From: an uncultured Patescibacteria group bacterium | Lineage (GTDB): Bacteria > Patescibacteriota > JACMRA01 | Reading direction: 5' to 3' | Assembly: GCA_938041505.1 (NCBI GenBank) | Contig: CALITC010000004.1 | Location: forward strand, 47,228 to 111,227 | Length of the DNA stretch: 64,000 nucleotides | In this document: positions 1 through 64,000 of the stretch, one piece after another | Layout: each line of letters begins with the position of its first letter | Numbering within the stretch: the first letter of the stretch is position 1 | Notes under the pieces: generated by a model | What the model was told of the DNA's origin: nothing | Database searches by the model: none | What the model saw: only the letters and a program-made list of their open reading frames with translations | Position numbers and translations under genes: made by a program

Positions 1-82
1 TTCTAAAGAACTTATACCGGCTTGTCAAAATATTTTCTATTGTGTATTCTATATACTAACTACCAACCTTTATTTATAATAT

Positions 83-748
83 ATGGCTACCGACCCAAAA
101 GCAGAAGCAGCGTCGACTCTTAACTTTGTAGAAGTCGCAGAAATCCGCGATAGCAGTATTATTTTACGCGAAGGTCAAATGCGTGGAGTCATTGCAATTT
201 CATCTGCCAACTTTGCGCTCAAAAGCTCGGAAGAACAAGAGATTATCATCGGTACCTATCAAGGGATACTTAATTCCCTCGAATTCCCAATCCAGATCCT
301 TATCCAAAGTCGGCGTCTCGACCTTACCAACTATCTTAACAAACTCAAAGATATCGAGGACAAACTCACCAACGATCTCTTGCGAGACAAAATGCAAGAG
401 TACCAGGTCTACATCAAAGAACTCTTAAATGAGGTCAATATCATGAACAAAGATTTCTACATTATTGTAGGTTACGAGCCAACCACCCTTAAAGAAGGTT
501 TATTTGGTAGATTTTTCCGTGCCCTTAACCCAACTCGGGTTATCAAACAAAAGCAGGAAGACTTTATCAATAATCGCAAGCTACTCATGTCTCGAGTCGA
601 TCAAGTAGCTGGTCGCTTTGCAGGGTTGGATCTCAAAGTAAGCCTCCTCAACACTGAGCAACTTATTGCACTACTCTACAACTCCTACAACCCTGACATT
701 ACCAAAGCTATCCGCCTAGAAGATGTAGCCAACATTGATATTGCGTAA
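83..748 (+). CDS. TraC/VirB4 N-terminal-like protein (conjugal-transfer TraC-like domain)
   Basis: ORF 221 aa; pattern 'VEVAEIRDSSIILREGQMRGVIAISSANFALKSSEEQEIIIGTYQGILNSLEFPIQILIQSRRLD' resembles N-terminal domains of VirB4/TraC-like T4SS proteins. Confidence 0.6.
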   Translation: MATDPKAEAASTLNFVEVAEIRDSSIILREGQMRGVIAISSANFALKSSEEQEIIIGTYQGILNSLEFPIQILIQSRRLDLTNYLNKLKDIEDKLTNDLLRDKMQEYQVYIKELLNEVNIMNKDFYIIVGYEPTTLKEGLFGRFFRALNPTRVIKQKQEDFINNRKLLMSRVDQVAGRFAGLDLKVSLLNTEQLIALLYNSYNPDITKAIRLEDVANIDIA

Positions 749-752
749 GCCA

Positions 753-2906
753 CTAGTGATCAACACCAATCATAAATTGAAGTATATTTTCGTCATTCAA
801 AGTTCCTGGGGCGTTCTGTTTTGAGAAACTCCCATCCAAGGTTATTTTTTTATCAATCACTGTTTTAGCTCCAATAATTAGGCTTTTGGTCTCATCAATT
901 TTCGATAGATTAGTATAAATTAAGCTCTGGAATACTCCCCAGTTATTTTTGAGAAAAGCTCGCCCTACCATTCCTTCGTATGAATTATCAGAATCCTTGA
1001 TAATTTTGTCTACTCCAAAACCAAAAGCATTATTGTAGACTATATCCAGGCTACCCTTTGATCGAGTCTTATAGGATACGTCATTACCTCCAAGATCAAA
1101 CTCCTTAGTCGCCCCAAGTTTTAATTTAATTTTATCAGAAACAGAGATTGGTGCAGATACTTTAATCACCGCTTCATTAGGTTTGTTTAGCCCTGGCTTT
1201 GCGGACAAATTCACCTCACCTTGCACATGGGTTTTGCGTTTTTTACCAACTCGGGCTTGTAATTTTCCTTGCGGATAAACGTCTTCACCATCGTAGCTGA
1301 GACTTATTTTACCACCAGCGATCAAGTCTTTATACCCATAGCTAAGGGCTCCACCAGCTTCAATAATATTCTTATTTTTATACACGGTAGCCTGAGTAAT
1401 CTCAGTATCAAGATCTTGACTGAATTGTGATGCTTGAACTTCAGCAATAACTCTCCGGCCGTTCAAAGTTCTACCGTCTTCAGTTGGGATTGCCCTGTCA
1501 CCATTAAATTCAACGATTCCTTTATACGACCCATCAGTACCTCCACCAACTGTAAACACCTTCTCAAAATCCGATTTATTTTTCTTCAATGTTGTGACTG
1601 ATCTTTCCACATCTTGCCGAATTGAATTACCAAAAAACAGCTTTCCTGCTATACCTTCTTTACTATTTGCCTCGACGACTGTTTTGGAAAAACCGATATT
1701 TTTTTGTACTCCACTAGTCAAATCATTTTGAAAATCATAGAGTGCTTGGACTTTAGGAGTATTTTGTACCCGAATAGGCTTAGTTGGTTCTGTACCACTA
1801 GCCACTCTTTGAGCATGCTGAGATTTGGCCTCGCGAACATCATTTTTTAATGGACTATCAATGATAGCTGAAAGGAGGTTGATTCCGGTTTGCGCAGCGG
1901 CTGTACCCTGGTTGGTATTTGCCATGTCTAGAGTTTGACCCAACACCACCTCTTCAATATGAGTCTGGTCTTGAGTCGTACTAATACGCTTAGTAGTATG
2001 TTCGTTATCAAACCGCAAACCACGCTCTACTTCTTGATTCTTGGATAAGATAGCTGCACCAATTTCTTGGCCAATTAAGGCTTGAGTTGTATGGCTAAGC
2101 CTGTTCACAACCTCCTGTGCAGCCAGCCCATCTTCTTCAAAAGTTGCGATATCTGCTGGTGCAATAATATCCCCGGATACGTGGTTCTTAATAATAGGCT
2201 TATTTAACCTAGACTTTTCTAGGATTGGAATAGAGGTATCTTCAACATACCCGGTACCCTTTTCGTTGAGCCCGCCAACATAACCAGGTTGATTATCTAA
2301 CTTTGACACAAATTCACCATTATCGTTTTCAGTTGCCACAAAAGCTGATACCGATATAATGTTATCTTTAGTATCTACAGTGCGAACAATGTTTTGCTTG
2401 ATTTGACGTGCACCGCTCGATAACCTAGCAGTATTATTCTCAACAAGAATTTTTACAAAATCTTCATTTTTATCACTATTATTTTCTAATAGAAATACTT
2501 TAGTATTAGATAACGAAACTTCGTTTCGACTCTCTAATTTTTGTTTAATTGGATCAATATTAACAGCCTTTTTTGAGGTTTTTTCTGGGACAGATAAGGA
2601 GTAGATATTCTTAATTTTATCAAGTCTTTTGTAGAGATTGGCTCGAGCCTCGTTCGATTTTGCTAATTCTTCAGGAGTTAGATCTTTGGTTAAAAAACTC
2701 GCATCCAGAAGTTTGGAGTTGCTGATTCTAGAACGCACTGCGGCATTCTCCACTTGCTTAATAACCTGCTCGTCAGATGCGGATTGTGCTTGAGCTTTAC
2801 CACCTACAAGACCAGTAAACAACAAAGAAGCACCCACCATTGAGGCAAGTTTTTTGAATGAAAATCCTTCTTTTTTCTCACGTTTAGTGCTGTATTTCTC
2901 GAACAT
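753..2906 (-). CDS. Large secreted protein of unknown function, signal peptide-like N-terminus, beta-strand-rich C-terminus
   Basis: 717 aa; N-term KKLASMVGASLLFTGLVGGKAQAQS; C-terminal third has alternating Gly/polar/aromatic strands. Confidence 0.7.
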   Translation of the reverse strand: MFEKYSTKREKKEGFSFKKLASMVGASLLFTGLVGGKAQAQSASDEQVIKQVENAAVRSRISNSKLLDASFLTKDLTPEELAKSNEARANLYKRLDKIKNIYSLSVPEKTSKKAVNIDPIKQKLESRNEVSLSNTKVFLLENNSDKNEDFVKILVENNTARLSSGARQIKQNIVRTVDTKDNIISVSAFVATENDNGEFVSKLDNQPGYVGGLNEKGTGYVEDTSIPILEKSRLNKPIIKNHVSGDIIAPADIATFEEDGLAAQEVVNRLSHTTQALIGQEIGAAILSKNQEVERGLRFDNEHTTKRISTTQDQTHIEEVVLGQTLDMANTNQGTAAAQTGINLLSAIIDSPLKNDVREAKSQHAQRVASGTEPTKPIRVQNTPKVQALYDFQNDLTSGVQKNIGFSKTVVEANSKEGIAGKLFFGNSIRQDVERSVTTLKKNKSDFEKVFTVGGGTDGSYKGIVEFNGDRAIPTEDGRTLNGRRVIAEVQASQFSQDLDTEITQATVYKNKNIIEAGGALSYGYKDLIAGGKISLSYDGEDVYPQGKLQARVGKKRKTHVQGEVNLSAKPGLNKPNEAVIKVSAPISVSDKIKLKLGATKEFDLGGNDVSYKTRSKGSLDIVYNNAFGFGVDKIIKDSDNSYEGMVGRAFLKNNWGVFQSLIYTNLSKIDETKSLIIGAKTVIDKKITLDGSFSKQNAPGTLNDENILQFMIGVDH

Positions 2907-2920
2907 AAAATATTTGAAAT

Positions 2921-2951
2921 AAAAAAGGTATCAAAGCAATTAATTGATACC
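2921..2951 (-). terminator. Rho-independent terminator downstream of the 97-aa secreted protein gene
   Basis: Minus strand GGTATCAA...TTGATACC (8-bp stem) followed by TTTTTT. Confidence 0.75.
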
Positions 2952-2992
2952 TTATTAGACTTATACTTAGTAGTAAATTAACAACTAGCTGT

Positions 2993-3286
2993 TTAAAAAT
3001 CTCCTGCTGGTGGCAAGTTATTTTCAAAATCTACAGAGGCTTCTCCCTCTTCTGTAACCAGAATTGGGGAAGTGCCATCTGCAGGTAGTTCGGCGAACTC
3101 CTTGCTGAATGACGCCTCTACGGAAAACTCATCTCCTGGGTTTAGAGTATTTGTGATAAACGTCGCCACATACCCTTCAGGAGTGATTGCAGTTGCGACT
3201 ACTCCATCAGCTTTAGCTGGAGCAGCGGCAAGAACAATTAAACCAAGAATGGAGGAAAGCAGGCTAAGTTTTTGAAAGTTAAACAT
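2993..3286 (-). CDS. Small secreted protein, hypothetical
   Basis: 97 aa with signal peptide (LSLLSSILGLIVLAAAPAKAD); followed by a terminator hairpin. Confidence 0.65.
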   Translation of the reverse strand: MFNFQKLSLLSSILGLIVLAAAPAKADGVVATAITPEGYVATFITNTLNPGDEFSVEASFSKEFAELPADGTSPILVTEEGEASVDFENNLPPAGDF

Positions 3287-3513
3287 TATTAATGTCTCCT
3301 TTATTAATTACAACAAGTTAAATTATCAACAGGGTTTATCCACTCGAACCATAATGGCTTGGGTGAGCTAAATCTATTTCCTAGTTGATAGTGTTTAAAA
3401 TGACATATTATTTACATAATGTCAAGTACTTTTTTATATAATACTATCACTTTAATAAAATTTATCAAATTCATAGCATATATATGCCCTGAATAAATTG
3501 TATACTTTTTCAC

Positions 3514-3552
3514 AAAAAACGCACTTTTTTGCTTGATGAGCATAAAAAGTGC
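3514..3552 (-). terminator. Putative terminator downstream of the Q/N-rich secreted protein gene
   Basis: Minus strand GCACTTTTT...AAAAAAGTGC hairpin followed by GTTTTTT. Confidence 0.55.
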
Positions 3553-3650
3553 GCCTTTTGCGAACAAATAATTTCTTATAGGTTCAGTTATGGGTATTAA
3601 GTACAACGTATTGCACGGTGGCCCATTAGCCCAAATAGACTAATTTCATA

Positions 3651-4157
3651 TTAGTACTGATTCTGGGATTGGTTTTGTCCTTGGAACTGCTTTCCATCAC
3701 CAAAGTTAGCCTGGCTTTGTCCTGCTCCTTGGAATTGAGAATTATTGAATCCTCCTTGGTTTTGGTTTTGTCCTTGAACTTGCTCCTGACTTCCATGCCA
3801 ACTTGCTTGGATTTGAGTCTGGCCTGCGTGCTGTCCTTGACTATTACCAGCTCCATATTGATTCTGATTCTGCTCTTGAGTCTCAAACTGGTCTCCATTA
3901 CCAACATTAAATTGGCTTTGTCCTGCACCTTGTGTCTGAGAATTCCAGTAACCAGTTTGGTTTTGGTTTTGAGAATTACCTTGACCTTGGAATCCATTTC
4001 CTAGCTGGAACTGTTCTTGTCCTGCTCCTTGAAATTGAGAATTATTAGATCCTGGATAGTGCCATGCATTCGTTGATAGAGATGCAAAAGCTAAGAAACC
4101 AAGAGCTGCTAATCCAGCAACTGCAAAGCTTGTAGAAACGAGTGTTTTGTTATTCAT
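3651..4157 (-). CDS. Secreted Gln/Asn/Gly-rich repeat protein (amyloid/curlin-like composition)
   Basis: 168 aa; hydrophobic N-terminal segment; repeated NSQ(F/T/G)Q(G)AGQ(E/S/T)QF and QNQNQ units. Confidence 0.75.
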   Translation of the reverse strand: MNNKTLVSTSFAVAGLAALGFLAFASLSTNAWHYPGSNNSQFQGAGQEQFQLGNGFQGQGNSQNQNQTGYWNSQTQGAGQSQFNVGNGDQFETQEQNQNQYGAGNSQGQHAGQTQIQASWHGSQEQVQGQNQNQGGFNNSQFQGAGQSQANFGDGKQFQGQNQSQNQY

Positions 4158-4349
4158 ATGATATAGGCTTTAGTAAACGTATTGTTAATAATATTCCATT
4201 CTTTCATCTTTAGTAAAATCCAGAATGGAGTACTCGTAAACAAAAAATTATTTGGGTTTGTTGTCAAGAATTTTATCTAGAACCCCTTGACAGGTTACAA
4301 GAAAAAATCTTATGCTAAAAATTTATACTATTAACTAAAGCCTAATTGT

Positions 4350-4847
4350 ATGACTAAATCTTCACATTTTATATTTAATACTACGTTGTTTTTTGTAAGT
4401 ACACTATCTTTAGTGTTTTTGTCAGCCCTATCAATAAGTGGGCAAGCCTACGACCAAAATCAAAATATCTACCAAGATCAATTTCAGACTGGTGACTGCA
4501 ATCAAAAACAAATTCAGAAACAATTTCAACGCCAAAACGGTAACAGATATTATAACGTCGATCTTAATATCAATATAGAGTACCAACACCAATTTGGCTC
4601 AGATGAATGCTACCAAGCTCAATATCAGATCGGTGATCAAGCCTCAGAAGATCAGTACCAAATCCAAGACCAAGGTAACGAACAGCAAGGATCAGGGTAT
4701 CAATCTTCGTGGCAATACCAACTCCAAGCTCAAACACCATGGAACAATATTCAAAGGCAACACCAAGACCAGAATCAAAAAGGATATTGGAATTCAATAT
4801 TCCAAAACCAGTTCCAGAATCAACTCCAAAATCAAAACGTAACCTAA
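4350..4847 (+). CDS. Secreted Gln/Asn-rich protein, divergent partner of the preceding gene
   Basis: 165 aa; signal peptide ending SGQA; QNQxGYWNS and alternating QFQNQLQNQ patterns shared with the 3651..4157 product. Confidence 0.75.
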   Translation: MTKSSHFIFNTTLFFVSTLSLVFLSALSISGQAYDQNQNIYQDQFQTGDCNQKQIQKQFQRQNGNRYYNVDLNINIEYQHQFGSDECYQAQYQIGDQASEDQYQIQDQGNEQQGSGYQSSWQYQLQAQTPWNNIQRQHQDQNQKGYWNSIFQNQFQNQLQNQNVT

Positions 4848-4864
4848 TTTATTTGGGTATACTT

Positions 4865-5926
4865 TTATGCTATAATTCCTCCACCAACTAATTGATCATC
4901 TTGGTAAAAAACAATACTCTGACCTTTAGCAATAGCCCTTATTGGTTCAAAAAATTCGACTCGTAAAGTATTTTTATCAATGTTTACTTTGCATTTATGA
5001 GATTTTTGGCGATATCTAGTTTGAGCAGAAATATTCTCGTTAGTATCTAACCAATAATCCGTAACCTGCAAAAAATTATTGAATATTTGATCTTCTTGAG
5101 CACCATGCACAACATTGACCACGTTCGAAACAACATCTATTGAATGTACAAACCAAGGACCACCCGACAAGCCAAGATTATGACGCTGACCGATAGTATA
5201 CTGGAACGCCCCCTTATGCTCACCAAGAATATCTCCATTACTATGGTTGACGATGTCCCCAGGTTTTTCGCCGATAGTCTGCAGAAGCAACTGCCGCACT
5301 GGAGTCTCGCCGACAAAGCACAATCCTTGAGAATCTTTTTTGTCAGCAGTTATCAGATCTAACTCTTCAGCTTTGGCACGGACCTCAGCCTTACTCGCAA
5401 ACTCTCCAATTGGCATCAACACGTTACTAAGATATTCACGAGGAATTCTCCACACAAAATAAGACTGATCTTTGTTACTATCCAAGCCGCGGAATAATCG
5501 ATGTCCATATTCAGTGTTTTGCACCCGAGCATAGTGGCCAGTAGCCACATAATCTGCTCCAAGCTTAAGCGCCCGCTTATAGAATACTCCAAACTTAATC
5601 ACCGAATTACACATCACATCCGGGTTAGGCGTGCGCCCAGCCTTATACTCGGCAATCATATAGTCGACAACACCTTGCTTATACTCTTCTTCAAAATTCC
5701 ACACATAAAACGGAATCCCAAGCTTATCAGCAACCAGCCGAGCATCACGAGAATCCTCCTCCCAAAAACAGCCATACAAATCTTTGTCCACACCCATTCC
5801 TTCGAGTTGCTCGATAGACCAACATTTCATAAACACACCCACGACATTATACTCCTGCTCCTTAAGCACAGCAGCAGCCACCGAAGAATCCACTCCTCCA
5901 CTCAACATAACAAATACGGTTTTCAT
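4865..5926 (-). CDS. mnmA: tRNA-specific 2-thiouridylase MnmA
   Basis: MKTVFVMLSGGVDSSVAAAVL PP-loop, GRTPNPDVMCNSVIKF, ATGHYAR, KDQSYFVW, FTIGQR-like YTIGQRHNLG; start trimmed to the internal Met. Confidence 0.95.
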   Translation of the reverse strand: MKTVFVMLSGGVDSSVAAAVLKEQEYNVVGVFMKCWSIEQLEGMGVDKDLYGCFWEEDSRDARLVADKLGIPFYVWNFEEEYKQGVVDYMIAEYKAGRTPNPDVMCNSVIKFGVFYKRALKLGADYVATGHYARVQNTEYGHRLFRGLDSNKDQSYFVWRIPREYLSNVLMPIGEFASKAEVRAKAEELDLITADKKDSQGLCFVGETPVRQLLLQTIGEKPGDIVNHSNGDILGEHKGAFQYTIGQRHNLGLSGGPWFVHSIDVVSNVVNVVHGAQEDQIFNNFLQVTDYWLDTNENISAQTRYRQKSHKCKVNIDKNTLRVEFFEPIRAIAKGQSIVFYQDDQLVGGGIIA

Positions 5927-6038
5927 TAAGTAGTTATTACCATAGATCAAGGCTTTCGTAAAGGCCAATATTGACATTTTATAGTCTTTGCTACAGTATA
6001 TGATAGTCTAAACAGGTTATATAAATAAGGAGAGAATT

Positions 6039-7520
6039 GTGGACAATACATTCAGGGTTGGAATCTCAACATATCCATGGGGATTTGAAGGAAAGATTTC
6101 GAGGTTGAATCACTTTTTACTCAAAGCAAATCTAGAAGATTCGCTGATTCATATTTTGCCATCTTATGAAGGCGAGCGAGACGGCGGATTTTCACCCATT
6201 AACCATAGCAATATAAATCCAAAATATGGCCAGTGGTCTGACATAAATACAATTAGTCTTACCAATCCAGTACTGCTAGACATTATCATTTGCCACATAG
6301 ACAAAGCGTCTGTAGAATGGCAAGATTTTCTTAAACATGGAAGCAAGTCTATCTACGCTGACATGTTCCTGACCACAGATAAAATTTATCCTGGCGGGGT
6401 AGTGCCTGAACAAGAGCGACGTAGATTTTATTTCTTTGGTAACCCAGTGATAGGGCTAGTTGAAGAAATTGTTGGCGATGGTGAAACAATAGTCAGAGTA
6501 CAGACCTTCTTGCGATTTCAACGAGACTTTAATTCTAATTCGCCATTAGTACTCAAATATATTGAGGATCTGTTAATACTCTGGGCAAGTAAAGGTGTTA
6601 AGTATTGTCGTTTTGATGCTATCAACACTGCAGTCAAAGAACAAGGAAACTATCCAGACTTCTACATGACACCTGGCACATACAAATACATAGAAGTACT
6701 GTGTAAGCTGGCGGCCAGACATGGTATAACACCTTTATTAGAGCTGCTAATTGCTGAGGGGGATTTTGAAAAGCTACCAGATAACTGCATGCTTTATGAT
6801 TTCGAATATCAGAAGCACTTACCTTATATTCTATTTAGTCAAGACTTTAGTTATCTGCATCAATGGATTCAGTATATTCACAAGAACAAAGGGAATCAAA
6901 CCATCTTAAATGTACTATCCAATCATGATGGGTTCTGCTGGGGGTCTAAGTTTAGCTTGCTCACCACAGAAGCAAGACAAAATTTAATACGTAACGCTGA
7001 GGCAAGATTAACAACAGACGATCTCAAAGCAAGTGGATTCGAGGCAAACAATATTGCCAGCAATACCAACACGAGCATCTATAATCTATGTGAGAAGAAT
7101 CTCCAACAATGGTTATTTGTCAACATTCTATTCTTGTTCCTTCCTGAAGGTATTCCATTATTCTACTACCACGATCTCTTATGCGGTGAGAATGATTACA
7201 AAGCCTTCAAAGAAACAGGGGAAGGTCGCTATATTATGAGAACTAAGTTCAGTCAAGACTACATTAAGAACATCTTAGAAGGTCAATCAGACAAATCAGA
7301 AGCCGTGCAAAAACTACTTGAACTAATCAGATTCAAGAATAACAATACAATCTTCGATGCACCATATACCATTGGATTCGAACAGGAACACGAATACGGT
7401 ATAAGTTTTAGGTGGGAGCACGGAGAAGATTACTTTGAAATCCAACTTGACGCAAAGAACTATCAATGCGGCATATTTTACCAAATAGACAACCAAAAAA
7501 GTGCAGAGCGAATAGCCTAG
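6039..7520 (+). CDS. GH13 sucrose phosphorylase-like glycoside phosphorylase
   Basis: 493 aa; RFDAIN (GH13 region II), LLELLIAEGD, LSNHDGF (region IV), sucrose phosphorylase-like N-terminus; GTG start with upstream GGAG. Confidence 0.75.
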   Translation: MDNTFRVGISTYPWGFEGKISRLNHFLLKANLEDSLIHILPSYEGERDGGFSPINHSNINPKYGQWSDINTISLTNPVLLDIIICHIDKASVEWQDFLKHGSKSIYADMFLTTDKIYPGGVVPEQERRRFYFFGNPVIGLVEEIVGDGETIVRVQTFLRFQRDFNSNSPLVLKYIEDLLILWASKGVKYCRFDAINTAVKEQGNYPDFYMTPGTYKYIEVLCKLAARHGITPLLELLIAEGDFEKLPDNCMLYDFEYQKHLPYILFSQDFSYLHQWIQYIHKNKGNQTILNVLSNHDGFCWGSKFSLLTTEARQNLIRNAEARLTTDDLKASGFEANNIASNTNTSIYNLCEKNLQQWLFVNILFLFLPEGIPLFYYHDLLCGENDYKAFKETGEGRYIMRTKFSQDYIKNILEGQSDKSEAVQKLLELIRFKNNNTIFDAPYTIGFEQEHEYGISFRWEHGEDYFEIQLDAKNYQCGIFYQIDNQKSAERIA

Positions 7521-7539
7521 TTCCAGCTAAATCAAATAA

Positions 7540-8823
7540 TTATTTCTTAAACACCTTTTTCTTCGGAAGAGGGTTTTTGTTAAACCTCATTTTTTTGTAC
7601 CTCTCTTTATCTTCACCAGTCTTCTTAATACCTTGTGCGGAGATGTTAAGTAATATTCCAATCGATAGTAAATTCAAAACAATCGCCGAACCACCTTCAG
7701 ATACAAACGGGAGTGGCAGACCCTTGAGCGGCACGATACCAAGATTACCTCCAATATTAAGAAAAGCCTGCGTCACAATCCAGACACTAATACCCACAGC
7801 CAGTGCACGCCCACCAACATCGGGAGCTTCTTCTCCAATCTTAAGCCCTCGGAACATCAGCACCAGATACAAGCTAATGAAGATCACTGTCACGAAGAAC
7901 CCCATCTCCTCAGCGATCACCCCAATAATCGAGTCGGTAGTACTCTCAAGGATAGTATTCTGCTGCTTCGCATAGCTATTCCCATAACCAGTCCCCGTCA
8001 GGCCACCGTTACGAATTGCCCGCTCCACACCATCAATCTGATAAGAAGCATCAGTATTACGCTCAAAAACTGAAAGCACCCGTTGTCGCCGATACGAAGT
8101 CCCTAGTGCAAAGAAAAGCCCAAACCCAACCATAAGCAAGGTTACAGTGCTAATAATCTTCAAAGGCACTTTCCCTACAAACATTGCGGAGAAGAGAATT
8201 GTATAGATCAGCAAAACACTCCCAAGATCAGGCTGAACAATAATCAACCCTGCGCAAAGACCAAATACGTATAGCGGTCTTTTCATATCCATCCAAGTAA
8301 TTGCAGGGTTCTTACGCTCGCTAAACTCTTGCAAAACTCCAGCAAAATATATAAGCAAAGCAATCTTAGCCAACTCACTAGCTTGAATAACAATCAGCGG
8401 AGTTTGAATCCAGCGCACTGAACCATTGGCTATATATGGAGCGAAAATCGGATTATCAAACTGATTTACAAAATTTACTAATTCTTGACCATTCAATCCT
8501 TGTAGTTGCGCAAGAGCACCAATCACACCTAAAAAAAGTAGAAGAAGAAGAGCAGCAACCAGAATAACTCTCTTAAATCTAAACAATCGGTGGTAATCAG
8601 TTCTCGCCAGAATATACATCAAAACTCCACCTACCCATACTCCAAAAATAAGCTGATACAAGAATTCTCGATGGAAACTTGCCAGTTGCTGAGGCGCCAA
8701 AGAACTGGCTAAAAATGCCAATCCAGAGATGGTTAGCAGTCCAACAACAAGTAACAACATCCAATCGTAATTGGACTTCTTAAACGTAAAGTCTTTCAAA
8801 ATTGTTCTTCTTTTTTTTCTCAT
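7540..8823 (-). CDS. FtsW/RodA/SpoVE family (SEDS) peptidoglycan glycosyltransferase
   Basis: Multi-TM; LIVVQPDLGS-like IIVQPDLGSVLLI, EEMGFFVTV, PFVSEGGSAIVLNLLSIGILLNIS. Confidence 0.9.
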   Translation of the reverse strand: MRKKRRTILKDFTFKKSNYDWMLLLVVGLLTISGLAFLASSLAPQQLASFHREFLYQLIFGVWVGGVLMYILARTDYHRLFRFKRVILVAALLLLLFLGVIGALAQLQGLNGQELVNFVNQFDNPIFAPYIANGSVRWIQTPLIVIQASELAKIALLIYFAGVLQEFSERKNPAITWMDMKRPLYVFGLCAGLIIVQPDLGSVLLIYTILFSAMFVGKVPLKIISTVTLLMVGFGLFFALGTSYRRQRVLSVFERNTDASYQIDGVERAIRNGGLTGTGYGNSYAKQQNTILESTTDSIIGVIAEEMGFFVTVIFISLYLVLMFRGLKIGEEAPDVGGRALAVGISVWIVTQAFLNIGGNLGIVPLKGLPLPFVSEGGSAIVLNLLSIGILLNISAQGIKKTGEDKERYKKMRFNKNPLPKKKVFKK

Positions 8824-9020
8824 ACGATTGATTCTATTACCCCCAAAAATAAACAACAAAAACACCCCTGTCAACAAAACTCATCTTAAGCAAAATCATT
8901 TTGCAACAATACTAACTAAAGCTCATCCATGAGTTCTACGCAAAATGAGTAATTAAAAAGTAAAAACTCACATAATGTTGCTTAACAATAAACAAGATTA
9001 CGTGAGTTCTTAATCGCTGG

Positions 9021-9092
9021 TGGGTGATGAGGGATTTGAACCCCCGACCTTCTCCGTGTAAAGGAGCTGCGCTACCACTGCGCCAATCACCC
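9021..9092 (-). tRNA. tRNA-Val (TAC), CCA encoded at 9018-9020
   Basis: Cloverleaf by eye; acceptor GGGTGAT/ATCACCC, loop TTTACAC, T-loop GGTTCAAAT. Confidence 0.95.
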
Positions 9093-9272
9093 GTTAATAA
9101 TGTGTGTACCAAAGCAATAAACACTAAATTGAAAATAATGTCAAGAGATCTTAGATAAACCAAAATGTTGAAAATTGGAATTTAAAGGAAGAAATATATA
9201 CCCCCTAGGGTATTTTTCTATTGACCAATTCATCCACAAAAACTATACTTACACCATAACTAAAAATTACAT

Positions 9273-9638
9273 ATGTCTCAATCAGAAAACATAACAGCAA
9301 TCAATAAGGAATCATTCGAAGAAATCAAAAACAAAGAGGGTATCTACCTAATTGACTTCTGGGCAGAATGGTGCGGACCTTGCAAAACAATGAACCCAAT
9401 TCTTGAAAACTTATCAGAGCAAATGCCTGAGATCAAATTCTTAAGTGTTAACGTCGATGAAAATCAAGAGATGAGCCAAGCATTTGGCATTAGCTCAATC
9501 CCAACCTTCTACATTATTAAAATGAAAGGTGATGGTAGCTTTGATATTAACGAAGACACTATTACAGTAATGCGAGGCTCGGCACCTGCTCTTGACTTCA
9601 AGATGGCTTTGGAGAAAGCTGTAGAAGAAAGTAAGTAA
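9273..9638 (+). CDS. trxA: Thioredoxin
   Basis: DFWAEWCGPCKTMNPILENL, SIPTFYI. Confidence 0.93.
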   Translation: MSQSENITAINKESFEEIKNKEGIYLIDFWAEWCGPCKTMNPILENLSEQMPEIKFLSVNVDENQEMSQAFGISSIPTFYIIKMKGDGSFDINEDTITVMRGSAPALDFKMALEKAVEESK

Positions 9639-9652
9639 CCAAGCACTGTCAA

Positions 9653-9922
9653 ATGTTCGCCATCATCAACCTCCTATTCATATTCGTTTCCGCGTTTATA
9701 TTTATTTTTTTGTGTATTGTTCTCGCGAATTTGTTTCTCAAAAGCTACCAACCACAAAAAACCCTACTCTTCATAGGAGGTATTTTGATAATATTTTTCA
9801 TAAATTTTTTCTTTGCCTACGGCGCTATGCGAACCACGATCAACAAAATTCGTAACACCATGGACAACCCTCCTACAAGCATGCCCACTCCTAGCGAAAG
9901 CGACCTACCAAATACTTTTTAG
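9653..9922 (+). CDS. Small membrane protein
   Basis: 89 aa, two hydrophobic segments. Confidence 0.5.
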   Translation: MFAIINLLFIFVSAFIFIFLCIVLANLFLKSYQPQKTLLFIGGILIIFFINFFFAYGAMRTTINKIRNTMDNPPTSMPTPSESDLPNTF

Positions 9923-9988
9923 ATAAAAAAATACCCCTCTAACAATAAGAAAGAAAGGTAGGTCAAGGCATTGCAACATAATAGGCAT

Positions 9989-11395
9989 TTATACAAAATC
10001 AGTATCGTTCTGTGTTGCGAAACCAGAAGTAATTGAAGCGATTCTACCGTTACTTCCAAAGTTCCAAGCAGAAAATCTACCAGTTGGTTCATACTCTAGA
10101 ATAGCGTTCTCAATTGAACTACCTGTAGTAGCCGAGAAACCCTTAATATTCCAATTCGCATCATAATCTCGCAGCACGTTTGTAGATACAAGCTGCCCAT
10201 TCGAGTTATAATGATGGGCCGAAGCACGCTCCCAAGATCCGAAGTCATGAGTAAATATCAGCTCATCGCCAATATCACCATCAATGTTAGCTCCTCCGGT
10301 TAGTTCGGCGTTACCTGGAAGATCATCTACAAGAGTAGCGAATCCGCTCCGACGACCATCTTCAACAAAATTCACAACAATTCTATTGCTTTCGATATCT
10401 TCAAAGATCAAGTCATCATCATTATCACCATCTAGGTCAGCGACGAGTTTAGGAATATATCGTGCACTAATCGATGCAAAAGTTTCAACTTTGGCGATAT
10501 TTCCGTTCCCATCAAGAATTATAGTCTGGATCAATCCTGAATCATCTTGAATAACGAGATCAGTGATTCCGTCGCCATTAAGATCGCCGTCAAACTCATG
10601 CACAAGATCTTGGTCAGAATCCAATTGCATCACGTCCTTGTATGAACTGAGGCGACCATTTTGGTTATTATGCAATACAACACGACCATTACTGGCATGC
10701 TCCATCACAAACCCTGTGGCGTCATTAGTACCAAAAATACCTTTAACCGACTTTTGGTAATCAAAGCCAGTTTGTTCAGTAGAGAAGTTGTGAAAGGTCT
10801 TTTGACCGGTCACAGAACCATTATCAAAAGTAAGGTAATAATTCTGGTTTCCTCTGGTCAAGAATACATCGCCAATTCCATCACCATTAAAATCATTAAC
10901 AGCAGTAGGTTTGTTTTGTGAAACATACCTATCAAAGGTAAAATTCAAAGAAGTATTATTGATTCTTACGAAGTCTATTGGTATAGCGCTTCGAAGATTC
11001 AATGATCTGGATTGATAATTAAACCCTGTAAACCTTTCAACAGTCAACAAAGAGATTGTAGATTGATTCGGGATTGAGCCAGCAGAAGCAAATTGTTGTC
11101 CTACTCTAATTAGTTCGCCAATTTTGAGCGATTTTCCATTAGCTCTTTTGATTGAGCCACCTTCTAGACCAGAATACCTGGTAAAGACTTCGCTTCCGTT
11201 TACTACACTCATTACAACAACATAATTGCCTTGAGTGAGAGAATTACCGATATCAACTATCTCTCCGCCCAGCATAGCGACAACGTCAGAGCTACCTGAC
11301 ACAAAAGTGTAAGCTTTTCTGCCGATATTCCAGTTATCATCTTTTTTTATAAAATACTGGGTCTCACTCTCGTAAGGGGATCGTGATCTTGTCAT
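9989..11395 (-). CDS. FG-GAP/VCBS-type repeat protein with degenerate M23 peptidase-like N-terminal domain
   Basis: DFNGDGIGDVF, DLNGDGITDLV, DLDGDNDDDLIF repeats; N-term GGEIVDIGNSLTQGNYVVVMSVVNGSEVFTRYSGLE...VRVGQQFASAGS resembles M23 beta-fold; start trimmed from TTG to ATG. Confidence 0.7.
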   Translation of the reverse strand: MTRSRSPYESETQYFIKKDDNWNIGRKAYTFVSGSSDVVAMLGGEIVDIGNSLTQGNYVVVMSVVNGSEVFTRYSGLEGGSIKRANGKSLKIGELIRVGQQFASAGSIPNQSTISLLTVERFTGFNYQSRSLNLRSAIPIDFVRINNTSLNFTFDRYVSQNKPTAVNDFNGDGIGDVFLTRGNQNYYLTFDNGSVTGQKTFHNFSTEQTGFDYQKSVKGIFGTNDATGFVMEHASNGRVVLHNNQNGRLSSYKDVMQLDSDQDLVHEFDGDLNGDGITDLVIQDDSGLIQTIILDGNGNIAKVETFASISARYIPKLVADLDGDNDDDLIFEDIESNRIVVNFVEDGRRSGFATLVDDLPGNAELTGGANIDGDIGDELIFTHDFGSWERASAHHYNSNGQLVSTNVLRDYDANWNIKGFSATTGSSIENAILEYEPTGRFSAWNFGSNGRIASITSGFATQNDTDFV

Positions 11396-11496
11396 AATTT
11401 TGTTCCTCAAATTTTTCTAATAAAATAAAATTTTGTGATAAATCACATTAGAAATTACCGCAAACTTAGCTTATTTTTGTACTCTTGTCAATAGCA

Positions 11497-11847
11497 TTAG
11501 TAATAATAAGGCCATATGAATTCTCCAGGATCGCTATATTTAATCTCCTTGGAAAAAAGCCATTTATCATCCACTCTAGAGAGAGTTAGTACTCGATTAT
11601 TCATATGATCCTCGTACAAACAATATACTTTTGCTTCACCTTTTAGCCTATTATAACTAGTCAATTTAACCTCTGACAATGGTATGTCACTCTGCAAACA
11701 TAGCTCTCTAGCCTCAGGCAACTTACCTAGAAAGAACTTCGTGTTAATCGGAGTACGGATATAAGGAAAAAAAGAAATGATGACTAACAAAATAGCGAGT
11801 AAAATAAATAGTAACCAAGCATTAGGATTCGTAGATCTCATCGACAT
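11497..11847 (-). CDS. Membrane-anchored hypothetical protein
   Basis: 116 aa, N-terminal TM (LLFILLAILLVIISFF). Confidence 0.55.
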   Translation of the reverse strand: MSMRSTNPNAWLLFILLAILLVIISFFPYIRTPINTKFFLGKLPEARELCLQSDIPLSEVKLTSYNRLKGEAKVYCLYEDHMNNRVLTLSRVDDKWLFSKEIKYSDPGEFIWPYYY

Positions 11848-11871
11848 AAAAAAGTATATAAGATGTATAAT

Positions 11872-13644
11872 TTATTTATACGCCAACCAATGATTTTGTA
11901 CAATTAATTCTAGCGAAGTCCTATTCCGCCACGTATTCTGGCTAACTTTGACTCCAAGCCATAATTGCACATCGTCCTTACCACCCATTTCCAAAAACTC
12001 TTTTACTTCACCGCTTAAATTAAACATAGTAAGATTCTGATTCCCTGTTTTTATCTTAGCGTGGTTCAACTCAGAACCCATAAACCGCACCTCAAAATCT
12101 TGTAACCGAAATACAAACTCCGGATAAGGAAAATCTTGACCATAAGGATCCATGCGGAGAACGTCTTGCATAAGCTCCTGATTGATATCCTTAACACCCA
12201 AAAGAAGCCGAGATCTATGAGGGATTTTGCCGGCAAGTGTCTGGGGAATTTTTGATAAATCCATTATATCTGTATTATTTGCTTGCACAAATTGCAAATG
12301 ATCGGTAAAACCTTGCTTAATCGCATCCAAATTCTCAGGATTCGCGCTAAATCCAGCAGCACACGGATGACCCCCAGCTTTTTCAAACAAATCAATAAAT
12401 TTACTCATAGTATCTGGTAAATGGTAGCCTTCTGGGGCACGCAACGAAGCTGATATCTTACCTTCTTGCAAACTTATCACTATCACAGGTTTGTCATACT
12501 GATTAACCAAACGCGAAGCGAGCAATCCAACCACCCCTTTACTCCAATCCCCAACTAACCACATGAATGGTTCATTTTCTTGCTTTTTTGCCTCCTCTTC
12601 GACCTCACCAAGAATATCCTTAACAAGTTGCTTACGATCTTGATTGGTTTGTATAAGCTGCGCTGCAAGTTGGTTTGCCTCTTCGTTTGTTGAAGCCAGC
12701 AAAGCCCCAATCGATAATTGAGCATGACTTATTCTACCCGAAGAGTTTAGCACCGGAGAATAAAGGTAACCAAGATCTTGACTGTTGAGTCTGTAACCTT
12801 GTTCCATTTTTTCTCTTAAGCCTAGCTTATTCGTTAACTGCTCCAAACCAAAATGAGGAAATTTTTGACGCTGTAGAATTTGCAAACCGGTTTTGACAAG
12901 CAACCTATTCGTCGGCTCAACGATACTTTGGCAATCTGCGATCGTCCCAATAGCCACATAAGGCAAAAGTATATTTAGTCGGGCCACATCAATATCCTTT
13001 CCAAGAATATCTCGCCTGTAATACCCAAGCCACACCAAAGAAAACCACGCCACACCAACACCAGTAATAACGTCAGGAAGCAAGTTTAAGGGCCTCTTTC
13101 CTATATCTAAAAAATTCTCAGTTTCGTTTTTTATAGACAAAGGCAAAGTGTTAAGACGCGGGTTGACTACAGCAACTGCTTTAGGTAATTCGCCATCTAG
13201 ATGATGGTGATCGGTAATCAATAGATCAGCCTTAGAACCCAAAATAATATCTGCTTCTGCCCGTGAATTAATCCCGCAATCAACGGTGATGATAAGATCA
13301 TATTCTTGAGATAGCTTGGCAGCCGCTTCCGTATTCATACCATACCCTTCTGTAAATCTGTCTGGGGCATAGAAATCCAAGTTTTCTGCGATTACTCCAA
13401 GCTCCAACAAACCCCAATACATCGTAGCTGTAGCCGTGACAGCATCTGTATCATAATCGCTATATATGCATATTTTTTCTTTGGCTTCGATAGCCTGACT
13501 AACACGCCTACAAAAGACTTCAATCATATTGATGTAAGGCAGCTTCTGCAAACTATTAGAATCTAATTGAGTAAAAAAAGAATCCCAAACCTTAGGGTCT
13601 GCAGTGGTAAAACGAGATCTATAATCGGCAAGTATCTGGTGCAT
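11872..13644 (-). CDS. recJ: Single-stranded-DNA exonuclease RecJ (DHH family)
   Basis: IYSDYDTDAVTATAT, LLITDHHH, GGHPCAAGFS (DHHA1), 590 aa. Confidence 0.92.
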   Translation of the reverse strand: MHQILADYRSRFTTADPKVWDSFFTQLDSNSLQKLPYINMIEVFCRRVSQAIEAKEKICIYSDYDTDAVTATATMYWGLLELGVIAENLDFYAPDRFTEGYGMNTEAAAKLSQEYDLIITVDCGINSRAEADIILGSKADLLITDHHHLDGELPKAVAVVNPRLNTLPLSIKNETENFLDIGKRPLNLLPDVITGVGVAWFSLVWLGYYRRDILGKDIDVARLNILLPYVAIGTIADCQSIVEPTNRLLVKTGLQILQRQKFPHFGLEQLTNKLGLREKMEQGYRLNSQDLGYLYSPVLNSSGRISHAQLSIGALLASTNEEANQLAAQLIQTNQDRKQLVKDILGEVEEEAKKQENEPFMWLVGDWSKGVVGLLASRLVNQYDKPVIVISLQEGKISASLRAPEGYHLPDTMSKFIDLFEKAGGHPCAAGFSANPENLDAIKQGFTDHLQFVQANNTDIMDLSKIPQTLAGKIPHRSRLLLGVKDINQELMQDVLRMDPYGQDFPYPEFVFRLQDFEVRFMGSELNHAKIKTGNQNLTMFNLSGEVKEFLEMGGKDDVQLWLGVKVSQNTWRNRTSLELIVQNHWLAYK

Positions 13645-13713
13645 AATATAAAGCTAGTACATCCCAGAAAGATAGTTTTGTAAATAGAAGTCAGGCTTAA
13701 TTTTTGACAACTG

Positions 13714-14421
13714 GTGCAAAGTACTCTTGACTTGCCTATATCGTCTATGCCTGCCCACCGAAAACACTTTGAAGACAATGCCCGCTTCCAAGCTATCCAG
13801 CGAACATTGCAATTCTTCATAAATCACAACTTTGTTCTGTTTTTAGAAAATCAGTATGCAACCAAAGATATCTCTGACTTACCAAAATACATAATTGCCA
13901 AACAGGATAAGTTCACAACGCTCCAAACCATAAATAATCTAGAAGAAGGGTTTGATTTTATTACCACTTTATTAAGCAAACTAAATTCCACTCTAAAACT
14001 CTCAACAACAGAGACTGTCAAACTCCAAGGAGAATGGAACTACCTCGGTCAAACTCAAGAGCGAGAAGAATATATCCAAAAAATTAATGATCTATTCTGG
14101 GTCCATCAAGATAATGAGAATATCCAAAATCACCCAAAATTCCAAGAAATGATGGAATCACCGTGGAAATTAATTACGCACAGCACTGACTTTGGTTTCT
14201 CACTCCCTAACCCATCAGATTCCTTTGAGGATTCAACCATACAATTTGTCGAAAAAATAATGCTTAAACTTAACAACTGGGAAATAAACCCATTTTTAAT
14301 CACCAACGAAACAAGCAATTTCCACTGGAACATACAGCTCAACAATCAATCCCTAATCGAAGGAACCTTCACAAAATCAGACGACGGTGAACTAATTCAT
14401 GAGACTAATTTTAATTGCTAA
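13714..14421 (+). CDS. Hypothetical protein
   Basis: 235 aa ORF between recJ (divergent) and rnc; GTG start at 13714 or ATG at 13747. Confidence 0.6.
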   Translation: MQSTLDLPISSMPAHRKHFEDNARFQAIQRTLQFFINHNFVLFLENQYATKDISDLPKYIIAKQDKFTTLQTINNLEEGFDFITTLLSKLNSTLKLSTTETVKLQGEWNYLGQTQEREEYIQKINDLFWVHQDNENIQNHPKFQEMMESPWKLITHSTDFGFSLPNPSDSFEDSTIQFVEKIMLKLNNWEINPFLITNETSNFHWNIQLNNQSLIEGTFTKSDDGELIHETNFNC

Positions 14422-14442
14422 TGGCGACAATCTATAATTACA

Positions 14443-14573
14443 GAACCTGTTGAGCTAATAACCACTACATTTTCCTGCCTTTATTCATAACCCTCCCATG
14501 CTTAACTGGATATCTCACTATTAGAGTTAGCATGATTAAGAATAAAGATACGAATTATTAACTCAACTGGTTC
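14443..14573. repeat. Long nested imperfect inverted repeat upstream of rnc
   Basis: Outer arms GAACCTGTTGAGCTAATAA / TTATTAACTCAACTGGTTC (17/19 complementary), middle CTTTATTC/GAATAAAG, inner CATGCTTAAC/GTTAGCATG, all nested. Confidence 0.85.
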
Positions 14574-14629
14574 ACGAAGACGTTGACAAAAAGACATTTC
14601 TTGCTCAGAATATTACCAATATATCCTGT

Positions 14630-15370
14630 ATGAATAGTGAACACACATACGAATTCAAAAAGAAATCAGACCTCAAGAACGCAATGTCTATGATTGGCTA
14701 CACGTTTACTGACGAAGCCTTGTTGCAAAGAGCCTTAGTACACAGATCTTATCTCAACGAAAAAGACAAAGAGCCTTCAATTACTCGCCATAACGAACGA
14801 CTGGAGTTCTTAGGAGATGCGGTCTTAGAATTAATTGTATCAGACTACTTATTCAATGAGCTAGACGAAGACGAGGGAAAAATGACCAAGCTCCGCTCAG
14901 CACTTGTCAAAGACAGAAGCACAGCAGAAGTTGGACTTAAGATTGGATTAGACTCTGAGATACTCCTTTCTCGAGGCGAAAAAGAAGAGCTTGGGACAGC
15001 AAGACCGTCGATAGTCGCTGATGCTTTGGAAGCTGTTCTAGGAGCGATGTATCTAGACGGAGGCATAACCCCGTGTATAGAATTTATCAAAGATTACATC
15101 CTTGTACTCCTTCCTCAGATAATTAGTAATCAGACATACAACGATCACAAAACCTTAATGCAGGAATTTACACAAAAACATACCAAGATAACCCCCCACT
15201 ACAAAGTTATCTCTTCCGAGGGTATGGATCATGACAAGATTTATATTTGCGGTGTATGGGTTGGTAGTGAAAAAGTTGCAGAAGGTAGTGGTAAGTCCAA
15301 GCAAATCGCTGAAACTGAAGCAGCAAGAAAGGGTCTGGTCATTATGCAAAAACGATTCGAAGCAAATTAG
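14630..15370 (+). CDS. rnc: Ribonuclease III
   Basis: HNERLEFLGDAVLELIVSDYLF signature, C-terminal dsRBD (GSGKSKQIAETEAARKGL). Confidence 0.95.
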   Translation: MNSEHTYEFKKKSDLKNAMSMIGYTFTDEALLQRALVHRSYLNEKDKEPSITRHNERLEFLGDAVLELIVSDYLFNELDEDEGKMTKLRSALVKDRSTAEVGLKIGLDSEILLSRGEKEELGTARPSIVADALEAVLGAMYLDGGITPCIEFIKDYILVLLPQIISNQTYNDHKTLMQEFTQKHTKITPHYKVISSEGMDHDKIYICGVWVGSEKVAEGSGKSKQIAETEAARKGLVIMQKRFEAN

Positions 15371-15441
15371 TATAACCAAGTACACAAGAAAAATTTCGCT
15401 AACTAATCAATCTTGAACTTAATACCGAAAGATCTGCGCAC

Positions 15442-16089
15442 TTAAGAAGTATTTTGGCCAAGTAATTTGGAATACTCTCCATACAAAAGACCAAGCATGC
15501 CTGACCCATATTTCACCAAATCATCTAAATCCTGATTCGCAGGAAGGTTAGCAACTTTGCGTATAATGCCAGGAATTCTTTTAAATTGCTGCATCGCAAA
15601 CTCATTCTCTTCGTTGACGTACGCCCCTCTATTAATCGCTATTAGCGATATTTCGCCGCGTTGAGAAGTCTCCAAACCAAATAATAAATGTTCTATGTCG
15701 TGAACCAATGGTCGATAAACCCTCACTTTATGCGCAAGTGTTGTTCCTCTTTCAGAAATTTTTTGTATTTGCAGTGGTTTAAGATTATTCTGCTCTAAGT
15801 AAACACAATAATCATACCTCAATGAACCTTCTGGGTATTTCTTAAGATTCTCATAAAGAAAAGGCTAGTTGCATTCCATATCTTGCACAAAATTGAGCAC
15901 CTCAGGAATACTCGAGTATTTCTCAGATAAAATTTGATAATACTCACTCGGTAATGATTCTCGATAAGATTTAAGCTCTCGGACAACTCTTTTACCTATT
16001 TTATTAGGCATTAACAAGTCGGTAAATTGATATCGAAAGTTAAATGGATATGCCGGTATTCTAAGGTCTAACGGTAAAAAAGTTTTCAT
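15442..16089 (-). pseudogene. COQ4-like protein interrupted by a single in-frame TAG (ORFs 15865..16089 and 15442..15822)
   Basis: Both ORFs are in one frame; TAG (CTA on + at 15865-15867) then PFLYENLKKYPEGS leads into LRYDYCVYLEQNNLKP...VHDIEHLLFGLETSQRGE, matching COQ4 HDxxHx11E. Confidence 0.65.
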
Positions 16090-16101
16090 AGCACGATTTG
16101 C

Positions 16102-17724
16102 TTATTTCAAGACATCAACCCCTACATATACATATTCCCAAGCTTCTGGTTCAGGACCTTGGAGCAAGGCACCTTCAGGGTAGCTAGGAATAAAGCCAAA
16201 TCGCTTAGCATTATAATAGTTGTTAGCATTAAGCCATGCAAAAGCTTGAGTATTCTTAAATTCTGTAAAGTCTTCTACAGAACCCAAATCAGTAAAGTCC
16301 AAAGTTAGACCTGTATGATGCTTTGAATATCCAGGAATAGAAGAAGTCTGCAGTACGCTATCAATAACTTCATCTGCTTCCCCAGCAGCAATAGCCCTAA
16401 CATCAAAAACATCTCCATTTACCGAAACTGCAGCTGAATTCAATCTGCTAGTAAAGATATCTTGCTGTGTATCGGGAGAGCGAAAGCCTGAGACCAACCC
16501 TAGACTGATACCATCTTCAAGTGCAGCAGATTTCAAAGCTTCATAAGCAGTGGCTGCTATAGGATGCAGTAACTCATTCTCGACAGAAACAAGTACGTCA
16601 GCAGAAGCCTGGACTTGTAATTGATACCCTCTATCAGTTGCTATTTGAATAATTCTTCTATCAGCAGCGTTATCCCCGGTGATAACAGAGTCCGTAATCG
16701 GCGAAGTGTCTGGTTTTGGTACTCTATACCACTGCTGCTTGAACTCCTCCCCAGAAAAAAACTTATAATCAAAAGCATCTTCTCGGGCCAAACCCGGAGC
16801 GACAAACTGATTATCCTGGTCTTCACTTATAGTTTGCACAAGTTCATTAAACTTGATCACTAACTCGCTATAATTCTGATATTGTATGTCTTGCTCTTGC
16901 CCTACAAAATCATCTAAATAAGCTTTTTGAGTCGACAGATCCAAACCTGGATTAGTCTCAATAAGGTATCCATAATTGGAGATAGTTTTTTGGATGGTTC
17001 CTGTCTCTGCCTCAAGTAAACTCTGGAGCTTGGCTAAATATTCTTGTTTGTTTGTAATTGCAGCTTGGATATCTTCCGTCTCCAATGGCTCTGCAGGTAA
17101 AAGCGTGGGGTCTAATTCAAAATAACTCAAATACTGCACTGTTTGCAAAATTTCTTGATCCAAATCTTGATTTGAATTTTCTAATAAAGCCTGCTCTTCA
17201 ACAATCTTGGTTTTAATGGAATTCAGTTTTTGCTCAGCTTCATCTACTTGCAAGTAACTTAGCAAGCCCTCTTTGGTTTTGCAGTTAACACCTCCGAGAT
17301 CTATACCTTGCTGAATTGCATTCGTAAACGAGCTTCGACATTGATCAAGAAAATCCTGTCTCTGAGAAGATTGGGAATTAACATAAACATAACTCATTGC
17401 CACTAGGAAAAATAGAATTGCGCCAGCAAAAGTTAACATTGTATAGCTAAACTTAGGCTTACCATAGACCTTTTGTTTGATACCTTCTGTCTTGAATGCA
17501 GAACTACGCAAAGAATCAGGAGAAGTAAGTGAAGGCCTTGCCTGTCGCTGAGGTTTGGCAGATGTAGGAGGTTCCGCTTTGGGTTGAGAAGCTGGGCCAA
17601 CTGGACCGCGATTAAATTTAACCTTTTTTAGGTTAATCCTAACAGATGGCTTCCGAGTAGGCACCATCATATTCTTACGAGCATCAGCTTTATTTTGAAA
17701 GTATTGTTGAATCCATTTAATCAT
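16102..17724 (-). CDS. Membrane-anchored D-alanyl-D-alanine carboxypeptidase, VanY/M15B type
   Basis: 540 aa; TM near residue 100; LVSGFRSPDTQQDIF, SKHHTGLTLDFTD, AWLNANNYYNAKRFGFIPSYP. Confidence 0.9.
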   Translation of the reverse strand: MIKWIQQYFQNKADARKNMMVPTRKPSVRINLKKVKFNRGPVGPASQPKAEPPTSAKPQRQARPSLTSPDSLRSSAFKTEGIKQKVYGKPKFSYTMLTFAGAILFFLVAMSYVYVNSQSSQRQDFLDQCRSSFTNAIQQGIDLGGVNCKTKEGLLSYLQVDEAEQKLNSIKTKIVEEQALLENSNQDLDQEILQTVQYLSYFELDPTLLPAEPLETEDIQAAITNKQEYLAKLQSLLEAETGTIQKTISNYGYLIETNPGLDLSTQKAYLDDFVGQEQDIQYQNYSELVIKFNELVQTISEDQDNQFVAPGLAREDAFDYKFFSGEEFKQQWYRVPKPDTSPITDSVITGDNAADRRIIQIATDRGYQLQVQASADVLVSVENELLHPIAATAYEALKSAALEDGISLGLVSGFRSPDTQQDIFTSRLNSAAVSVNGDVFDVRAIAAGEADEVIDSVLQTSSIPGYSKHHTGLTLDFTDLGSVEDFTEFKNTQAFAWLNANNYYNAKRFGFIPSYPEGALLQGPEPEAWEYVYVGVDVLK

Positions 17725-17813
17725 GGCAAAGCAGGTTATTATTGTACACTATAATACGCTATATACAGCATAATTGTCAAATAAGCTGAAGACTTTGCAC
17801 TCCAAGGTATTTT

Positions 17814-18602
17814 TTATAAAGAGTTTAGCAATCGCTCTAAAGGATTGACTCCGCTATACCGATAATAAGAGTTGAATAATGGACTTCGATTAATCTCAAT
17901 AAGAACGTACCCACTGTCAGTTTTTGCAATGTCCAGACCTATCAAATCTCCTTTATTAGCATCTACAATGGGTTGCGCATATGCTATGAGATCTTCTGGT
18001 ACAGGAGTAACCCCAAGAACTTTAACTGTTGTATTATCTGTTTTTGATCTTTTTACCCCAGCTAGAGGAAGTATTTTATTACGCACTGCAAAAACTCTAT
18101 ATTCTTTCTCTAAAACTAATTTATTTTGAATTATATAATCAGCAGCATCCTCTTGTGGCACATTACCTACATCAAAGTAAATACCTTTTCCTCGACTAGA
18201 AATTCTTTCCTTGACTATGTAATCCCTCTCGACACCTAACCCATCAGAAAGTAATTGTGTGTTTGGCATAAAATCCTTATAAACCTGATATTGCAACCAC
18301 TTATCTTCTATCATAAAATCATCAAGCTTCTCAATACCATCTACAATATAAGCATCCTTGGAGTATTTTATAAGCGTTTCAAGTACTGCCCTGAGCCGTT
18401 CCAAGTCATATTCAGCGTTAAATGGGTCTCTGCAATAGATTGCATCAAAAGACTCCCTCTCAAGCATAGCTTGGAGCTCTTGCACTATTGTGTCGTAGTG
18501 AATCACGTCAACCAACCAATCACGCTTAATATTTGGCACAAAGAAGAGGGGTAATGAGCGATCTGAGACTGTTGTAACTATTAGTATTTTTTTCATAATC
18601 AA
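17814..18602 (-). CDS. ATP-grasp domain protein (RimK-like)
   Basis: DYIVKERISSRGKGIYFD, RVFAVRNKILPLAGVKR, IGLDIAKTDSGYVLIEINRSP. Confidence 0.8.
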   Translation of the reverse strand: MIMKKILIVTTVSDRSLPLFFVPNIKRDWLVDVIHYDTIVQELQAMLERESFDAIYCRDPFNAEYDLERLRAVLETLIKYSKDAYIVDGIEKLDDFMIEDKWLQYQVYKDFMPNTQLLSDGLGVERDYIVKERISSRGKGIYFDVGNVPQEDAADYIIQNKLVLEKEYRVFAVRNKILPLAGVKRSKTDNTTVKVLGVTPVPEDLIAYAQPIVDANKGDLIGLDIAKTDSGYVLIEINRSPLFNSYYRYSGVNPLERLLNSL

Positions 18603-18614
18603 AAGGTAAACTGT

Positions 18615-19250
18615 TTATGCAGGACGACGATCCTCGAGCGCTCGGACCATGGTGGCTTGATCCAGAGTGTCAGGATTATAATACATAGGCAAACCCTGGG
18701 CTAGCTTTGTAATATTAACTCGCTCGACCAGTTGTTTCTGAACCAAAATATCTTTGATGTAAGCAGTGGTTGCATCCCCACTAAACCCAGCTTTGAAAAA
18801 TAAAATCAGTTCCAATTCTGGCAAACCGCTCGCTAACAAATCTTGCACTCTACGCTCTAATAAATCGCCCAGCGTTGTATGCTCTGCAAAAATATTATCC
18901 AGAGGGGAAATTAAATTCGTCAACACATGATACCGACCTTTAAAAATCTGGCTTTTCTCTAGAGTAAGGACATCAGTAGGCTTCTCAACCAAGCAAAGCT
19001 GATGCTGCTTCCGGGAGGTATTTTCACAAATATCGCACAAACCACTAGCCAATGCCTGATCAGCAAAAAAACCACACTCCTTACAAAAAGTAACTTGTTG
19101 ACGCACCGAAGACAGGCTCTCGATAAGCTCTCCATACTTTTCAGGCGGCAGCTCAAGAATATCCAAAGCCAGTTTCTGAGAACTACGCACACCAACTCCA
19201 GGGAAATACTGCAGCTTACTCGCAAGTTCATACAACGGCTTAGGTAACAT
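18615..19250 (-). CDS. recR: Recombination protein RecR
   Basis: LQYFPGVGVRSSQKLALDIL, zinc motif CKECGFFADQALASGLCDIC, Toprim LCLVEKPTDVLTLE. Confidence 0.95.
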   Translation of the reverse strand: MLPKPLYELASKLQYFPGVGVRSSQKLALDILELPPEKYGELIESLSSVRQQVTFCKECGFFADQALASGLCDICENTSRKQHQLCLVEKPTDVLTLEKSQIFKGRYHVLTNLISPLDNIFAEHTTLGDLLERRVQDLLASGLPELELILFFKAGFSGDATTAYIKDILVQKQLVERVNITKLAQGLPMYYNPDTLDQATMVRALEDRRPA

Positions 19251-19373
19251 AATTACTCTAAGGTACAAAATAAGGCGTTTCTCGTCAACCAACTGTAGAA
19301 TTATGTTCTCCAGGTAAAGTATAGTAAGTGTTTTTTGACAGAATGGCATATTTGATATAGTATTAATAGTAAT

Positions 19374-20225
19374 ATGAACATGAATAATCTTTACTTGATA
19401 ACCAGACACAAAAAGAACCCAAGTGTGGTCAAGCGCCTTACTGAGGCAGCGTCAAAACGAAACATTGTCACCACAATCCTAAGCCCTGAAACATTTGACT
19501 TTACTGAATCTTGGAACCTAACAGCAGAAGACGCGGTATACAGGGTAGGTACTGACACAGGCTCGCAACTTATCGAAAAAATCTTAATCAATGAAAATGT
19601 TCGAGCTTTCTACGACCATCATAAAACAACGATTACTCCTGCAGAAAATGTAATTGAGGCCTCACTAATCCACCAAAAGCAGAAGCTCCCGATTATTAAA
19701 ACCGTTTTTAGCATAACCAAAAAAACTGAAAAGTTGAAAAAATATGTTGAATACCTTAATGGATTCCCTATTATTCTAAAATCCACCGGCGGCTCCCATG
19801 GTGTAGGAGTAATACGCATAGATTCGATGCAGTCACTTAAATCAGTAGTTGATGTTCTCTTGAGCTTAGACACCTCGTATATTATGCGAGAATACATAGA
19901 ACACGAAACTCAGCCACGTCTGATAGTCCTGGGTGATAAGGTGCTATCTTCTATCGAATACATACGTGTAGCGGAAGATTTTAGGAGTAACGCTGGCTCC
20001 AACTTACAAGGAAACCCAAAAGAGTTCGACCAACATATCCAAGATATCGCTGTAAAAGCAGTCCAATCCTTAGGGTTTGAATTCGGTGGTGTCGATATAC
20101 TAATCAACAAAAAAGGTGAGCCGTTCATTGCGGAAGTCAACTTACCATGTGCCTACCACGGGGTTTCAATGAGAACAGGATACGACATCTCTGGGGCAAT
20201 GATTGACTATCTTATCAATAAATAA
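19374..20225 (+). CDS. ATP-grasp ligase (RimK/glutathione synthetase-like)
   Basis: FPIILKSTGGSHGVGVIRIDS, MREYIEHETQPRLIVLGDKVL, FGGVDILINKKGEPFIAEVN. Confidence 0.88.
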   Translation: MNMNNLYLITRHKKNPSVVKRLTEAASKRNIVTTILSPETFDFTESWNLTAEDAVYRVGTDTGSQLIEKILINENVRAFYDHHKTTITPAENVIEASLIHQKQKLPIIKTVFSITKKTEKLKKYVEYLNGFPIILKSTGGSHGVGVIRIDSMQSLKSVVDVLLSLDTSYIMREYIEHETQPRLIVLGDKVLSSIEYIRVAEDFRSNAGSNLQGNPKEFDQHIQDIAVKAVQSLGFEFGGVDILINKKGEPFIAEVNLPCAYHGVSMRTGYDISGAMIDYLINK

Positions 20226-20235
20226 ACAAGTGACC

Positions 20236-21534
20236 ATGGCTAACACTAGCATGCTGGAATATAGAGAGGAAATAAATTGGCGAAAAAACGACATTACGAA
20301 AATAAAAAATGCTTTAGCAAAAACCACCCTACCAGCCGAGAAAGACATCTACAGATTGAAAATCATTGAGCACAAAAAAGCACTTAATTTAGCGCTTATT
20401 GTTAAAAAAATACAAGAATCTCAAGCATCAGCTGCAAAAAATTCTATCGATCTAGAATTAGAAAAAAAATTTATAATCGCTTACGAAGACTTATACCAAA
20501 CTACTCCTATCGAGCTAGTAAAGTCTGTGCTAAACAAAGAAAAGACTATTCACAATCTCAAAAGATTAAATGAGTTTAAACCGATTGTGTATCAGCAAGT
20601 CATTGATAAATTATCACCATATATTAATCAAAATGGCACATCTCCAACTTGCTATAACAAAAACACGTATAGTGGTTTATGGAACAGCGTGGCTAGTAGG
20701 GTTAACCCATTCCTAGAAGGTGTTGTGTTTGAGGATAAAGACCTTAATTCAGATGTAGTTAAAAAAATTTTAGAAAAAGTACTGATTAATATTCACAAGT
20801 GCGAAGGTATTTCCAATCAATGGAGCTGCAGAATATATGAAGAAAGTCCGACTTTTAGTATAAATCACACCAATAAAAGAATCAACATACCACCGCGCAG
20901 CAGAAACGGCATAAAATTAAAAGGTTTAGTGTACCATGAAATATTTACTCACGTTCTAAGGAGTATATATGCTCACAAACTTAATGTAATTAGTTCTTTA
21001 CCTGGTTATAAAGTGTTCGAAGAAGGCTTAGGTAAAACATTACAAAACCTTGCTGAAAACAAATCTCAAATGCAACTAGAGTCTTACTACCAACCAACCA
21101 TTGTTGCCCTAAGTCATGCAGGTCTAAGTCTGGCTGAAATTGAGGAATTCTTGCGTATCGACGGCACTCCAAATTACAATAAATACCTCAAAAGAGCAGC
21201 CAAGCGAACCATAAAAAGGCGCTTCTCAATAGAAACCTCTAGAGATATGCCTTTATATCCAAAAGATATGTCTTATGGGGTTGGCGGAAAGCTTGTACAT
21301 CACATGTGCAAAAGACACATTAATACATCTGATAAACATTTAAAAAGCGCCTTAAAAAAGGTATTTGATGCCATTCTTTTATGTAAGTTTGATCCAACAA
21401 ACACTAGTCACATAGCATATATTTTAGAGAAAAATGTTATTAACTTCGAATCACATGAGCAGGAGTCCTATAAGAATTTTTTGGGCAGCGAAGAATTATT
21501 AAAGATTCGTCAATTAATGCCAATAATAACGTAA
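20236..21534 (+). CDS. DUF1704 / tyrosine-carboxypeptidase (MATCAP)-like metallopeptidase
   Basis: GLVYHEIFTHVLRSIYAHKLNVISSLPGYKVFEEGLGKTLQ: HExxxH plus downstream EEGL as in the DUF1704 (QEGLA-motif) family; start trimmed to ATG outside the upstream gene. Confidence 0.75.
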   Translation: MANTSMLEYREEINWRKNDITKIKNALAKTTLPAEKDIYRLKIIEHKKALNLALIVKKIQESQASAAKNSIDLELEKKFIIAYEDLYQTTPIELVKSVLNKEKTIHNLKRLNEFKPIVYQQVIDKLSPYINQNGTSPTCYNKNTYSGLWNSVASRVNPFLEGVVFEDKDLNSDVVKKILEKVLINIHKCEGISNQWSCRIYEESPTFSINHTNKRINIPPRSRNGIKLKGLVYHEIFTHVLRSIYAHKLNVISSLPGYKVFEEGLGKTLQNLAENKSQMQLESYYQPTIVALSHAGLSLAEIEEFLRIDGTPNYNKYLKRAAKRTIKRRFSIETSRDMPLYPKDMSYGVGGKLVHHMCKRHINTSDKHLKSALKKVFDAILLCKFDPTNTSHIAYILEKNVINFESHEQESYKNFLGSEELLKIRQLMPIIT

Positions 21535-21552
21535 GTAACACATGTTAAAGAT

Positions 21553-22824
21553 CTATTTGATCTTACAAGTAACTAGCTCTCTTATAGTTAGTAAATCCGC
21601 CTCTAACACTTTTGGATCTTTATGTGCTAAAATAGCATAAGCAATTCGGCCATACCCTTTGTTCACAGGACCAACATTACTGCCTTCTTTTTTAACAACA
21701 GCAAATTTCACATAACTCTTTAGTTTCTCTATCTTTTCCTTACCACCAACTTTCTCGAGTACACCTTCTTTATCTGCCCAAAACTGTGGAGCAGCAGAAT
21801 GCTTGATAAGCTTGTCCTTCATCACAAACTCACCTCCTGTATAACAGCTTACAGCGTTCTGAATATGATCATAATCATAAGATTCTTTCAGAAGTTGCGC
21901 TCGATAACCACCTGTGCGCACATTAACCTCCACAATTTGAGCGGTGCCATCTGGCTTAATCTTGACTTCAGTATGCACTGGAGAACCTTTAATGTGTAGA
22001 GCCTTGATAGACTTAGTAACCGCATCGAGGACAACATCAGTCTCTTCATTATTCAAGCCACTATCATACCCAGAATAGTAAGTCTGGAAATCATCAAAAC
22101 CTAAATCATGACTGATGACCTGCTTGCAAACCGGAGTATGGACAATTTTTCCATCAGGAGATACATACGAGTCTACTGAGTACTGCTTACCGGTGATAAA
22201 CTCTTCTATAATAACTTGAGGCTTACGATATACATTATTTTCTGCATACACCTTGGCAACTCTATCAAATACATAACTCACTTTGGTAATTAGCTCTTCC
22301 ATATTGTTACAAATATTAACCAATTGACCTTTAGTTAAATTAGCAGGTTTAATTATAACCGGAAAACCATGTTTTCTAGCAAAAGTATAAGCACCGTGGA
22401 ACGTTCTTACTCTCTTGAAAGCAGGTGAAATCTCAGGATATACTTTTTGGAACTCTTGTCGTTGAAAAAATTTATTCGTCATGCTCTTGGCAATAGAAAC
22501 CGGTAATGTTTTAGACTGTTTGAGGTTGAATAATTCCGCAATTATACTAGTTGCGTAAAAAAACCTATCCATATTACATACCAGCACTGTGTCAGTATGA
22601 AACATAAAACCTTTCAAAGATTTAGTGATTTTATCCCTATGTCTCAAGTCAGCAGGAATAATAAAGTCAATCTGAGGCAGGGTTTTCTCCTTAAAAGCTG
22701 TACTGGTTAGCGGTGAATTAATATCTTCAATAACGCCAATTGCATAATCCATCTTGCGAAAATATTGAACATTGGATAAGACAGGGTAACCAACAAAGAT
22801 TGCAATTTTAGTATTTTTATTCAT
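21553..22824 (-). CDS. ATP-grasp enzyme (carboxylate-amine ligase type)
   Basis: HGFPVIIKPANLTKGQLVNIC, VIIEEFITGKQYSVDSYVSPDGK, VHTEVKIKPDGTAQIVEVNVRTGG. Confidence 0.85.
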   Translation of the reverse strand: MNKNTKIAIFVGYPVLSNVQYFRKMDYAIGVIEDINSPLTSTAFKEKTLPQIDFIIPADLRHRDKITKSLKGFMFHTDTVLVCNMDRFFYATSIIAELFNLKQSKTLPVSIAKSMTNKFFQRQEFQKVYPEISPAFKRVRTFHGAYTFARKHGFPVIIKPANLTKGQLVNICNNMEELITKVSYVFDRVAKVYAENNVYRKPQVIIEEFITGKQYSVDSYVSPDGKIVHTPVCKQVISHDLGFDDFQTYYSGYDSGLNNEETDVVLDAVTKSIKALHIKGSPVHTEVKIKPDGTAQIVEVNVRTGGYRAQLLKESYDYDHIQNAVSCYTGGEFVMKDKLIKHSAAPQFWADKEGVLEKVGGKEKIEKLKSYVKFAVVKKEGSNVGPVNKGYGRIAYAILAHKDPKVLEADLLTIRELVTCKIK

Positions 22825-23149
22825 ACAATATAAATAATTTTAAGTGTGTAAAATTCAAGTGCTCTTTAGAGTCAAAATACCTACATTTTGAAACATTAAT
22901 TAAAGGATCGAGATACCAAATAATATGATGATATTTATACAAATGATACCATGTTAACAAAATATAGTCAATAATATTTTTACATTATTATTTCTGTAAA
23001 ACATGATCTCGATAAGAACTTTGCGTCTATGACTAGCTTGTGCAAGAAAATTGAATTCGTTGTTTTTGTCAATTAAATGAGGAAAAGTGGAAAACAATCA
23101 GCCTCAATCTTATTGACATTCTATAGAAAGACAGCTTTTATTATCAGCA

Positions 23150-24817
23150 ATGACACCTATATTTCGAACTAGACAAGCCCCCTCCCCAACCGGTTATCTC
23201 CATCTTGGAACCGCCAGGCAAATGCTCTTCACCAATCTATTTGCCAAAAAAAATAATGGTGTATGGTTCGTACGACTAGAAGACACAGATCGAAGCAGAC
23301 TACAGGCAGAATCAGTCAAAAACCTACTAGAAGCAATGGCGGGCTTGAGCCTTACCCCCGACGAGGGAATTACACTGGAAGTTACCAAGACACACAACGA
23401 ATACTACGACATCTACCAAAAAGGTGAGTATGGACCGTATATCCAATCTGAAAGACTTAGTCACTATCACGAAGCAGCCCAAAGACTGATCTCCGAAAAA
23501 AAAGCTTATTGGAACTTCCTAACCCCAGAGCAAAAAGATGAACTTCGCAACTTCAAAAAAATAACCAAAGCCCCTATCGATTACCTCAAAGCTAATCAGG
23601 ATAAATACCCAGAATTAGATCTATTCATGAGTGTCGACGAGGGTCTAGCCAATACTCAAAAACCTGCTCTCATGTTCCATCTGCAGCGAGATGAGACTAT
23701 AACTTGCTTAGACGAGCTCCTTGGCAAAACCACTTTTGATCTTAATCTTGAAGAAGATTTTGTCATACTTAAGTCAGACGGGTTCCCAACCTACCATCTC
23801 GGCTTTGCGGTAGATGATCACCTAATGAAAACAAGTCTTATCATTCGGGCGCAAGAATGGTACCCTTCTCTACCCAAGCACGTCACAATTCTCAAAGATT
23901 TATGGGGCCAAGACCACGGTATCAAATTCGTTCACTTACCAGTAATCCTTGGAGAAACCGGCAACAAAAAAATGAGTAAACGAGATGGCAACGTAAATAT
24001 GACCGATTATCTCGACCAAGGATATTTGGCAGAGGCCACCATTAATTATCTAGCTTTCCTAGGCTGGAATCCAGGTACAGAGAAAGAACTCTACTTAAGC
24101 GAAGACGAGCTAAACACCATCAAGACAAAAGAAACTCGAGTTCAGAAAATTATCGAGAATATTATTCCAGAATTTACCATGGAGAATATTTCCAAATCTT
24201 CTGCTAGATTCAACTTAGAAAAACTCAATTGGTTCAATAGAGAGTATATCAAAGCCATGAATTCAAACACTTTTGCAAACGAAGTGAGTAACTATCTCGA
24301 CCACCTAGCCACAAAGAAGGAAGAGAAAACTCAAGACATCCAAACTCAAATTCACCAAAACCTAGGCGACTACAAGGCAAACAACTCCGAAGAGCTTATC
24401 AAATTAGCCTTTATGCTCGACCAAAATAGAATCACTACCTTATCAGAATTAGGCACTGACAGTAAATGTATCCTCAACTGGCAACAACCAACACTAGAGG
24501 ACATTAAGTGGAAAAAAAATACTATCGAGGAGAGTCTATCTAATCTCAAAGAAATTGGAGATTTCATAAGCTCCAAGTGGAACACAATCGACTTACCTCA
24601 AGATAAATCCAGCCTGAGCTATGTCACTGAAGCCGCCAGCGTATGGGAGGATGTAATCAAGCAATGGCTCAACGAGAGCGACAAAGGCATTGGTGACTAC
24701 CTATGGCCTCTCCGAGTCTGCCTCTCCGGACAAAAACGATCCCCAAGCCCTTTTGAAATCCTAGGAATTCTAGATCAAGAAGAAGCAAAACACCGAATAG
24801 ATCTATGCAAAAAATAA
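23150..24817 (+). CDS. gltX: Glutamyl-tRNA synthetase
   Basis: RQAPSPTGYLHLGTAR (HIGH-like), VRLEDTDRSR, KKMSKRDGNVN (KMSKR). Confidence 0.95.
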   Translation: MTPIFRTRQAPSPTGYLHLGTARQMLFTNLFAKKNNGVWFVRLEDTDRSRLQAESVKNLLEAMAGLSLTPDEGITLEVTKTHNEYYDIYQKGEYGPYIQSERLSHYHEAAQRLISEKKAYWNFLTPEQKDELRNFKKITKAPIDYLKANQDKYPELDLFMSVDEGLANTQKPALMFHLQRDETITCLDELLGKTTFDLNLEEDFVILKSDGFPTYHLGFAVDDHLMKTSLIIRAQEWYPSLPKHVTILKDLWGQDHGIKFVHLPVILGETGNKKMSKRDGNVNMTDYLDQGYLAEATINYLAFLGWNPGTEKELYLSEDELNTIKTKETRVQKIIENIIPEFTMENISKSSARFNLEKLNWFNREYIKAMNSNTFANEVSNYLDHLATKKEEKTQDIQTQIHQNLGDYKANNSEELIKLAFMLDQNRITTLSELGTDSKCILNWQQPTLEDIKWKKNTIEESLSNLKEIGDFISSKWNTIDLPQDKSSLSYVTEAASVWEDVIKQWLNESDKGIGDYLWPLRVCLSGQKRSPSPFEILGILDQEEAKHRIDLCKK

Positions 24818-24862
24818 GGCTTCCTAATTTAAGAAACCTATAATTAATACTATATATAAAAC

Positions 24863-25327
24863 TCACTCTAAAATATTATTTTTTTCTACATAATTATTCA
24901 AGACCTGGGATCTAACTCTATTAAAAGCTAGTTTTTTCTTGTGGCAAAAAACTTCGGTTACAGAAACACAACCCAACCATATCAAGCTTGATGAAAATAT
25001 TCCCAGTGAGGGGCTATCTTTAGATCCACCAATTCCGATATAACCAATTGAGATGGCTATCAAGGCACCCAAAAAATAATTTGAGAATCGATGATTATTA
25101 ACTTGAGAACGAATATTCTCTTTTGTTATATCATCAACATTAATGTTATTCTGGCGACAATATTCTCGATAGGCGGAATAATCAATCTCTTTTAACTGAT
25201 CTAAATCTAAACCCAAAGCGATTTCAAAATGCTTTTCAACAAAAGAAACTATTTCATTGTAAACTAACTTTTTTTCTTCTAGATTAACACTTCTATGCAA
25301 TTCTAAACTCATTTTACTGTACTCCAA
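24863..25327 (-). CDS. Membrane protein, hypothetical
   Basis: 154 aa, two TM segments. Confidence 0.6.
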   Translation of the reverse strand: MEYSKMSLELHRSVNLEEKKLVYNEIVSFVEKHFEIALGLDLDQLKEIDYSAYREYCRQNNINVDDITKENIRSQVNNHRFSNYFLGALIAISIGYIGIGGSKDSPSLGIFSSSLIWLGCVSVTEVFCHKKKLAFNRVRSQVLNNYVEKNNILE

Positions 25328-25369
25328 TATAGTAGCAGTATTATACCATATATGTAGTATAATGTCAAG

Positions 25370-26290
25370 TTACTTACCCCAACTAATTACAATCTTACCA
25401 TTAGTATCGTCACCAGAACACTTTAATTTGGAGTTTGGGAAATAAGAGGCCAACTTTTCTGCGCGTTTGTAGTAATCGTTCGAGATATTATGCACCTGCT
25501 TCAAGAAACGATTCTCCTCCTTGAGCGGGTTTTGCATTTTTTGAATTAGATCTTGAACCTCTCGTACTGTGAGTTGCTTCTGCACAATAATATCAAGTAG
25601 TTGTAGCTGAATGTGATCTTCAAGACCTACAAGATGACGCGCCTGACCTTCTCCCATAAGTCCGTTCTCAAGAGCACGCTGTACGGGTTCGGTTAGTGTA
25701 AGCAATCGCAAATAATTTTTAACATACTGCGCGGAGTGCTCCAACATTTCAGCAATACCGTCTTCTGTGAGATTCTGAGTCTCCATCAACATTTCAAAAG
25801 TATGCGCCAGCTCAATAGGATTAAGGTCTTCCCGCTGCAAGTTCTCCATCGCCGTCAACAAGGCGTGCTGATTAGAAGTAAGTTCTTTCTCAAGCTTAAC
25901 CACGGTCATTATGGATTTGTGCCCTAGATCACCACAGGCACGAAGACGCCGTTCACCCGCGATCAGTAGGTATGGTTTTTGCCCATCTTCTTGAGACTCT
26001 CGTTCTAGAGCAATAACTGGGTGAATCAAACCAGATTCTTTGATAGACTGCGATAGTGACCGAAGCTTCTCTACATTGAATTGCTTACGAGTTTGATATG
26101 GACTCAGCTCGATATCAGCGATGGCAATATCTCGAACAACTGTTTTGGTATCCACAGGGGCTGTCGAAGAATTTGGGGTAGCAGCTTTTTTCTTTTTAGC
26201 TGCGGCGGTGGCCTTGGTTTCGCTTAATTCAACCACCTCCTCTCCAAAGTAATCGCCCAAAATATTGTCTAAAGATTTACCTAACGCCAT
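25370..26290 (-). CDS. parB: ParB/Spo0J family chromosome-partitioning protein
   Basis: IELSPYQTRKQFNVEKLRSLSQSIKESGLIHPVI, LIAGERRLRAC, NLQREDLNPIELAHTFEML. Confidence 0.95.
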   Translation of the reverse strand: MALGKSLDNILGDYFGEEVVELSETKATAAAKKKKAATPNSSTAPVDTKTVVRDIAIADIELSPYQTRKQFNVEKLRSLSQSIKESGLIHPVIALERESQEDGQKPYLLIAGERRLRACGDLGHKSIMTVVKLEKELTSNQHALLTAMENLQREDLNPIELAHTFEMLMETQNLTEDGIAEMLEHSAQYVKNYLRLLTLTEPVQRALENGLMGEGQARHLVGLEDHIQLQLLDIIVQKQLTVREVQDLIQKMQNPLKEENRFLKQVHNISNDYYKRAEKLASYFPNSKLKCSGDDTNGKIVISWGK

Positions 26291-26403
26291 ATGATTCTGT
26301 TATTACCTACAAGCATAAAGAGCAAGAATCTTTTTGTCAAAATAAACCTAAGCATAATTGAATTACTTGCAGAATAAGTAAGAATAGCGTAAGAGTTGAG
26401 GAT

Positions 26404-28248
26404 ATGAATCAGCAGCAAACCCTCCAGCAATACTTTGGTTTCAACGAATTACGCCCCAGCCAAAAACCAGTTGTAGCTTCGATACTAGCCGGACAAGACA
26501 CCTTAGGAATCATGCCTACAGGAGGAGGTAAATCACTCTGTTATCAGCTACCAGCATTATTATCTAATAAGCTCGCAGTAGTTGTCTCGCCGCTGATTGC
26601 GCTAATGCACGATCAAGTCTCAGGCCTCAAGAAAAACGGTATTGCAGCCGCCTACCTCAACAGTTCTCTCGAATCTCACGAACAGGATCAAGTAATTCAG
26701 CAATTACAAAGCGGTACCTTAAAAATTCTATACACTTCGCCCGAGAGACTCTTGAGCAACAACCATGAATTATTATCCCTACTCCAGAATATAAATATAC
26801 AATTATTTGCAGTTGACGAAGCACATTGTGTATCTCAGTGGGGTCATGACTTTCGACCCGAATATGCTCAGCTTGGTATTATCAAAAATCTATTTCCATC
26901 TGTCCCAATCATTGCCCTCACAGCAACAGCTGACAAACTCACCCAAGAGGATATACTTATTAAGCTCAAGCTTGAGAACCCGCACACATTTATATCTTCT
27001 TTTGACCGCCCTAACATAACATATACCGTAGAGCCCAAAAATAACGGCATGGGGCAACTCCTCGACTTCATAAAAACATGGGAGAATGAGTCCGGTATAA
27101 TCTACTGCCTATCACGCAAGAGTACGCAAGAGGTCGCCAAAAAACTCCAAGCCAATGGAATTCGCGCCGAAGCATTTCATGCAGGTATGACCACCGAAGA
27201 CAAACACCAAATCTACAGCGATTTTATGCAAGACAATATCCAAATTGTTGTGGCCACCATTGCCTTTGGTATGGGTATTGATAAATCCGACGTGCGTTTT
27301 GTAGTGCACTGGAACCTACCTAAAAACATCGAAGGCTATTACCAAGAAACAGGTAGAGCTGGGCGAGACGGACTACCCAGCGAAGCACTCTTGCTCTATA
27401 ATATTGGTGATGCAGTAACCTTAAGATCCTTTATCAACAAAACAGCCAAACCCAAAGATACGTTGGAGAAGGTAGATCAAGAAACCTTTCAAAAACTCCA
27501 ACACGACAAACTCGACAGACTTATTGATTTTTGTCAGACAGGTCATTGCCGGCGCAAAATCCTCCTTCAATATTTTGCAGAATATCTAGAACACAATTGT
27601 AACAACTGCGACAGCTGCCTCCACCCAAAAACAAAGATAGATGGGTTAATTCTAAGTCAAAAAATCCTCTCAGCAATTGGCCGAACTGGCGAACGTTTTG
27701 GAGTCGGTTATGTGATTGATGTCTTAAGAGGAGCTTCCAATGAGCGCATGAAAAAATACGAACATGACAAGCTGCCCACTTTTGGAATTGGAGAGGATAT
27801 AAGTAAACCTGAGTGGATGCATTACGCTAATCAACTAATTGGACTAGGACTAATAGAAGTGCAATACGATGGTTTTATCAAAACCTTAGCTCTCAACCAA
27901 AGATCCTGGCAAATCCTAAAAGGAGAAGCTCCGGTAGAGCTAACAGCCTACGAACCCCCAGTCACTAAGCACATAGCCAAGAAATCTAAGCCAAATAAAA
28001 AAATCATAGAAGACTTCAGTGTCGAGGATCAAGAACTATTCGAATCTCTTCGCTCACTACGCAAAGACATAGCCCAAGAAGAAGAAGTTCCTGCCTTCGT
28101 AATCTTCGGCGACGTCTCCCTAGTAGATATGGTCAAACAAAGACCAAAGAGCAAAGAAGAGTTCGGCCAAATCCACGGAGTAGGCACCACCAAACAAGAA
28201 AAATACTGGCAACAATTCACCAATATTATTTCAATTGATTCCCCATGA
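26404..28248 (+). CDS. recQ: ATP-dependent DNA helicase RecQ
   Basis: GGGKSLCYQLPAL, DEAHCVSQWGHDFRPEY, QETGRAGRDG, C-terminal zinc and HRDC-like regions. Confidence 0.95.
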   Translation: MNQQQTLQQYFGFNELRPSQKPVVASILAGQDTLGIMPTGGGKSLCYQLPALLSNKLAVVVSPLIALMHDQVSGLKKNGIAAAYLNSSLESHEQDQVIQQLQSGTLKILYTSPERLLSNNHELLSLLQNINIQLFAVDEAHCVSQWGHDFRPEYAQLGIIKNLFPSVPIIALTATADKLTQEDILIKLKLENPHTFISSFDRPNITYTVEPKNNGMGQLLDFIKTWENESGIIYCLSRKSTQEVAKKLQANGIRAEAFHAGMTTEDKHQIYSDFMQDNIQIVVATIAFGMGIDKSDVRFVVHWNLPKNIEGYYQETGRAGRDGLPSEALLLYNIGDAVTLRSFINKTAKPKDTLEKVDQETFQKLQHDKLDRLIDFCQTGHCRRKILLQYFAEYLEHNCNNCDSCLHPKTKIDGLILSQKILSAIGRTGERFGVGYVIDVLRGASNERMKKYEHDKLPTFGIGEDISKPEWMHYANQLIGLGLIEVQYDGFIKTLALNQRSWQILKGEAPVELTAYEPPVTKHIAKKSKPNKKIIEDFSVEDQELFESLRSLRKDIAQEEEVPAFVIFGDVSLVDMVKQRPKSKEEFGQIHGVGTTKQEKYWQQFTNIISIDSP

Positions 28249-28340
28249 GAGTGCAAGAAGTGTTAAAGAAAAATTACTTGACAAATACTAAATATAATGT
28301 TATTTTACATATTGTAAATTATTTTATCGGAATATATTTA

Positions 28341-28724
28341 ATGAGTAACAATAATCTAAAAGTTAATTTGCAATTAGCTAGCAGAATATCATTAGGTTTC
28401 TTATCAGTAACTGTTATTGGCTATTTAACATTTTTCGGAATCGTAATTGTAGACTCTATCAAAATCAATAAAGCTGCAGATAGGGTTTTCAGAGAAAACC
28501 TCACAACCAGTAAAGAATTACGCCAAATAGAATACGAACGGAATCAAGCAGCATACAAGATAGAGCTAGCAAAAATCCAAAATCGTGAATTTGATTGGCA
28601 AAAACAACAAAAGAATGAGGAATGGAAAGGTGTAGTATATGATACCTGTCTTCAATATCCTCAACCGTCTGGACAAATGTCATGCTTCCGTGATGCTGGA
28701 TTTACACACCCTTACTATAAATAA
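28341..28724 (+). CDS. Membrane-anchored hypothetical protein
   Basis: Trimmed start MSNNNLKVNLQLASR; one TM. Confidence 0.55.
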   Translation: MSNNNLKVNLQLASRISLGFLSVTVIGYLTFFGIVIVDSIKINKAADRVFRENLTTSKELRQIEYERNQAAYKIELAKIQNREFDWQKQQKNEEWKGVVYDTCLQYPQPSGQMSCFRDAGFTHPYYK

Positions 28725-28850
28725 AATAATATATTACATAATGAAATTCAACTTACAGAGTTTCATTTTTTTATACTTCAAAAAGAAGAGGCAAGTATTA
28801 AATTACCCCTCCTTGACCTATACAAGATTATTTCGTAGTCTAAGGGCAGA

Positions 28851-30380
28851 ATGTTTGGTACAAGTTTTCACCTAATTGGTAAGTTCGGTATAGCTATGAG
28901 TATGCTAGTGGCGCTCATAAGCGGTTTTAGCACTTGGGACAATGCTAATTCTGGCATGGATGCTATTAATAATGATCAAGAATATATTGTCTCAGCAAAC
29001 GCACCGTTATTACCTGATGATTCTAATACAAAAATACTGGCAGATAGCGGCCAGCAAACCTCTGATGTCGATACCGAAATCCCAACACCCAACGAAGCAG
29101 CAACGCCAAAATTACCACCCACAATCGCTAAGACTGTAGAAAAACCAACAAGTGAAACGCCTGATTCCAATAAAAATACACAAAATAACCTTGAAAATAC
29201 CGATGTCGCCCAAGAAGAAATATCAGTAGAACCTACAAAAGAAGCGGATATCTCTGCAGAAGAAGATGCCAAAGACGATCACGATCACAAAGACAAAGAA
29301 GAACACGACCACGACGAGGTTATAATTGCCTACACACCTACAACTATCACTCCTGTAGCAGAATCTAGCGCACCATTAAACACACTCGAGCTCAACGAAA
29401 ACCAAGTGCAACCTTTTGGTTTTAGTGAATCCAATATTGTGAATGGGCAAACAATCAATCTCAATCAAGTCGTAAATGTCACCATCCCTCCCAAAGCTAA
29501 CACAGCTGTCTTAGATCATATTGTTATTGAGCCAGCTACGCCCATCAACGTCTCAACTAACAGACGTAATGCATCCGTATCTCTTCAGAATCCTCAGCGA
29601 GATCAAAACTACACTATAGGCATAAAAGCCCAGTCTGTATGCGTACCAGATATGGAAAGTGAATGCAATGCAAAAGAAACCTGGGCATACAAATTAGATT
29701 TCAAAACCACTGTTTTAGAAGAGTTTTTGCTTGGCAAGTCAGTTGAAAATAGAGATATTTGGGGTTACAAATTAGGACGATGCAGAACCAGTAATTGCAC
29801 AAAAATTATGATGACCGGTGCAATTCATGGTAGCGAATACCGTAGCGGCGACTTGCCACAATTGATTAGTTATATTAACAATAATCAGCACGAAATATCT
29901 GGACAAGATAAGGAGTTTTACATCATCCCTGTAACCAACCCTGACGGCAAAGAGCGAAATATTCGCTATAACGCACGTGGTGTCAACCTCAATAGAAACT
30001 TCTCCTCACTTTGGGAGCCATGTGCACAGTGTGGCAGTGCTGCTTATAGCGAACCAGAATCTTTAATCGTTAAGAATGAAACTTATAGTTTTATGCCAAA
30101 GTACCTTTTAAGCTATCACGCGCAGTGGCCGCCAAATGGAATAATCTTCAGAGGTAATGACAACAACCAACGGACAATTGACTTTGCAAATTATGTTGCC
30201 GATCGAACTGGCTATCCAGTTGGGTATTTCCCAGATTTTGATAATGTTCCAGGCGATCAAACCGTCTGGGCAGAGACCTATGGAATCAGTAGCCTTATCA
30301 TTGAAGCTACTAGAGTAGAAAACACTGATTGGGATAAAAACTTCAATCTCTATCTTAGCTTACTTCGTGAAAATATCTAA
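28851..30380 (+). CDS. Secreted M14-family zinc carboxypeptidase-like protein with His/Asp/Glu-rich linker
   Basis: GAIHGSEYRSGD, NPDGKERNIRYNARGVNLNRNF, LLSYHAQ, SSLIIEATR; linker DDHDHKDKEEHDHDE. Confidence 0.82.
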   Translation: MFGTSFHLIGKFGIAMSMLVALISGFSTWDNANSGMDAINNDQEYIVSANAPLLPDDSNTKILADSGQQTSDVDTEIPTPNEAATPKLPPTIAKTVEKPTSETPDSNKNTQNNLENTDVAQEEISVEPTKEADISAEEDAKDDHDHKDKEEHDHDEVIIAYTPTTITPVAESSAPLNTLELNENQVQPFGFSESNIVNGQTINLNQVVNVTIPPKANTAVLDHIVIEPATPINVSTNRRNASVSLQNPQRDQNYTIGIKAQSVCVPDMESECNAKETWAYKLDFKTTVLEEFLLGKSVENRDIWGYKLGRCRTSNCTKIMMTGAIHGSEYRSGDLPQLISYINNNQHEISGQDKEFYIIPVTNPDGKERNIRYNARGVNLNRNFSSLWEPCAQCGSAAYSEPESLIVKNETYSFMPKYLLSYHAQWPPNGIIFRGNDNNQRTIDFANYVADRTGYPVGYFPDFDNVPGDQTVWAETYGISSLIIEATRVENTDWDKNFNLYLSLLRENI

Positions 30381-30417
30381 ACATCGAAATTAAAACACCC
30401 CTCATTCGAGGGTGATC

Positions 30418-31395
30418 TTACTGAACCGGCTCTTCAACTGGTAGCTCAGGTAATAAATCATTTACTCCACTTTCAATATCAGCCATAAGCTCTCCAGTTA
30501 CTAAGTATCGTTTGGTTGGTAACCAGCCATCAGCTGTTTGCTCTAAAATACTTCCTTGCAAGGTAACGGTTCGTTTGTCATCAAACTTCTTATACGCTTC
30601 CTGAACATCTTCTTGTCGCACTGACTTAGCCTCAATCACTTCAAAATCAAGTTTACGACCCAGGTTGTCATACACCGAAAACTGCTCACCTTCACTAACT
30701 TTTTCTATGATTGGTTCAAAGATAAAATTATAGTCACTCTCAACACTGCTATAGTTAGAGCTATGTCCGATTATGTAAGAATTTCCAACTTCTCCTGGAG
30801 AAGGTGTGAATGGTAGATGCACAATTCCATCTCTTAATTTTTGTTGCACTGGAGAATCAATTGGATCGTTATTCACATACTGATCAAATGCAAAAGACTG
30901 ATCGTCATTTTGCTGGAAGATATCTTCGAAAGGGGCATATATAATCGGTGCTTCAATCTCATATTGCTCCCATACAAACTTATTACGAAACTGAGGATTC
31001 TCAGGCGCAGGAATTATCTCTTCAAGCGGGGTAGGAATATCATATTTAGCGTATTCAGACTCATCTTCAATCTCAGCAAACTGTTCTTCAACCTCAATTG
31101 GCAAACCAAATCCTAAATCAGAGATAAAACTACTACTCAAAAAACCCATATTAAAACCAAATCGCTTCATTGTCCTCGTCAATTCTACTCCAGCAAGATC
31201 AACTTGCAAAGCTCGCTCTTTGACCTCTTCTACTTTAGGTGGTTCTGGTATTGCTTCTACAGCAGATACCTGGGCTTCTGGTTCTCGTGACAATACGAAT
31301 CTATCAACCAATACATATCCTCCTGTGGCTATTAATAAAATCGAGAGGATGTTAACGATAATTTTAACGCTCTTATTTTGCTTCTGTGCTTCCAT
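30418..31395 (-). CDS. Sortase-family protein with Ser at the expected catalytic Cys position
   Basis: N-terminal TM; GNSYIIGHSSNYSS (catalytic His), RTVTLQGSILEQ in place of TLxTC, KRYLVTGEL (Arg). Confidence 0.75.
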   Translation of the reverse strand: MEAQKQNKSVKIIVNILSILLIATGGYVLVDRFVLSREPEAQVSAVEAIPEPPKVEEVKERALQVDLAGVELTRTMKRFGFNMGFLSSSFISDLGFGLPIEVEEQFAEIEDESEYAKYDIPTPLEEIIPAPENPQFRNKFVWEQYEIEAPIIYAPFEDIFQQNDDQSFAFDQYVNNDPIDSPVQQKLRDGIVHLPFTPSPGEVGNSYIIGHSSNYSSVESDYNFIFEPIIEKVSEGEQFSVYDNLGRKLDFEVIEAKSVRQEDVQEAYKKFDDKRTVTLQGSILEQTADGWLPTKRYLVTGELMADIESGVNDLLPELPVEEPVQ

Positions 31396-31504
31396 AATAA
31401 TGTTAGTTTAGTTAAGAGAACTCTACTACAGTCATTTTGACTTGTCAACGAATATCATCACAAATAACTTTGACCAAAAAAGATTTTTATGTGAAATTCA
31501 TGGT

Positions 31505-32503
31505 ATGAATCCTTGGCAAAAAAATCAGAATCCTTTGTGGATATTAGCCCCAATGGAAGACGTAACCGATACTGTTTTTCGGCAACTTATTAGTGAGTGT
31601 GGGAGACCAGATATCTTATACACCGAATTCACATCCACCGATGGATTGTCTCACGATAAGGGCAGGTCAAAAGTAATACACAGGCTAGAGTTTAGCGAAA
31701 CAGAAAGGCCAATCATTGCCCAAATATGGGGTAAAGATCCAGAGCATTATTACAAAGTCGCCCAAGATATTGCGGCAAGAGGTTTTGACGGTGTAGATAT
31801 CAATATGGGCTGCCCGGTCAAGAAAATAATCAAGCAAGGGTGTTGTTCGGCATTAATCAAAAACCCAAGCCTAGCCTCAGAAATAATCATTGCTGTTCAA
31901 GAAGGTGTTAAACATGCTGTACCTGTCAGTGTAAAGACTCGTATAGGATTCGACAGCATTGTCACAGAAGAATGGTCAAAACACCTCCTAAAGCATAACC
32001 TAGCTGCGCTAATTATTCATGGCCGCACCACTAGAGAGCTATCCAAAGTACCTTGTCACTGGGAAGAGATAGCCAAAGTTCCAAAACTTCGAGATAGAAT
32101 ATCGCCCAAAACACTAATTATTGGTAACGGTGACATATTTAGCCGTCAACAGGGTCTAGACGCAATATCCAAATACGGAGTTGATGGGATTATGGTCGGT
32201 AGAGGAATATTCAAGAATCCATGGTTCTTCAACCCACAATACAGCAATGATAATCTAGGAAATATTTTCCAAGGGCAAACACCAATCACTAAAGAAGAGC
32301 GTATCAAGCTATGCATCAAACACATTCGTCTCTGGGACAAAACCTGGCAAGAATCAAGAGGCTACAATATACTCAAAAAATATTTTAAAATTTATATCCA
32401 AGGCTTCAACGGCGCTTCTGCTATGCGATCCAAGTTAATGGAAACCAAATCTGCATCTGAAGCGGTTACAATTCTTAAAACTACCATCAAAGATAATAAC
32501 TAA
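31505..32503 (+). CDS. dus: tRNA-dihydrouridine synthase
   Basis: LAPMEDVTDTVFRQL, GVDINMGCPVKKIIKQGCCSALI, PVSVKTRIGFD, LIIHGRTTRELS. Confidence 0.93.
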   Translation: MNPWQKNQNPLWILAPMEDVTDTVFRQLISECGRPDILYTEFTSTDGLSHDKGRSKVIHRLEFSETERPIIAQIWGKDPEHYYKVAQDIAARGFDGVDINMGCPVKKIIKQGCCSALIKNPSLASEIIIAVQEGVKHAVPVSVKTRIGFDSIVTEEWSKHLLKHNLAALIIHGRTTRELSKVPCHWEEIAKVPKLRDRISPKTLIIGNGDIFSRQQGLDAISKYGVDGIMVGRGIFKNPWFFNPQYSNDNLGNIFQGQTPITKEERIKLCIKHIRLWDKTWQESRGYNILKKYFKIYIQGFNGASAMRSKLMETKSASEAVTILKTTIKDNN

Positions 32504-33020
32504 TCGCAATTAGAATCGCACTTAAGCCAACAATATGCACAACCCGTTCCCAAACTGGAATTTGCTTAAGAAAATATTTCTCCCAGTCAAATAAAAAGGC
32601 AACACCATATACCCCAAGCACAGTACAAGCTGTAGTCCACGGTAAGAAAATAATCAAAGGCACAGCATACAAATACGCTAGATTTGCCATATATCCAGTA
32701 TCTTTGTTATTCTCGTAAACCCTCGCAACAACACCTCGCACGACTTTGAGGATCACTGGAATATAAAAAAGGCTAATTACCACCCTCTGTGTGTTTATCT
32801 GCGCAATGCTTACAAGAAAAACCAGGGGATAAATACCATAAACCAGAATATGCAATACAGAATACAAAGCTGGTTCAGTTCTTTGATCTCCTCGTGAAGT
32901 AAAATACACCCCAGCCAAAAATACAAGAATAGAGACAATCTTAACGTACCAAACGAACCCAAACACCGCCGCAAACATCAAAGCAACCAAACAGGGTAAT
33001 AAAATCTTTTTAAGATTCAT
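32487..33020 (-). CDS. Multi-pass membrane protein
   Basis: 177 aa, several TM segments. Confidence 0.65.
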   Translation of the reverse strand: MNLKKILLPCLVALMFAAVFGFVWYVKIVSILVFLAGVYFTSRGDQRTEPALYSVLHILVYGIYPLVFLVSIAQINTQRVVISLFYIPVILKVVRGVVARVYENNKDTGYMANLAYLYAVPLIIFLPWTTACTVLGVYGVAFLFDWEKYFLKQIPVWERVVHIVGLSAILIAISYYL

Positions 33021-33080
33021 ATAACCTGAATAGTTGCAATTAAATAATTTCTTGTAAACTCAACGCTCAAATACAAAAAC

Positions 33081-35876
33081 TTACGGTACAAAAATATCAA
33101 CAGATTCCTGAGCTACCAGCTCATCATCTAAGAACGCGCTCACAGTAATCAGGTAAGGCCCGTGTTCTTTCCAATTCCAATTCTCAACACTTACAAATGA
33201 AGCCTTTCCATTGCCTGTATTCTCCATTTCGTTAAGTTGTCCACTCTCCACCTGCCAAAACGCATCGTACTCAGCCGGGTCAACACCTCTAAGCAAAGCT
33301 TGGAAACGCTGCAAGCCATTTATCTCAACATTTTGAGTTGGGAAAAGAAGCTCGAATTCGTAAGCTTCAGTAGGTGAAAGTGAAGTTGAAACCCTGTTTT
33401 CGGAACGTGGGACAAAGTTAACAGATCCGCCACCGCTTACGATATCAATATCCAAATCATCTTCTTCGGTCATGATCGGATCTTGGAGAAGTAAACCATC
33501 TGCAGAATCCAAACTATCAACAATCACACCTTCTTCCATCAGCAAACTTTCCTCTGTTGTCACTGAAATAACTTCAGAATCTTCCACTTCGTCACCCGTA
33601 ATTTGACTACTTGTAATCGGTACAAAATCTTCAAAACTTCCACTCTGAACAACATCACTCTCAGATTCTTGAGTTAAATTATCATCGCTTTCCTCAGAAA
33701 CAGCAGAAGGGCTTTCGATAGAAACCGAAGCTTCGTCCGAAGTAATCTGATCTACACCCTGCGTAATATTTTCGCCAACCTCATCTGTCTCAGCAATAAC
33801 CAACCCATTATCTTCGCTCTCATCAGTCAAAACCTCTGTCTCAGTTGTCGTGGTTGAGCTACTACTAGAAGGCGATGAATTTATGGAAACTGCAGCACTA
33901 GATTCTTCTGCATCACCCTCTTGATTAGTTGCTGTTGATTGAGAATTAATAACCGGAGAGTCGTTTGTAACCCTAGACGGTGTACTATTACTACCAGGCA
34001 ATTCAACAATTGGCGAAGGCATAGAGTCGACTGTTATTTGATCATCTTCCGAAGAATCTTGAACTTCAACACTAGTATCGCTCGAGATTACATCTTCTAG
34101 ATTAACTCCTTCGATCAAACCTTCTGGTACAAGTACAGAGTCGATCACATGCACGATACCTTGATCATCTGACTCGATATCAACCTCAACAAAAGTTAGT
34201 GATGGATCAATTGCAATCTCCAGTCCATTAATCGTTGCCAATTCTGAAGCTGACAACACTTCTGAAGAAACTAATTTTTCTGGTACGACATGGTTAAGTA
34301 ACAACTCTTCTAAGATAGGGCTGTTTTCCGGCTGTTGCAAAAATTCCAACACAGCTGGATCCAAGGCTTCAAAAGCGGCATCTGTAGGTGCAAAAATTGA
34401 AAAACTCTCTTCTGTTGATAGAACCTCATCTAATTCTAAGTCGACAAGCAAGTTAGTTAGAATTGAAGTGTCTTCTCGATTAACAAGACTGCTCAAAAAA
34501 GTAGTAGAGCGAACGATTTCAGTGTTGTCGGAGATGGTATTGTCAGTATCATCATCAGCATCTTCTTCGTTTTCGATAATTTCATTGCTATCACCTGGGA
34601 CAAACACACCGTCGTCAGTTTCAATAATTTCCTCTTCACCATCAATCACTTCAATATCATCAGTTACACTAGAAATATCTTCTGCCTCAACCTCTTCCTC
34701 ATCAACTTCTTCAACAACCGTAGAATCGTTAGAATTTAATTCACTATCATCAACCTGACTATCTAATTCTGAGGAATTATTATCATTAAGGTTTTCTAGT
34801 TTATCTGAAACACTTTGAGGAATCAGTACCGTGTTAATGACATGAACCACACCATCATTCTCAGTATTAAGGTCAAGAACCTCAAACACACTATCACCAA
34901 CACCATTCAAACTAGCAGCGCGAGGCTCTACACTCAATTCCTCACCTAGTAAAGTTGGCAATGAAGTTGTAGACAATACCTGATCCGCGTCCAACCCCTC
35001 TGGAAGAACATGGAATAGCAATAACTCTTCGAGTAATTCTGCATTCTCTTCTTGCAGTAATTGTGCTAAAATACGCGAATCTATACTTCTAAACGCCTCA
35101 TCTGTTGGCGCAAACAAAGTCAAATTATCTGTGTTAGCAATAATATTAATTAAGTTAGATTGCGCAAGAGCACTCGTAAGTAGCGAGGTATTCTCTTGTC
35201 CTGCAAGCACGGTCACAATGTTAGCATTCCCTGCATTAGCAGAAAACTCAGAACCACTTTCTAATTCCACTTGAGAATCACCACCATCACTTTCAAGCAT
35301 GTCGTCCACGATCGTAGTATTTACAGAATCGCCACCCATGACCATCTGCTCCAACTCCATGAACGAAGCGGTAGTCCCAGTACCTTCGAGCTCAAATGAC
35401 TGCGTGCTCGCTGTTACACAATCTCGGAGTGTGAGTGGAATAAGTTCACCTTCAATTGATCCTTGAGCACATCCCAATCCCATCAATCCGTTACCTTGGT
35501 CTATGGTTGCGACCGCCCTACCAAATTCATCAAAATTCCATTTAGCTTGAGCCGAACCACAGTCATTCAAAATAATATCACTGTTGGCATCGACATCTAG
35601 ACATAGGTCGTTCAGACCCTTGATCATCTGATCTTCATAGCGCCATTTTTTTCCAATAGTGTCTGGATTGTGATCAGCCAATACAACCCTGTTCCCTGGA
35701 GATGCTTCATCATTGAGAACTGAGAAAACCAGACTGTTATTCATCCGCCACCGCACAAACCGATTTCCATTATTAAAAACTTCCTGTTGAGCGTTAACTC
35801 CAACAAAACTTCCGCTTATCATAGCGAGAGTCAACAACGTAGATATACCATAACCAGTAGACTTTTTTCCTTTCAT
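33081..35876 (-). CDS. Large secreted adhesin-like protein: ricin-type beta-trefoil + two fasciclin (FAS1) domains + Ser/Asp/Glu-rich stalk
   Basis: Two FAS1 motifs (LTLFAPTDEAFRSID...HVLPE...VVHVINTVLIP; FSIFAPTDAAFEALD...HVVPE...IVHVIDSVLVP); N-term KKWRYEDQMIKGLNDLCLDVDANSDIILNDC ricin-like; acidic linker. Confidence 0.88.
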   Translation of the reverse strand: MKGKKSTGYGISTLLTLAMISGSFVGVNAQQEVFNNGNRFVRWRMNNSLVFSVLNDEASPGNRVVLADHNPDTIGKKWRYEDQMIKGLNDLCLDVDANSDIILNDCGSAQAKWNFDEFGRAVATIDQGNGLMGLGCAQGSIEGELIPLTLRDCVTASTQSFELEGTGTTASFMELEQMVMGGDSVNTTIVDDMLESDGGDSQVELESGSEFSANAGNANIVTVLAGQENTSLLTSALAQSNLINIIANTDNLTLFAPTDEAFRSIDSRILAQLLQEENAELLEELLLFHVLPEGLDADQVLSTTSLPTLLGEELSVEPRAASLNGVGDSVFEVLDLNTENDGVVHVINTVLIPQSVSDKLENLNDNNSSELDSQVDDSELNSNDSTVVEEVDEEEVEAEDISSVTDDIEVIDGEEEIIETDDGVFVPGDSNEIIENEEDADDDTDNTISDNTEIVRSTTFLSSLVNREDTSILTNLLVDLELDEVLSTEESFSIFAPTDAAFEALDPAVLEFLQQPENSPILEELLLNHVVPEKLVSSEVLSASELATINGLEIAIDPSLTFVEVDIESDDQGIVHVIDSVLVPEGLIEGVNLEDVISSDTSVEVQDSSEDDQITVDSMPSPIVELPGSNSTPSRVTNDSPVINSQSTATNQEGDAEESSAAVSINSSPSSSSSTTTTETEVLTDESEDNGLVIAETDEVGENITQGVDQITSDEASVSIESPSAVSEESDDNLTQESESDVVQSGSFEDFVPITSSQITGDEVEDSEVISVTTEESLLMEEGVIVDSLDSADGLLLQDPIMTEEDDLDIDIVSGGGSVNFVPRSENRVSTSLSPTEAYEFELLFPTQNVEINGLQRFQALLRGVDPAEYDAFWQVESGQLNEMENTGNGKASFVSVENWNWKEHGPYLITVSAFLDDELVAQESVDIFVP

Positions 35877-35925
35877 AACCTAGAATTAATTTTAATTATT
35901 ACTCATAAGTATAAATCTTCTCTGT

Positions 35926-36837
35926 ATGTTGTCAACCGAATTCACACAAATTTTTTCGCACGTTAATCAAATCTTTGACCAAAAAGCCTATCTAGTTGGT
36001 GGCGCCACCAGAGATCATCTCCTAGGAAAATTAGTAACAGACTATGATTTTACAACACCTCTGCGACCAGAAGAAATCGAATCTATTTTGCGAAATAACT
36101 CAATTAAGCCTTATCTGGTTGGTAAACGTTTTGGCACGATCGGCTTCAAGCTTCGAGTAGAAAACAAAATACATTTTATCGAAATTACAACCTTCCGCGG
36201 GGATACTTACAAACCCAAGAACCGCAAACCTGAGATTAGATTTACCACCACGATTACGGAAGACCTCACCAGAAGAGATTTTACCATAAATGCTATTTCT
36301 TTATCTCCTGACAATATTATAGTAGACCCCTTAGATGGCCAAACAGATATCAAAAACAAAGTAATCCGGGCAATCGGGAACCCCAGTGATAGGTTCAAAG
36401 ACGACCCCCTAAGAATTTTACGTGCTATTCGCTTTGCCTCCAACCTAGAATTTGAGATAGAACAACAAACCCTACAGGCAATAGAATCAGACAACTACTC
36501 ACTACTTGATATCAGCAAGGAGCGCTGGGTGCAAGAACTAGATAAAATATTGAAACATACCAATAGGGCTGAGGGGTTTGAGCTACTACTCTCTTTAGGT
36601 GTTCTTACACACGTAATACCCGAACTTACACTACTTCATCCGGATACATGGCAGAAAACCTTAGAAGAATTACGTACTTGTGATGAGTCTTTGGATGATC
36701 TTTGGGCTGTTTTGCTCAGACACACTGGCACGATCTATCAACAAAACCCGGATAAAAAATTTACTACAGAAGTTAACTGGAAAATCTGTAAACATCTACG
36801 GTTTGGTAACAAAAGAACTCATGCAATTTTAGTATAA
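35926..36837 (+). CDS. cca: CCA tRNA nucleotidyltransferase/poly(A) polymerase family, short
   Basis: KAYLVGGATRDHLLGKLVTDYDFTT, RRDFTINAI, DPLRILRAIRFASNL; only 303 aa. Confidence 0.85.
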   Translation: MLSTEFTQIFSHVNQIFDQKAYLVGGATRDHLLGKLVTDYDFTTPLRPEEIESILRNNSIKPYLVGKRFGTIGFKLRVENKIHFIEITTFRGDTYKPKNRKPEIRFTTTITEDLTRRDFTINAISLSPDNIIVDPLDGQTDIKNKVIRAIGNPSDRFKDDPLRILRAIRFASNLEFEIEQQTLQAIESDNYSLLDISKERWVQELDKILKHTNRAEGFELLLSLGVLTHVIPELTLLHPDTWQKTLEELRTCDESLDDLWAVLLRHTGTIYQQNPDKKFTTEVNWKICKHLRFGNKRTHAILV

Positions 36838-36981
36838 AAATTACCCTTTGTCCTAGCGCGAATTGATATTGGTTTTATGATTTATACAAAGTAGAGTTTT
36901 TTCTCATTTTATTCAATGATCGTAGCTGATCAACTCAACAAAAAAAGTACGTCATTTAGACATACTAACTAATATATTTAA

Positions 36982-37395
36982 CTAAACCTCTCCGTAATAC
37001 TCAGCAATATATTTAAATTCATAGGCTGAACCACTATAAATGACTAGTTGTTGGTCAAAACCAACTCTTTTGTCAGAGATAAATACATCTCCTCCGCCAT
37101 AAGACCATTTTCTTGGCAACCAAACCATATTTTTAGAAAAATGCGATGTCAACGTGTAAATCTCACGAGAGAATAGCACAGTAGTTCCACCTAATTTTTC
37201 TTCATAACGATACGTATATATTGGTGTATTGTCAAGAGTTACACCACCCTGTTTGACCTCAAAAGGTAAATCAACCTCAGGTTTGTGTGTAAACACAGTA
37301 AACCAAAGATTATGATAATGTTCTGAGGTGCAATACCCTTCTCGAGTTCTTCGAGCATGTTTCATTTCGTAGAAAATACTAGCCTTTCTTTGCAT
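36982..37395 (-). CDS. Hypothetical protein
   Basis: 137 aa ORF, protein-like composition. Confidence 0.5.
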   Translation of the reverse strand: MQRKASIFYEMKHARRTREGYCTSEHYHNLWFTVFTHKPEVDLPFEVKQGGVTLDNTPIYTYRYEEKLGGTTVLFSREIYTLTSHFSKNMVWLPRKWSYGGGDVFISDKRVGFDQQLVIYSGSAYEFKYIAEYYGEV

Positions 37396-37558
37396 ATATT
37401 TATCCTTTTGAATAATTTCATCTTCTATAATATATACATATTAGCATTAAAATTATATATTGTCAATATAAATTTTATGGGGAAGGTATAAAACAGATAA
37501 AAGGTACAAAAATAACCACATTACTAGTCGTTAACTGTTAATGTGGTTATTTGTTGGT

Positions 37559-37633
37559 GGACCCAAAGGGAATCGAACCCTTGACCTCCTGCGTGCAAAG
37601 CAGGCGCTCTAAGCCAACTGAGCTATGGGCCCT
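37559..37633 (-). tRNA. tRNA-Ala (TGC), CCA encoded at 37556-37558
   Basis: Cloverleaf by eye; loop TTTGCAC; acceptor contains the G3:U70 pair. Confidence 0.96.
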
Positions 37634-38064
37634 AATATTTATTAAAAATATACTATATTAATATGCATTATTTGTCAATGAATTTCCTAGTGTTTATTTC
37701 GCGATATGTTTTTTATTCTTCCTACTATCATTTATGGTTAATAATCTTATGGAAGAAGAAAACCCTTGCGCTTTACATATGTAATCAATATCTTTACTTT
37801 CAGTTATGGAATTTAGTCACAACAACTTATCACCATTGCCAACTATAATCGGCCACATAATGAAATTATTACTAATGTTAAGGGAGGGAGAAGAAATGCT
37901 ACAGCTAACATAGGCGCACTTATAACCATAATTACACCACGAGGATTTCAGACCTCGACTCACTGCAAAGTCAAGTGATTAAATAACTTTGTAGACAGCT
38001 CCACCCCCCCCAATTGACAAAGTGATTAAAATAACTTATTTTAGCGGTATTGCACAGAAACGCA

Positions 38065-38136
38065 GCGCGATTAGCTCAGGGGTAGAGCATCTCATTGACG
38101 TTGAGGAGGTCGTAGGTTCAAATCCTACATCGCGCA
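38065..38136 (+). tRNA. tRNA-Val (GAC), CCA encoded
   Basis: GCGCGAT/ATCGCGC acceptor, loop TTGACGT, GGTTCAAAT. Confidence 0.95.
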
Positions 38137-38140
38137 CCAT

Positions 38141-38214
38141 GGTGGTCATAGCTCAGTTGGTAGAGCACTAGGTTGTGGTTCTAGAGGTCGCGGGTTCGAT
38201 CCCCGTTGGTCACC
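38141..38214 (+). tRNA. tRNA-His (GTG), G-1:C73 and CCA encoded
   Basis: Loop TTGTGGT; acceptor GTGGTCA/TGGTCAC preceded by G-1 and followed by C73 CCA. Confidence 0.95.
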
Positions 38215-38224
38215 CCACAAGAGC

Positions 38225-38248
38225 ATCCCCTCAGAGGGGTGGTTTTGT
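38225..38248 (+). terminator. Terminator downstream of tRNA-Val/tRNA-His
   Basis: CCCCTCAGAGGGG hairpin followed by TGGTTTTGTT. Confidence 0.6.
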
Positions 38249-38329
38249 TATCTAAAAATTTTTGAACAAAAAATTCAGTCTCTGCCTTAGCAAAAACTGA
38301 CTATAATACAATATCAATAGTAACAAGTA

Positions 38330-39439
38330 CTATACATACTGCATAATTTTTGGTTTTAGAATATTATGAACCATATCTCTCGAACGTTCGTATTCAGGAA
38401 AAACTGGTAAAAACATAGAAACAGATTCATCAATCAAATCATCTAATACGCAGTCACCCAAACCAAGATCAGAAAAAGCACTTCCAAAACTCCTTCCATA
38501 ATTATTTAATTGAGATCTCTTCGAACGCTTTTTGCGCCCACTAAGATTCCCAACAACATTCTGCAATGTCAACAAGGTTAACCCTCGAATATGATCGCAA
38601 ACTATGGTTTCTTTTTCAGGATCACATATAGTGGATTTTTGAAGAATATCACGTAAATCACCAAAAAGGGAAATATTAGCAATTTTATCAACACCTTCAA
38701 TAACCATCAGTAGTCTCTGGGGACTAAATCCAGCGGCATCAACATGTTTGTGAGCAGGTATCAATGCAAGCTTGTCACCGTTAGCTTTCACATAATGATC
38801 ATATCTTACATGGGTAAATAATTCTATTATCAAACCCCGATTTTGCAAATCCAAAAACTCTACAAAAGAATTAATAGGACTTCGTTCATCTCTCAAATCC
38901 ACAAAAATTTCTGCACGCGGACCGCCAACAGGTTCTACTAAATTTGCTACAAAGCATTCTTTTTCTAACCCTGCACAAGTTGCAATAGATGTGATACCAA
39001 GACTATTATATATCTCTTGCATTTCCATATCCATAGATAAAGTAAGATTGTTCACAACACCTCCACCAAAATAGCTACCAATCAGCATGTCAGGATCAAC
39101 ACCGTAATAATTAACAAACAGCGTATGAAAATCCCGAATAAGTTCTATTCTCGTCGTCTCACCAAAAGAACAGGCTACCAGCATATTAAAAAATGAAAGA
39201 TGACTCCAATCTCCAACGTTACGCACATCCCAATACCGAAATACTGGTTGGTTTATGCACGCCGATTTACGAAGCGAATCATTATTAAAAAACTGCAATG
39301 CCAAATTTGGTCCACCAGACGGTGTAAAAGTCGTTGGGAAAACTCCACTATCAAGCGGTAAACAGTCCTTAGCACAATAACCCTTAAACTTCATGTAATT
39401 ATTAAATAACAAACACACGCTGTAAAAGTCTAAATTCAT
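38330..39439 (-). CDS. Alanyl-tRNA synthetase catalytic-domain-like protein (degenerate class II aaRS paralog)
   Basis: SACINQPVFRYWDVRNVGDWSHLSFFNMLVACSFGE resembles AlaRS motif 2; GGPRAEIFVDLRD ~ GPCGPCSEIxYD; VDAAGFSPQRLLMVIEGV ~ VDTGMGLERL; CDHIRGLTLL ~ ADHIRA. Confidence 0.78.
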   Translation of the reverse strand: MNLDFYSVCLLFNNYMKFKGYCAKDCLPLDSGVFPTTFTPSGGPNLALQFFNNDSLRKSACINQPVFRYWDVRNVGDWSHLSFFNMLVACSFGETTRIELIRDFHTLFVNYYGVDPDMLIGSYFGGGVVNNLTLSMDMEMQEIYNSLGITSIATCAGLEKECFVANLVEPVGGPRAEIFVDLRDERSPINSFVEFLDLQNRGLIIELFTHVRYDHYVKANGDKLALIPAHKHVDAAGFSPQRLLMVIEGVDKIANISLFGDLRDILQKSTICDPEKETIVCDHIRGLTLLTLQNVVGNLSGRKKRSKRSQLNNYGRSFGSAFSDLGLGDCVLDDLIDESVSMFLPVFPEYERSRDMVHNILKPKIMQYV

Positions 39440-39601
39440 TTTTATCCTCAATTAATAATAAATACGAAATATCGATATCTTCTAGATGAAAGCCTAGAAA
39501 TAGAGGTTTGTCAAAGTAACTCCATTTTATCAACAATTAGAACATTGACAATCTTGGATAATTAAACAAGTGTCTCCTCAGGAGAAAATAAAAATATAAA
39601 A

Positions 39602-39844
39602 ATGATTACACAAACAAAAAAGTCTCTACACAAAATAATTAAAGGGACTCCTTATCTCAGTAACAGGAATAAGCAGATCTTGTTATACTATTTTGAATCT
39701 CGGGAAAAGATAATTATAGACGCATGCTATATACTAGGTATCATACTCTTATTATGGTTAATAATTGAACACTTGCACATAGTAATTTTTTTATCATTAT
39801 TAGCAATAGCAATGTATATTTGTTGGAGAAACGTTGAGTATTAA
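39602..39844 (+). CDS. Small membrane protein
   Basis: 80 aa, hydrophobic C-terminal half. Confidence 0.5.
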   Translation: MITQTKKSLHKIIKGTPYLSNRNKQILLYYFESREKIIIDACYILGIILLLWLIIEHLHIVIFLSLLAIAMYICWRNVEY

Positions 39845-39898
39845 TTTTACAAACAAAGAGTTGTGCACCTTACAACTCCTTTACTATTGAGCTAAGAT

Positions 39899-40315
39899 CT
39901 ATTTTGGCTCATTTTTTTCACCCTCTTCAAAATCCAACACAGTTCCATTAATGCAGTATCTCTGACCAGTGGGCTCAGGACCATCTGCAAATACATGCCC
40001 CAGATGGGCTTCACAGCGCGCGCAATGCACCTCAGTACGAGGCAAGAACAACTTAAAGTCTTTACTTGTCTCCACGTTCTCATCCTCTACCGGCTTATAG
40101 AAGCTAGGCCAACCAGTCCCCGAATCATACTTGGCATCTGCACCAAATAACTGCAACCCACATGCAGCACATTTGAACACCCCTGCTCTTTTCTCGTCAT
40201 TATGATTCCCAGGAGTGTGAGCCCTCTCAGTCCCGTGCTCACGAGCAATACGATATTGTTCCTCACTTAATTGCTCCTTCCACTCAGCGTCAGTTTTGTT
40301 TATTTTATTTATCAT
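39899..40315 (-). CDS. msrB: Peptide-methionine (R)-S-oxide reductase MsrB
   Basis: CAACGLQLF, GTGWPSFYKP, CARCEAHLGHVFADGP, RYCINGTVLDF. Confidence 0.95.
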   Translation of the reverse strand: MINKINKTDAEWKEQLSEEQYRIAREHGTERAHTPGNHNDEKRAGVFKCAACGLQLFGADAKYDSGTGWPSFYKPVEDENVETSKDFKLFLPRTEVHCARCEAHLGHVFADGPEPTGQRYCINGTVLDFEEGEKNEPK

Positions 40316-40411
40316 ATCTTAAGTATATTTTTATTTGCTTTTATAAGCAAGGTTTTGACATTATACTACCTTTGAAGCAGGGTAATATCAAGATTAGTTT
40401 TGGAGAAAAGA

Positions 40412-40804
40412 ATGCTTGTAACAAATTACCTCAAGTTGTTGAAACAGTTAGAGGAAACACCGAACATTGACATCAAATTACCAAAGAATTTTGACAGGGA
40501 TATAGCTACTGCCACAGAAGAAAACAGGTTTAAACTAATAATATATCTAAACTGTGATCAAAATCTACAAAAAATTAAACAAGTACTGAAAGAATACTTT
40601 TATAGTGATGAATATGTATACACCGAAATATCACACAGTAAAGATATCAGAAGCGCCAAACTAAAAATAAAAGGGGTGCGTATTCAGTACGCAATCTTAG
40701 TTGGTGGGTATATGGAAGAATACGACAAAACAACATTCCATGCGTGTGTATCAAATATAATCAATCCCGTCGCCAGAGGAAAAGAGGTTTTTTGGATTAT
40801 GTAA
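40412..40804 (+). CDS. Hypothetical protein
   Basis: Approximately 130 aa ORF followed by a terminator. Confidence 0.5.
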   Translation: MLVTNYLKLLKQLEETPNIDIKLPKNFDRDIATATEENRFKLIIYLNCDQNLQKIKQVLKEYFYSDEYVYTEISHSKDIRSAKLKIKGVRIQYAILVGGYMEEYDKTTFHACVSNIINPVARGKEVFWIM

Positions 40805-40842
40805 AAACACAACTAACTCAAATTTTACGAACAATATCAATC

Positions 40843-40870
40843 GCCCAGGGTCACAAGGGCATTTTTTTTT
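40843..40870 (+). terminator. Rho-independent terminator
   Basis: GCCC...GGGC followed by ATTTTTTTTT. Confidence 0.6.
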
Positions 40871-40907
40871 GACTTTTTGGAATTGTCCACTTAGAGTTAA
40901 CTTTTGA

Positions 40908-41825
40908 ATGCCTAGAAAAACGATTATTCCGGTTCCTTTTAGTATGAGCCCTTATGGCGACGGGAATGACAAGACCTACAAGAAAATTTTGAAGATTAGC
41001 GCTGCAAATGAGAATATGCAGGAGACCTTTCCTTCTAACTTACTATTAGACAACTGCACCATCAACGAAGAGGTTGAATTCAATATCAACAAAGACTCTC
41101 ATCCGGAGGGGTTATTTTTGGAATCCGCTCGCTCTATGCAACTCAATCTTAGCAAAGCAGTAGCCAAGCAATTGCCAAATTCAGATCAATTACTAATTCT
41201 TGGAGGCGATCACACCATATCCATTGGCACAGGTCTTGGCTTGTCTAAGCATATCGACCTCAGCAAAGTTGGCTTAATTTGGGTAGACGCCCACGCCGAC
41301 AGCAATACTGCAAAAACCTCTCTAAGCAAATCTCTCACCGGCTATCCTGTAGCTATCAACTGTGGAGTTGGTCCAGACAAGCTAATCCAAGACTTCTCCT
41401 CTAATATTCAAAACGTTGCTTACATTGGTCTAAGAGATGTGGATAAAGGAGAGCTAGAGAACATCAAGCACACCGACCCACTGATATTCTCCAATCTAGA
41501 CATCGAAGACCTTTCACTAAAAGTAATTATTGATAAAATTCTGCATAAGTTCCAAGACCTCGAACATATTTGGCTATCCATCGACATCGACAGCTTAGAT
41601 CCTGTATATTTCCAAGCAGGAGAAACCGACGTCCCGGTCACAGGCGGCCTAACACCAAGAGAATTATTATACATTACAAGCAGAATAGCTCAAACCAACA
41701 AACTCAAGATCACTGAACTCGTCCAACTCAATGACATCAATCAAGACACCCCCCTCTTAGTCTTAGCCAGTCGTATTAGCGAAATCGCCCTTAACATAGG
41801 AGGGTACAGATACGGAAAAAAGTAG
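40908..41825 (+). CDS. Arginase/ureohydrolase family protein
   Basis: LGGDHTISIGTGLG, WVDAHADSNT, SIDIDSLDPVYF, VPVTGGLTPRELLYI. Confidence 0.88.
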   Translation: MPRKTIIPVPFSMSPYGDGNDKTYKKILKISAANENMQETFPSNLLLDNCTINEEVEFNINKDSHPEGLFLESARSMQLNLSKAVAKQLPNSDQLLILGGDHTISIGTGLGLSKHIDLSKVGLIWVDAHADSNTAKTSLSKSLTGYPVAINCGVGPDKLIQDFSSNIQNVAYIGLRDVDKGELENIKHTDPLIFSNLDIEDLSLKVIIDKILHKFQDLEHIWLSIDIDSLDPVYFQAGETDVPVTGGLTPRELLYITSRIAQTNKLKITELVQLNDINQDTPLLVLASRISEIALNIGGYRYGKK

Positions 41826-41865
41826 TTGCTTATTAGATATAAACAACCATTTGGACAATCTACAC

Positions 41866-42797
41866 TCATTCAGCATACTGCATAAACGCCTTCCAGACTT
41901 TTTTGGAATTAACAAAAGATGCAACTTTAAGCATTTGAACAGTAGATAACTTTTTTGTTGCAAATATCTGAACCCACAACGACTTATTTTTTACCTTTAG
42001 GCCTATAGAATGAAGCTCTTCACCAGAATAATCAAATAAATTCATTTGGCTCAAAAATAACGGAAGAATCTGATGAACACAGGCATCGCTTATAGAGCCA
42101 TAGCTAAACAAACTAACAATTTCTGGTACCTCTAACAACCTTTGCGAAATAACATACTCCCAGTAACGATCAGTGTCATAATGATAAATGCCTGTGTCAA
42201 ATATTTTTTCTGACGACAAGCCATCAAAAAACCTGGCCTCATCCATATTGGATCTAAGTTACCTTCAATATTATATTGATTAGCGATAGTTAATCTCTCC
42301 GCATCACTCACACTGTAATATTTCAAATAATAAGACCAGCGTAATTGAGAGGGGAATTTCTGAATAATCTCTCGGCATTGATCTTGAGAAATTAATTGAA
42401 AGTTCAAGCTTGACAGCAAAAGCTTATCTACCTTGTCACTAATTATTTCAGAATTGAAAAAATCAATTAAAGCTGGTTGCTCAAGCCCATTAAAACTCAA
42501 AATTGCCTCGACCAACTTATCAGAATATATCTTTCTTTTATCTAAAAAAGCAGATAAATTTTCTGCTGAATTTGAAGTCAATAATGGTAAAGATTTCGAC
42601 CATAGATATCTACTATCAACTTCCTTACAGACATAATGCAGCAATTTAACGTACCCTTCATGTAACTCACCTTTAATACCATATACTTCAAAAAGCAAAT
42701 CCCAATCAGAGTCTTTCAAAGGAGAACCTTTGTTCAAAGCAATGTAATCAATCAAATCTAATTCTTTTCGCAAAATTAATTCTCGAATACTTATCAA
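41866..42797 (-). CDS. Hypothetical protein, apparently frameshifted (ORFs 42132..42797 and 41866..42246)
   Basis: Two overlapping minus-strand ORFs in different frames; the 3' end of the first loses protein-like character where the second begins. Confidence 0.45.
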
Positions 42798-43160
42798 AAT
42801 AGCAACCTCAATAAATTGTTAATTATTAACCCTCAAGTAAGTAGCAAAATTCCAAATTATTGTCGAGCGTACAAAATAACGAACTTGTAACGAGCAGTCT
42901 CTAATAACAACAGAAACGAAAGCAAAGTGTGTTGAATATATAAATTTATTATTGTAGTTGACATTATACTTTTTATGTACTAATTAAATCTTTTGTAGAT
43001 AATAAAACAAGAAGAGAGTGAAATTAGTAACAAAAAATAGTTTAAAATCAGAAAATTTTTCTTTAAAGCAGGCAGCGACATTTTTTCAAGACAGAGAAAA
43101 GCGCCTGAATTAGTCACGAATAAGACGGATATAATCCATATTCTCGGAGAATATACAACT

Positions 43161-43550
43161 ATGTTAAGAGATAGACGAACCATATACTTAATAAATCTAT
43201 TTGAAGAACAAGTACTTAACTTATTGACCGACACAAGTGACAGTTTATATGACCTAGGCAAGATTATTGCCAATATACCAGATAATAATATTGAGAAATC
43301 TAACTGGAGCCAGATAATCAACACCTATAAAGTCGCAAATGCGATTGAAGGAACACAACTACAGTATAGAGACTATCTGCGCGCTTCATTTTTTGACGGA
43401 AAAATCAATCGTGAAGACATAACCTCTAATAATATCGAAGACCTTCAAAAAGATATTAATACCTACAGGAAGCTGATCGACATGCGTGCATTAATTTCAA
43501 AGAATGACACTGTCACATGGAACTCTGTACTAACATATAAACGAGAATAA
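43161..43550 (+). CDS. Hypothetical protein
   Basis: 129 aa, helical composition. Confidence 0.5.
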   Translation: MLRDRRTIYLINLFEEQVLNLLTDTSDSLYDLGKIIANIPDNNIEKSNWSQIINTYKVANAIEGTQLQYRDYLRASFFDGKINREDITSNNIEDLQKDINTYRKLIDMRALISKNDTVTWNSVLTYKRE

Positions 43551-43605
43551 TTACCCAGATTTAATTACTCCTCCATAATAATGCAACGTGCTTTGCGTTA
43601 TTTTT

Positions 43606-44787
43606 TTAGTAATATCTCATGTCTTTCAGCTTATGTGGAAAACATTCTTGGCTTGACTTACCACCCTCTACATTATGATCGTATTCATACCCCTTACCAT
43701 AACCGATATCTTTCATTAGTTTGGTTGAGGCGTTACGGAAATGCATCGGAACTGGAAGCATACCATGTTGATCCACATCAGCATATGCAGCCTTCAGCGC
43801 CACATATGCAGCGTTACTTTTAGGAGAATTACCCAGATACTGCACTAGTTGCGCTATAGCCACCGCACACTCCGGCATCCCTATCCGCTCAACAGTCGTA
43901 AATACTTCGTTAGCTAGTAGTAACGCATTAGGATTCGCATTCCCAATATCTTCACTAGCAAAGCGCACCAATCTCCGCACAATATATCGAGGATCCTCGC
44001 CACCTCTAAGCATTCTAGCAACCCAATAAAGGGCGGCATCAGGATTAGAAGACCGCAAGCTCTTATGGACTGCGCTAATAATATTGTAGTGCTCCTCGCC
44101 ATTCCGATCGTAGTTGATAGACTTCTGAGCGGCCTGGTCAATTATAGATTTATCAATATTCTCAAAACCTGCTAAAACCTCCAAAGTATTCAGCCCAAAC
44201 CGAATATCGCCGTCACTGACAGCTGCCAAATATTCTAAGTCTTTTTTCTTAATCTTTATTCCCAGTTCCTTTTTTCCATTAGTCAGCGCCCTGGTAACAT
44301 CTTCCAATGAAGGCATCTCAAACACTAACACCCGCGAACGAGAAAGCAATGCAGAATTAATTGTGAACGAAGGGTTTTCAGTAGTAGCCCCAAGCAAAAT
44401 TATCGTCCCATCTTCCACATATGGTAAGAGCGCATCTTGCTGAGCCTTATTCCACCGATGAATCTCATCAATGAAGAGGATAGTTTGCCGCTGCAAGAGA
44501 TCGTTACTCTCGGCAGTGGCCAGGACTTTCTTCAAAGCCTCTTTGCCATCAATCACTGCCGATAACGTGCGAAAATCAGAATCAGTTTCAGTTGCAATAA
44601 TCCTCGCTAGTGTTGTCTTCCCACAAGCCGGCGGACCCCAGAATATCATACTCGGCAATTCCCCAGAAGCCAAAATCTTAGTCACCAAACCTTCCCTACC
44701 CACAAGAGATTCCTGCCCAATAAACTCATTAAGAGATTTAGGACGCAAACGTTCTGCTAGCGGCTTAGACTGTTGCATATGTTGCAA
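43606..44787 (-). CDS. rarA: Replication-associated recombination protein A (RarA/MgsA AAA ATPase)
   Basis: MIFWGPPACGKTTLARIIA, LFIDEIHRWNKAQQDALLPYVEDG, GATTENPSF. Confidence 0.95.
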   Translation of the reverse strand: MQHMQQSKPLAERLRPKSLNEFIGQESLVGREGLVTKILASGELPSMIFWGPPACGKTTLARIIATETDSDFRTLSAVIDGKEALKKVLATAESNDLLQRQTILFIDEIHRWNKAQQDALLPYVEDGTIILLGATTENPSFTINSALLSRSRVLVFEMPSLEDVTRALTNGKKELGIKIKKKDLEYLAAVSDGDIRFGLNTLEVLAGFENIDKSIIDQAAQKSINYDRNGEEHYNIISAVHKSLRSSNPDAALYWVARMLRGGEDPRYIVRRLVRFASEDIGNANPNALLLANEVFTTVERIGMPECAVAIAQLVQYLGNSPKSNAAYVALKAAYADVDQHGMLPVPMHFRNASTKLMKDIGYGKGYEYDHNVEGGKSSQECFPHKLKDMRYY

Positions 44788-45067
44788 CTAGACCATAAAA
44801 AAACTATTCTGGCAATACAAGAGACTCTATCTGTTTGATTACGTCTTGAGCAATCGCTCTACGGTGAATTAACTTCTTCCTCTTCTCCCACCCCTCAGTC
44901 AAAGGGTTATGTGCCCAAAAAGCCACCCAAATCGAAGCTCCATGGGAACACAACGAACAGGCACTCCCGTCACAAGTCAGTAAGATATGTGAAGTGGTCT
45001 TAATTCTGCAAAAAAACAGCTCACATTTCTGCAAGCTTATGTAGATTAATAATAAACAATAACTTTT

Positions 45068-45457
45068 TCATTCTTTCCTAGGCTGAACTGTCCAACCACG
45101 TGAAAGCTGACACTCTTCAACCCATTGGAACGTACTTCTTGTGCTATATGGATATAGTATATCCTTACATTTATAGTGCCATATTTTATCACGATATATG
45201 AGCGTAGATTTATGCTCAACAGGATCTCTGTTGGCAATGTATTTAAGCTTGATATCACCAAGATACCTGGGTTTGCTTGCATTTTGGGCAATATCAATCA
45301 AATACTCAATACCACCTGCAACACAAGTACCCACACCGTCACAAAACAAGATTCTGCCTTGTCTACAAGCTTCATGGTAAGGCGGCTGAAAGGTATGCTC
45401 CCAACCACGCGCCTTGCACAACTCATCCAAATTTGTAACTAATTTTGTAATCTCCAT
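45068..45457 (-). CDS. Hypothetical protein
   Basis: 129 aa ORF. Confidence 0.45.
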   Translation of the reverse strand: MEITKLVTNLDELCKARGWEHTFQPPYHEACRQGRILFCDGVGTCVAGGIEYLIDIAQNASKPRYLGDIKLKYIANRDPVEHKSTLIYRDKIWHYKCKDILYPYSTRSTFQWVEECQLSRGWTVQPRKE

Positions 45458-45571
45458 TACAATTTAATAAACCTCAATATACACTTTATAGTAAGTTAAC
45501 ATAATATAAAGTATATGTCAAATTATAAAAGGTGCCTTTTTAATTAAAATACCTACTCTTTGCCACCCAAT

Positions 45572-46021
45572 CTAATCCCTAGTCAAGGAAAATCTCTCTG
45601 ACAACTTATCTGCAATAATAACAGCAATAACCACCTCGACAAAACTAAGCACTATTGAAAGAAGAGTGAGTTCAAGATCTGCTAGCTGCATATTATACAT
45701 ACCCACCCAAAACAGACCAAAGAAAAAAAGCCAAGAGAAAACTATAGACTTAGTCCTATAACCACCATTATTTCCGTAAACTATAGTAAACAAAACCAGT
45801 GAAAAAACGATCAAACCTGTCAGCAAAGTATCCCAAAAGCCCCAGATTAAAAACCTCGGCAAATCAAAGAGTGCAACACCTTCGCCAAAATCTTCAATCA
45901 AAGAAGGTCGTATGAAGCTAAGATAGCGAAACGTCTCCCATGCGTGCACCCACAAACTAGTTATCAAAGTAACTATTATAAAACTCTTCCAGCTTATTTT
46001 TAACTTTTTAGTTGTTTTCAT
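45572..46021 (-). CDS. Multi-pass membrane protein
   Basis: 149 aa, four hydrophobic segments; 4-nt overlap with the upstream TetR gene. Confidence 0.75.
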   Translation of the reverse strand: MKTTKKLKISWKSFIIVTLITSLWVHAWETFRYLSFIRPSLIEDFGEGVALFDLPRFLIWGFWDTLLTGLIVFSLVLFTIVYGNNGGYRTKSIVFSWLFFFGLFWVGMYNMQLADLELTLLSIVLSFVEVVIAVIIADKLSERFSLTRD

Positions 46022-46617
46022 ATAATTATTTTTAATTGATTAAACAAAATATCCACAAATATCTCCACAGGGATCACAGACTGAGTTAATTTGGATTGAA
46101 GTAAAGAGCCAGCAAAAGTATTGTGTATGAAATAAGCTGTCTCTATTGGTTCCATATCAATTGATAACAAACCAAATTCCTTGCACTCATTCACATACTC
46201 AACGATCGGCTTCAGCAATTTATCATATTCTACCTCCAAAAAAGACCTAAAATCATCATCAAAAGAATTACTTTCTTGAATCATGTTATACATAAGGCAC
46301 CCTACTTGGGTATCACTTTTTTTCATCATAGAAACTATACAATCAGCATAGTAGTCTTTTAGTCGGCAGGGCATCTGAATTGAATCATTACCAGTATACA
46401 GGTATATTTTGGCTTGAAAATCGTCCACATATTTACGCAGAGATTTGCGAGCAAAATCTTCCTTATTGTTAAAATAATGATAAAAAACACCTTTTGAAAT
46501 ACCCAAACCGTCTATTATTGCATCAACTTTCAAGGAAAAATAGCTACTGCCCCAGAGCAAAGATACACCTTTTTCCAAAATCTGCTCATATTCGTGTTTC
46601 TTGTATGTTTTTCCCAT
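46018..46617 (-). CDS. TetR/AcrR family transcriptional regulator
   Basis: N-terminal HTH: ILEKGVSLLWGSSYFSLKVDAIIDGLGISKGVFYHYFNNKEDF. Confidence 0.9.
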   Translation of the reverse strand: MGKTYKKHEYEQILEKGVSLLWGSSYFSLKVDAIIDGLGISKGVFYHYFNNKEDFARKSLRKYVDDFQAKIYLYTGNDSIQMPCRLKDYYADCIVSMMKKSDTQVGCLMYNMIQESNSFDDDFRSFLEVEYDKLLKPIVEYVNECKEFGLLSIDMEPIETAYFIHNTFAGSLLQSKLTQSVIPVEIFVDILFNQLKIII

Positions 46618-46865
46618 ACGATTATTAATTAGACTATTTAGTCTAATTTGTCAAACCAGCTATATTTTCTCTAATTTTACTGAGATACGGATGGATACCC
46701 TACCACAAAAAAGCAAGGTTTTTATAATTTTCCACAAAATTTTGCTCTTTCATGATTAGAGCGAAAAGAAAAAAATAATCAACTAAAGTATGATTTCATA
46801 CAATTATCCTCAGCAAATTAAAAAAGGCTGAGGTATTATTTATCTATAGATGAAATATATCTATT

Positions 46866-48464
46866 CTATCTAAAAGTAGAATTTTCAATTATTTTTCTAA
46901 TCTCGTTACGCTCCGCTTCAGGGAAATTATTGATGTTTCCATTTGTTTGGATAGTAAGTTGATAGATCACATACTGGTCTCCTTGGCCGGCAAACTGAGC
47001 GTACTTATCATTAAAATCTACATCAATATTAGAAGTTAGAATATTAGCAAAAGTGGTACAATCTCCTTGCACACCATAATAGTGGTTATTATCAGCACTA
47101 CTGTAGTACTCGTTGTAAGAGCCAGGAATATTGTAGTGCATAGGAGTTTCTTCGAAGAAGGGCCCACAACCGGCAATAATCTTTGGTTGTATTTTTAAGG
47201 TAAGAGTCGAATTATTTTTTTTCAATTCAATATACCTAGTCAACAAGTTGTCATAAAACTCTGGCTCTGTGAAACTATTAAAACTCCAGTCACTCGGATA
47301 AACCAGTTTTAAGTTATTAAAAAACGGATTAGTATAGACCTGCTCAGTAATTTGCGGCTCTTCTTCTACATCAGGTTGATCCTGTGGAGGCTCTACTTTC
47401 GCAGGTGCTGTTTTTAAAATCTCAGAATTTATTTTTCCCCCTTCGTCAGCAAACTTTCTTATTTCGTTCCCGTTTTCATCTGTAGTAAGTTCATACACTA
47501 AGCCAGATCGATCAGAACCAACCAAAACATCTTTAAAATCTAAGGTAACATTTTCATCATATTCAAAATTAAAATTATCTATAGATAGCTGCACGTCAAA
47601 ATCTTTCAAGTTAATAATAAAGTCAGATTCTTTTTGATAAATTACTTCAATTAAATTGACTAAACCAGGCTGAATGATCTTCTCAAAACCAGAAGTAATC
47701 AACGAAACTTCCTCATAGCTAGAAGTTTCCAATCCTTGCTCACAAGTGATAAGCGAGTAATTATCAAGACTTTCAACATTTAAATCCGTACCCTCTTCGA
47801 CATTCAAATACAATTTATCATTCTCATTTTGTATACCCTTAATATTGTTCGATATCCCAACACTAAGATTACATCCATATTTATCACCGCCAATCGTAGT
47901 AGAAACACCTGAGACAATTGGTAAAATATCATTTCTCTCTCCCGTGTCTGCCTGCGGCTTTTTGATTAAAATTTTGTATCCTTCATATATTTGTTCAGCG
48001 CTCAGTGAAAAGCCGTAATAACTACCTTCATCAATACCAAACTTAGCTATGTAAGCCTTACCTGAAGACAGTTCATTATTTGGAGCAATATAGACTTCTT
48101 GAACCCCTTCCAAAGATTGATCTGATAATAATATTTCTAATTCTTCTACACTTGCCTTTTCTAGCGAATCTTCAAGATCTTCTGCAACCACTTCTACAGA
48201 AGCGCAACTAACGAGAACCTGAGGTTCTTGGCCAGAAGTACGGTAGTCATCGGCAACCCCAAGAGCAATCCCAAGTGGGACATGCACCGGCTCATCAGCC
48301 TCATCGGTATAAAAAACTTCAAAGTGGCACGGTAAATCATCTTTAAAATCAAACGATCGTGAGTTAGAAAACTTTTCATCCAAGCCAGATATACTATCAG
48401 TGTCTTTGTTTCCAGAATTATCAAAGACTCCAGATCTTCCAGCTAAAAATATACCTCCCATCAC
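46866..48464 (-). CDS. Membrane-anchored extracellular protein, C-terminal paralog of the 63451.. protein
   Basis: In-frame hydrophobic segment continues upstream of the called ATG; C-term NPFFNNLKLVYPSDWSF...GCGPFF...CTTFANILTSNIDVDFNDKY. Confidence 0.7.
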   Translation of the reverse strand: MMGGIFLAGRSGVFDNSGNKDTDSISGLDEKFSNSRSFDFKDDLPCHFEVFYTDEADEPVHVPLGIALGVADDYRTSGQEPQVLVSCASVEVVAEDLEDSLEKASVEELEILLSDQSLEGVQEVYIAPNNELSSGKAYIAKFGIDEGSYYGFSLSAEQIYEGYKILIKKPQADTGERNDILPIVSGVSTTIGGDKYGCNLSVGISNNIKGIQNENDKLYLNVEEGTDLNVESLDNYSLITCEQGLETSSYEEVSLITSGFEKIIQPGLVNLIEVIYQKESDFIINLKDFDVQLSIDNFNFEYDENVTLDFKDVLVGSDRSGLVYELTTDENGNEIRKFADEGGKINSEILKTAPAKVEPPQDQPDVEEEPQITEQVYTNPFFNNLKLVYPSDWSFNSFTEPEFYDNLLTRYIELKKNNSTLTLKIQPKIIAGCGPFFEETPMHYNIPGSYNEYYSSADNNHYYGVQGDCTTFANILTSNIDVDFNDKYAQFAGQGDQYVIYQLTIQTNGNINNFPEAERNEIRKIIENSTFR

Positions 48465-48674
48465 AAAAGCTAAACCTGCAAATATAGCTACAATTACATA
48501 AATAGCTTTGTAATCGTTCTGACTTGTTTTACCTTCAATACTAGAGGAATTTTTTTTATCTTTAGATATGTTTTTATTTTTACTTACATTAATTATATCA
48601 CAATTATATTAAAACATCAATAGTAAAACTTCTTTTCTGGATTTTTTTATAGAATACAACTATACTTGGGAATA

Positions 48675-51092
48675 ATGACAGGATTAAGTAATCAAGAGGT
48701 TCTCGCCAAGCGTAAGATTTACGGATTTAACGAAATTAATCTCACAGACAAATGGGAAAAACTCAAAATACTACTTAAGCAATTTAGCTCACCGATGGTT
48801 TATATTTTAATCGCAGCTAGCTTAATATCTTATTTTACCAGAGAGATCATTGAGTTTGGAATTATCTTGCTGGTGCTAATATTAAATACCGCTCTTGGGT
48901 TTTTTCAAGAAGCTCGCTCTGTATCGAAAGCTCGGGAGTTAAAGAGCTTATTAAGCAACAGTGTAGCCGTCTACAGAGAAGGTAGAATTATTGAACTAGA
49001 CTCACGAGAACTGGTCCCTGGCGATGTAATATTCTTACAAGAAGGAAACAAGATACCTGCTGATGCCGTTCTCAAATCTGGAGATATACAGCTCAACGAG
49101 TCCGCTGTAACCGGAGAAAGCCTTCCAGTATTCAAAAAAATTAACGAACTACTATACTCAGGAACATATGTCTCGAAAGGTAACGGACAAGCCACAATCA
49201 CAAAAACAGGACTCCAGACTTTTATTGGCAATCTCAGCAAAGATCTCACTATAGCTGACACCACCGGGAACAACTTTATTCGCAAAACTAAAAAACTAAC
49301 ATTATACATATCTGCAGTATCCTTATTACTTTTTGCACTAGTAATAACTCTAAGCCTCGTCCGCGGTGAGCCATTCACGAATGCACTTATATATGCTATA
49401 TCCATTCTTGTCTCAGGAATCCCCGAAGGGTTACCAGCGGTAATAACCATCGCACTAACAACTGCCTCATTAGCTATTGCCAAGAATGGCGCTATCGTGA
49501 AAAAGCTCGAAGCTTCTGAAGCAGTTGGCGAAATTACAACCATAATCACTGACAAAACTGGTACCTTAACCGAGAACAAAATGAGTATTCAAGAGGTGTA
49601 CCTTCATCAAAATGGAAGACTAGAAAGTTACGATGAAAATAGTGAGAGTAAATACAGCGAACTATTACATCTAGCTTGCAAATACAGCAATACTATACCT
49701 GAGAATGAGCTAACCGGCGCTGGCTTTGATCTAAGTATTTTGGACCCAACCGAAAGCGCTTTATATAAATATTACCAAAAGTCCAACAAATCCTTAAGTG
49801 CGTGGAAAAAGATATACTACAGTAGCTTCGACTCAGAGAGGCAATATCAAGAAATAGCACTACAAAACAATGATAAAAATGTATCGATACGCGTTGGCGC
49901 CCCAGAAAAAATTGCCCAATATATATCTGAGAAACACCTCGATTTTGATTCCATTACAAAAAAAATAGCAACCCAAGGAGGTAGATCTCTAGCTATCAGT
50001 AGCAATAATTCAGGTGAATGGAATATTTTGGCAATTGTGCACATAGGAGACAATCTGCGAAGCGATGCCAAAAAGACAATTCTAAAAGCCCAGCAGCTAG
50101 GAGTAAGAGTCATCATGGCTACAGGCGACCATCCAAACACAGCTCTTTACTTTGCAAAAGCAAGTGGAATTACAGGAGATACTGCGATTACTGGGGCGGA
50201 TTTCTTGGCCCTCAACAAAACAGATCAACTACAAACAGCAAAAACTCACAATATTTTTGCTCGCATGATACCAGAAGCAAAAAAAGTGCTATCTCTAAGG
50301 CTTCAAGCACTTGGTGAGAATGTTGGTATGACAGGACATGGAGTCAACGATGCCCCAGTTCTCAAGTATGCAGATATTGGTATAGCAATGGGTCAAAGCG
50401 GCACCGAAATCGCCAAAGAAAGTGCAGATATAATTCTCACCAACGATAACCTATCGGTAATTATCGACGCTATAAAGCAAGGCAGGATTCTGTTTCAAAA
50501 TATTTATAACGGAATAACTTACTTGATATCAACCAATTTAGGAGAGCTGACAACATTTGCAATCTGTTTAATCGCTGGTCTACCCGCCCCGCTTGCCGCG
50601 ACTCAAATATTATGGATGAACCTAATCACAGACGGACTTAACGGCATAGCTCTAACTCAAGAAAAAAATCTAGGTAGCCAAAAATTCTCCAGACCAATTC
50701 CAAAATCACAAGGATTCATCGATCAAGATAATATCAAATTTCTTATTTCTAATTCGCTACTAATTGGCATTGGGGCAAGCTTGATCACATGGTACTTCCA
50801 AGATAATATAATACTTATGCAATCGCTTAACTTCGTATTTTTGAGCTTGACTCAAATTATCAATCAATACACCTGCAGGAATCCAGAATTCAAAACCAAA
50901 TGGCGCAATATGCTTGATAACAAGAGTGTCAACAGCGCATTCACCATCTCTGGGTTTCTTACCATATTCTTAGTTCAAGGCCCCTTTAACAAGGTCTTTG
51001 AACTCCAAGGACTACACCGGCTTCATTATATAGCCATTGGCATGGCATCCATAATTATATTTATGATAAATAGGAACTTAAAACGACAGTAG
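48675..51092 (+). CDS. P-type cation-transporting ATPase (P2-like)
   Basis: TGES, DKTGTLTENK, PEGLPAVITIAL, TGHGVNDAP (His in place of Asp), LWMNLITDGLNGIAL. Confidence 0.92.
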   Translation: MTGLSNQEVLAKRKIYGFNEINLTDKWEKLKILLKQFSSPMVYILIAASLISYFTREIIEFGIILLVLILNTALGFFQEARSVSKARELKSLLSNSVAVYREGRIIELDSRELVPGDVIFLQEGNKIPADAVLKSGDIQLNESAVTGESLPVFKKINELLYSGTYVSKGNGQATITKTGLQTFIGNLSKDLTIADTTGNNFIRKTKKLTLYISAVSLLLFALVITLSLVRGEPFTNALIYAISILVSGIPEGLPAVITIALTTASLAIAKNGAIVKKLEASEAVGEITTIITDKTGTLTENKMSIQEVYLHQNGRLESYDENSESKYSELLHLACKYSNTIPENELTGAGFDLSILDPTESALYKYYQKSNKSLSAWKKIYYSSFDSERQYQEIALQNNDKNVSIRVGAPEKIAQYISEKHLDFDSITKKIATQGGRSLAISSNNSGEWNILAIVHIGDNLRSDAKKTILKAQQLGVRVIMATGDHPNTALYFAKASGITGDTAITGADFLALNKTDQLQTAKTHNIFARMIPEAKKVLSLRLQALGENVGMTGHGVNDAPVLKYADIGIAMGQSGTEIAKESADIILTNDNLSVIIDAIKQGRILFQNIYNGITYLISTNLGELTTFAICLIAGLPAPLAATQILWMNLITDGLNGIALTQEKNLGSQKFSRPIPKSQGFIDQDNIKFLISNSLLIGIGASLITWYFQDNIILMQSLNFVFLSLTQIINQYTCRNPEFKTKWRNMLDNKSVNSAFTISGFLTIFLVQGPFNKVFELQGLHRLHYIAIGMASIIIFMINRNLKRQ

Positions 51093-51093
51093 G

Positions 51094-51663
51094 TTATTTT
51101 TTGCCCTTTTTCTCTGTCATCTTAAAATTACTCTTCCTATTACCGCGCTTTCGATAATACACTACGGCTATAATCGCACCGGCGACTCCAAGCAAGGTAA
51201 GCAGCACCGCTTCACCGCCTGAACGCACAGTAGTGTTATTTTCCGGAGCAGGAGTATTTTCTACAGGCGCAGGTTGAGAAACACTCTCTTTACTAGGTTC
51301 AATTGGGTTGGAAGTATCTATATTATTATTAAGATTGAACGCAGGATCTAGCTCAACAGTGTCGCCAGACTCATCAATCTCTTCATTGATAATTACCGGG
51401 TCCTCAGGCATCGGGACTTCTGCCGGACCATCTATAGTACCTTGATCGCTTGATGGCTCTGGCGCTGGTTCAGATTCGTCTGTTGTCGGTAACTCAATCA
51501 AACCTCCTCCAGGATTATTAGGGATACTTTGAGCTGTAGCATGATCAAGGTTTTCTATAGCACTATTACTAAGCATAACCAATCCAAATACAGACATTAT
51601 TACCATGCCTATACCGAGGAATACTAGATCATATGACAATACTTTGAGTTTGTTGTTCTTCAT
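51094..51663 (-). CDS. Surface protein with N- and C-terminal TM segments and Pro/Glu/Asp-rich middle
   Basis: N-term TM, acidic/Pro-rich stalk, C-terminal TM plus YYRKRGNRK tail. Confidence 0.65.
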   Translation of the reverse strand: MKNNKLKVLSYDLVFLGIGMVIMSVFGLVMLSNSAIENLDHATAQSIPNNPGGGLIELPTTDESEPAPEPSSDQGTIDGPAEVPMPEDPVIINEEIDESGDTVELDPAFNLNNNIDTSNPIEPSKESVSQPAPVENTPAPENNTTVRSGGEAVLLTLLGVAGAIIAVVYYRKRGNRKSNFKMTEKKGKK

Positions 51664-51875
51664 AAAATAAATGTTTATACTATAAAGTATATCACATATA
51701 CTAATGTTATGCAAACAAATTTCCAAATACTACAAATTCTCAACAGTTTGAATCTTATCAAATGCAGATCCAAAACTTGCCAAAAGCTGTTTATTTTAAT
51801 ATCGTTCTAATAAATACAATCAAATTTTTTATTGTTTGAAGCTAGTATTCTTATTAAATCAACATATTATACTCT

Positions 51876-52724
51876 ATGAAAAAAATAATCGCTGGACTCT
51901 TTGTTATTGCATTAGTAATTGCAGGAGTACTTATATTCGCACAGTCTGAAGACAATTCATCTAACGCAGACGTTGCCGTCTCTACTTACCCACTCTATGT
52001 GATCACCAAAGCAATGGCAGGAAATAGTCTAGATATAGAATTAATTGGTGCAAATGCTGACCCTCACAGCTTCGAACCAACCGCAGGAGATATCAAAACA
52101 ATTGAAGACGCAGATCTGTTCATCACTAACGGAAATGGTTTGGACGAATGGACAGAAGATGTTAAAACAGACACTTCAACTCTCGTTATTACAGAAGAAC
52201 TAGATTCCAACAACCTTCATCTTTGGCTCAACCCTGAAAGAGCTGTAGAAATCAATAACTTAGTGTCTACTAACTTACGGAATATGTTCTCTAATTTTAA
52301 CTATAACTCTCAACTCGAAGATGAGTTGAATATCTTAGAAAAAGAGTATGTTTCCACCTTAAGTCAATGCACCGTGGAATCTATAATTGTACCTCACAAC
52401 GCTTACGAAGAACTGGCAGATGAGTTTGGCTTCAGTGTATACGAGATCAGTACAGAAGAAGAAAGCGAGCCTTCTGGAAGAGATATTGCAAAAGCCGTCG
52501 AGCATATCCGTAATAATAACTTGAAATTCCTACTTCTTGATCCAGTCGAAGAAATTAATTATATTGATAATATTCGAGATGAAGTTGATGTTGAACTTAG
52601 AGATCTTCTAGCTTTCGAAAGCGCACCTGAAAATATTGATGATACTCTAATCATCGAAGAATATACTGAAGCACTAAGAGGTAATCTAGAAACTCTTAAG
52701 ACAGCTTTGTCATGCAACCAATAA
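51876..52724 (+). CDS. Metal (Zn/Mn) ABC transporter substrate-binding protein, ZnuA-like
   Basis: VSTYPLYVITKAMAG, DPHSFEPTAGDIKTIEDADLFITNG, NLHLWLNP, PHNAYEELADEFGF. Confidence 0.92.
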   Translation: MKKIIAGLFVIALVIAGVLIFAQSEDNSSNADVAVSTYPLYVITKAMAGNSLDIELIGANADPHSFEPTAGDIKTIEDADLFITNGNGLDEWTEDVKTDTSTLVITEELDSNNLHLWLNPERAVEINNLVSTNLRNMFSNFNYNSQLEDELNILEKEYVSTLSQCTVESIIVPHNAYEELADEFGFSVYEISTEEESEPSGRDIAKAVEHIRNNNLKFLLLDPVEEINYIDNIRDEVDVELRDLLAFESAPENIDDTLIIEEYTEALRGNLETLKTALSCNQ

Positions 52725-53380
52725 TCCAAGTTAGCCACCTTCACTACAAAGTTGAAGCCGAAATCATACTCAAAGACCTTAACTTTATAATTAATCAAGG
52801 AGAATTAGTCTTAATAACAGGAGAGAATGGCAGTGGTAAAACTACTCTCGTTAAACTTTTGCTAAATATCCAAAAGGCAACCTCAGGTAATATTTCTCTA
52901 TTCGATACCAATATCCAAAATTTTTCTGAGTGGAGCAAAATTGGCTACCTTCCCCAAAATCTATACCAAGTCTTAGAAGACCTTCCCTTAACAGTCGAAG
53001 AATTTATCCATTCAGGTGCGATCAAAAACGCTGGTTATTACTCCAAGAGAAGGCAGGAACTTAATGATATATTCAAATTCGATAGTTATTCCAATAAACT
53101 TCTAAACTCATTGTCAGGCGGGCAAGCCCAAAGAGTATTCCTAGCCAGAAGTTTAATCAATAACCCTAAAGTATTAATCTTAGACGAGCCAACTAGTGGG
53201 ATCGATAAGCAGTCGAAACTTAACCTAATTAGATTGATAAAAGAACTTCATAAATCAGATATTTGCATAATAATCATCACTCACGAAATCGATATTTTCC
53301 AAGAAATATCAGACAGGATACTCTGTATAAGTCAGAATTCAATCCAAAAAAACCCTGATCTCGAGCACGTCCACACTTAG
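52712..53380 (+). CDS. Metal ABC transporter ATP-binding protein, ZnuC-like
   Basis: GENGSGKTTLVKLLL, LSGGQAQRVFLARSL, LILDEPTSGID. Confidence 0.94.
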   Translation: MQPIIQVSHLHYKVEAEIILKDLNFIINQGELVLITGENGSGKTTLVKLLLNIQKATSGNISLFDTNIQNFSEWSKIGYLPQNLYQVLEDLPLTVEEFIHSGAIKNAGYYSKRRQELNDIFKFDSYSNKLLNSLSGGQAQRVFLARSLINNPKVLILDEPTSGIDKQSKLNLIRLIKELHKSDICIIIITHEIDIFQEISDRILCISQNSIQKNPDLEHVHT

Positions 53381-53397
53381 AATCATACTTAGACTAC

Positions 53398-54219
53398 ATG
53401 AACCTACTCTCCACAATATTAGAGATATTTGACTACCAGTTTATGGTATATGCCTTAATTGGTGGAACCTTAATTGCAATTTCGGCACCAATAATTGGAC
53501 AGTTTATGATATCTAGAAGATATGCCAACATATCCGATAGCTTAGCTCACATAGCATTATTAGGTATATCACTAGGTTTAATTGTCAACCAAAATACATT
53601 TGTATTCGGCTTAATCACCACAATTATTGCTGGAATTGGTATCGAGTATTTCCGCCAACATAATATTCTCAAAGGTGAAAGTGCTCTCGTATTATTCACC
53701 GTAACAAGTCTGAGCTCTTTGGCAATAATACAACAAAAAATACCATTGAGGCGATCTTTGGAATCAATATTATTTGGCAGTGTTCTCAATCTTGAGCCAA
53801 GCGATATAATTCTTACCGGAATACTGTCTATCGCCACAATTCTTTTCGTAAGCATCAATTACAAACAGCTCCTCAATATCTCTATCAATGAAGATCTTGC
53901 GAAAGTACTCGGCATACCGGTCAAAGCCTACAATTATATGTTAATGACTCTCGCTGCAATCATAATTAGTATTAGCCTAGAATTAATCGGAGGGCTCTTA
54001 ATCGGCGGTATTATGATTATTCCCGTGCTAACTGCCAGGCTCTATAAGTTAAGCTTTAAAAAAACTATTTTCATGTCTGTATTTTTCAGTGTACTTGCAG
54101 TTTGGCTCGGTATATTATCCGGCTGGTTGCTCGACCTACCTTCTGGCGCGGCGATCGTGATGACGAGCATTATATTTTTTGGAATAAGTTTCGCAACAAA
54201 CATACTTTTCAAAGAATAG
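53398..54219 (+). CDS. Metal ABC transporter permease, ZnuB-like (ABC-3 family)
   Basis: RRYANISDSLAHIALLGISLG, multi-TM, GGLLIGGIMIIPVLTAR. Confidence 0.93.
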   Translation: MNLLSTILEIFDYQFMVYALIGGTLIAISAPIIGQFMISRRYANISDSLAHIALLGISLGLIVNQNTFVFGLITTIIAGIGIEYFRQHNILKGESALVLFTVTSLSSLAIIQQKIPLRRSLESILFGSVLNLEPSDIILTGILSIATILFVSINYKQLLNISINEDLAKVLGIPVKAYNYMLMTLAAIIISISLELIGGLLIGGIMIIPVLTARLYKLSFKKTIFMSVFFSVLAVWLGILSGWLLDLPSGAAIVMTSIIFFGISFATNILFKE

Positions 54220-54329
54220 ACCTCTTTCCTAATCCCAAGCCTGTTAGATCAACCATATGGCGAAAAATAAAAAATATTGACGATGAGGTAAAGTTTTTCT
54301 ACTATTAGTTATAACATAACAGTTAACAT

Positions 54330-55019
54330 ATGAAAAACAAAGCATTGCTGAGCATAGTAACTCTATTATTAATAGTAATCGGGGTATTAGGCGTATCTTT
54401 ATTATCAAAAAATGACGAAGGAGATGATAACCAAACAACAACATCTGAGCTTGTAGAGTCTGACCCTGTCTCAACTAGTAGCCCTGCAGAGGACCTGCCA
54501 GATCCAGAAACCGTTCGCAAAATTATGCAAGAAAAGTTACAGCGCGTCACTGGGATCAACGAAGGTGTGGCTGTAGCAATCCAATCTTCCTTAAGTTTCC
54601 CCCAATCGACCTTAGAGATTACGGAAGACCAGACTTTTAATTTGAACGCTGGAGGGTTTGATTTAGCATTATTAGGTAACAAAAACTTAGCCATCGAAGA
54701 AGGTATCTACCCACAAGCAAAAATAATCGCTAGTGGACAATTAGAAATTGATGGAGGAGATGCATTTATGAATATAGACACCCTCACTCCAGAGTTCTAT
54801 ATAGTCGATGGTGACGGGCAAGAGCAGTCTCTAGGCGCAGAAGTGCAAGCTCAGTTACTCGGCAGTATTAGAGCCGCACAGATAGAGATTCCAATTGTAA
54901 GTAAAGCCAGTCCTATTACCATCCCAGTAGATATACGGGACCTAATCCAAGACGGTTTTGAAATCGAAAGCACCGAAGACGCAGAAGACTTCTATTTCGC
55001 CTTCTCAACATCATCTTAG
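54330..55019 (+). CDS. Membrane-anchored hypothetical protein
   Basis: 229 aa, N-terminal TM followed by acidic linker. Confidence 0.6.
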   Translation: MKNKALLSIVTLLLIVIGVLGVSLLSKNDEGDDNQTTTSELVESDPVSTSSPAEDLPDPETVRKIMQEKLQRVTGINEGVAVAIQSSLSFPQSTLEITEDQTFNLNAGGFDLALLGNKNLAIEEGIYPQAKIIASGQLEIDGGDAFMNIDTLTPEFYIVDGDGQEQSLGAEVQAQLLGSIRAAQIEIPIVSKASPITIPVDIRDLIQDGFEIESTEDAEDFYFAFSTSS

Positions 55020-55363
55020 GTATTTATATTCGAATACTATAGATTACAGCACTCATTTTTTCATGTAAATCAATGTGGTATCAAATGACGAACTTTGGCT
55101 ATTATTCAATAAAATTTGACCATACCTACCACTTAAAGATTCTCCCCATACCCTCTACCACAAAAATACCCAGAAACTTTTTCGCCAACCACATTTATAA
55201 ACCTGACCCTATTCACAAGGGTGCCACTCTTAACTCGCAAAATTAAAGTGTTTAGATAATCAACACTAGGTATTGACTTGTAAATTAGGTTCTTTATCAC
55301 TTCATTTTTACCAATAATTCTATATCAGAGTAACCAAACTAGCATAAAAAGACAAAAACGCAG

Positions 55364-55542
55364 CCCCTACAAATTAGGGATAGTTTGTGGGGATGTGAGG
55401 GCAAGAACTGAAATTATATCGCTTTTGTACTTTCGCTTAAAACAAAAATTTTAAGCAGGCATGAGGCCTCCGAAAATTTCTTAAATTTTGGAGAGAGAGG
55501 ATAGCGACTGTAGTATTGTAGCTTTAGCTCTGCAGAGCTAAA
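55364..55542. other. Hairpin-rich intergenic region, candidate structured RNA
   Basis: Four consecutive inverted repeats: 55364-55392, 55436-55455, 55470-55491, 55523-55542 (perfect 20-nt palindrome TTTAGCTCTGCAGAGCTAAA). Confidence 0.5.
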
Positions 55543-55570
55543 CAAAAATACGAAAGGCGTTAACTGATGG

Positions 55571-55641
55571 TTCGGAGACAGGGAATCGAACCCCGATTGG
55601 CTGAACCAGAACCAGCTGTCCTACCGTTAGACGATCTCCGA
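55571..55641 (-). tRNA. tRNA-Gln (CTG), CCA encoded at 55568-55570
   Basis: Acceptor TCGGAGA/TCTCCGA, loop TTCTGGT. Confidence 0.95.
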
Positions 55642-55732
55642 TTATGGTATCAATATAGCCTGAGATATGTTTTTTTGTCAATAAAACAAGCCCTATTGTT
55701 TGAGAGCTTGTTACGTGTTTATGGATAATATA

Positions 55733-56032
55733 TTAATTCCTCGCTTCAATTTCCAGAAATAGTAGGATGGACTCTGGCAAAATTGCTTTATCTACAGTTT
55801 CAACGTTTTCTAAATAGTACTTAATAATTTTTTCGATGCTGGTTGAAAGCAATTCAAAATGCTCAAAAGGTAGGCTGAATTCAACTGAATTCTGACCAAG
55901 AGTCTGCAAATAGAAGGTATTATTTTCAACCTTAATCACTTCACATAGAGCACGCCCATTGACGTTAAGAAATCCTGGCAATAAAATGTTTCGGCAATCA
56001 ATCACAAAGATCTGAGATCCTGGAGTATTCAT
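55733..56032 (-). CDS. Hypothetical protein
   Basis: 99 aa ORF. Confidence 0.5.
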   Translation of the reverse strand: MNTPGSQIFVIDCRNILLPGFLNVNGRALCEVIKVENNTFYLQTLGQNSVEFSLPFEHFELLSTSIEKIIKYYLENVETVDKAILPESILLFLEIEARN

Positions 56033-56163
56033 AATTATATATATCTACGCTTATCAATATTATTCTATAGCTCAACTCAACTATACAAACTCACTATTGT
56101 CAATTCTTCACAAAGTAGAAACTTATCTTGCAATCTTCTCAAAAAACCCCTAGTATAGGCATT

Positions 56164-57450
56164 ATGGATCAGAACGAAAAAATCAAGAAACATATTGAAG
56201 AAGGAAGGAATATATACATCACAGGCGAAGCAGGTACAGGTAAAAGCTATCTGCTTAATTCAATTGCTAGCGACCTAGCTACAGAAGATAAGGCTTTTGC
56301 AATATTAGCTCCAACCGGCCTCGCAGCTATCAATGTCAAAGGTCAGACCATTCATAAATTCTGCGGCTTTGCACCTAAACCAGGATATCAAATCCTCGAG
56401 AACCCTGACCAACTAAGAAGGACTCGCAAAGCAAAACTCTTACAAAAACTCGACATTATCATCCTCGATGAAGTCTCTATGATCCGAGCAGACCTTCTTG
56501 ACGCAATGGATATGTTTTTCAGAATCAATCGCAACAATGAGCGAGAACCTTTTGGAGGAATTCAGGTAATCATGTTCGGTGACCATTTTCAACTACCTCC
56601 GATAGTTAAAAGCTTTGAAAAAGAATACTTTACTCAATTCTATGAATCGCCGTATTTTTTCCACAGTAAAGTTTATGAAGAGTTAGCAATGCTCAATATC
56701 AAACTACTCAAAAACTACCGCCAAAGCGATCTAGAGTTTATCAAAATTCTCCAGCTTATCAGACATGGAAAATTACAACCCGTAGAACTTGAGTATATTA
56801 ATGAAAAGCTTCAAATATCCTCCACACCTAAGGAGCACTCCATCACAGTTGCCAGTCGCAACCAGCAAGTAGACCAAAAAAATCAATACCATCTGGATAG
56901 CATCGAGTCCAAAGAATACGTTTTTCGAGCCAGACAAGAAGGGAATTTTGACGAAAAATCTAGCCCGGCGGAACCCAAACTACATCTCAAGGTCGGTGCG
57001 CAAATAATATTTATAAAAAATGACCCTGAAAACAGGTGGGTCAATGGCACACTAGGAGAGGTGTTGCAGGTAAAATCTGCAAAAATTATCGTCCAGCTCC
57101 AGGATGGAAAAAAGGTGGAAGTCGAACCAGCTACATGGGAAAAAATTGAATACCAATTCAACGTAGAAAAAGGCGCTATTGAAGAAACCGTAACCGGATC
57201 CTTAATCCAATTTCCAATCAAACTTGCCTGGGCGGTCTCCATTCACAAATCCCAGGGACAGACCTACGAATCTTGCCTTGTAGACCTCGGATATTCTGCA
57301 TTTGCCCCAGGCCAAACATACGTCGCCCTCTCAAGAGCCAAAACCATTGAAGGGCTGTATCTCAAGCGAGCATTACGCAACAACGATATAATTACAGACC
57401 CTAAAATTACCGAATTTGAAGAAAATACTGAATGGAATGTAGAGCTATGA
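56164..57450 (+). CDS. PIF1/RecD-like DNA helicase
   Basis: GEAGTGKSYLLNSIA, LAPTGLAAINVKGQTIHKFCG, DEVSMIRADLLDAMD, WAVSIHKSQGQTY, YVALSRAKT. Confidence 0.92.
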   Translation: MDQNEKIKKHIEEGRNIYITGEAGTGKSYLLNSIASDLATEDKAFAILAPTGLAAINVKGQTIHKFCGFAPKPGYQILENPDQLRRTRKAKLLQKLDIIILDEVSMIRADLLDAMDMFFRINRNNEREPFGGIQVIMFGDHFQLPPIVKSFEKEYFTQFYESPYFFHSKVYEELAMLNIKLLKNYRQSDLEFIKILQLIRHGKLQPVELEYINEKLQISSTPKEHSITVASRNQQVDQKNQYHLDSIESKEYVFRARQEGNFDEKSSPAEPKLHLKVGAQIIFIKNDPENRWVNGTLGEVLQVKSAKIIVQLQDGKKVEVEPATWEKIEYQFNVEKGAIEETVTGSLIQFPIKLAWAVSIHKSQGQTYESCLVDLGYSAFAPGQTYVALSRAKTIEGLYLKRALRNNDIITDPKITEFEENTEWNVEL

Positions 57451-57530
57451 ATTGACAATTATAAATTTTGTTCCCAGCATATTCCCAAGCTGATTCGCAG
57501 CTATTATTAGCAATTTTATAATTATTTACT

Positions 57531-57875
57531 ATGACAGAAGAAAAGCAAAAATTAATCGCGCAATATACAGAAGACCTTACTAACAAGTGCGGCGTGGAAG
57601 TTAACGCTGAATTACTAGAGAAAATTGTCACCAAACTCGGACCATCAATCTTCAACGCAAACTCAAGCCTAGTAGCTGCTTCAAAACCAGAAGAACTAGA
57701 TAGAGTTAAGAAAAAATGGCTTGTTGAGACTTTGGATTTTGACTACGAAGACGACCTAGACGGAATTATCAACCGAGCTATCGAGACCTACGGCAGAAGT
57801 GAAAAAAACAAGTTCCGAGCAGTTATCTATTACTTAATCACAACGCAGCAGAATAAGGAATCTGAGGTAATGTAA
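57531..57875 (+). CDS. DUF2853-like small protein
   Basis: EELDRVKKKWLVETLDF...GRSEKNKFRAVIYYLIT resembles the DUF2853 C-terminal pattern. Confidence 0.6.
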   Translation: MTEEKQKLIAQYTEDLTNKCGVEVNAELLEKIVTKLGPSIFNANSSLVAASKPEELDRVKKKWLVETLDFDYEDDLDGIINRAIETYGRSEKNKFRAVIYYLITTQQNKESEVM

Positions 57876-57960
57876 CCGTGCATTCTCCAGCAAAGATATT
57901 TCTACCCTTAATGGGTAGTTTATTTTGACATATACCTCTATTTCTAGTAGAGTATCGACC

Positions 57961-60822
57961 ATGTCAATCATGGATAAGTTTACCCTACAGCAAGAAACGT
58001 TTATCGAAGAATACCAAACGTGGGCAAGGTTCTGGGAACACAACACAACCAAAGCAAAAATTCTCATGTTAGAGAACAACGACATCAACAAAGTCTTCAA
58101 TATATCTTTTCGAACACCGATTACAAATTCCAAAGGAATACCTCATATTCTAGAACACTCCGTACTCAACGGATCCAAAAAATACCCAACCAAAGAACCC
58201 TTTGTGGACATGCTCAAAGGCTCACTATACACCTATCTCAACGCCAGCACTTGGCCTGATAGCACACGATATCCTGTAGCCAGCCAAAACAACAAAGACT
58301 TCTATAATTTAGTGGATGTATATCTAGATTCAGTTTTAAACCCCCTCCTCGATCAAAAAACGTTCCAACAAGAAGGTTGGCATTACGAACTCAACAACCC
58401 CCAAGACCCGCTCTCAATCAAAGGAGTTGTCTACAACGAAATGAAAGGGTCATATTCCGACACAGACAACACTCTATTCGACTTTATCATGAGAGCTCTT
58501 TTCCCCGACACCCCATATAGGCATGATAGTGGCGGTAATCCAGATATCATTCCACAATTGACGTACGAGGAGTTTATAGATTTTCACAAAAAGCACTACC
58601 ACCCATCTAACAGCTATATTACCTTCTACGGCGACGACCACAGTGCCACAAGATTTGAAAAAATTGAAGAGTTTTTAAGAAATTACGAATATCAAAAACC
58701 AGAGGCTCAGGTATATACTCAGAAGCCTTTACAAAATATTCCAGACACTACTGAATACTTCGATCCTGGGGAAAACAGTAACGGCGGGTATATTACGAAA
58801 AACTGGCTACTTCATAATTGGAATACTTTCGAGTTAGAAATTCTTAACGAGCTACTACTAGGTAACCCCGACGCACCCCTCTACCAAAAACTAATCGATT
58901 CAGGTCTTGGAGAAGATTTGGTTCCAAGTGGATTCGAGACCTCTTTGGTACAACCATTCTTCGCCGTAGGACTCAAAAATGTTCCTCTCGAAGACTTTGC
59001 CGCCACAATCAAACTCATCGATGACAGCTTGTTACAAATACACCAGGATGGCTTCAAAGAGGCTGACATAGAAGCCGCCCTTAATTCCACAGAGTTTTAC
59101 TTACGAGAACTAAATACTGGCAGATCCCCACAAGGATTAACCCTGATTAATGCAGTACTTCAAAACTGGCTATACGACAGAGACTCTCTCGAAAACATCC
59201 AGTTCGAAACCCAGCTTATTCGGCTCAAAAATAAACTACAAGAAAACCCTAACTACCTATCAGATAGAATAAAAGAGCTGCTTATAGAAAACCCTCACCA
59301 TGCCATTCTTAAGCTAGAACCAAAACCAAAATTAATCCAAAGCAAAAATCAATCCACAAAACAAAATCTTGAAACTATCAAAAACAGCCTTTCTCAGCAA
59401 GAAGTTGATGATTTGATTTCTAATTCAGAAATACTCGCCAAGCATCAAGTAAAGCCAGATAGTCCAGAAGCTATAGCCGCAATCCCTAAGCTAACCCTCC
59501 AAGACTTACAAGGAGTTCCCGAAAAAATTAATACAACTATTACAGAATCTAAAACAGCCACCATATTGTCCAACACCATAGATACAAATGGAATAACTTA
59601 TATCAAACTCTGCTTCAATATAGACCATCTAAAACCAGAACAATATCTGCTTCTTCCGTTTCTAGAAAGAGGTCTGCATGAATTTGATACCCAAAATCAA
59701 TCTTCAGCTAAGATTAGTAACGAGCTAAACATTCACACAGGCAACTTCTCCACAAATATTCTCAACACTCTCACTACCACAGGAGAATTCAAGTCGTATT
59801 TTATTATAAGCGGCAAAGCATTACCTCATAAGATCCCAAAACTACTCAATATTCTTACCGAATTACTATCCGAGCTCAAGATAAATAACCACGCCAAACT
59901 AACACAATTCATCAAGGACGAAACTTTAGCGTATCAAAATAGTTTCGCAAGCAACGGTAACTCAATGGCGTTGTCACACCTCCACAGTCAGTTGCACATA
60001 CCTGGGCTACTCAATGACAAAGTAGGAGGCGTCGAAAGGTACAATTACTTAAAAAATCTGAGTAAAAATAACACCAAAGAGGATCTTAACACGCTGTCTA
60101 CTCAATTAGATCAACTTAAAAATACAACTTTTGGCTCGCATAAGCTACTTGTCAATATCACCACAAGTAACACTAACATAGCTAGAAATACGAAAGATAT
60201 ACAGGAATTTATATCAAAGCTGCCAGATACAAAACGATCTGCGTACGAACATGCCTTACCACAACAAAAAGATAACCTGGCCTTCATTGCTCCAACTAAA
60301 ATCAATTATAACTGCCTAGCTTTTACCATAGATTACGCTGGCGAAAATAACATTCTTCCACTTATCAAATATCTAAACTTAGACTACCTATGGAACAAGG
60401 TTCGTGTGCAAGGTGGGGCGTACAATTGCGGTGCTAGCTATTCCAGCCTCACCAAAACCTTCTCAATCAGTTCTTTCCGAGATCCGCGTACCACAAAAAC
60501 ATATGATGATTACATGGAGGTACCTACGTATCTCAAACAAAAACTCTCTTCCGAACAACTTCTCCAAAGTATCACAGGTGCTATCGGATCCTTTGATAGC
60601 CATCAGCTACCCAATCAAAAAGGAAACACAGCCTTACAAAGATACATTGTAGGCAGATCTTATCAAGATATAAAAGAGATGAGAGAAGCAATCCTCAATA
60701 CAAAAAACACCCACTTAGAAAGTCTTTCTGTAGCTCTAGCTGACATCGACCAAGCTCTTCGAGCGACAGTGACTAGCGCTGACAACAGTACTGAATACGG
60801 ATTTTCTACAATAAGTGTTTAG
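57961..60822 (+). CDS. M16C metallopeptidase (presequence protease PreP-like)
   Basis: GIPHILEHSVLNGSKKYPTKEPFVDMLKGSLYTYLNA (HxxEH), VVYNEMKGSYSD. Confidence 0.95.
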   Translation: MSIMDKFTLQQETFIEEYQTWARFWEHNTTKAKILMLENNDINKVFNISFRTPITNSKGIPHILEHSVLNGSKKYPTKEPFVDMLKGSLYTYLNASTWPDSTRYPVASQNNKDFYNLVDVYLDSVLNPLLDQKTFQQEGWHYELNNPQDPLSIKGVVYNEMKGSYSDTDNTLFDFIMRALFPDTPYRHDSGGNPDIIPQLTYEEFIDFHKKHYHPSNSYITFYGDDHSATRFEKIEEFLRNYEYQKPEAQVYTQKPLQNIPDTTEYFDPGENSNGGYITKNWLLHNWNTFELEILNELLLGNPDAPLYQKLIDSGLGEDLVPSGFETSLVQPFFAVGLKNVPLEDFAATIKLIDDSLLQIHQDGFKEADIEAALNSTEFYLRELNTGRSPQGLTLINAVLQNWLYDRDSLENIQFETQLIRLKNKLQENPNYLSDRIKELLIENPHHAILKLEPKPKLIQSKNQSTKQNLETIKNSLSQQEVDDLISNSEILAKHQVKPDSPEAIAAIPKLTLQDLQGVPEKINTTITESKTATILSNTIDTNGITYIKLCFNIDHLKPEQYLLLPFLERGLHEFDTQNQSSAKISNELNIHTGNFSTNILNTLTTTGEFKSYFIISGKALPHKIPKLLNILTELLSELKINNHAKLTQFIKDETLAYQNSFASNGNSMALSHLHSQLHIPGLLNDKVGGVERYNYLKNLSKNNTKEDLNTLSTQLDQLKNTTFGSHKLLVNITTSNTNIARNTKDIQEFISKLPDTKRSAYEHALPQQKDNLAFIAPTKINYNCLAFTIDYAGENNILPLIKYLNLDYLWNKVRVQGGAYNCGASYSSLTKTFSISSFRDPRTTKTYDDYMEVPTYLKQKLSSEQLLQSITGAIGSFDSHQLPNQKGNTALQRYIVGRSYQDIKEMREAILNTKNTHLESLSVALADIDQALRATVTSADNSTEYGFSTISV

Positions 60823-60845
60823 TATAGTACAACTATAAAAGTATC

Positions 60846-61325
60846 CTATTGAACGATCAAAGTTCCTTCCATACCCTGTTCTCTGTGATTTCCAATACTA
60901 CAATAGAACTTATATTCACCGCTAGCATCGGCTGGGATAGTAAATTCTACACGTTCGGTAGTTCCTGCTGAGAATGTTTCAGTTTGCACCCCCAGTTCGT
61001 CAATTACAAAGTCATGAAAACCTTCGCTGTTTTTGAGATCAAGTGCAACTGTAGATCCTGCCGCGAAAGTAAGCTGATTAGGTTCGAAGAAAAAATTACC
61101 CAACTCCAAAGTTTGTACATTATCACCGATAACGGCGTCTGCAAGTGGTGCGTCAGCCTCATTAATGGTAAGACTTACCTTTGTTTCTGCCGTAGACTCA
61201 TCTTGGGCTTGAGTTTGTTCAACATCATCATCTTTTACAGTGTTTTCATCGTCATTATTGAGCCACCAAAAACCACCAAATATCACGAGAGCAAGCACCA
61301 AAACACCAAGAAGTTTCTTAATCAT
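60846..61325 (-). CDS. Membrane-anchored cupredoxin (plastocyanin-like)
   Basis: FFEPNQLTFAAGSTVALDLKNSEGFHDFVID...YKFYCSIGNHREQGMEGTLIV with His/Cys/His/Met ligands. Confidence 0.88.
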   Translation of the reverse strand: MIKKLLGVLVLALVIFGGFWWLNNDDENTVKDDDVEQTQAQDESTAETKVSLTINEADAPLADAVIGDNVQTLELGNFFFEPNQLTFAAGSTVALDLKNSEGFHDFVIDELGVQTETFSAGTTERVEFTIPADASGEYKFYCSIGNHREQGMEGTLIVQ

Positions 61326-61391
61326 ATACTTTTAATTTCCACCAACTAAAATGAGTTGTCAACGGTCATTTTATGTCGCAGAATTACATCA

Positions 61392-61967
61392 ATGCCTTTC
61401 ACCACCATTCTTATACTCTCAGCCATGATGATCCTGCTTTTTGGCGGATGTGCACTTTTAATTGCCTGTATCTATGAGTTATGGTTCCATAACCATCCAC
61501 ACCGCATTGGTTACATCCCTTCACAACTATCAATTATAGAACCTCATTTAGAAAAAATACTATCCAAGCATATCGGTTCACATGAAAAAAAATACACCTT
61601 TTACGAATTAGGCTGTGGCACTGGGCATGTCCTTAGGTATATCTCTAAGCATCACAATTTTAAAAAGAACTTTGGGTTGGAGTTAGACTTAATCTGGTAT
61701 AATGTATGCAAGGTTCTATCCTCAAGCCAACCAGTGACTGTGATAAGAAACGATGTGACCAAGCACAGATACAATCATCCAGCATTTTTTTATGCTTACT
61801 TAAAACCCGAGATTCTGAAGAAAGTTTACGATAGCCAAGGCTTCCAAAACTCTCTGGTGGTCTTATTAACCTTCTCTATTCCAGGCGTAGAACCCCTTGA
61901 GACTATAAACATAACTGGAAGTCAGCGCTATCTACACCTATACGACTTTCGATCAGAAAAGTGCTAA
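61392..61967 (+). CDS. Membrane-anchored SAM-dependent methyltransferase-like protein
   Basis: N-term TM; FYELGCGTGHVLRYISKH motif I. Confidence 0.75.
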   Translation: MPFTTILILSAMMILLFGGCALLIACIYELWFHNHPHRIGYIPSQLSIIEPHLEKILSKHIGSHEKKYTFYELGCGTGHVLRYISKHHNFKKNFGLELDLIWYNVCKVLSSSQPVTVIRNDVTKHRYNHPAFFYAYLKPEILKKVYDSQGFQNSLVVLLTFSIPGVEPLETINITGSQRYLHLYDFRSEKC

Positions 61968-62070
61968 GTGGTATTTTACACAAATACTACCCGTATTATT
62001 GAGCTTATGGAGTATATCTTGACAATTTCCAAGATTAAAGGCTTAAATAGTAGTTAAAACCATAGCCTAC

Positions 62071-63435
62071 ATGCTCAAGCCAATCCAACTCAAAAACAAT
62101 CTAACCGTTATCAAGGTTCCTAAGAATAACGCCAAGACTTTTATAGTAGGTTTTGTTGCTGGCACTGGCGCAGCTATAGAAAAAGAATTTCACCCAGGTA
62201 TTAGCTTTTTGGTAGAGAGGTTGTTCAGATATGGGACAGATAAGCACCCATCTCCTAGACATCTCAATACAGCTTTGGAGAGTATTGGCGGTACTTTTTA
62301 TTCCGAAACTTCACACGAGCTCACACACTACTACCTATCAGTTCCAAGCTACCATCAACACAAAGCTATCTCAGTACTCTCTGAGATTATCCAACACTCA
62401 TATTTTGATGAGAAGGATATCCAGAAAGAAAAAAGGCTCCAAGTAGAAGCTCAAAACTATCTCAACTACGCTGATTCAACAAGTAATATTTCTAGCCTTG
62501 CCTTAGAAAACCTATTCGTAAATACCCCCTTAAGCAATTCTATTCATGGCACGATCGACACGATAGTCTCAATTGATCGCAAAGATGTCTTAGAGTATAT
62601 CAACCATCAATATAAGCCCCAGAACTCATACCTTATCCTTAGCGGTGATTTTGAAACCAAGAGTATTATGGATCTTGTTAATCAAGAATGGGGCTATTGG
62701 AATCCAAAAAACAAACCTTATCGCAGCATCGAACCTGAGAATTACTATATTCAAGGCGAACTCCCGAGAATAATGTACAAGCAGCGTGGTCAAAGCCATA
62801 CCGATCTTACGTTTGCGTTCCTCCTAGACTCAGGATTCCGTCCGACACTCCCTGCAATCCAAACAGCCGAAGAAGAAGCAAACACCGACTGGGAGCAGAT
62901 CAAAGAACACCACCTCAACAAACTAGCAATTCTTATGGTTCTCAATGCTGTCCTGGGTGAAGGATTTACATCTAGATTGTGGTCTAAGTCTGTGGAAGAT
63001 GAAATGTTTTTCAATATAATCACCAGCGAAATCATTAATTTTAAATACACAGGATATCTCCAAATCCATGGACGCACCAGCAATAGTCAATTTACTTTTG
63101 CCCTCGAATCCGTGCTCTCAGTCCTAGACGCTCTTAAGCAAACTACCGTCTCCATCAACGAGTTAGCCAAAGCCAAAGAATTCCTCAAAGGTAAGCTCAT
63201 TAACGAACACGAAGACCTTTTCTTCGCCTCTTATTGGCAGGCAACCAACTTTATTCACTCCGAGCTTAACTACAGCCTCGACGACTTACTCGAGAAAATT
63301 CACAAAGTAGAAGCCGCCCAAGTCCGCGCCTTAGCTCTCGACCTCTTCATCCCACAAAGAATGGCGATAACCACGGTCGGCACCGCCAAAGAGACTCGCA
63401 TTGTCGATAAGTTAATTAGAAAATACTTATCTTAA
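62071..63435 (+). CDS. M16 peptidase-fold protein, catalytic zinc motif lost
   Basis: HPGISFLVERLFRYGT aligns with GIAHFLEHMLFKGT; QYKPQNSYLILSGDF; C-terminal M16 domain. Confidence 0.85.
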   Translation: MLKPIQLKNNLTVIKVPKNNAKTFIVGFVAGTGAAIEKEFHPGISFLVERLFRYGTDKHPSPRHLNTALESIGGTFYSETSHELTHYYLSVPSYHQHKAISVLSEIIQHSYFDEKDIQKEKRLQVEAQNYLNYADSTSNISSLALENLFVNTPLSNSIHGTIDTIVSIDRKDVLEYINHQYKPQNSYLILSGDFETKSIMDLVNQEWGYWNPKNKPYRSIEPENYYIQGELPRIMYKQRGQSHTDLTFAFLLDSGFRPTLPAIQTAEEEANTDWEQIKEHHLNKLAILMVLNAVLGEGFTSRLWSKSVEDEMFFNIITSEIINFKYTGYLQIHGRTSNSQFTFALESVLSVLDALKQTTVSINELAKAKEFLKGKLINEHEDLFFASYWQATNFIHSELNYSLDDLLEKIHKVEAAQVRALALDLFIPQRMAITTVGTAKETRIVDKLIRKYLS

Positions 63436-63450
63436 TTATAAGGCAAATAT

Positions 63451-64000
63451 TTATTTTATAGAGGAATTTTGAAGAATACTTTCAACCTCTTCAAAAACCA
63501 CATCATTAATAGGGTCACCAGTAACAGTTGTCAGATTCATATAGAATTGATACTCGACAGTATCTCTGTCTCCTGCTAAAGAATTATAGTCATTACTAAA
63601 ATCACTTTTTATATTAGTTTTTATCATGTTAGATAAGCTACAAGCTCCATTAGTAATCCAGTATAGTTCTTCACTATCTCGTTCTTGAATATACACTTCA
63701 AAATCAGAATTTTGAATTAAGAAGTCTGGTTGAGGTGTAGGGCCACCACACCCACCTGTAGTAAAGGGTGATAGACTTAACTCTAAAACATGATCATTTT
63801 TAAGTAATCGAATTTTTCTATTAAGAAGTTTATCAAAACCAGATACAGAAGTTTCATTTCTAAACTCCCAGTCACTTGGATACACTAACTTGAAATCTGT
63901 GAAGAACGGATTGGTGTAGGTTTCTGTTGTAACAACGGCTGGTACAACAACCTCATCTTTGTCTGCAATGGATATCTTTACGTCATTGAAATTAACTTGT
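63451..64000 (-). CDS. C-terminal part of a secreted/surface protein extending beyond the window, paralog of 46866..48464
   Basis: KLVYPSDWEFRNE...GGCGGPTPQ...GACSLSNMIKTNIKSDFSNDYNSLAGDRDTVEYQ parallels the 46866..48464 C-terminus; in-frame reading continues past the internal Met to the window edge. Confidence 0.7.
   Translation of the reverse strand, partial: QVNFNDVKISIADKDEVVVPAVVTTETYTNPFFTDFKLVYPSDWEFRNETSVSGFDKLLNRKIRLLKNDHVLELSLSPFTTGGCGGPTPQPDFLIQNSDFEVYIQERDSEELYWITNGACSLSNMIKTNIKSDFSNDYNSLAGDRDTVEYQFYMNLTTVTGDPINDVVFEEVESILQNSSIK

Follow-up and report, generated by a model that had tools for sequence, protein, structure and literature searches.

Genes and features of the locus

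Within the window, by which we mean the whole stretch of 64,000 nucleotides analysed here, three ATP-grasp ligase genes and a candidate metallopeptidase gene lie together with recR (Table 1). The source genome is of Patescibacteria type, 1.12 Mb in size and 69% complete, and MAGs among the named relatives of its family carry the labels Gracilibacteria, SR1 and Peregrinibacteria. An earlier, sequence-only reading had described the three ligases and the peptidase as a cluster; all four genes were confirmed at the coordinates it gave, with the ligase at 17814 falling below curated cut-offs.

Table 1 Features of the ligase–peptidase locus (positions in the window)
Feature	Position	Strand	Evidence
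Divergent R2K/RimK-like ATP-grasp, probably outside the conserved module	17814..18602	-	Scores under Pfam cut-offs
recR, bystander; locus marker together with gltX	18615..19250	-	TIGR00615
RimK-family ATP-grasp amino-acid ligase, writer candidate	19374..20225	+	PF08443 match above cut-off
MATCAP/DUF1704-like metallo-carboxypeptidase candidate, eraser candidate, 432 aa	20236..21534	+	Independent profile, AF2 model, Foldseek
HExxxH motif HEIFTH, residues 234-239, putative two metal ligands and catalytic Glu	20935..20952	+	H234, E235, H239 invariant
EEG motif, residues 262-264, putative third metal ligand	21019..21027	+	E263, G264 invariant
LAL-type ATP-grasp (L-amino acid ligase/dipeptide synthase like), neighbour, possible accessory	21553..22824	-	ATP-grasp_4, LAL_C2
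gltX, locus marker	23150-24817		

The RimK-type ligase and the peptidase are adjacent and co-directional, as the sequence-only reading had it, with 10 bases between the ligase stop (20225) and the peptidase start (20236), both on the plus strand. That start, also the one given by the sequence-only reading, is most likely the ATG at 20236 rather than the upstream TTG at 20203 of the mechanical ORF list. For recR (TIGR00615, 162 bits, 1.1e-47), the start previously placed at 19409 had to be moved to ~19250 (MLPKPL...), and hence recR and the ligase do not overlap. A recoded TGA was considered and dropped, and translation table 11 retained, because TGA terminates 5 of 46 long ORFs.

A putative divergent MATCAP/DUF1704 peptidase

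Judged by its profile matches, the 20236-21534 product is a putative divergent peptidase of the MATCAP/DUF1704 (PF08014) family. Direct scans returned no meaningful Pfam or NCBIfam match and none to PF08014—so that the Pfam search for DUF1704 could not confirm the label given to the protein earlier—and phmmer against the PDB yielded nothing useful. Since the PF08014 cut-off was not reached, the claim of membership rests on an independent profile, built from 52 relatives to the exclusion of the window peptidase and its two nearest kin; the product matched this profile with 81.9 bits (E = 2.5e-24), which bears the label out. Searching with the window peptidase retrieved relatives from four other genomes as well as a paralogue (1.4e-26) encoded in its own genome; an alignment of these sequences then had matches in 85 of the 384 phylum genomes. 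PF08014 was matched by 53 of 55 relatives and TIGR02421 (QEGLA) by 51 of them, and a profile that includes the window peptidase (A2) matched human MATCAP (7z5g) at 1e-45. The position of the window peptidase in a tree is uncertain owing to long branches.

The protein carries the motifs HEIFTH and FEEGLG, and H234, E235, H239, E263, G264 and Y347 are invariant across about 55 aligned relatives. By alignment, E235 corresponds to the catalytic E281 of TMCP1/MATCAP and E263 to the metal ligand E316, mutation of either of which strongly lowers the activity of that enzyme (PMC10499314). An AlphaFold (AF2) model from 55 sequences reached a pLDDT of 87.6 and a pTM of 0.88; an earlier one from 6 sequences had been poor (pLDDT 57). 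Alignment and AlphaFold model agree that the metal-site residues are intact, as the sequence-only reading of a zinc site would have them. When the model was compared with the PDB by Foldseek, human MATCAP accounted for all top five matches (probability 1.00), with a TM of only 0.30–0.41 and an rmsd of 13–15 Å. MATCAP chains are the sole credible PDB matches, at low global TM. In the literature searched, we found no study of bacterial MATCAP relatives and no biochemical data on any such protein.

The adjoining RimK-type ligase and the other ATP-grasp proteins

The product of 19374-20225 is a RimK-type ATP-grasp protein by its match to PF08443 (3.3e-26, above cut-off), and scores 102.7 bits against TIGR00768, under the cut-off of 143.4. 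Its closest PDB structures are those of the S6-L-glutamate ligase RimK (5zct/4iwx, 1.7e-21), and K136, R182, N206, D241, E254 and N256 do not vary when it is aligned with four RimK-type ligases.

As to the remaining ligases, the 21553-22824 product matches ATP-grasp_4 (1.3e-19) and LAL_C2 (9e-8), its nearest solved structure being BL00235 (3vot, 2.4e-18). It is kept at 44-53% in three family relatives, two of them without detectable MATCAP, and 8 MATCAP genes have an LAL-type gene no more than 2 kb away. The ATP-grasp-like 17814-18602 product stays under every curated cut-off (R2K_3, 21.9 against 26.3 bits; RimK, 19.1 against 21), and a search for its relatives in 37 other genomes found none. 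From these comparisons the conserved core would be the 19374 ligase and the peptidase, with the 17814 ligase and recR outside it.

Recurrent linkage of ligase and MATCAP genes across Patescibacteria

The sequence-only reading had staked its case in advance on the co-occurrence of ligase and DUF1704 genes in relatives, and they were found to co-occur and fuse throughout the phylum. Among 82 MATCAP genes with flanking DNA, spanning about 28 families, 73 were fused to an ATP-grasp ORF or lay ≤5 kb from one; in 33 of the 82, the fusion partner was an alpha-L-glutamate-ligase-like ATP-grasp, with the ligase part in front. In a control set of forty regions of 17 kb each (680 kb), taken from these genomes, an ATP-grasp match lay near 0 of 116 ORFs (Fisher p about 1e-44, a statistic that ignores relatedness). 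Part of the search seeds had been drawn from four MATCAP loci, whose exclusion leaves 69 of 78. The fusions match both halves, that is, ATPgrasp_ST/TIGR02291 and MATCAP/QEGLA, and an RloB-like 7TM gene adjoins many of them.

A second arrangement, comprising RimK, a RimB-type retropepsin and MATCAP, was present at seven loci (L009, L056, L071, L089, L098, L106 and L119). The closest match to the window in arrangement is a locus from another family, G339 (L115), which has the same trio of RimK-like ligase, MATCAP and LAL-type ligase, the first of these ending 50 bases before MATCAP; this RimK-like ligase is also the best match of the window ligase in the set searched. Partner ligases vary in type between RimK-like, AGL-like, cyanophycin-synthetase-like and LAL, with GNAT-like genes in G004, making a single common substrate unlikely. 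For the paralogue in the window's own genome (C17), no ligase was found in the stretch covered, the gene lying at a contig end.

These counts bear on the possibility that the two genes are chance neighbours in a compact genome and act separately. The wider four-gene cluster is indeed not kept as a unit, and the LAL-type and 17814 ligases behave independently. Against this stand fusion and adjacency throughout the phylum, with zero in the controls, and the matching trio in G339; the fusions already contradict a chance association for the MATCAP family, and for the window pair we consider it very unlikely.

The locus in family relatives

In G001, the order is gltX, LAL-type ligase and recR, with nothing between. 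In G004, gltX and recR flank a MATCAP cassette, and the interval from LAL to recR holds the MATCAP gene, two genes that are GNAT/FemAB-like candidates by our own reading (neither has a Pfam or NCBIfam match) and a D-Ala-ligase/RimK-like gene. The window has the RimK-type ligase and MATCAP at the corresponding site. Taken together, the three layouts indicate a single conserved site at which the MATCAP cassette differs between genomes, with LAL constant. The LAL-type ligase persists, too, in a relative without detectable MATCAP. MATCAP was not detectable in four of six family genomes, which is weak evidence of absence as all are incomplete. The same six incomplete genomes yielded no RimB-type retropepsin (PF05618), for which a control search was positive, and no match to the RloB-like 7TM family (PF14402), for which control genomes gave no match either.

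Ribosomal protein S6 is fused to S18 in the family. This matters for one explanation of the pair, a glutamylation cycle on the S6 tail in which MATCAP substitutes for RimB. The window ligase comes nearest to RimK, a RimK-like gene lies immediately upstream of rpsF in G002, and of the seven genomes that carry RimK together with RimB and MATCAP, five have an S6 ending in Glu. Yet the S6–S18 fusion protein of the window's genome ends in ...FTTKHYK, leaving neither a free S6 tail nor a terminal Glu. Because of this fusion S6 is an unlikely target here, and we regard an S6 cycle as highly improbable.

A possible add-and-trim module

The homology of both proteins, their conserved active-site residues and their genomic linkage are compatible with a two-gene module in which the RimK-type ligase would extend a C-terminus and the MATCAP-like enzyme shorten it, a reading to which we assign about an even chance. 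Powered by ATP, the ligase would attach an amino acid, L-glutamate being the most likely one, at the C-terminal carboxylate of some protein or peptide; the metallopeptidase would strip C-terminal residues, thereby setting or resetting chain length. Chemistry, amino acid, reversibility and a cytosolic location are what we infer from the protein families and the sequence. More generally, the MATCAP domain looks like a length-control part that recurs among bacterial amino-acid-ligase systems, given that in relatives it is fused to an Rlo-type ligase, with an RloB-like membrane protein adjoining, or stands beside RimK and a RimB-type retropepsin. The earlier suggestion of an add/remove cycle or a peptide-synthesis pathway is reasonable in light of the co-occurrence and the intact metal site, with the correction that the four genes do not form one system.

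Free peptide synthesis is a serious rival. Here, the ligases would make a short non-ribosomal peptide—an osmolyte, a storage compound or a cell-surface component—that the peptidase trims or recycles, and there would be no protein target. Several kinds of ligase occur in clusters: G004 has its two uncharacterised FemAB/GNAT-like proteins, and family f18 has four ATP-grasps together. Relatives of the LAL type are dipeptide synthases. Alphaproteobacterial operons combine QEGLA with a glutathione-synthase-like ATP-grasp and N-formylglutamate amidohydrolase, and in Photobacterium, low salinity strongly induces two genes annotated as GshB and QEGLA whose locus tags are consecutive (PMC10308900). The window core, however, consists of no more than a RimK-type ligase and a peptidase, with neither a transporter nor a convincing precursor gene adjacent, and protein tails are the targets in the MATCAP and RimB precedents. 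On balance we deem peptide synthesis possible but somewhat doubtful. Two further candidates were set aside: a defence system, for which PADLOC gave no match, and a graspetide/RiPP, for which the two gaps examined held no convincing precursor ORF.

The add-and-trim reading has a bolder form, which we hold to be unlikely: Patescibacteria might run a reversible protein-tail code on specific proteins, with ATP-grasp ligases adding and MATCAP removing C-terminal residues, and the eukaryotic tubulin writers (TTL) and erasers (MATCAP) might descend from such bacterial modules. The parallel with tubulin-tyrosine ligase and MATCAP, drawn already from the sequence, holds by family only.

It was in 2022-2023 that MATCAP was described as an eraser acting on tubulin tails. 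ATP-grasp/DUF1704 operons are already known as annotated in Proteobacteria, and no paper naming DUF1704 with ATP-grasp was found in the literature searched, a scope outside which the 2009 amidoligase survey fell. The ligase–MATCAP fusions seem to us to be new, as does their spread through the phylum. The recurring pairing of ligase and peptidase, often within one protein, suggests a bacterial add-and-trim system, and the fusion is a direct clue to the role of the bacterial family. It would extend the ligase-with-peptidase idea of RimK-RimB and Rlo to a metallopeptidase and would also provide a bacterial model for the origin of tubulin code enzymes.

Comparison with known systems

In RimK-RimB, which carries out S6 polyglutamylation in Pseudomonas, an ATP-grasp glutamate ligase likewise stands beside a dedicated peptidase; RimB removes the glutamates that RimK adds, and hybrid RimBK fusions exist (PMC11957791). 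RimB, however, is an aspartic retropepsin and the window peptidase a MATCAP metallopeptidase candidate, and the free S6 tail targeted by E. coli and Pseudomonas RimK is absent in the window genome.

Rlo genetics link a retropepsin (RloA), a 7TM protein (RloB) and an ATP-grasp (RloC) in one operon (PMC12239564). The Patescibacteria fusions resemble RloC (TIGR02291), their neighbour resembles RloB (NF052267, 7TM_transglut), and in L010 the region behind the ligase weakly matches RloA. Unlike RloC, the fusions gain a C-terminal MATCAP domain, and neither RloB nor a retropepsin was detected in the window.

The QEGLA (TIGR02421) operon of Shinella, Aminobacter and Roseateles plasmids also places a DUF1704 protein next to an ATP-grasp ligase, with N-formylglutamate amidohydrolase, QEGLA and glutathione synthase consecutive in three of five proteobacterial plasmid contexts examined. 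Its ligase is of another subtype, and its amidohydrolase is absent in the window.

Finally, the MATCAP/TMCP tubulin carboxypeptidases (KIAA0895L) act on acidic tails (PMC10499314). The window protein differs in being bacterial, divergent, a predicted peptidase only and in a setting with no tubulin, but shares with them the HExxxH and EEG metal site and the family by profile, and has human MATCAP as its top-ranked fold match at low TM.

Ribosomal S6-S18 fusion

The window's own genome encodes a single protein of ~195 aa that comprises ribosomal S6 and S18, and such a fusion likewise occurs in four relatives (L218, L220, L221 and L222); the assignment is based on Pfam in three of these five cases and on inspection by eye in the remaining two. 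Our literature search for an S6-S18 ribosomal protein fusion returned no publication. In G002, a relative from the same family, a RimK-like ligase gene lies immediately upstream of the fusion gene, whose product terminates in Glu.

Peptidases and their neighbours

Downstream of recR and the divergent 17814 ATP-grasp ligase gene, the window encodes a VanY-type protein with a membrane-anchor-like stretch at its N-terminus. A second MATCAP-like gene of the same genome adjoins phosphoketolase-like and acetate-kinase-like genes, identified by eye. Among phage records, Pseudomonas phage Y1 alone gave a MATCAP-like match (24% identity, 3e-12), and the matching region carries no annotation.

The central part of the ligase-MATCAP fusions (L062, L055 and others) resembles a retropepsin end (IGRRDLxxFLIDP) and is devoid of a DTG-type catalytic motif. 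It may be an inactive retropepsin remnant, in which case MATCAP would supply the peptidase activity.

Downstream of pyrimidine-biosynthesis-like genes, L107 and L117 each harbor consecutive genes for MATCAP, an L-amino acid ligase (LAL)-type ligase and an M20/PepT-like peptidase, i.e., two peptidases per single ligase. In G002, the family's LAL ligase gene adjoins a Mur-ligase-like gene similar to the C-terminal half of cyanophycin synthetase.

Coordinates of the features
Feature	Location	Remark
Large VanY-type D-Ala-D-Ala carboxypeptidase	window 16102-17724	same strand as recR and 17814 ligase
Second MATCAP-like gene, 493 aa	L012:466-1947 (G000:C17)	close to contig end
S6-S18 fusion, window's genome	L202:1492-2079 (G000:C7, about 18166)	
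RimK-like gene and S6-S18 fusion	L181:8902-10573 (G002)	
Ligase-MATCAP fusion	L062:7881-10253	
Ligase-MATCAP fusion	L055:6450-8804	
MATCAP, LAL-type ligase, M20/PepT-like row	L107:7611-11144	
MATCAP, LAL-type ligase, M20/PepT-like row	L117:7638-11202	
Mur-ligase-like gene and LAL ligase	L180:7670-10223 (G002)	
MATCAP-like phage match	OQ572403.1 63524-64717
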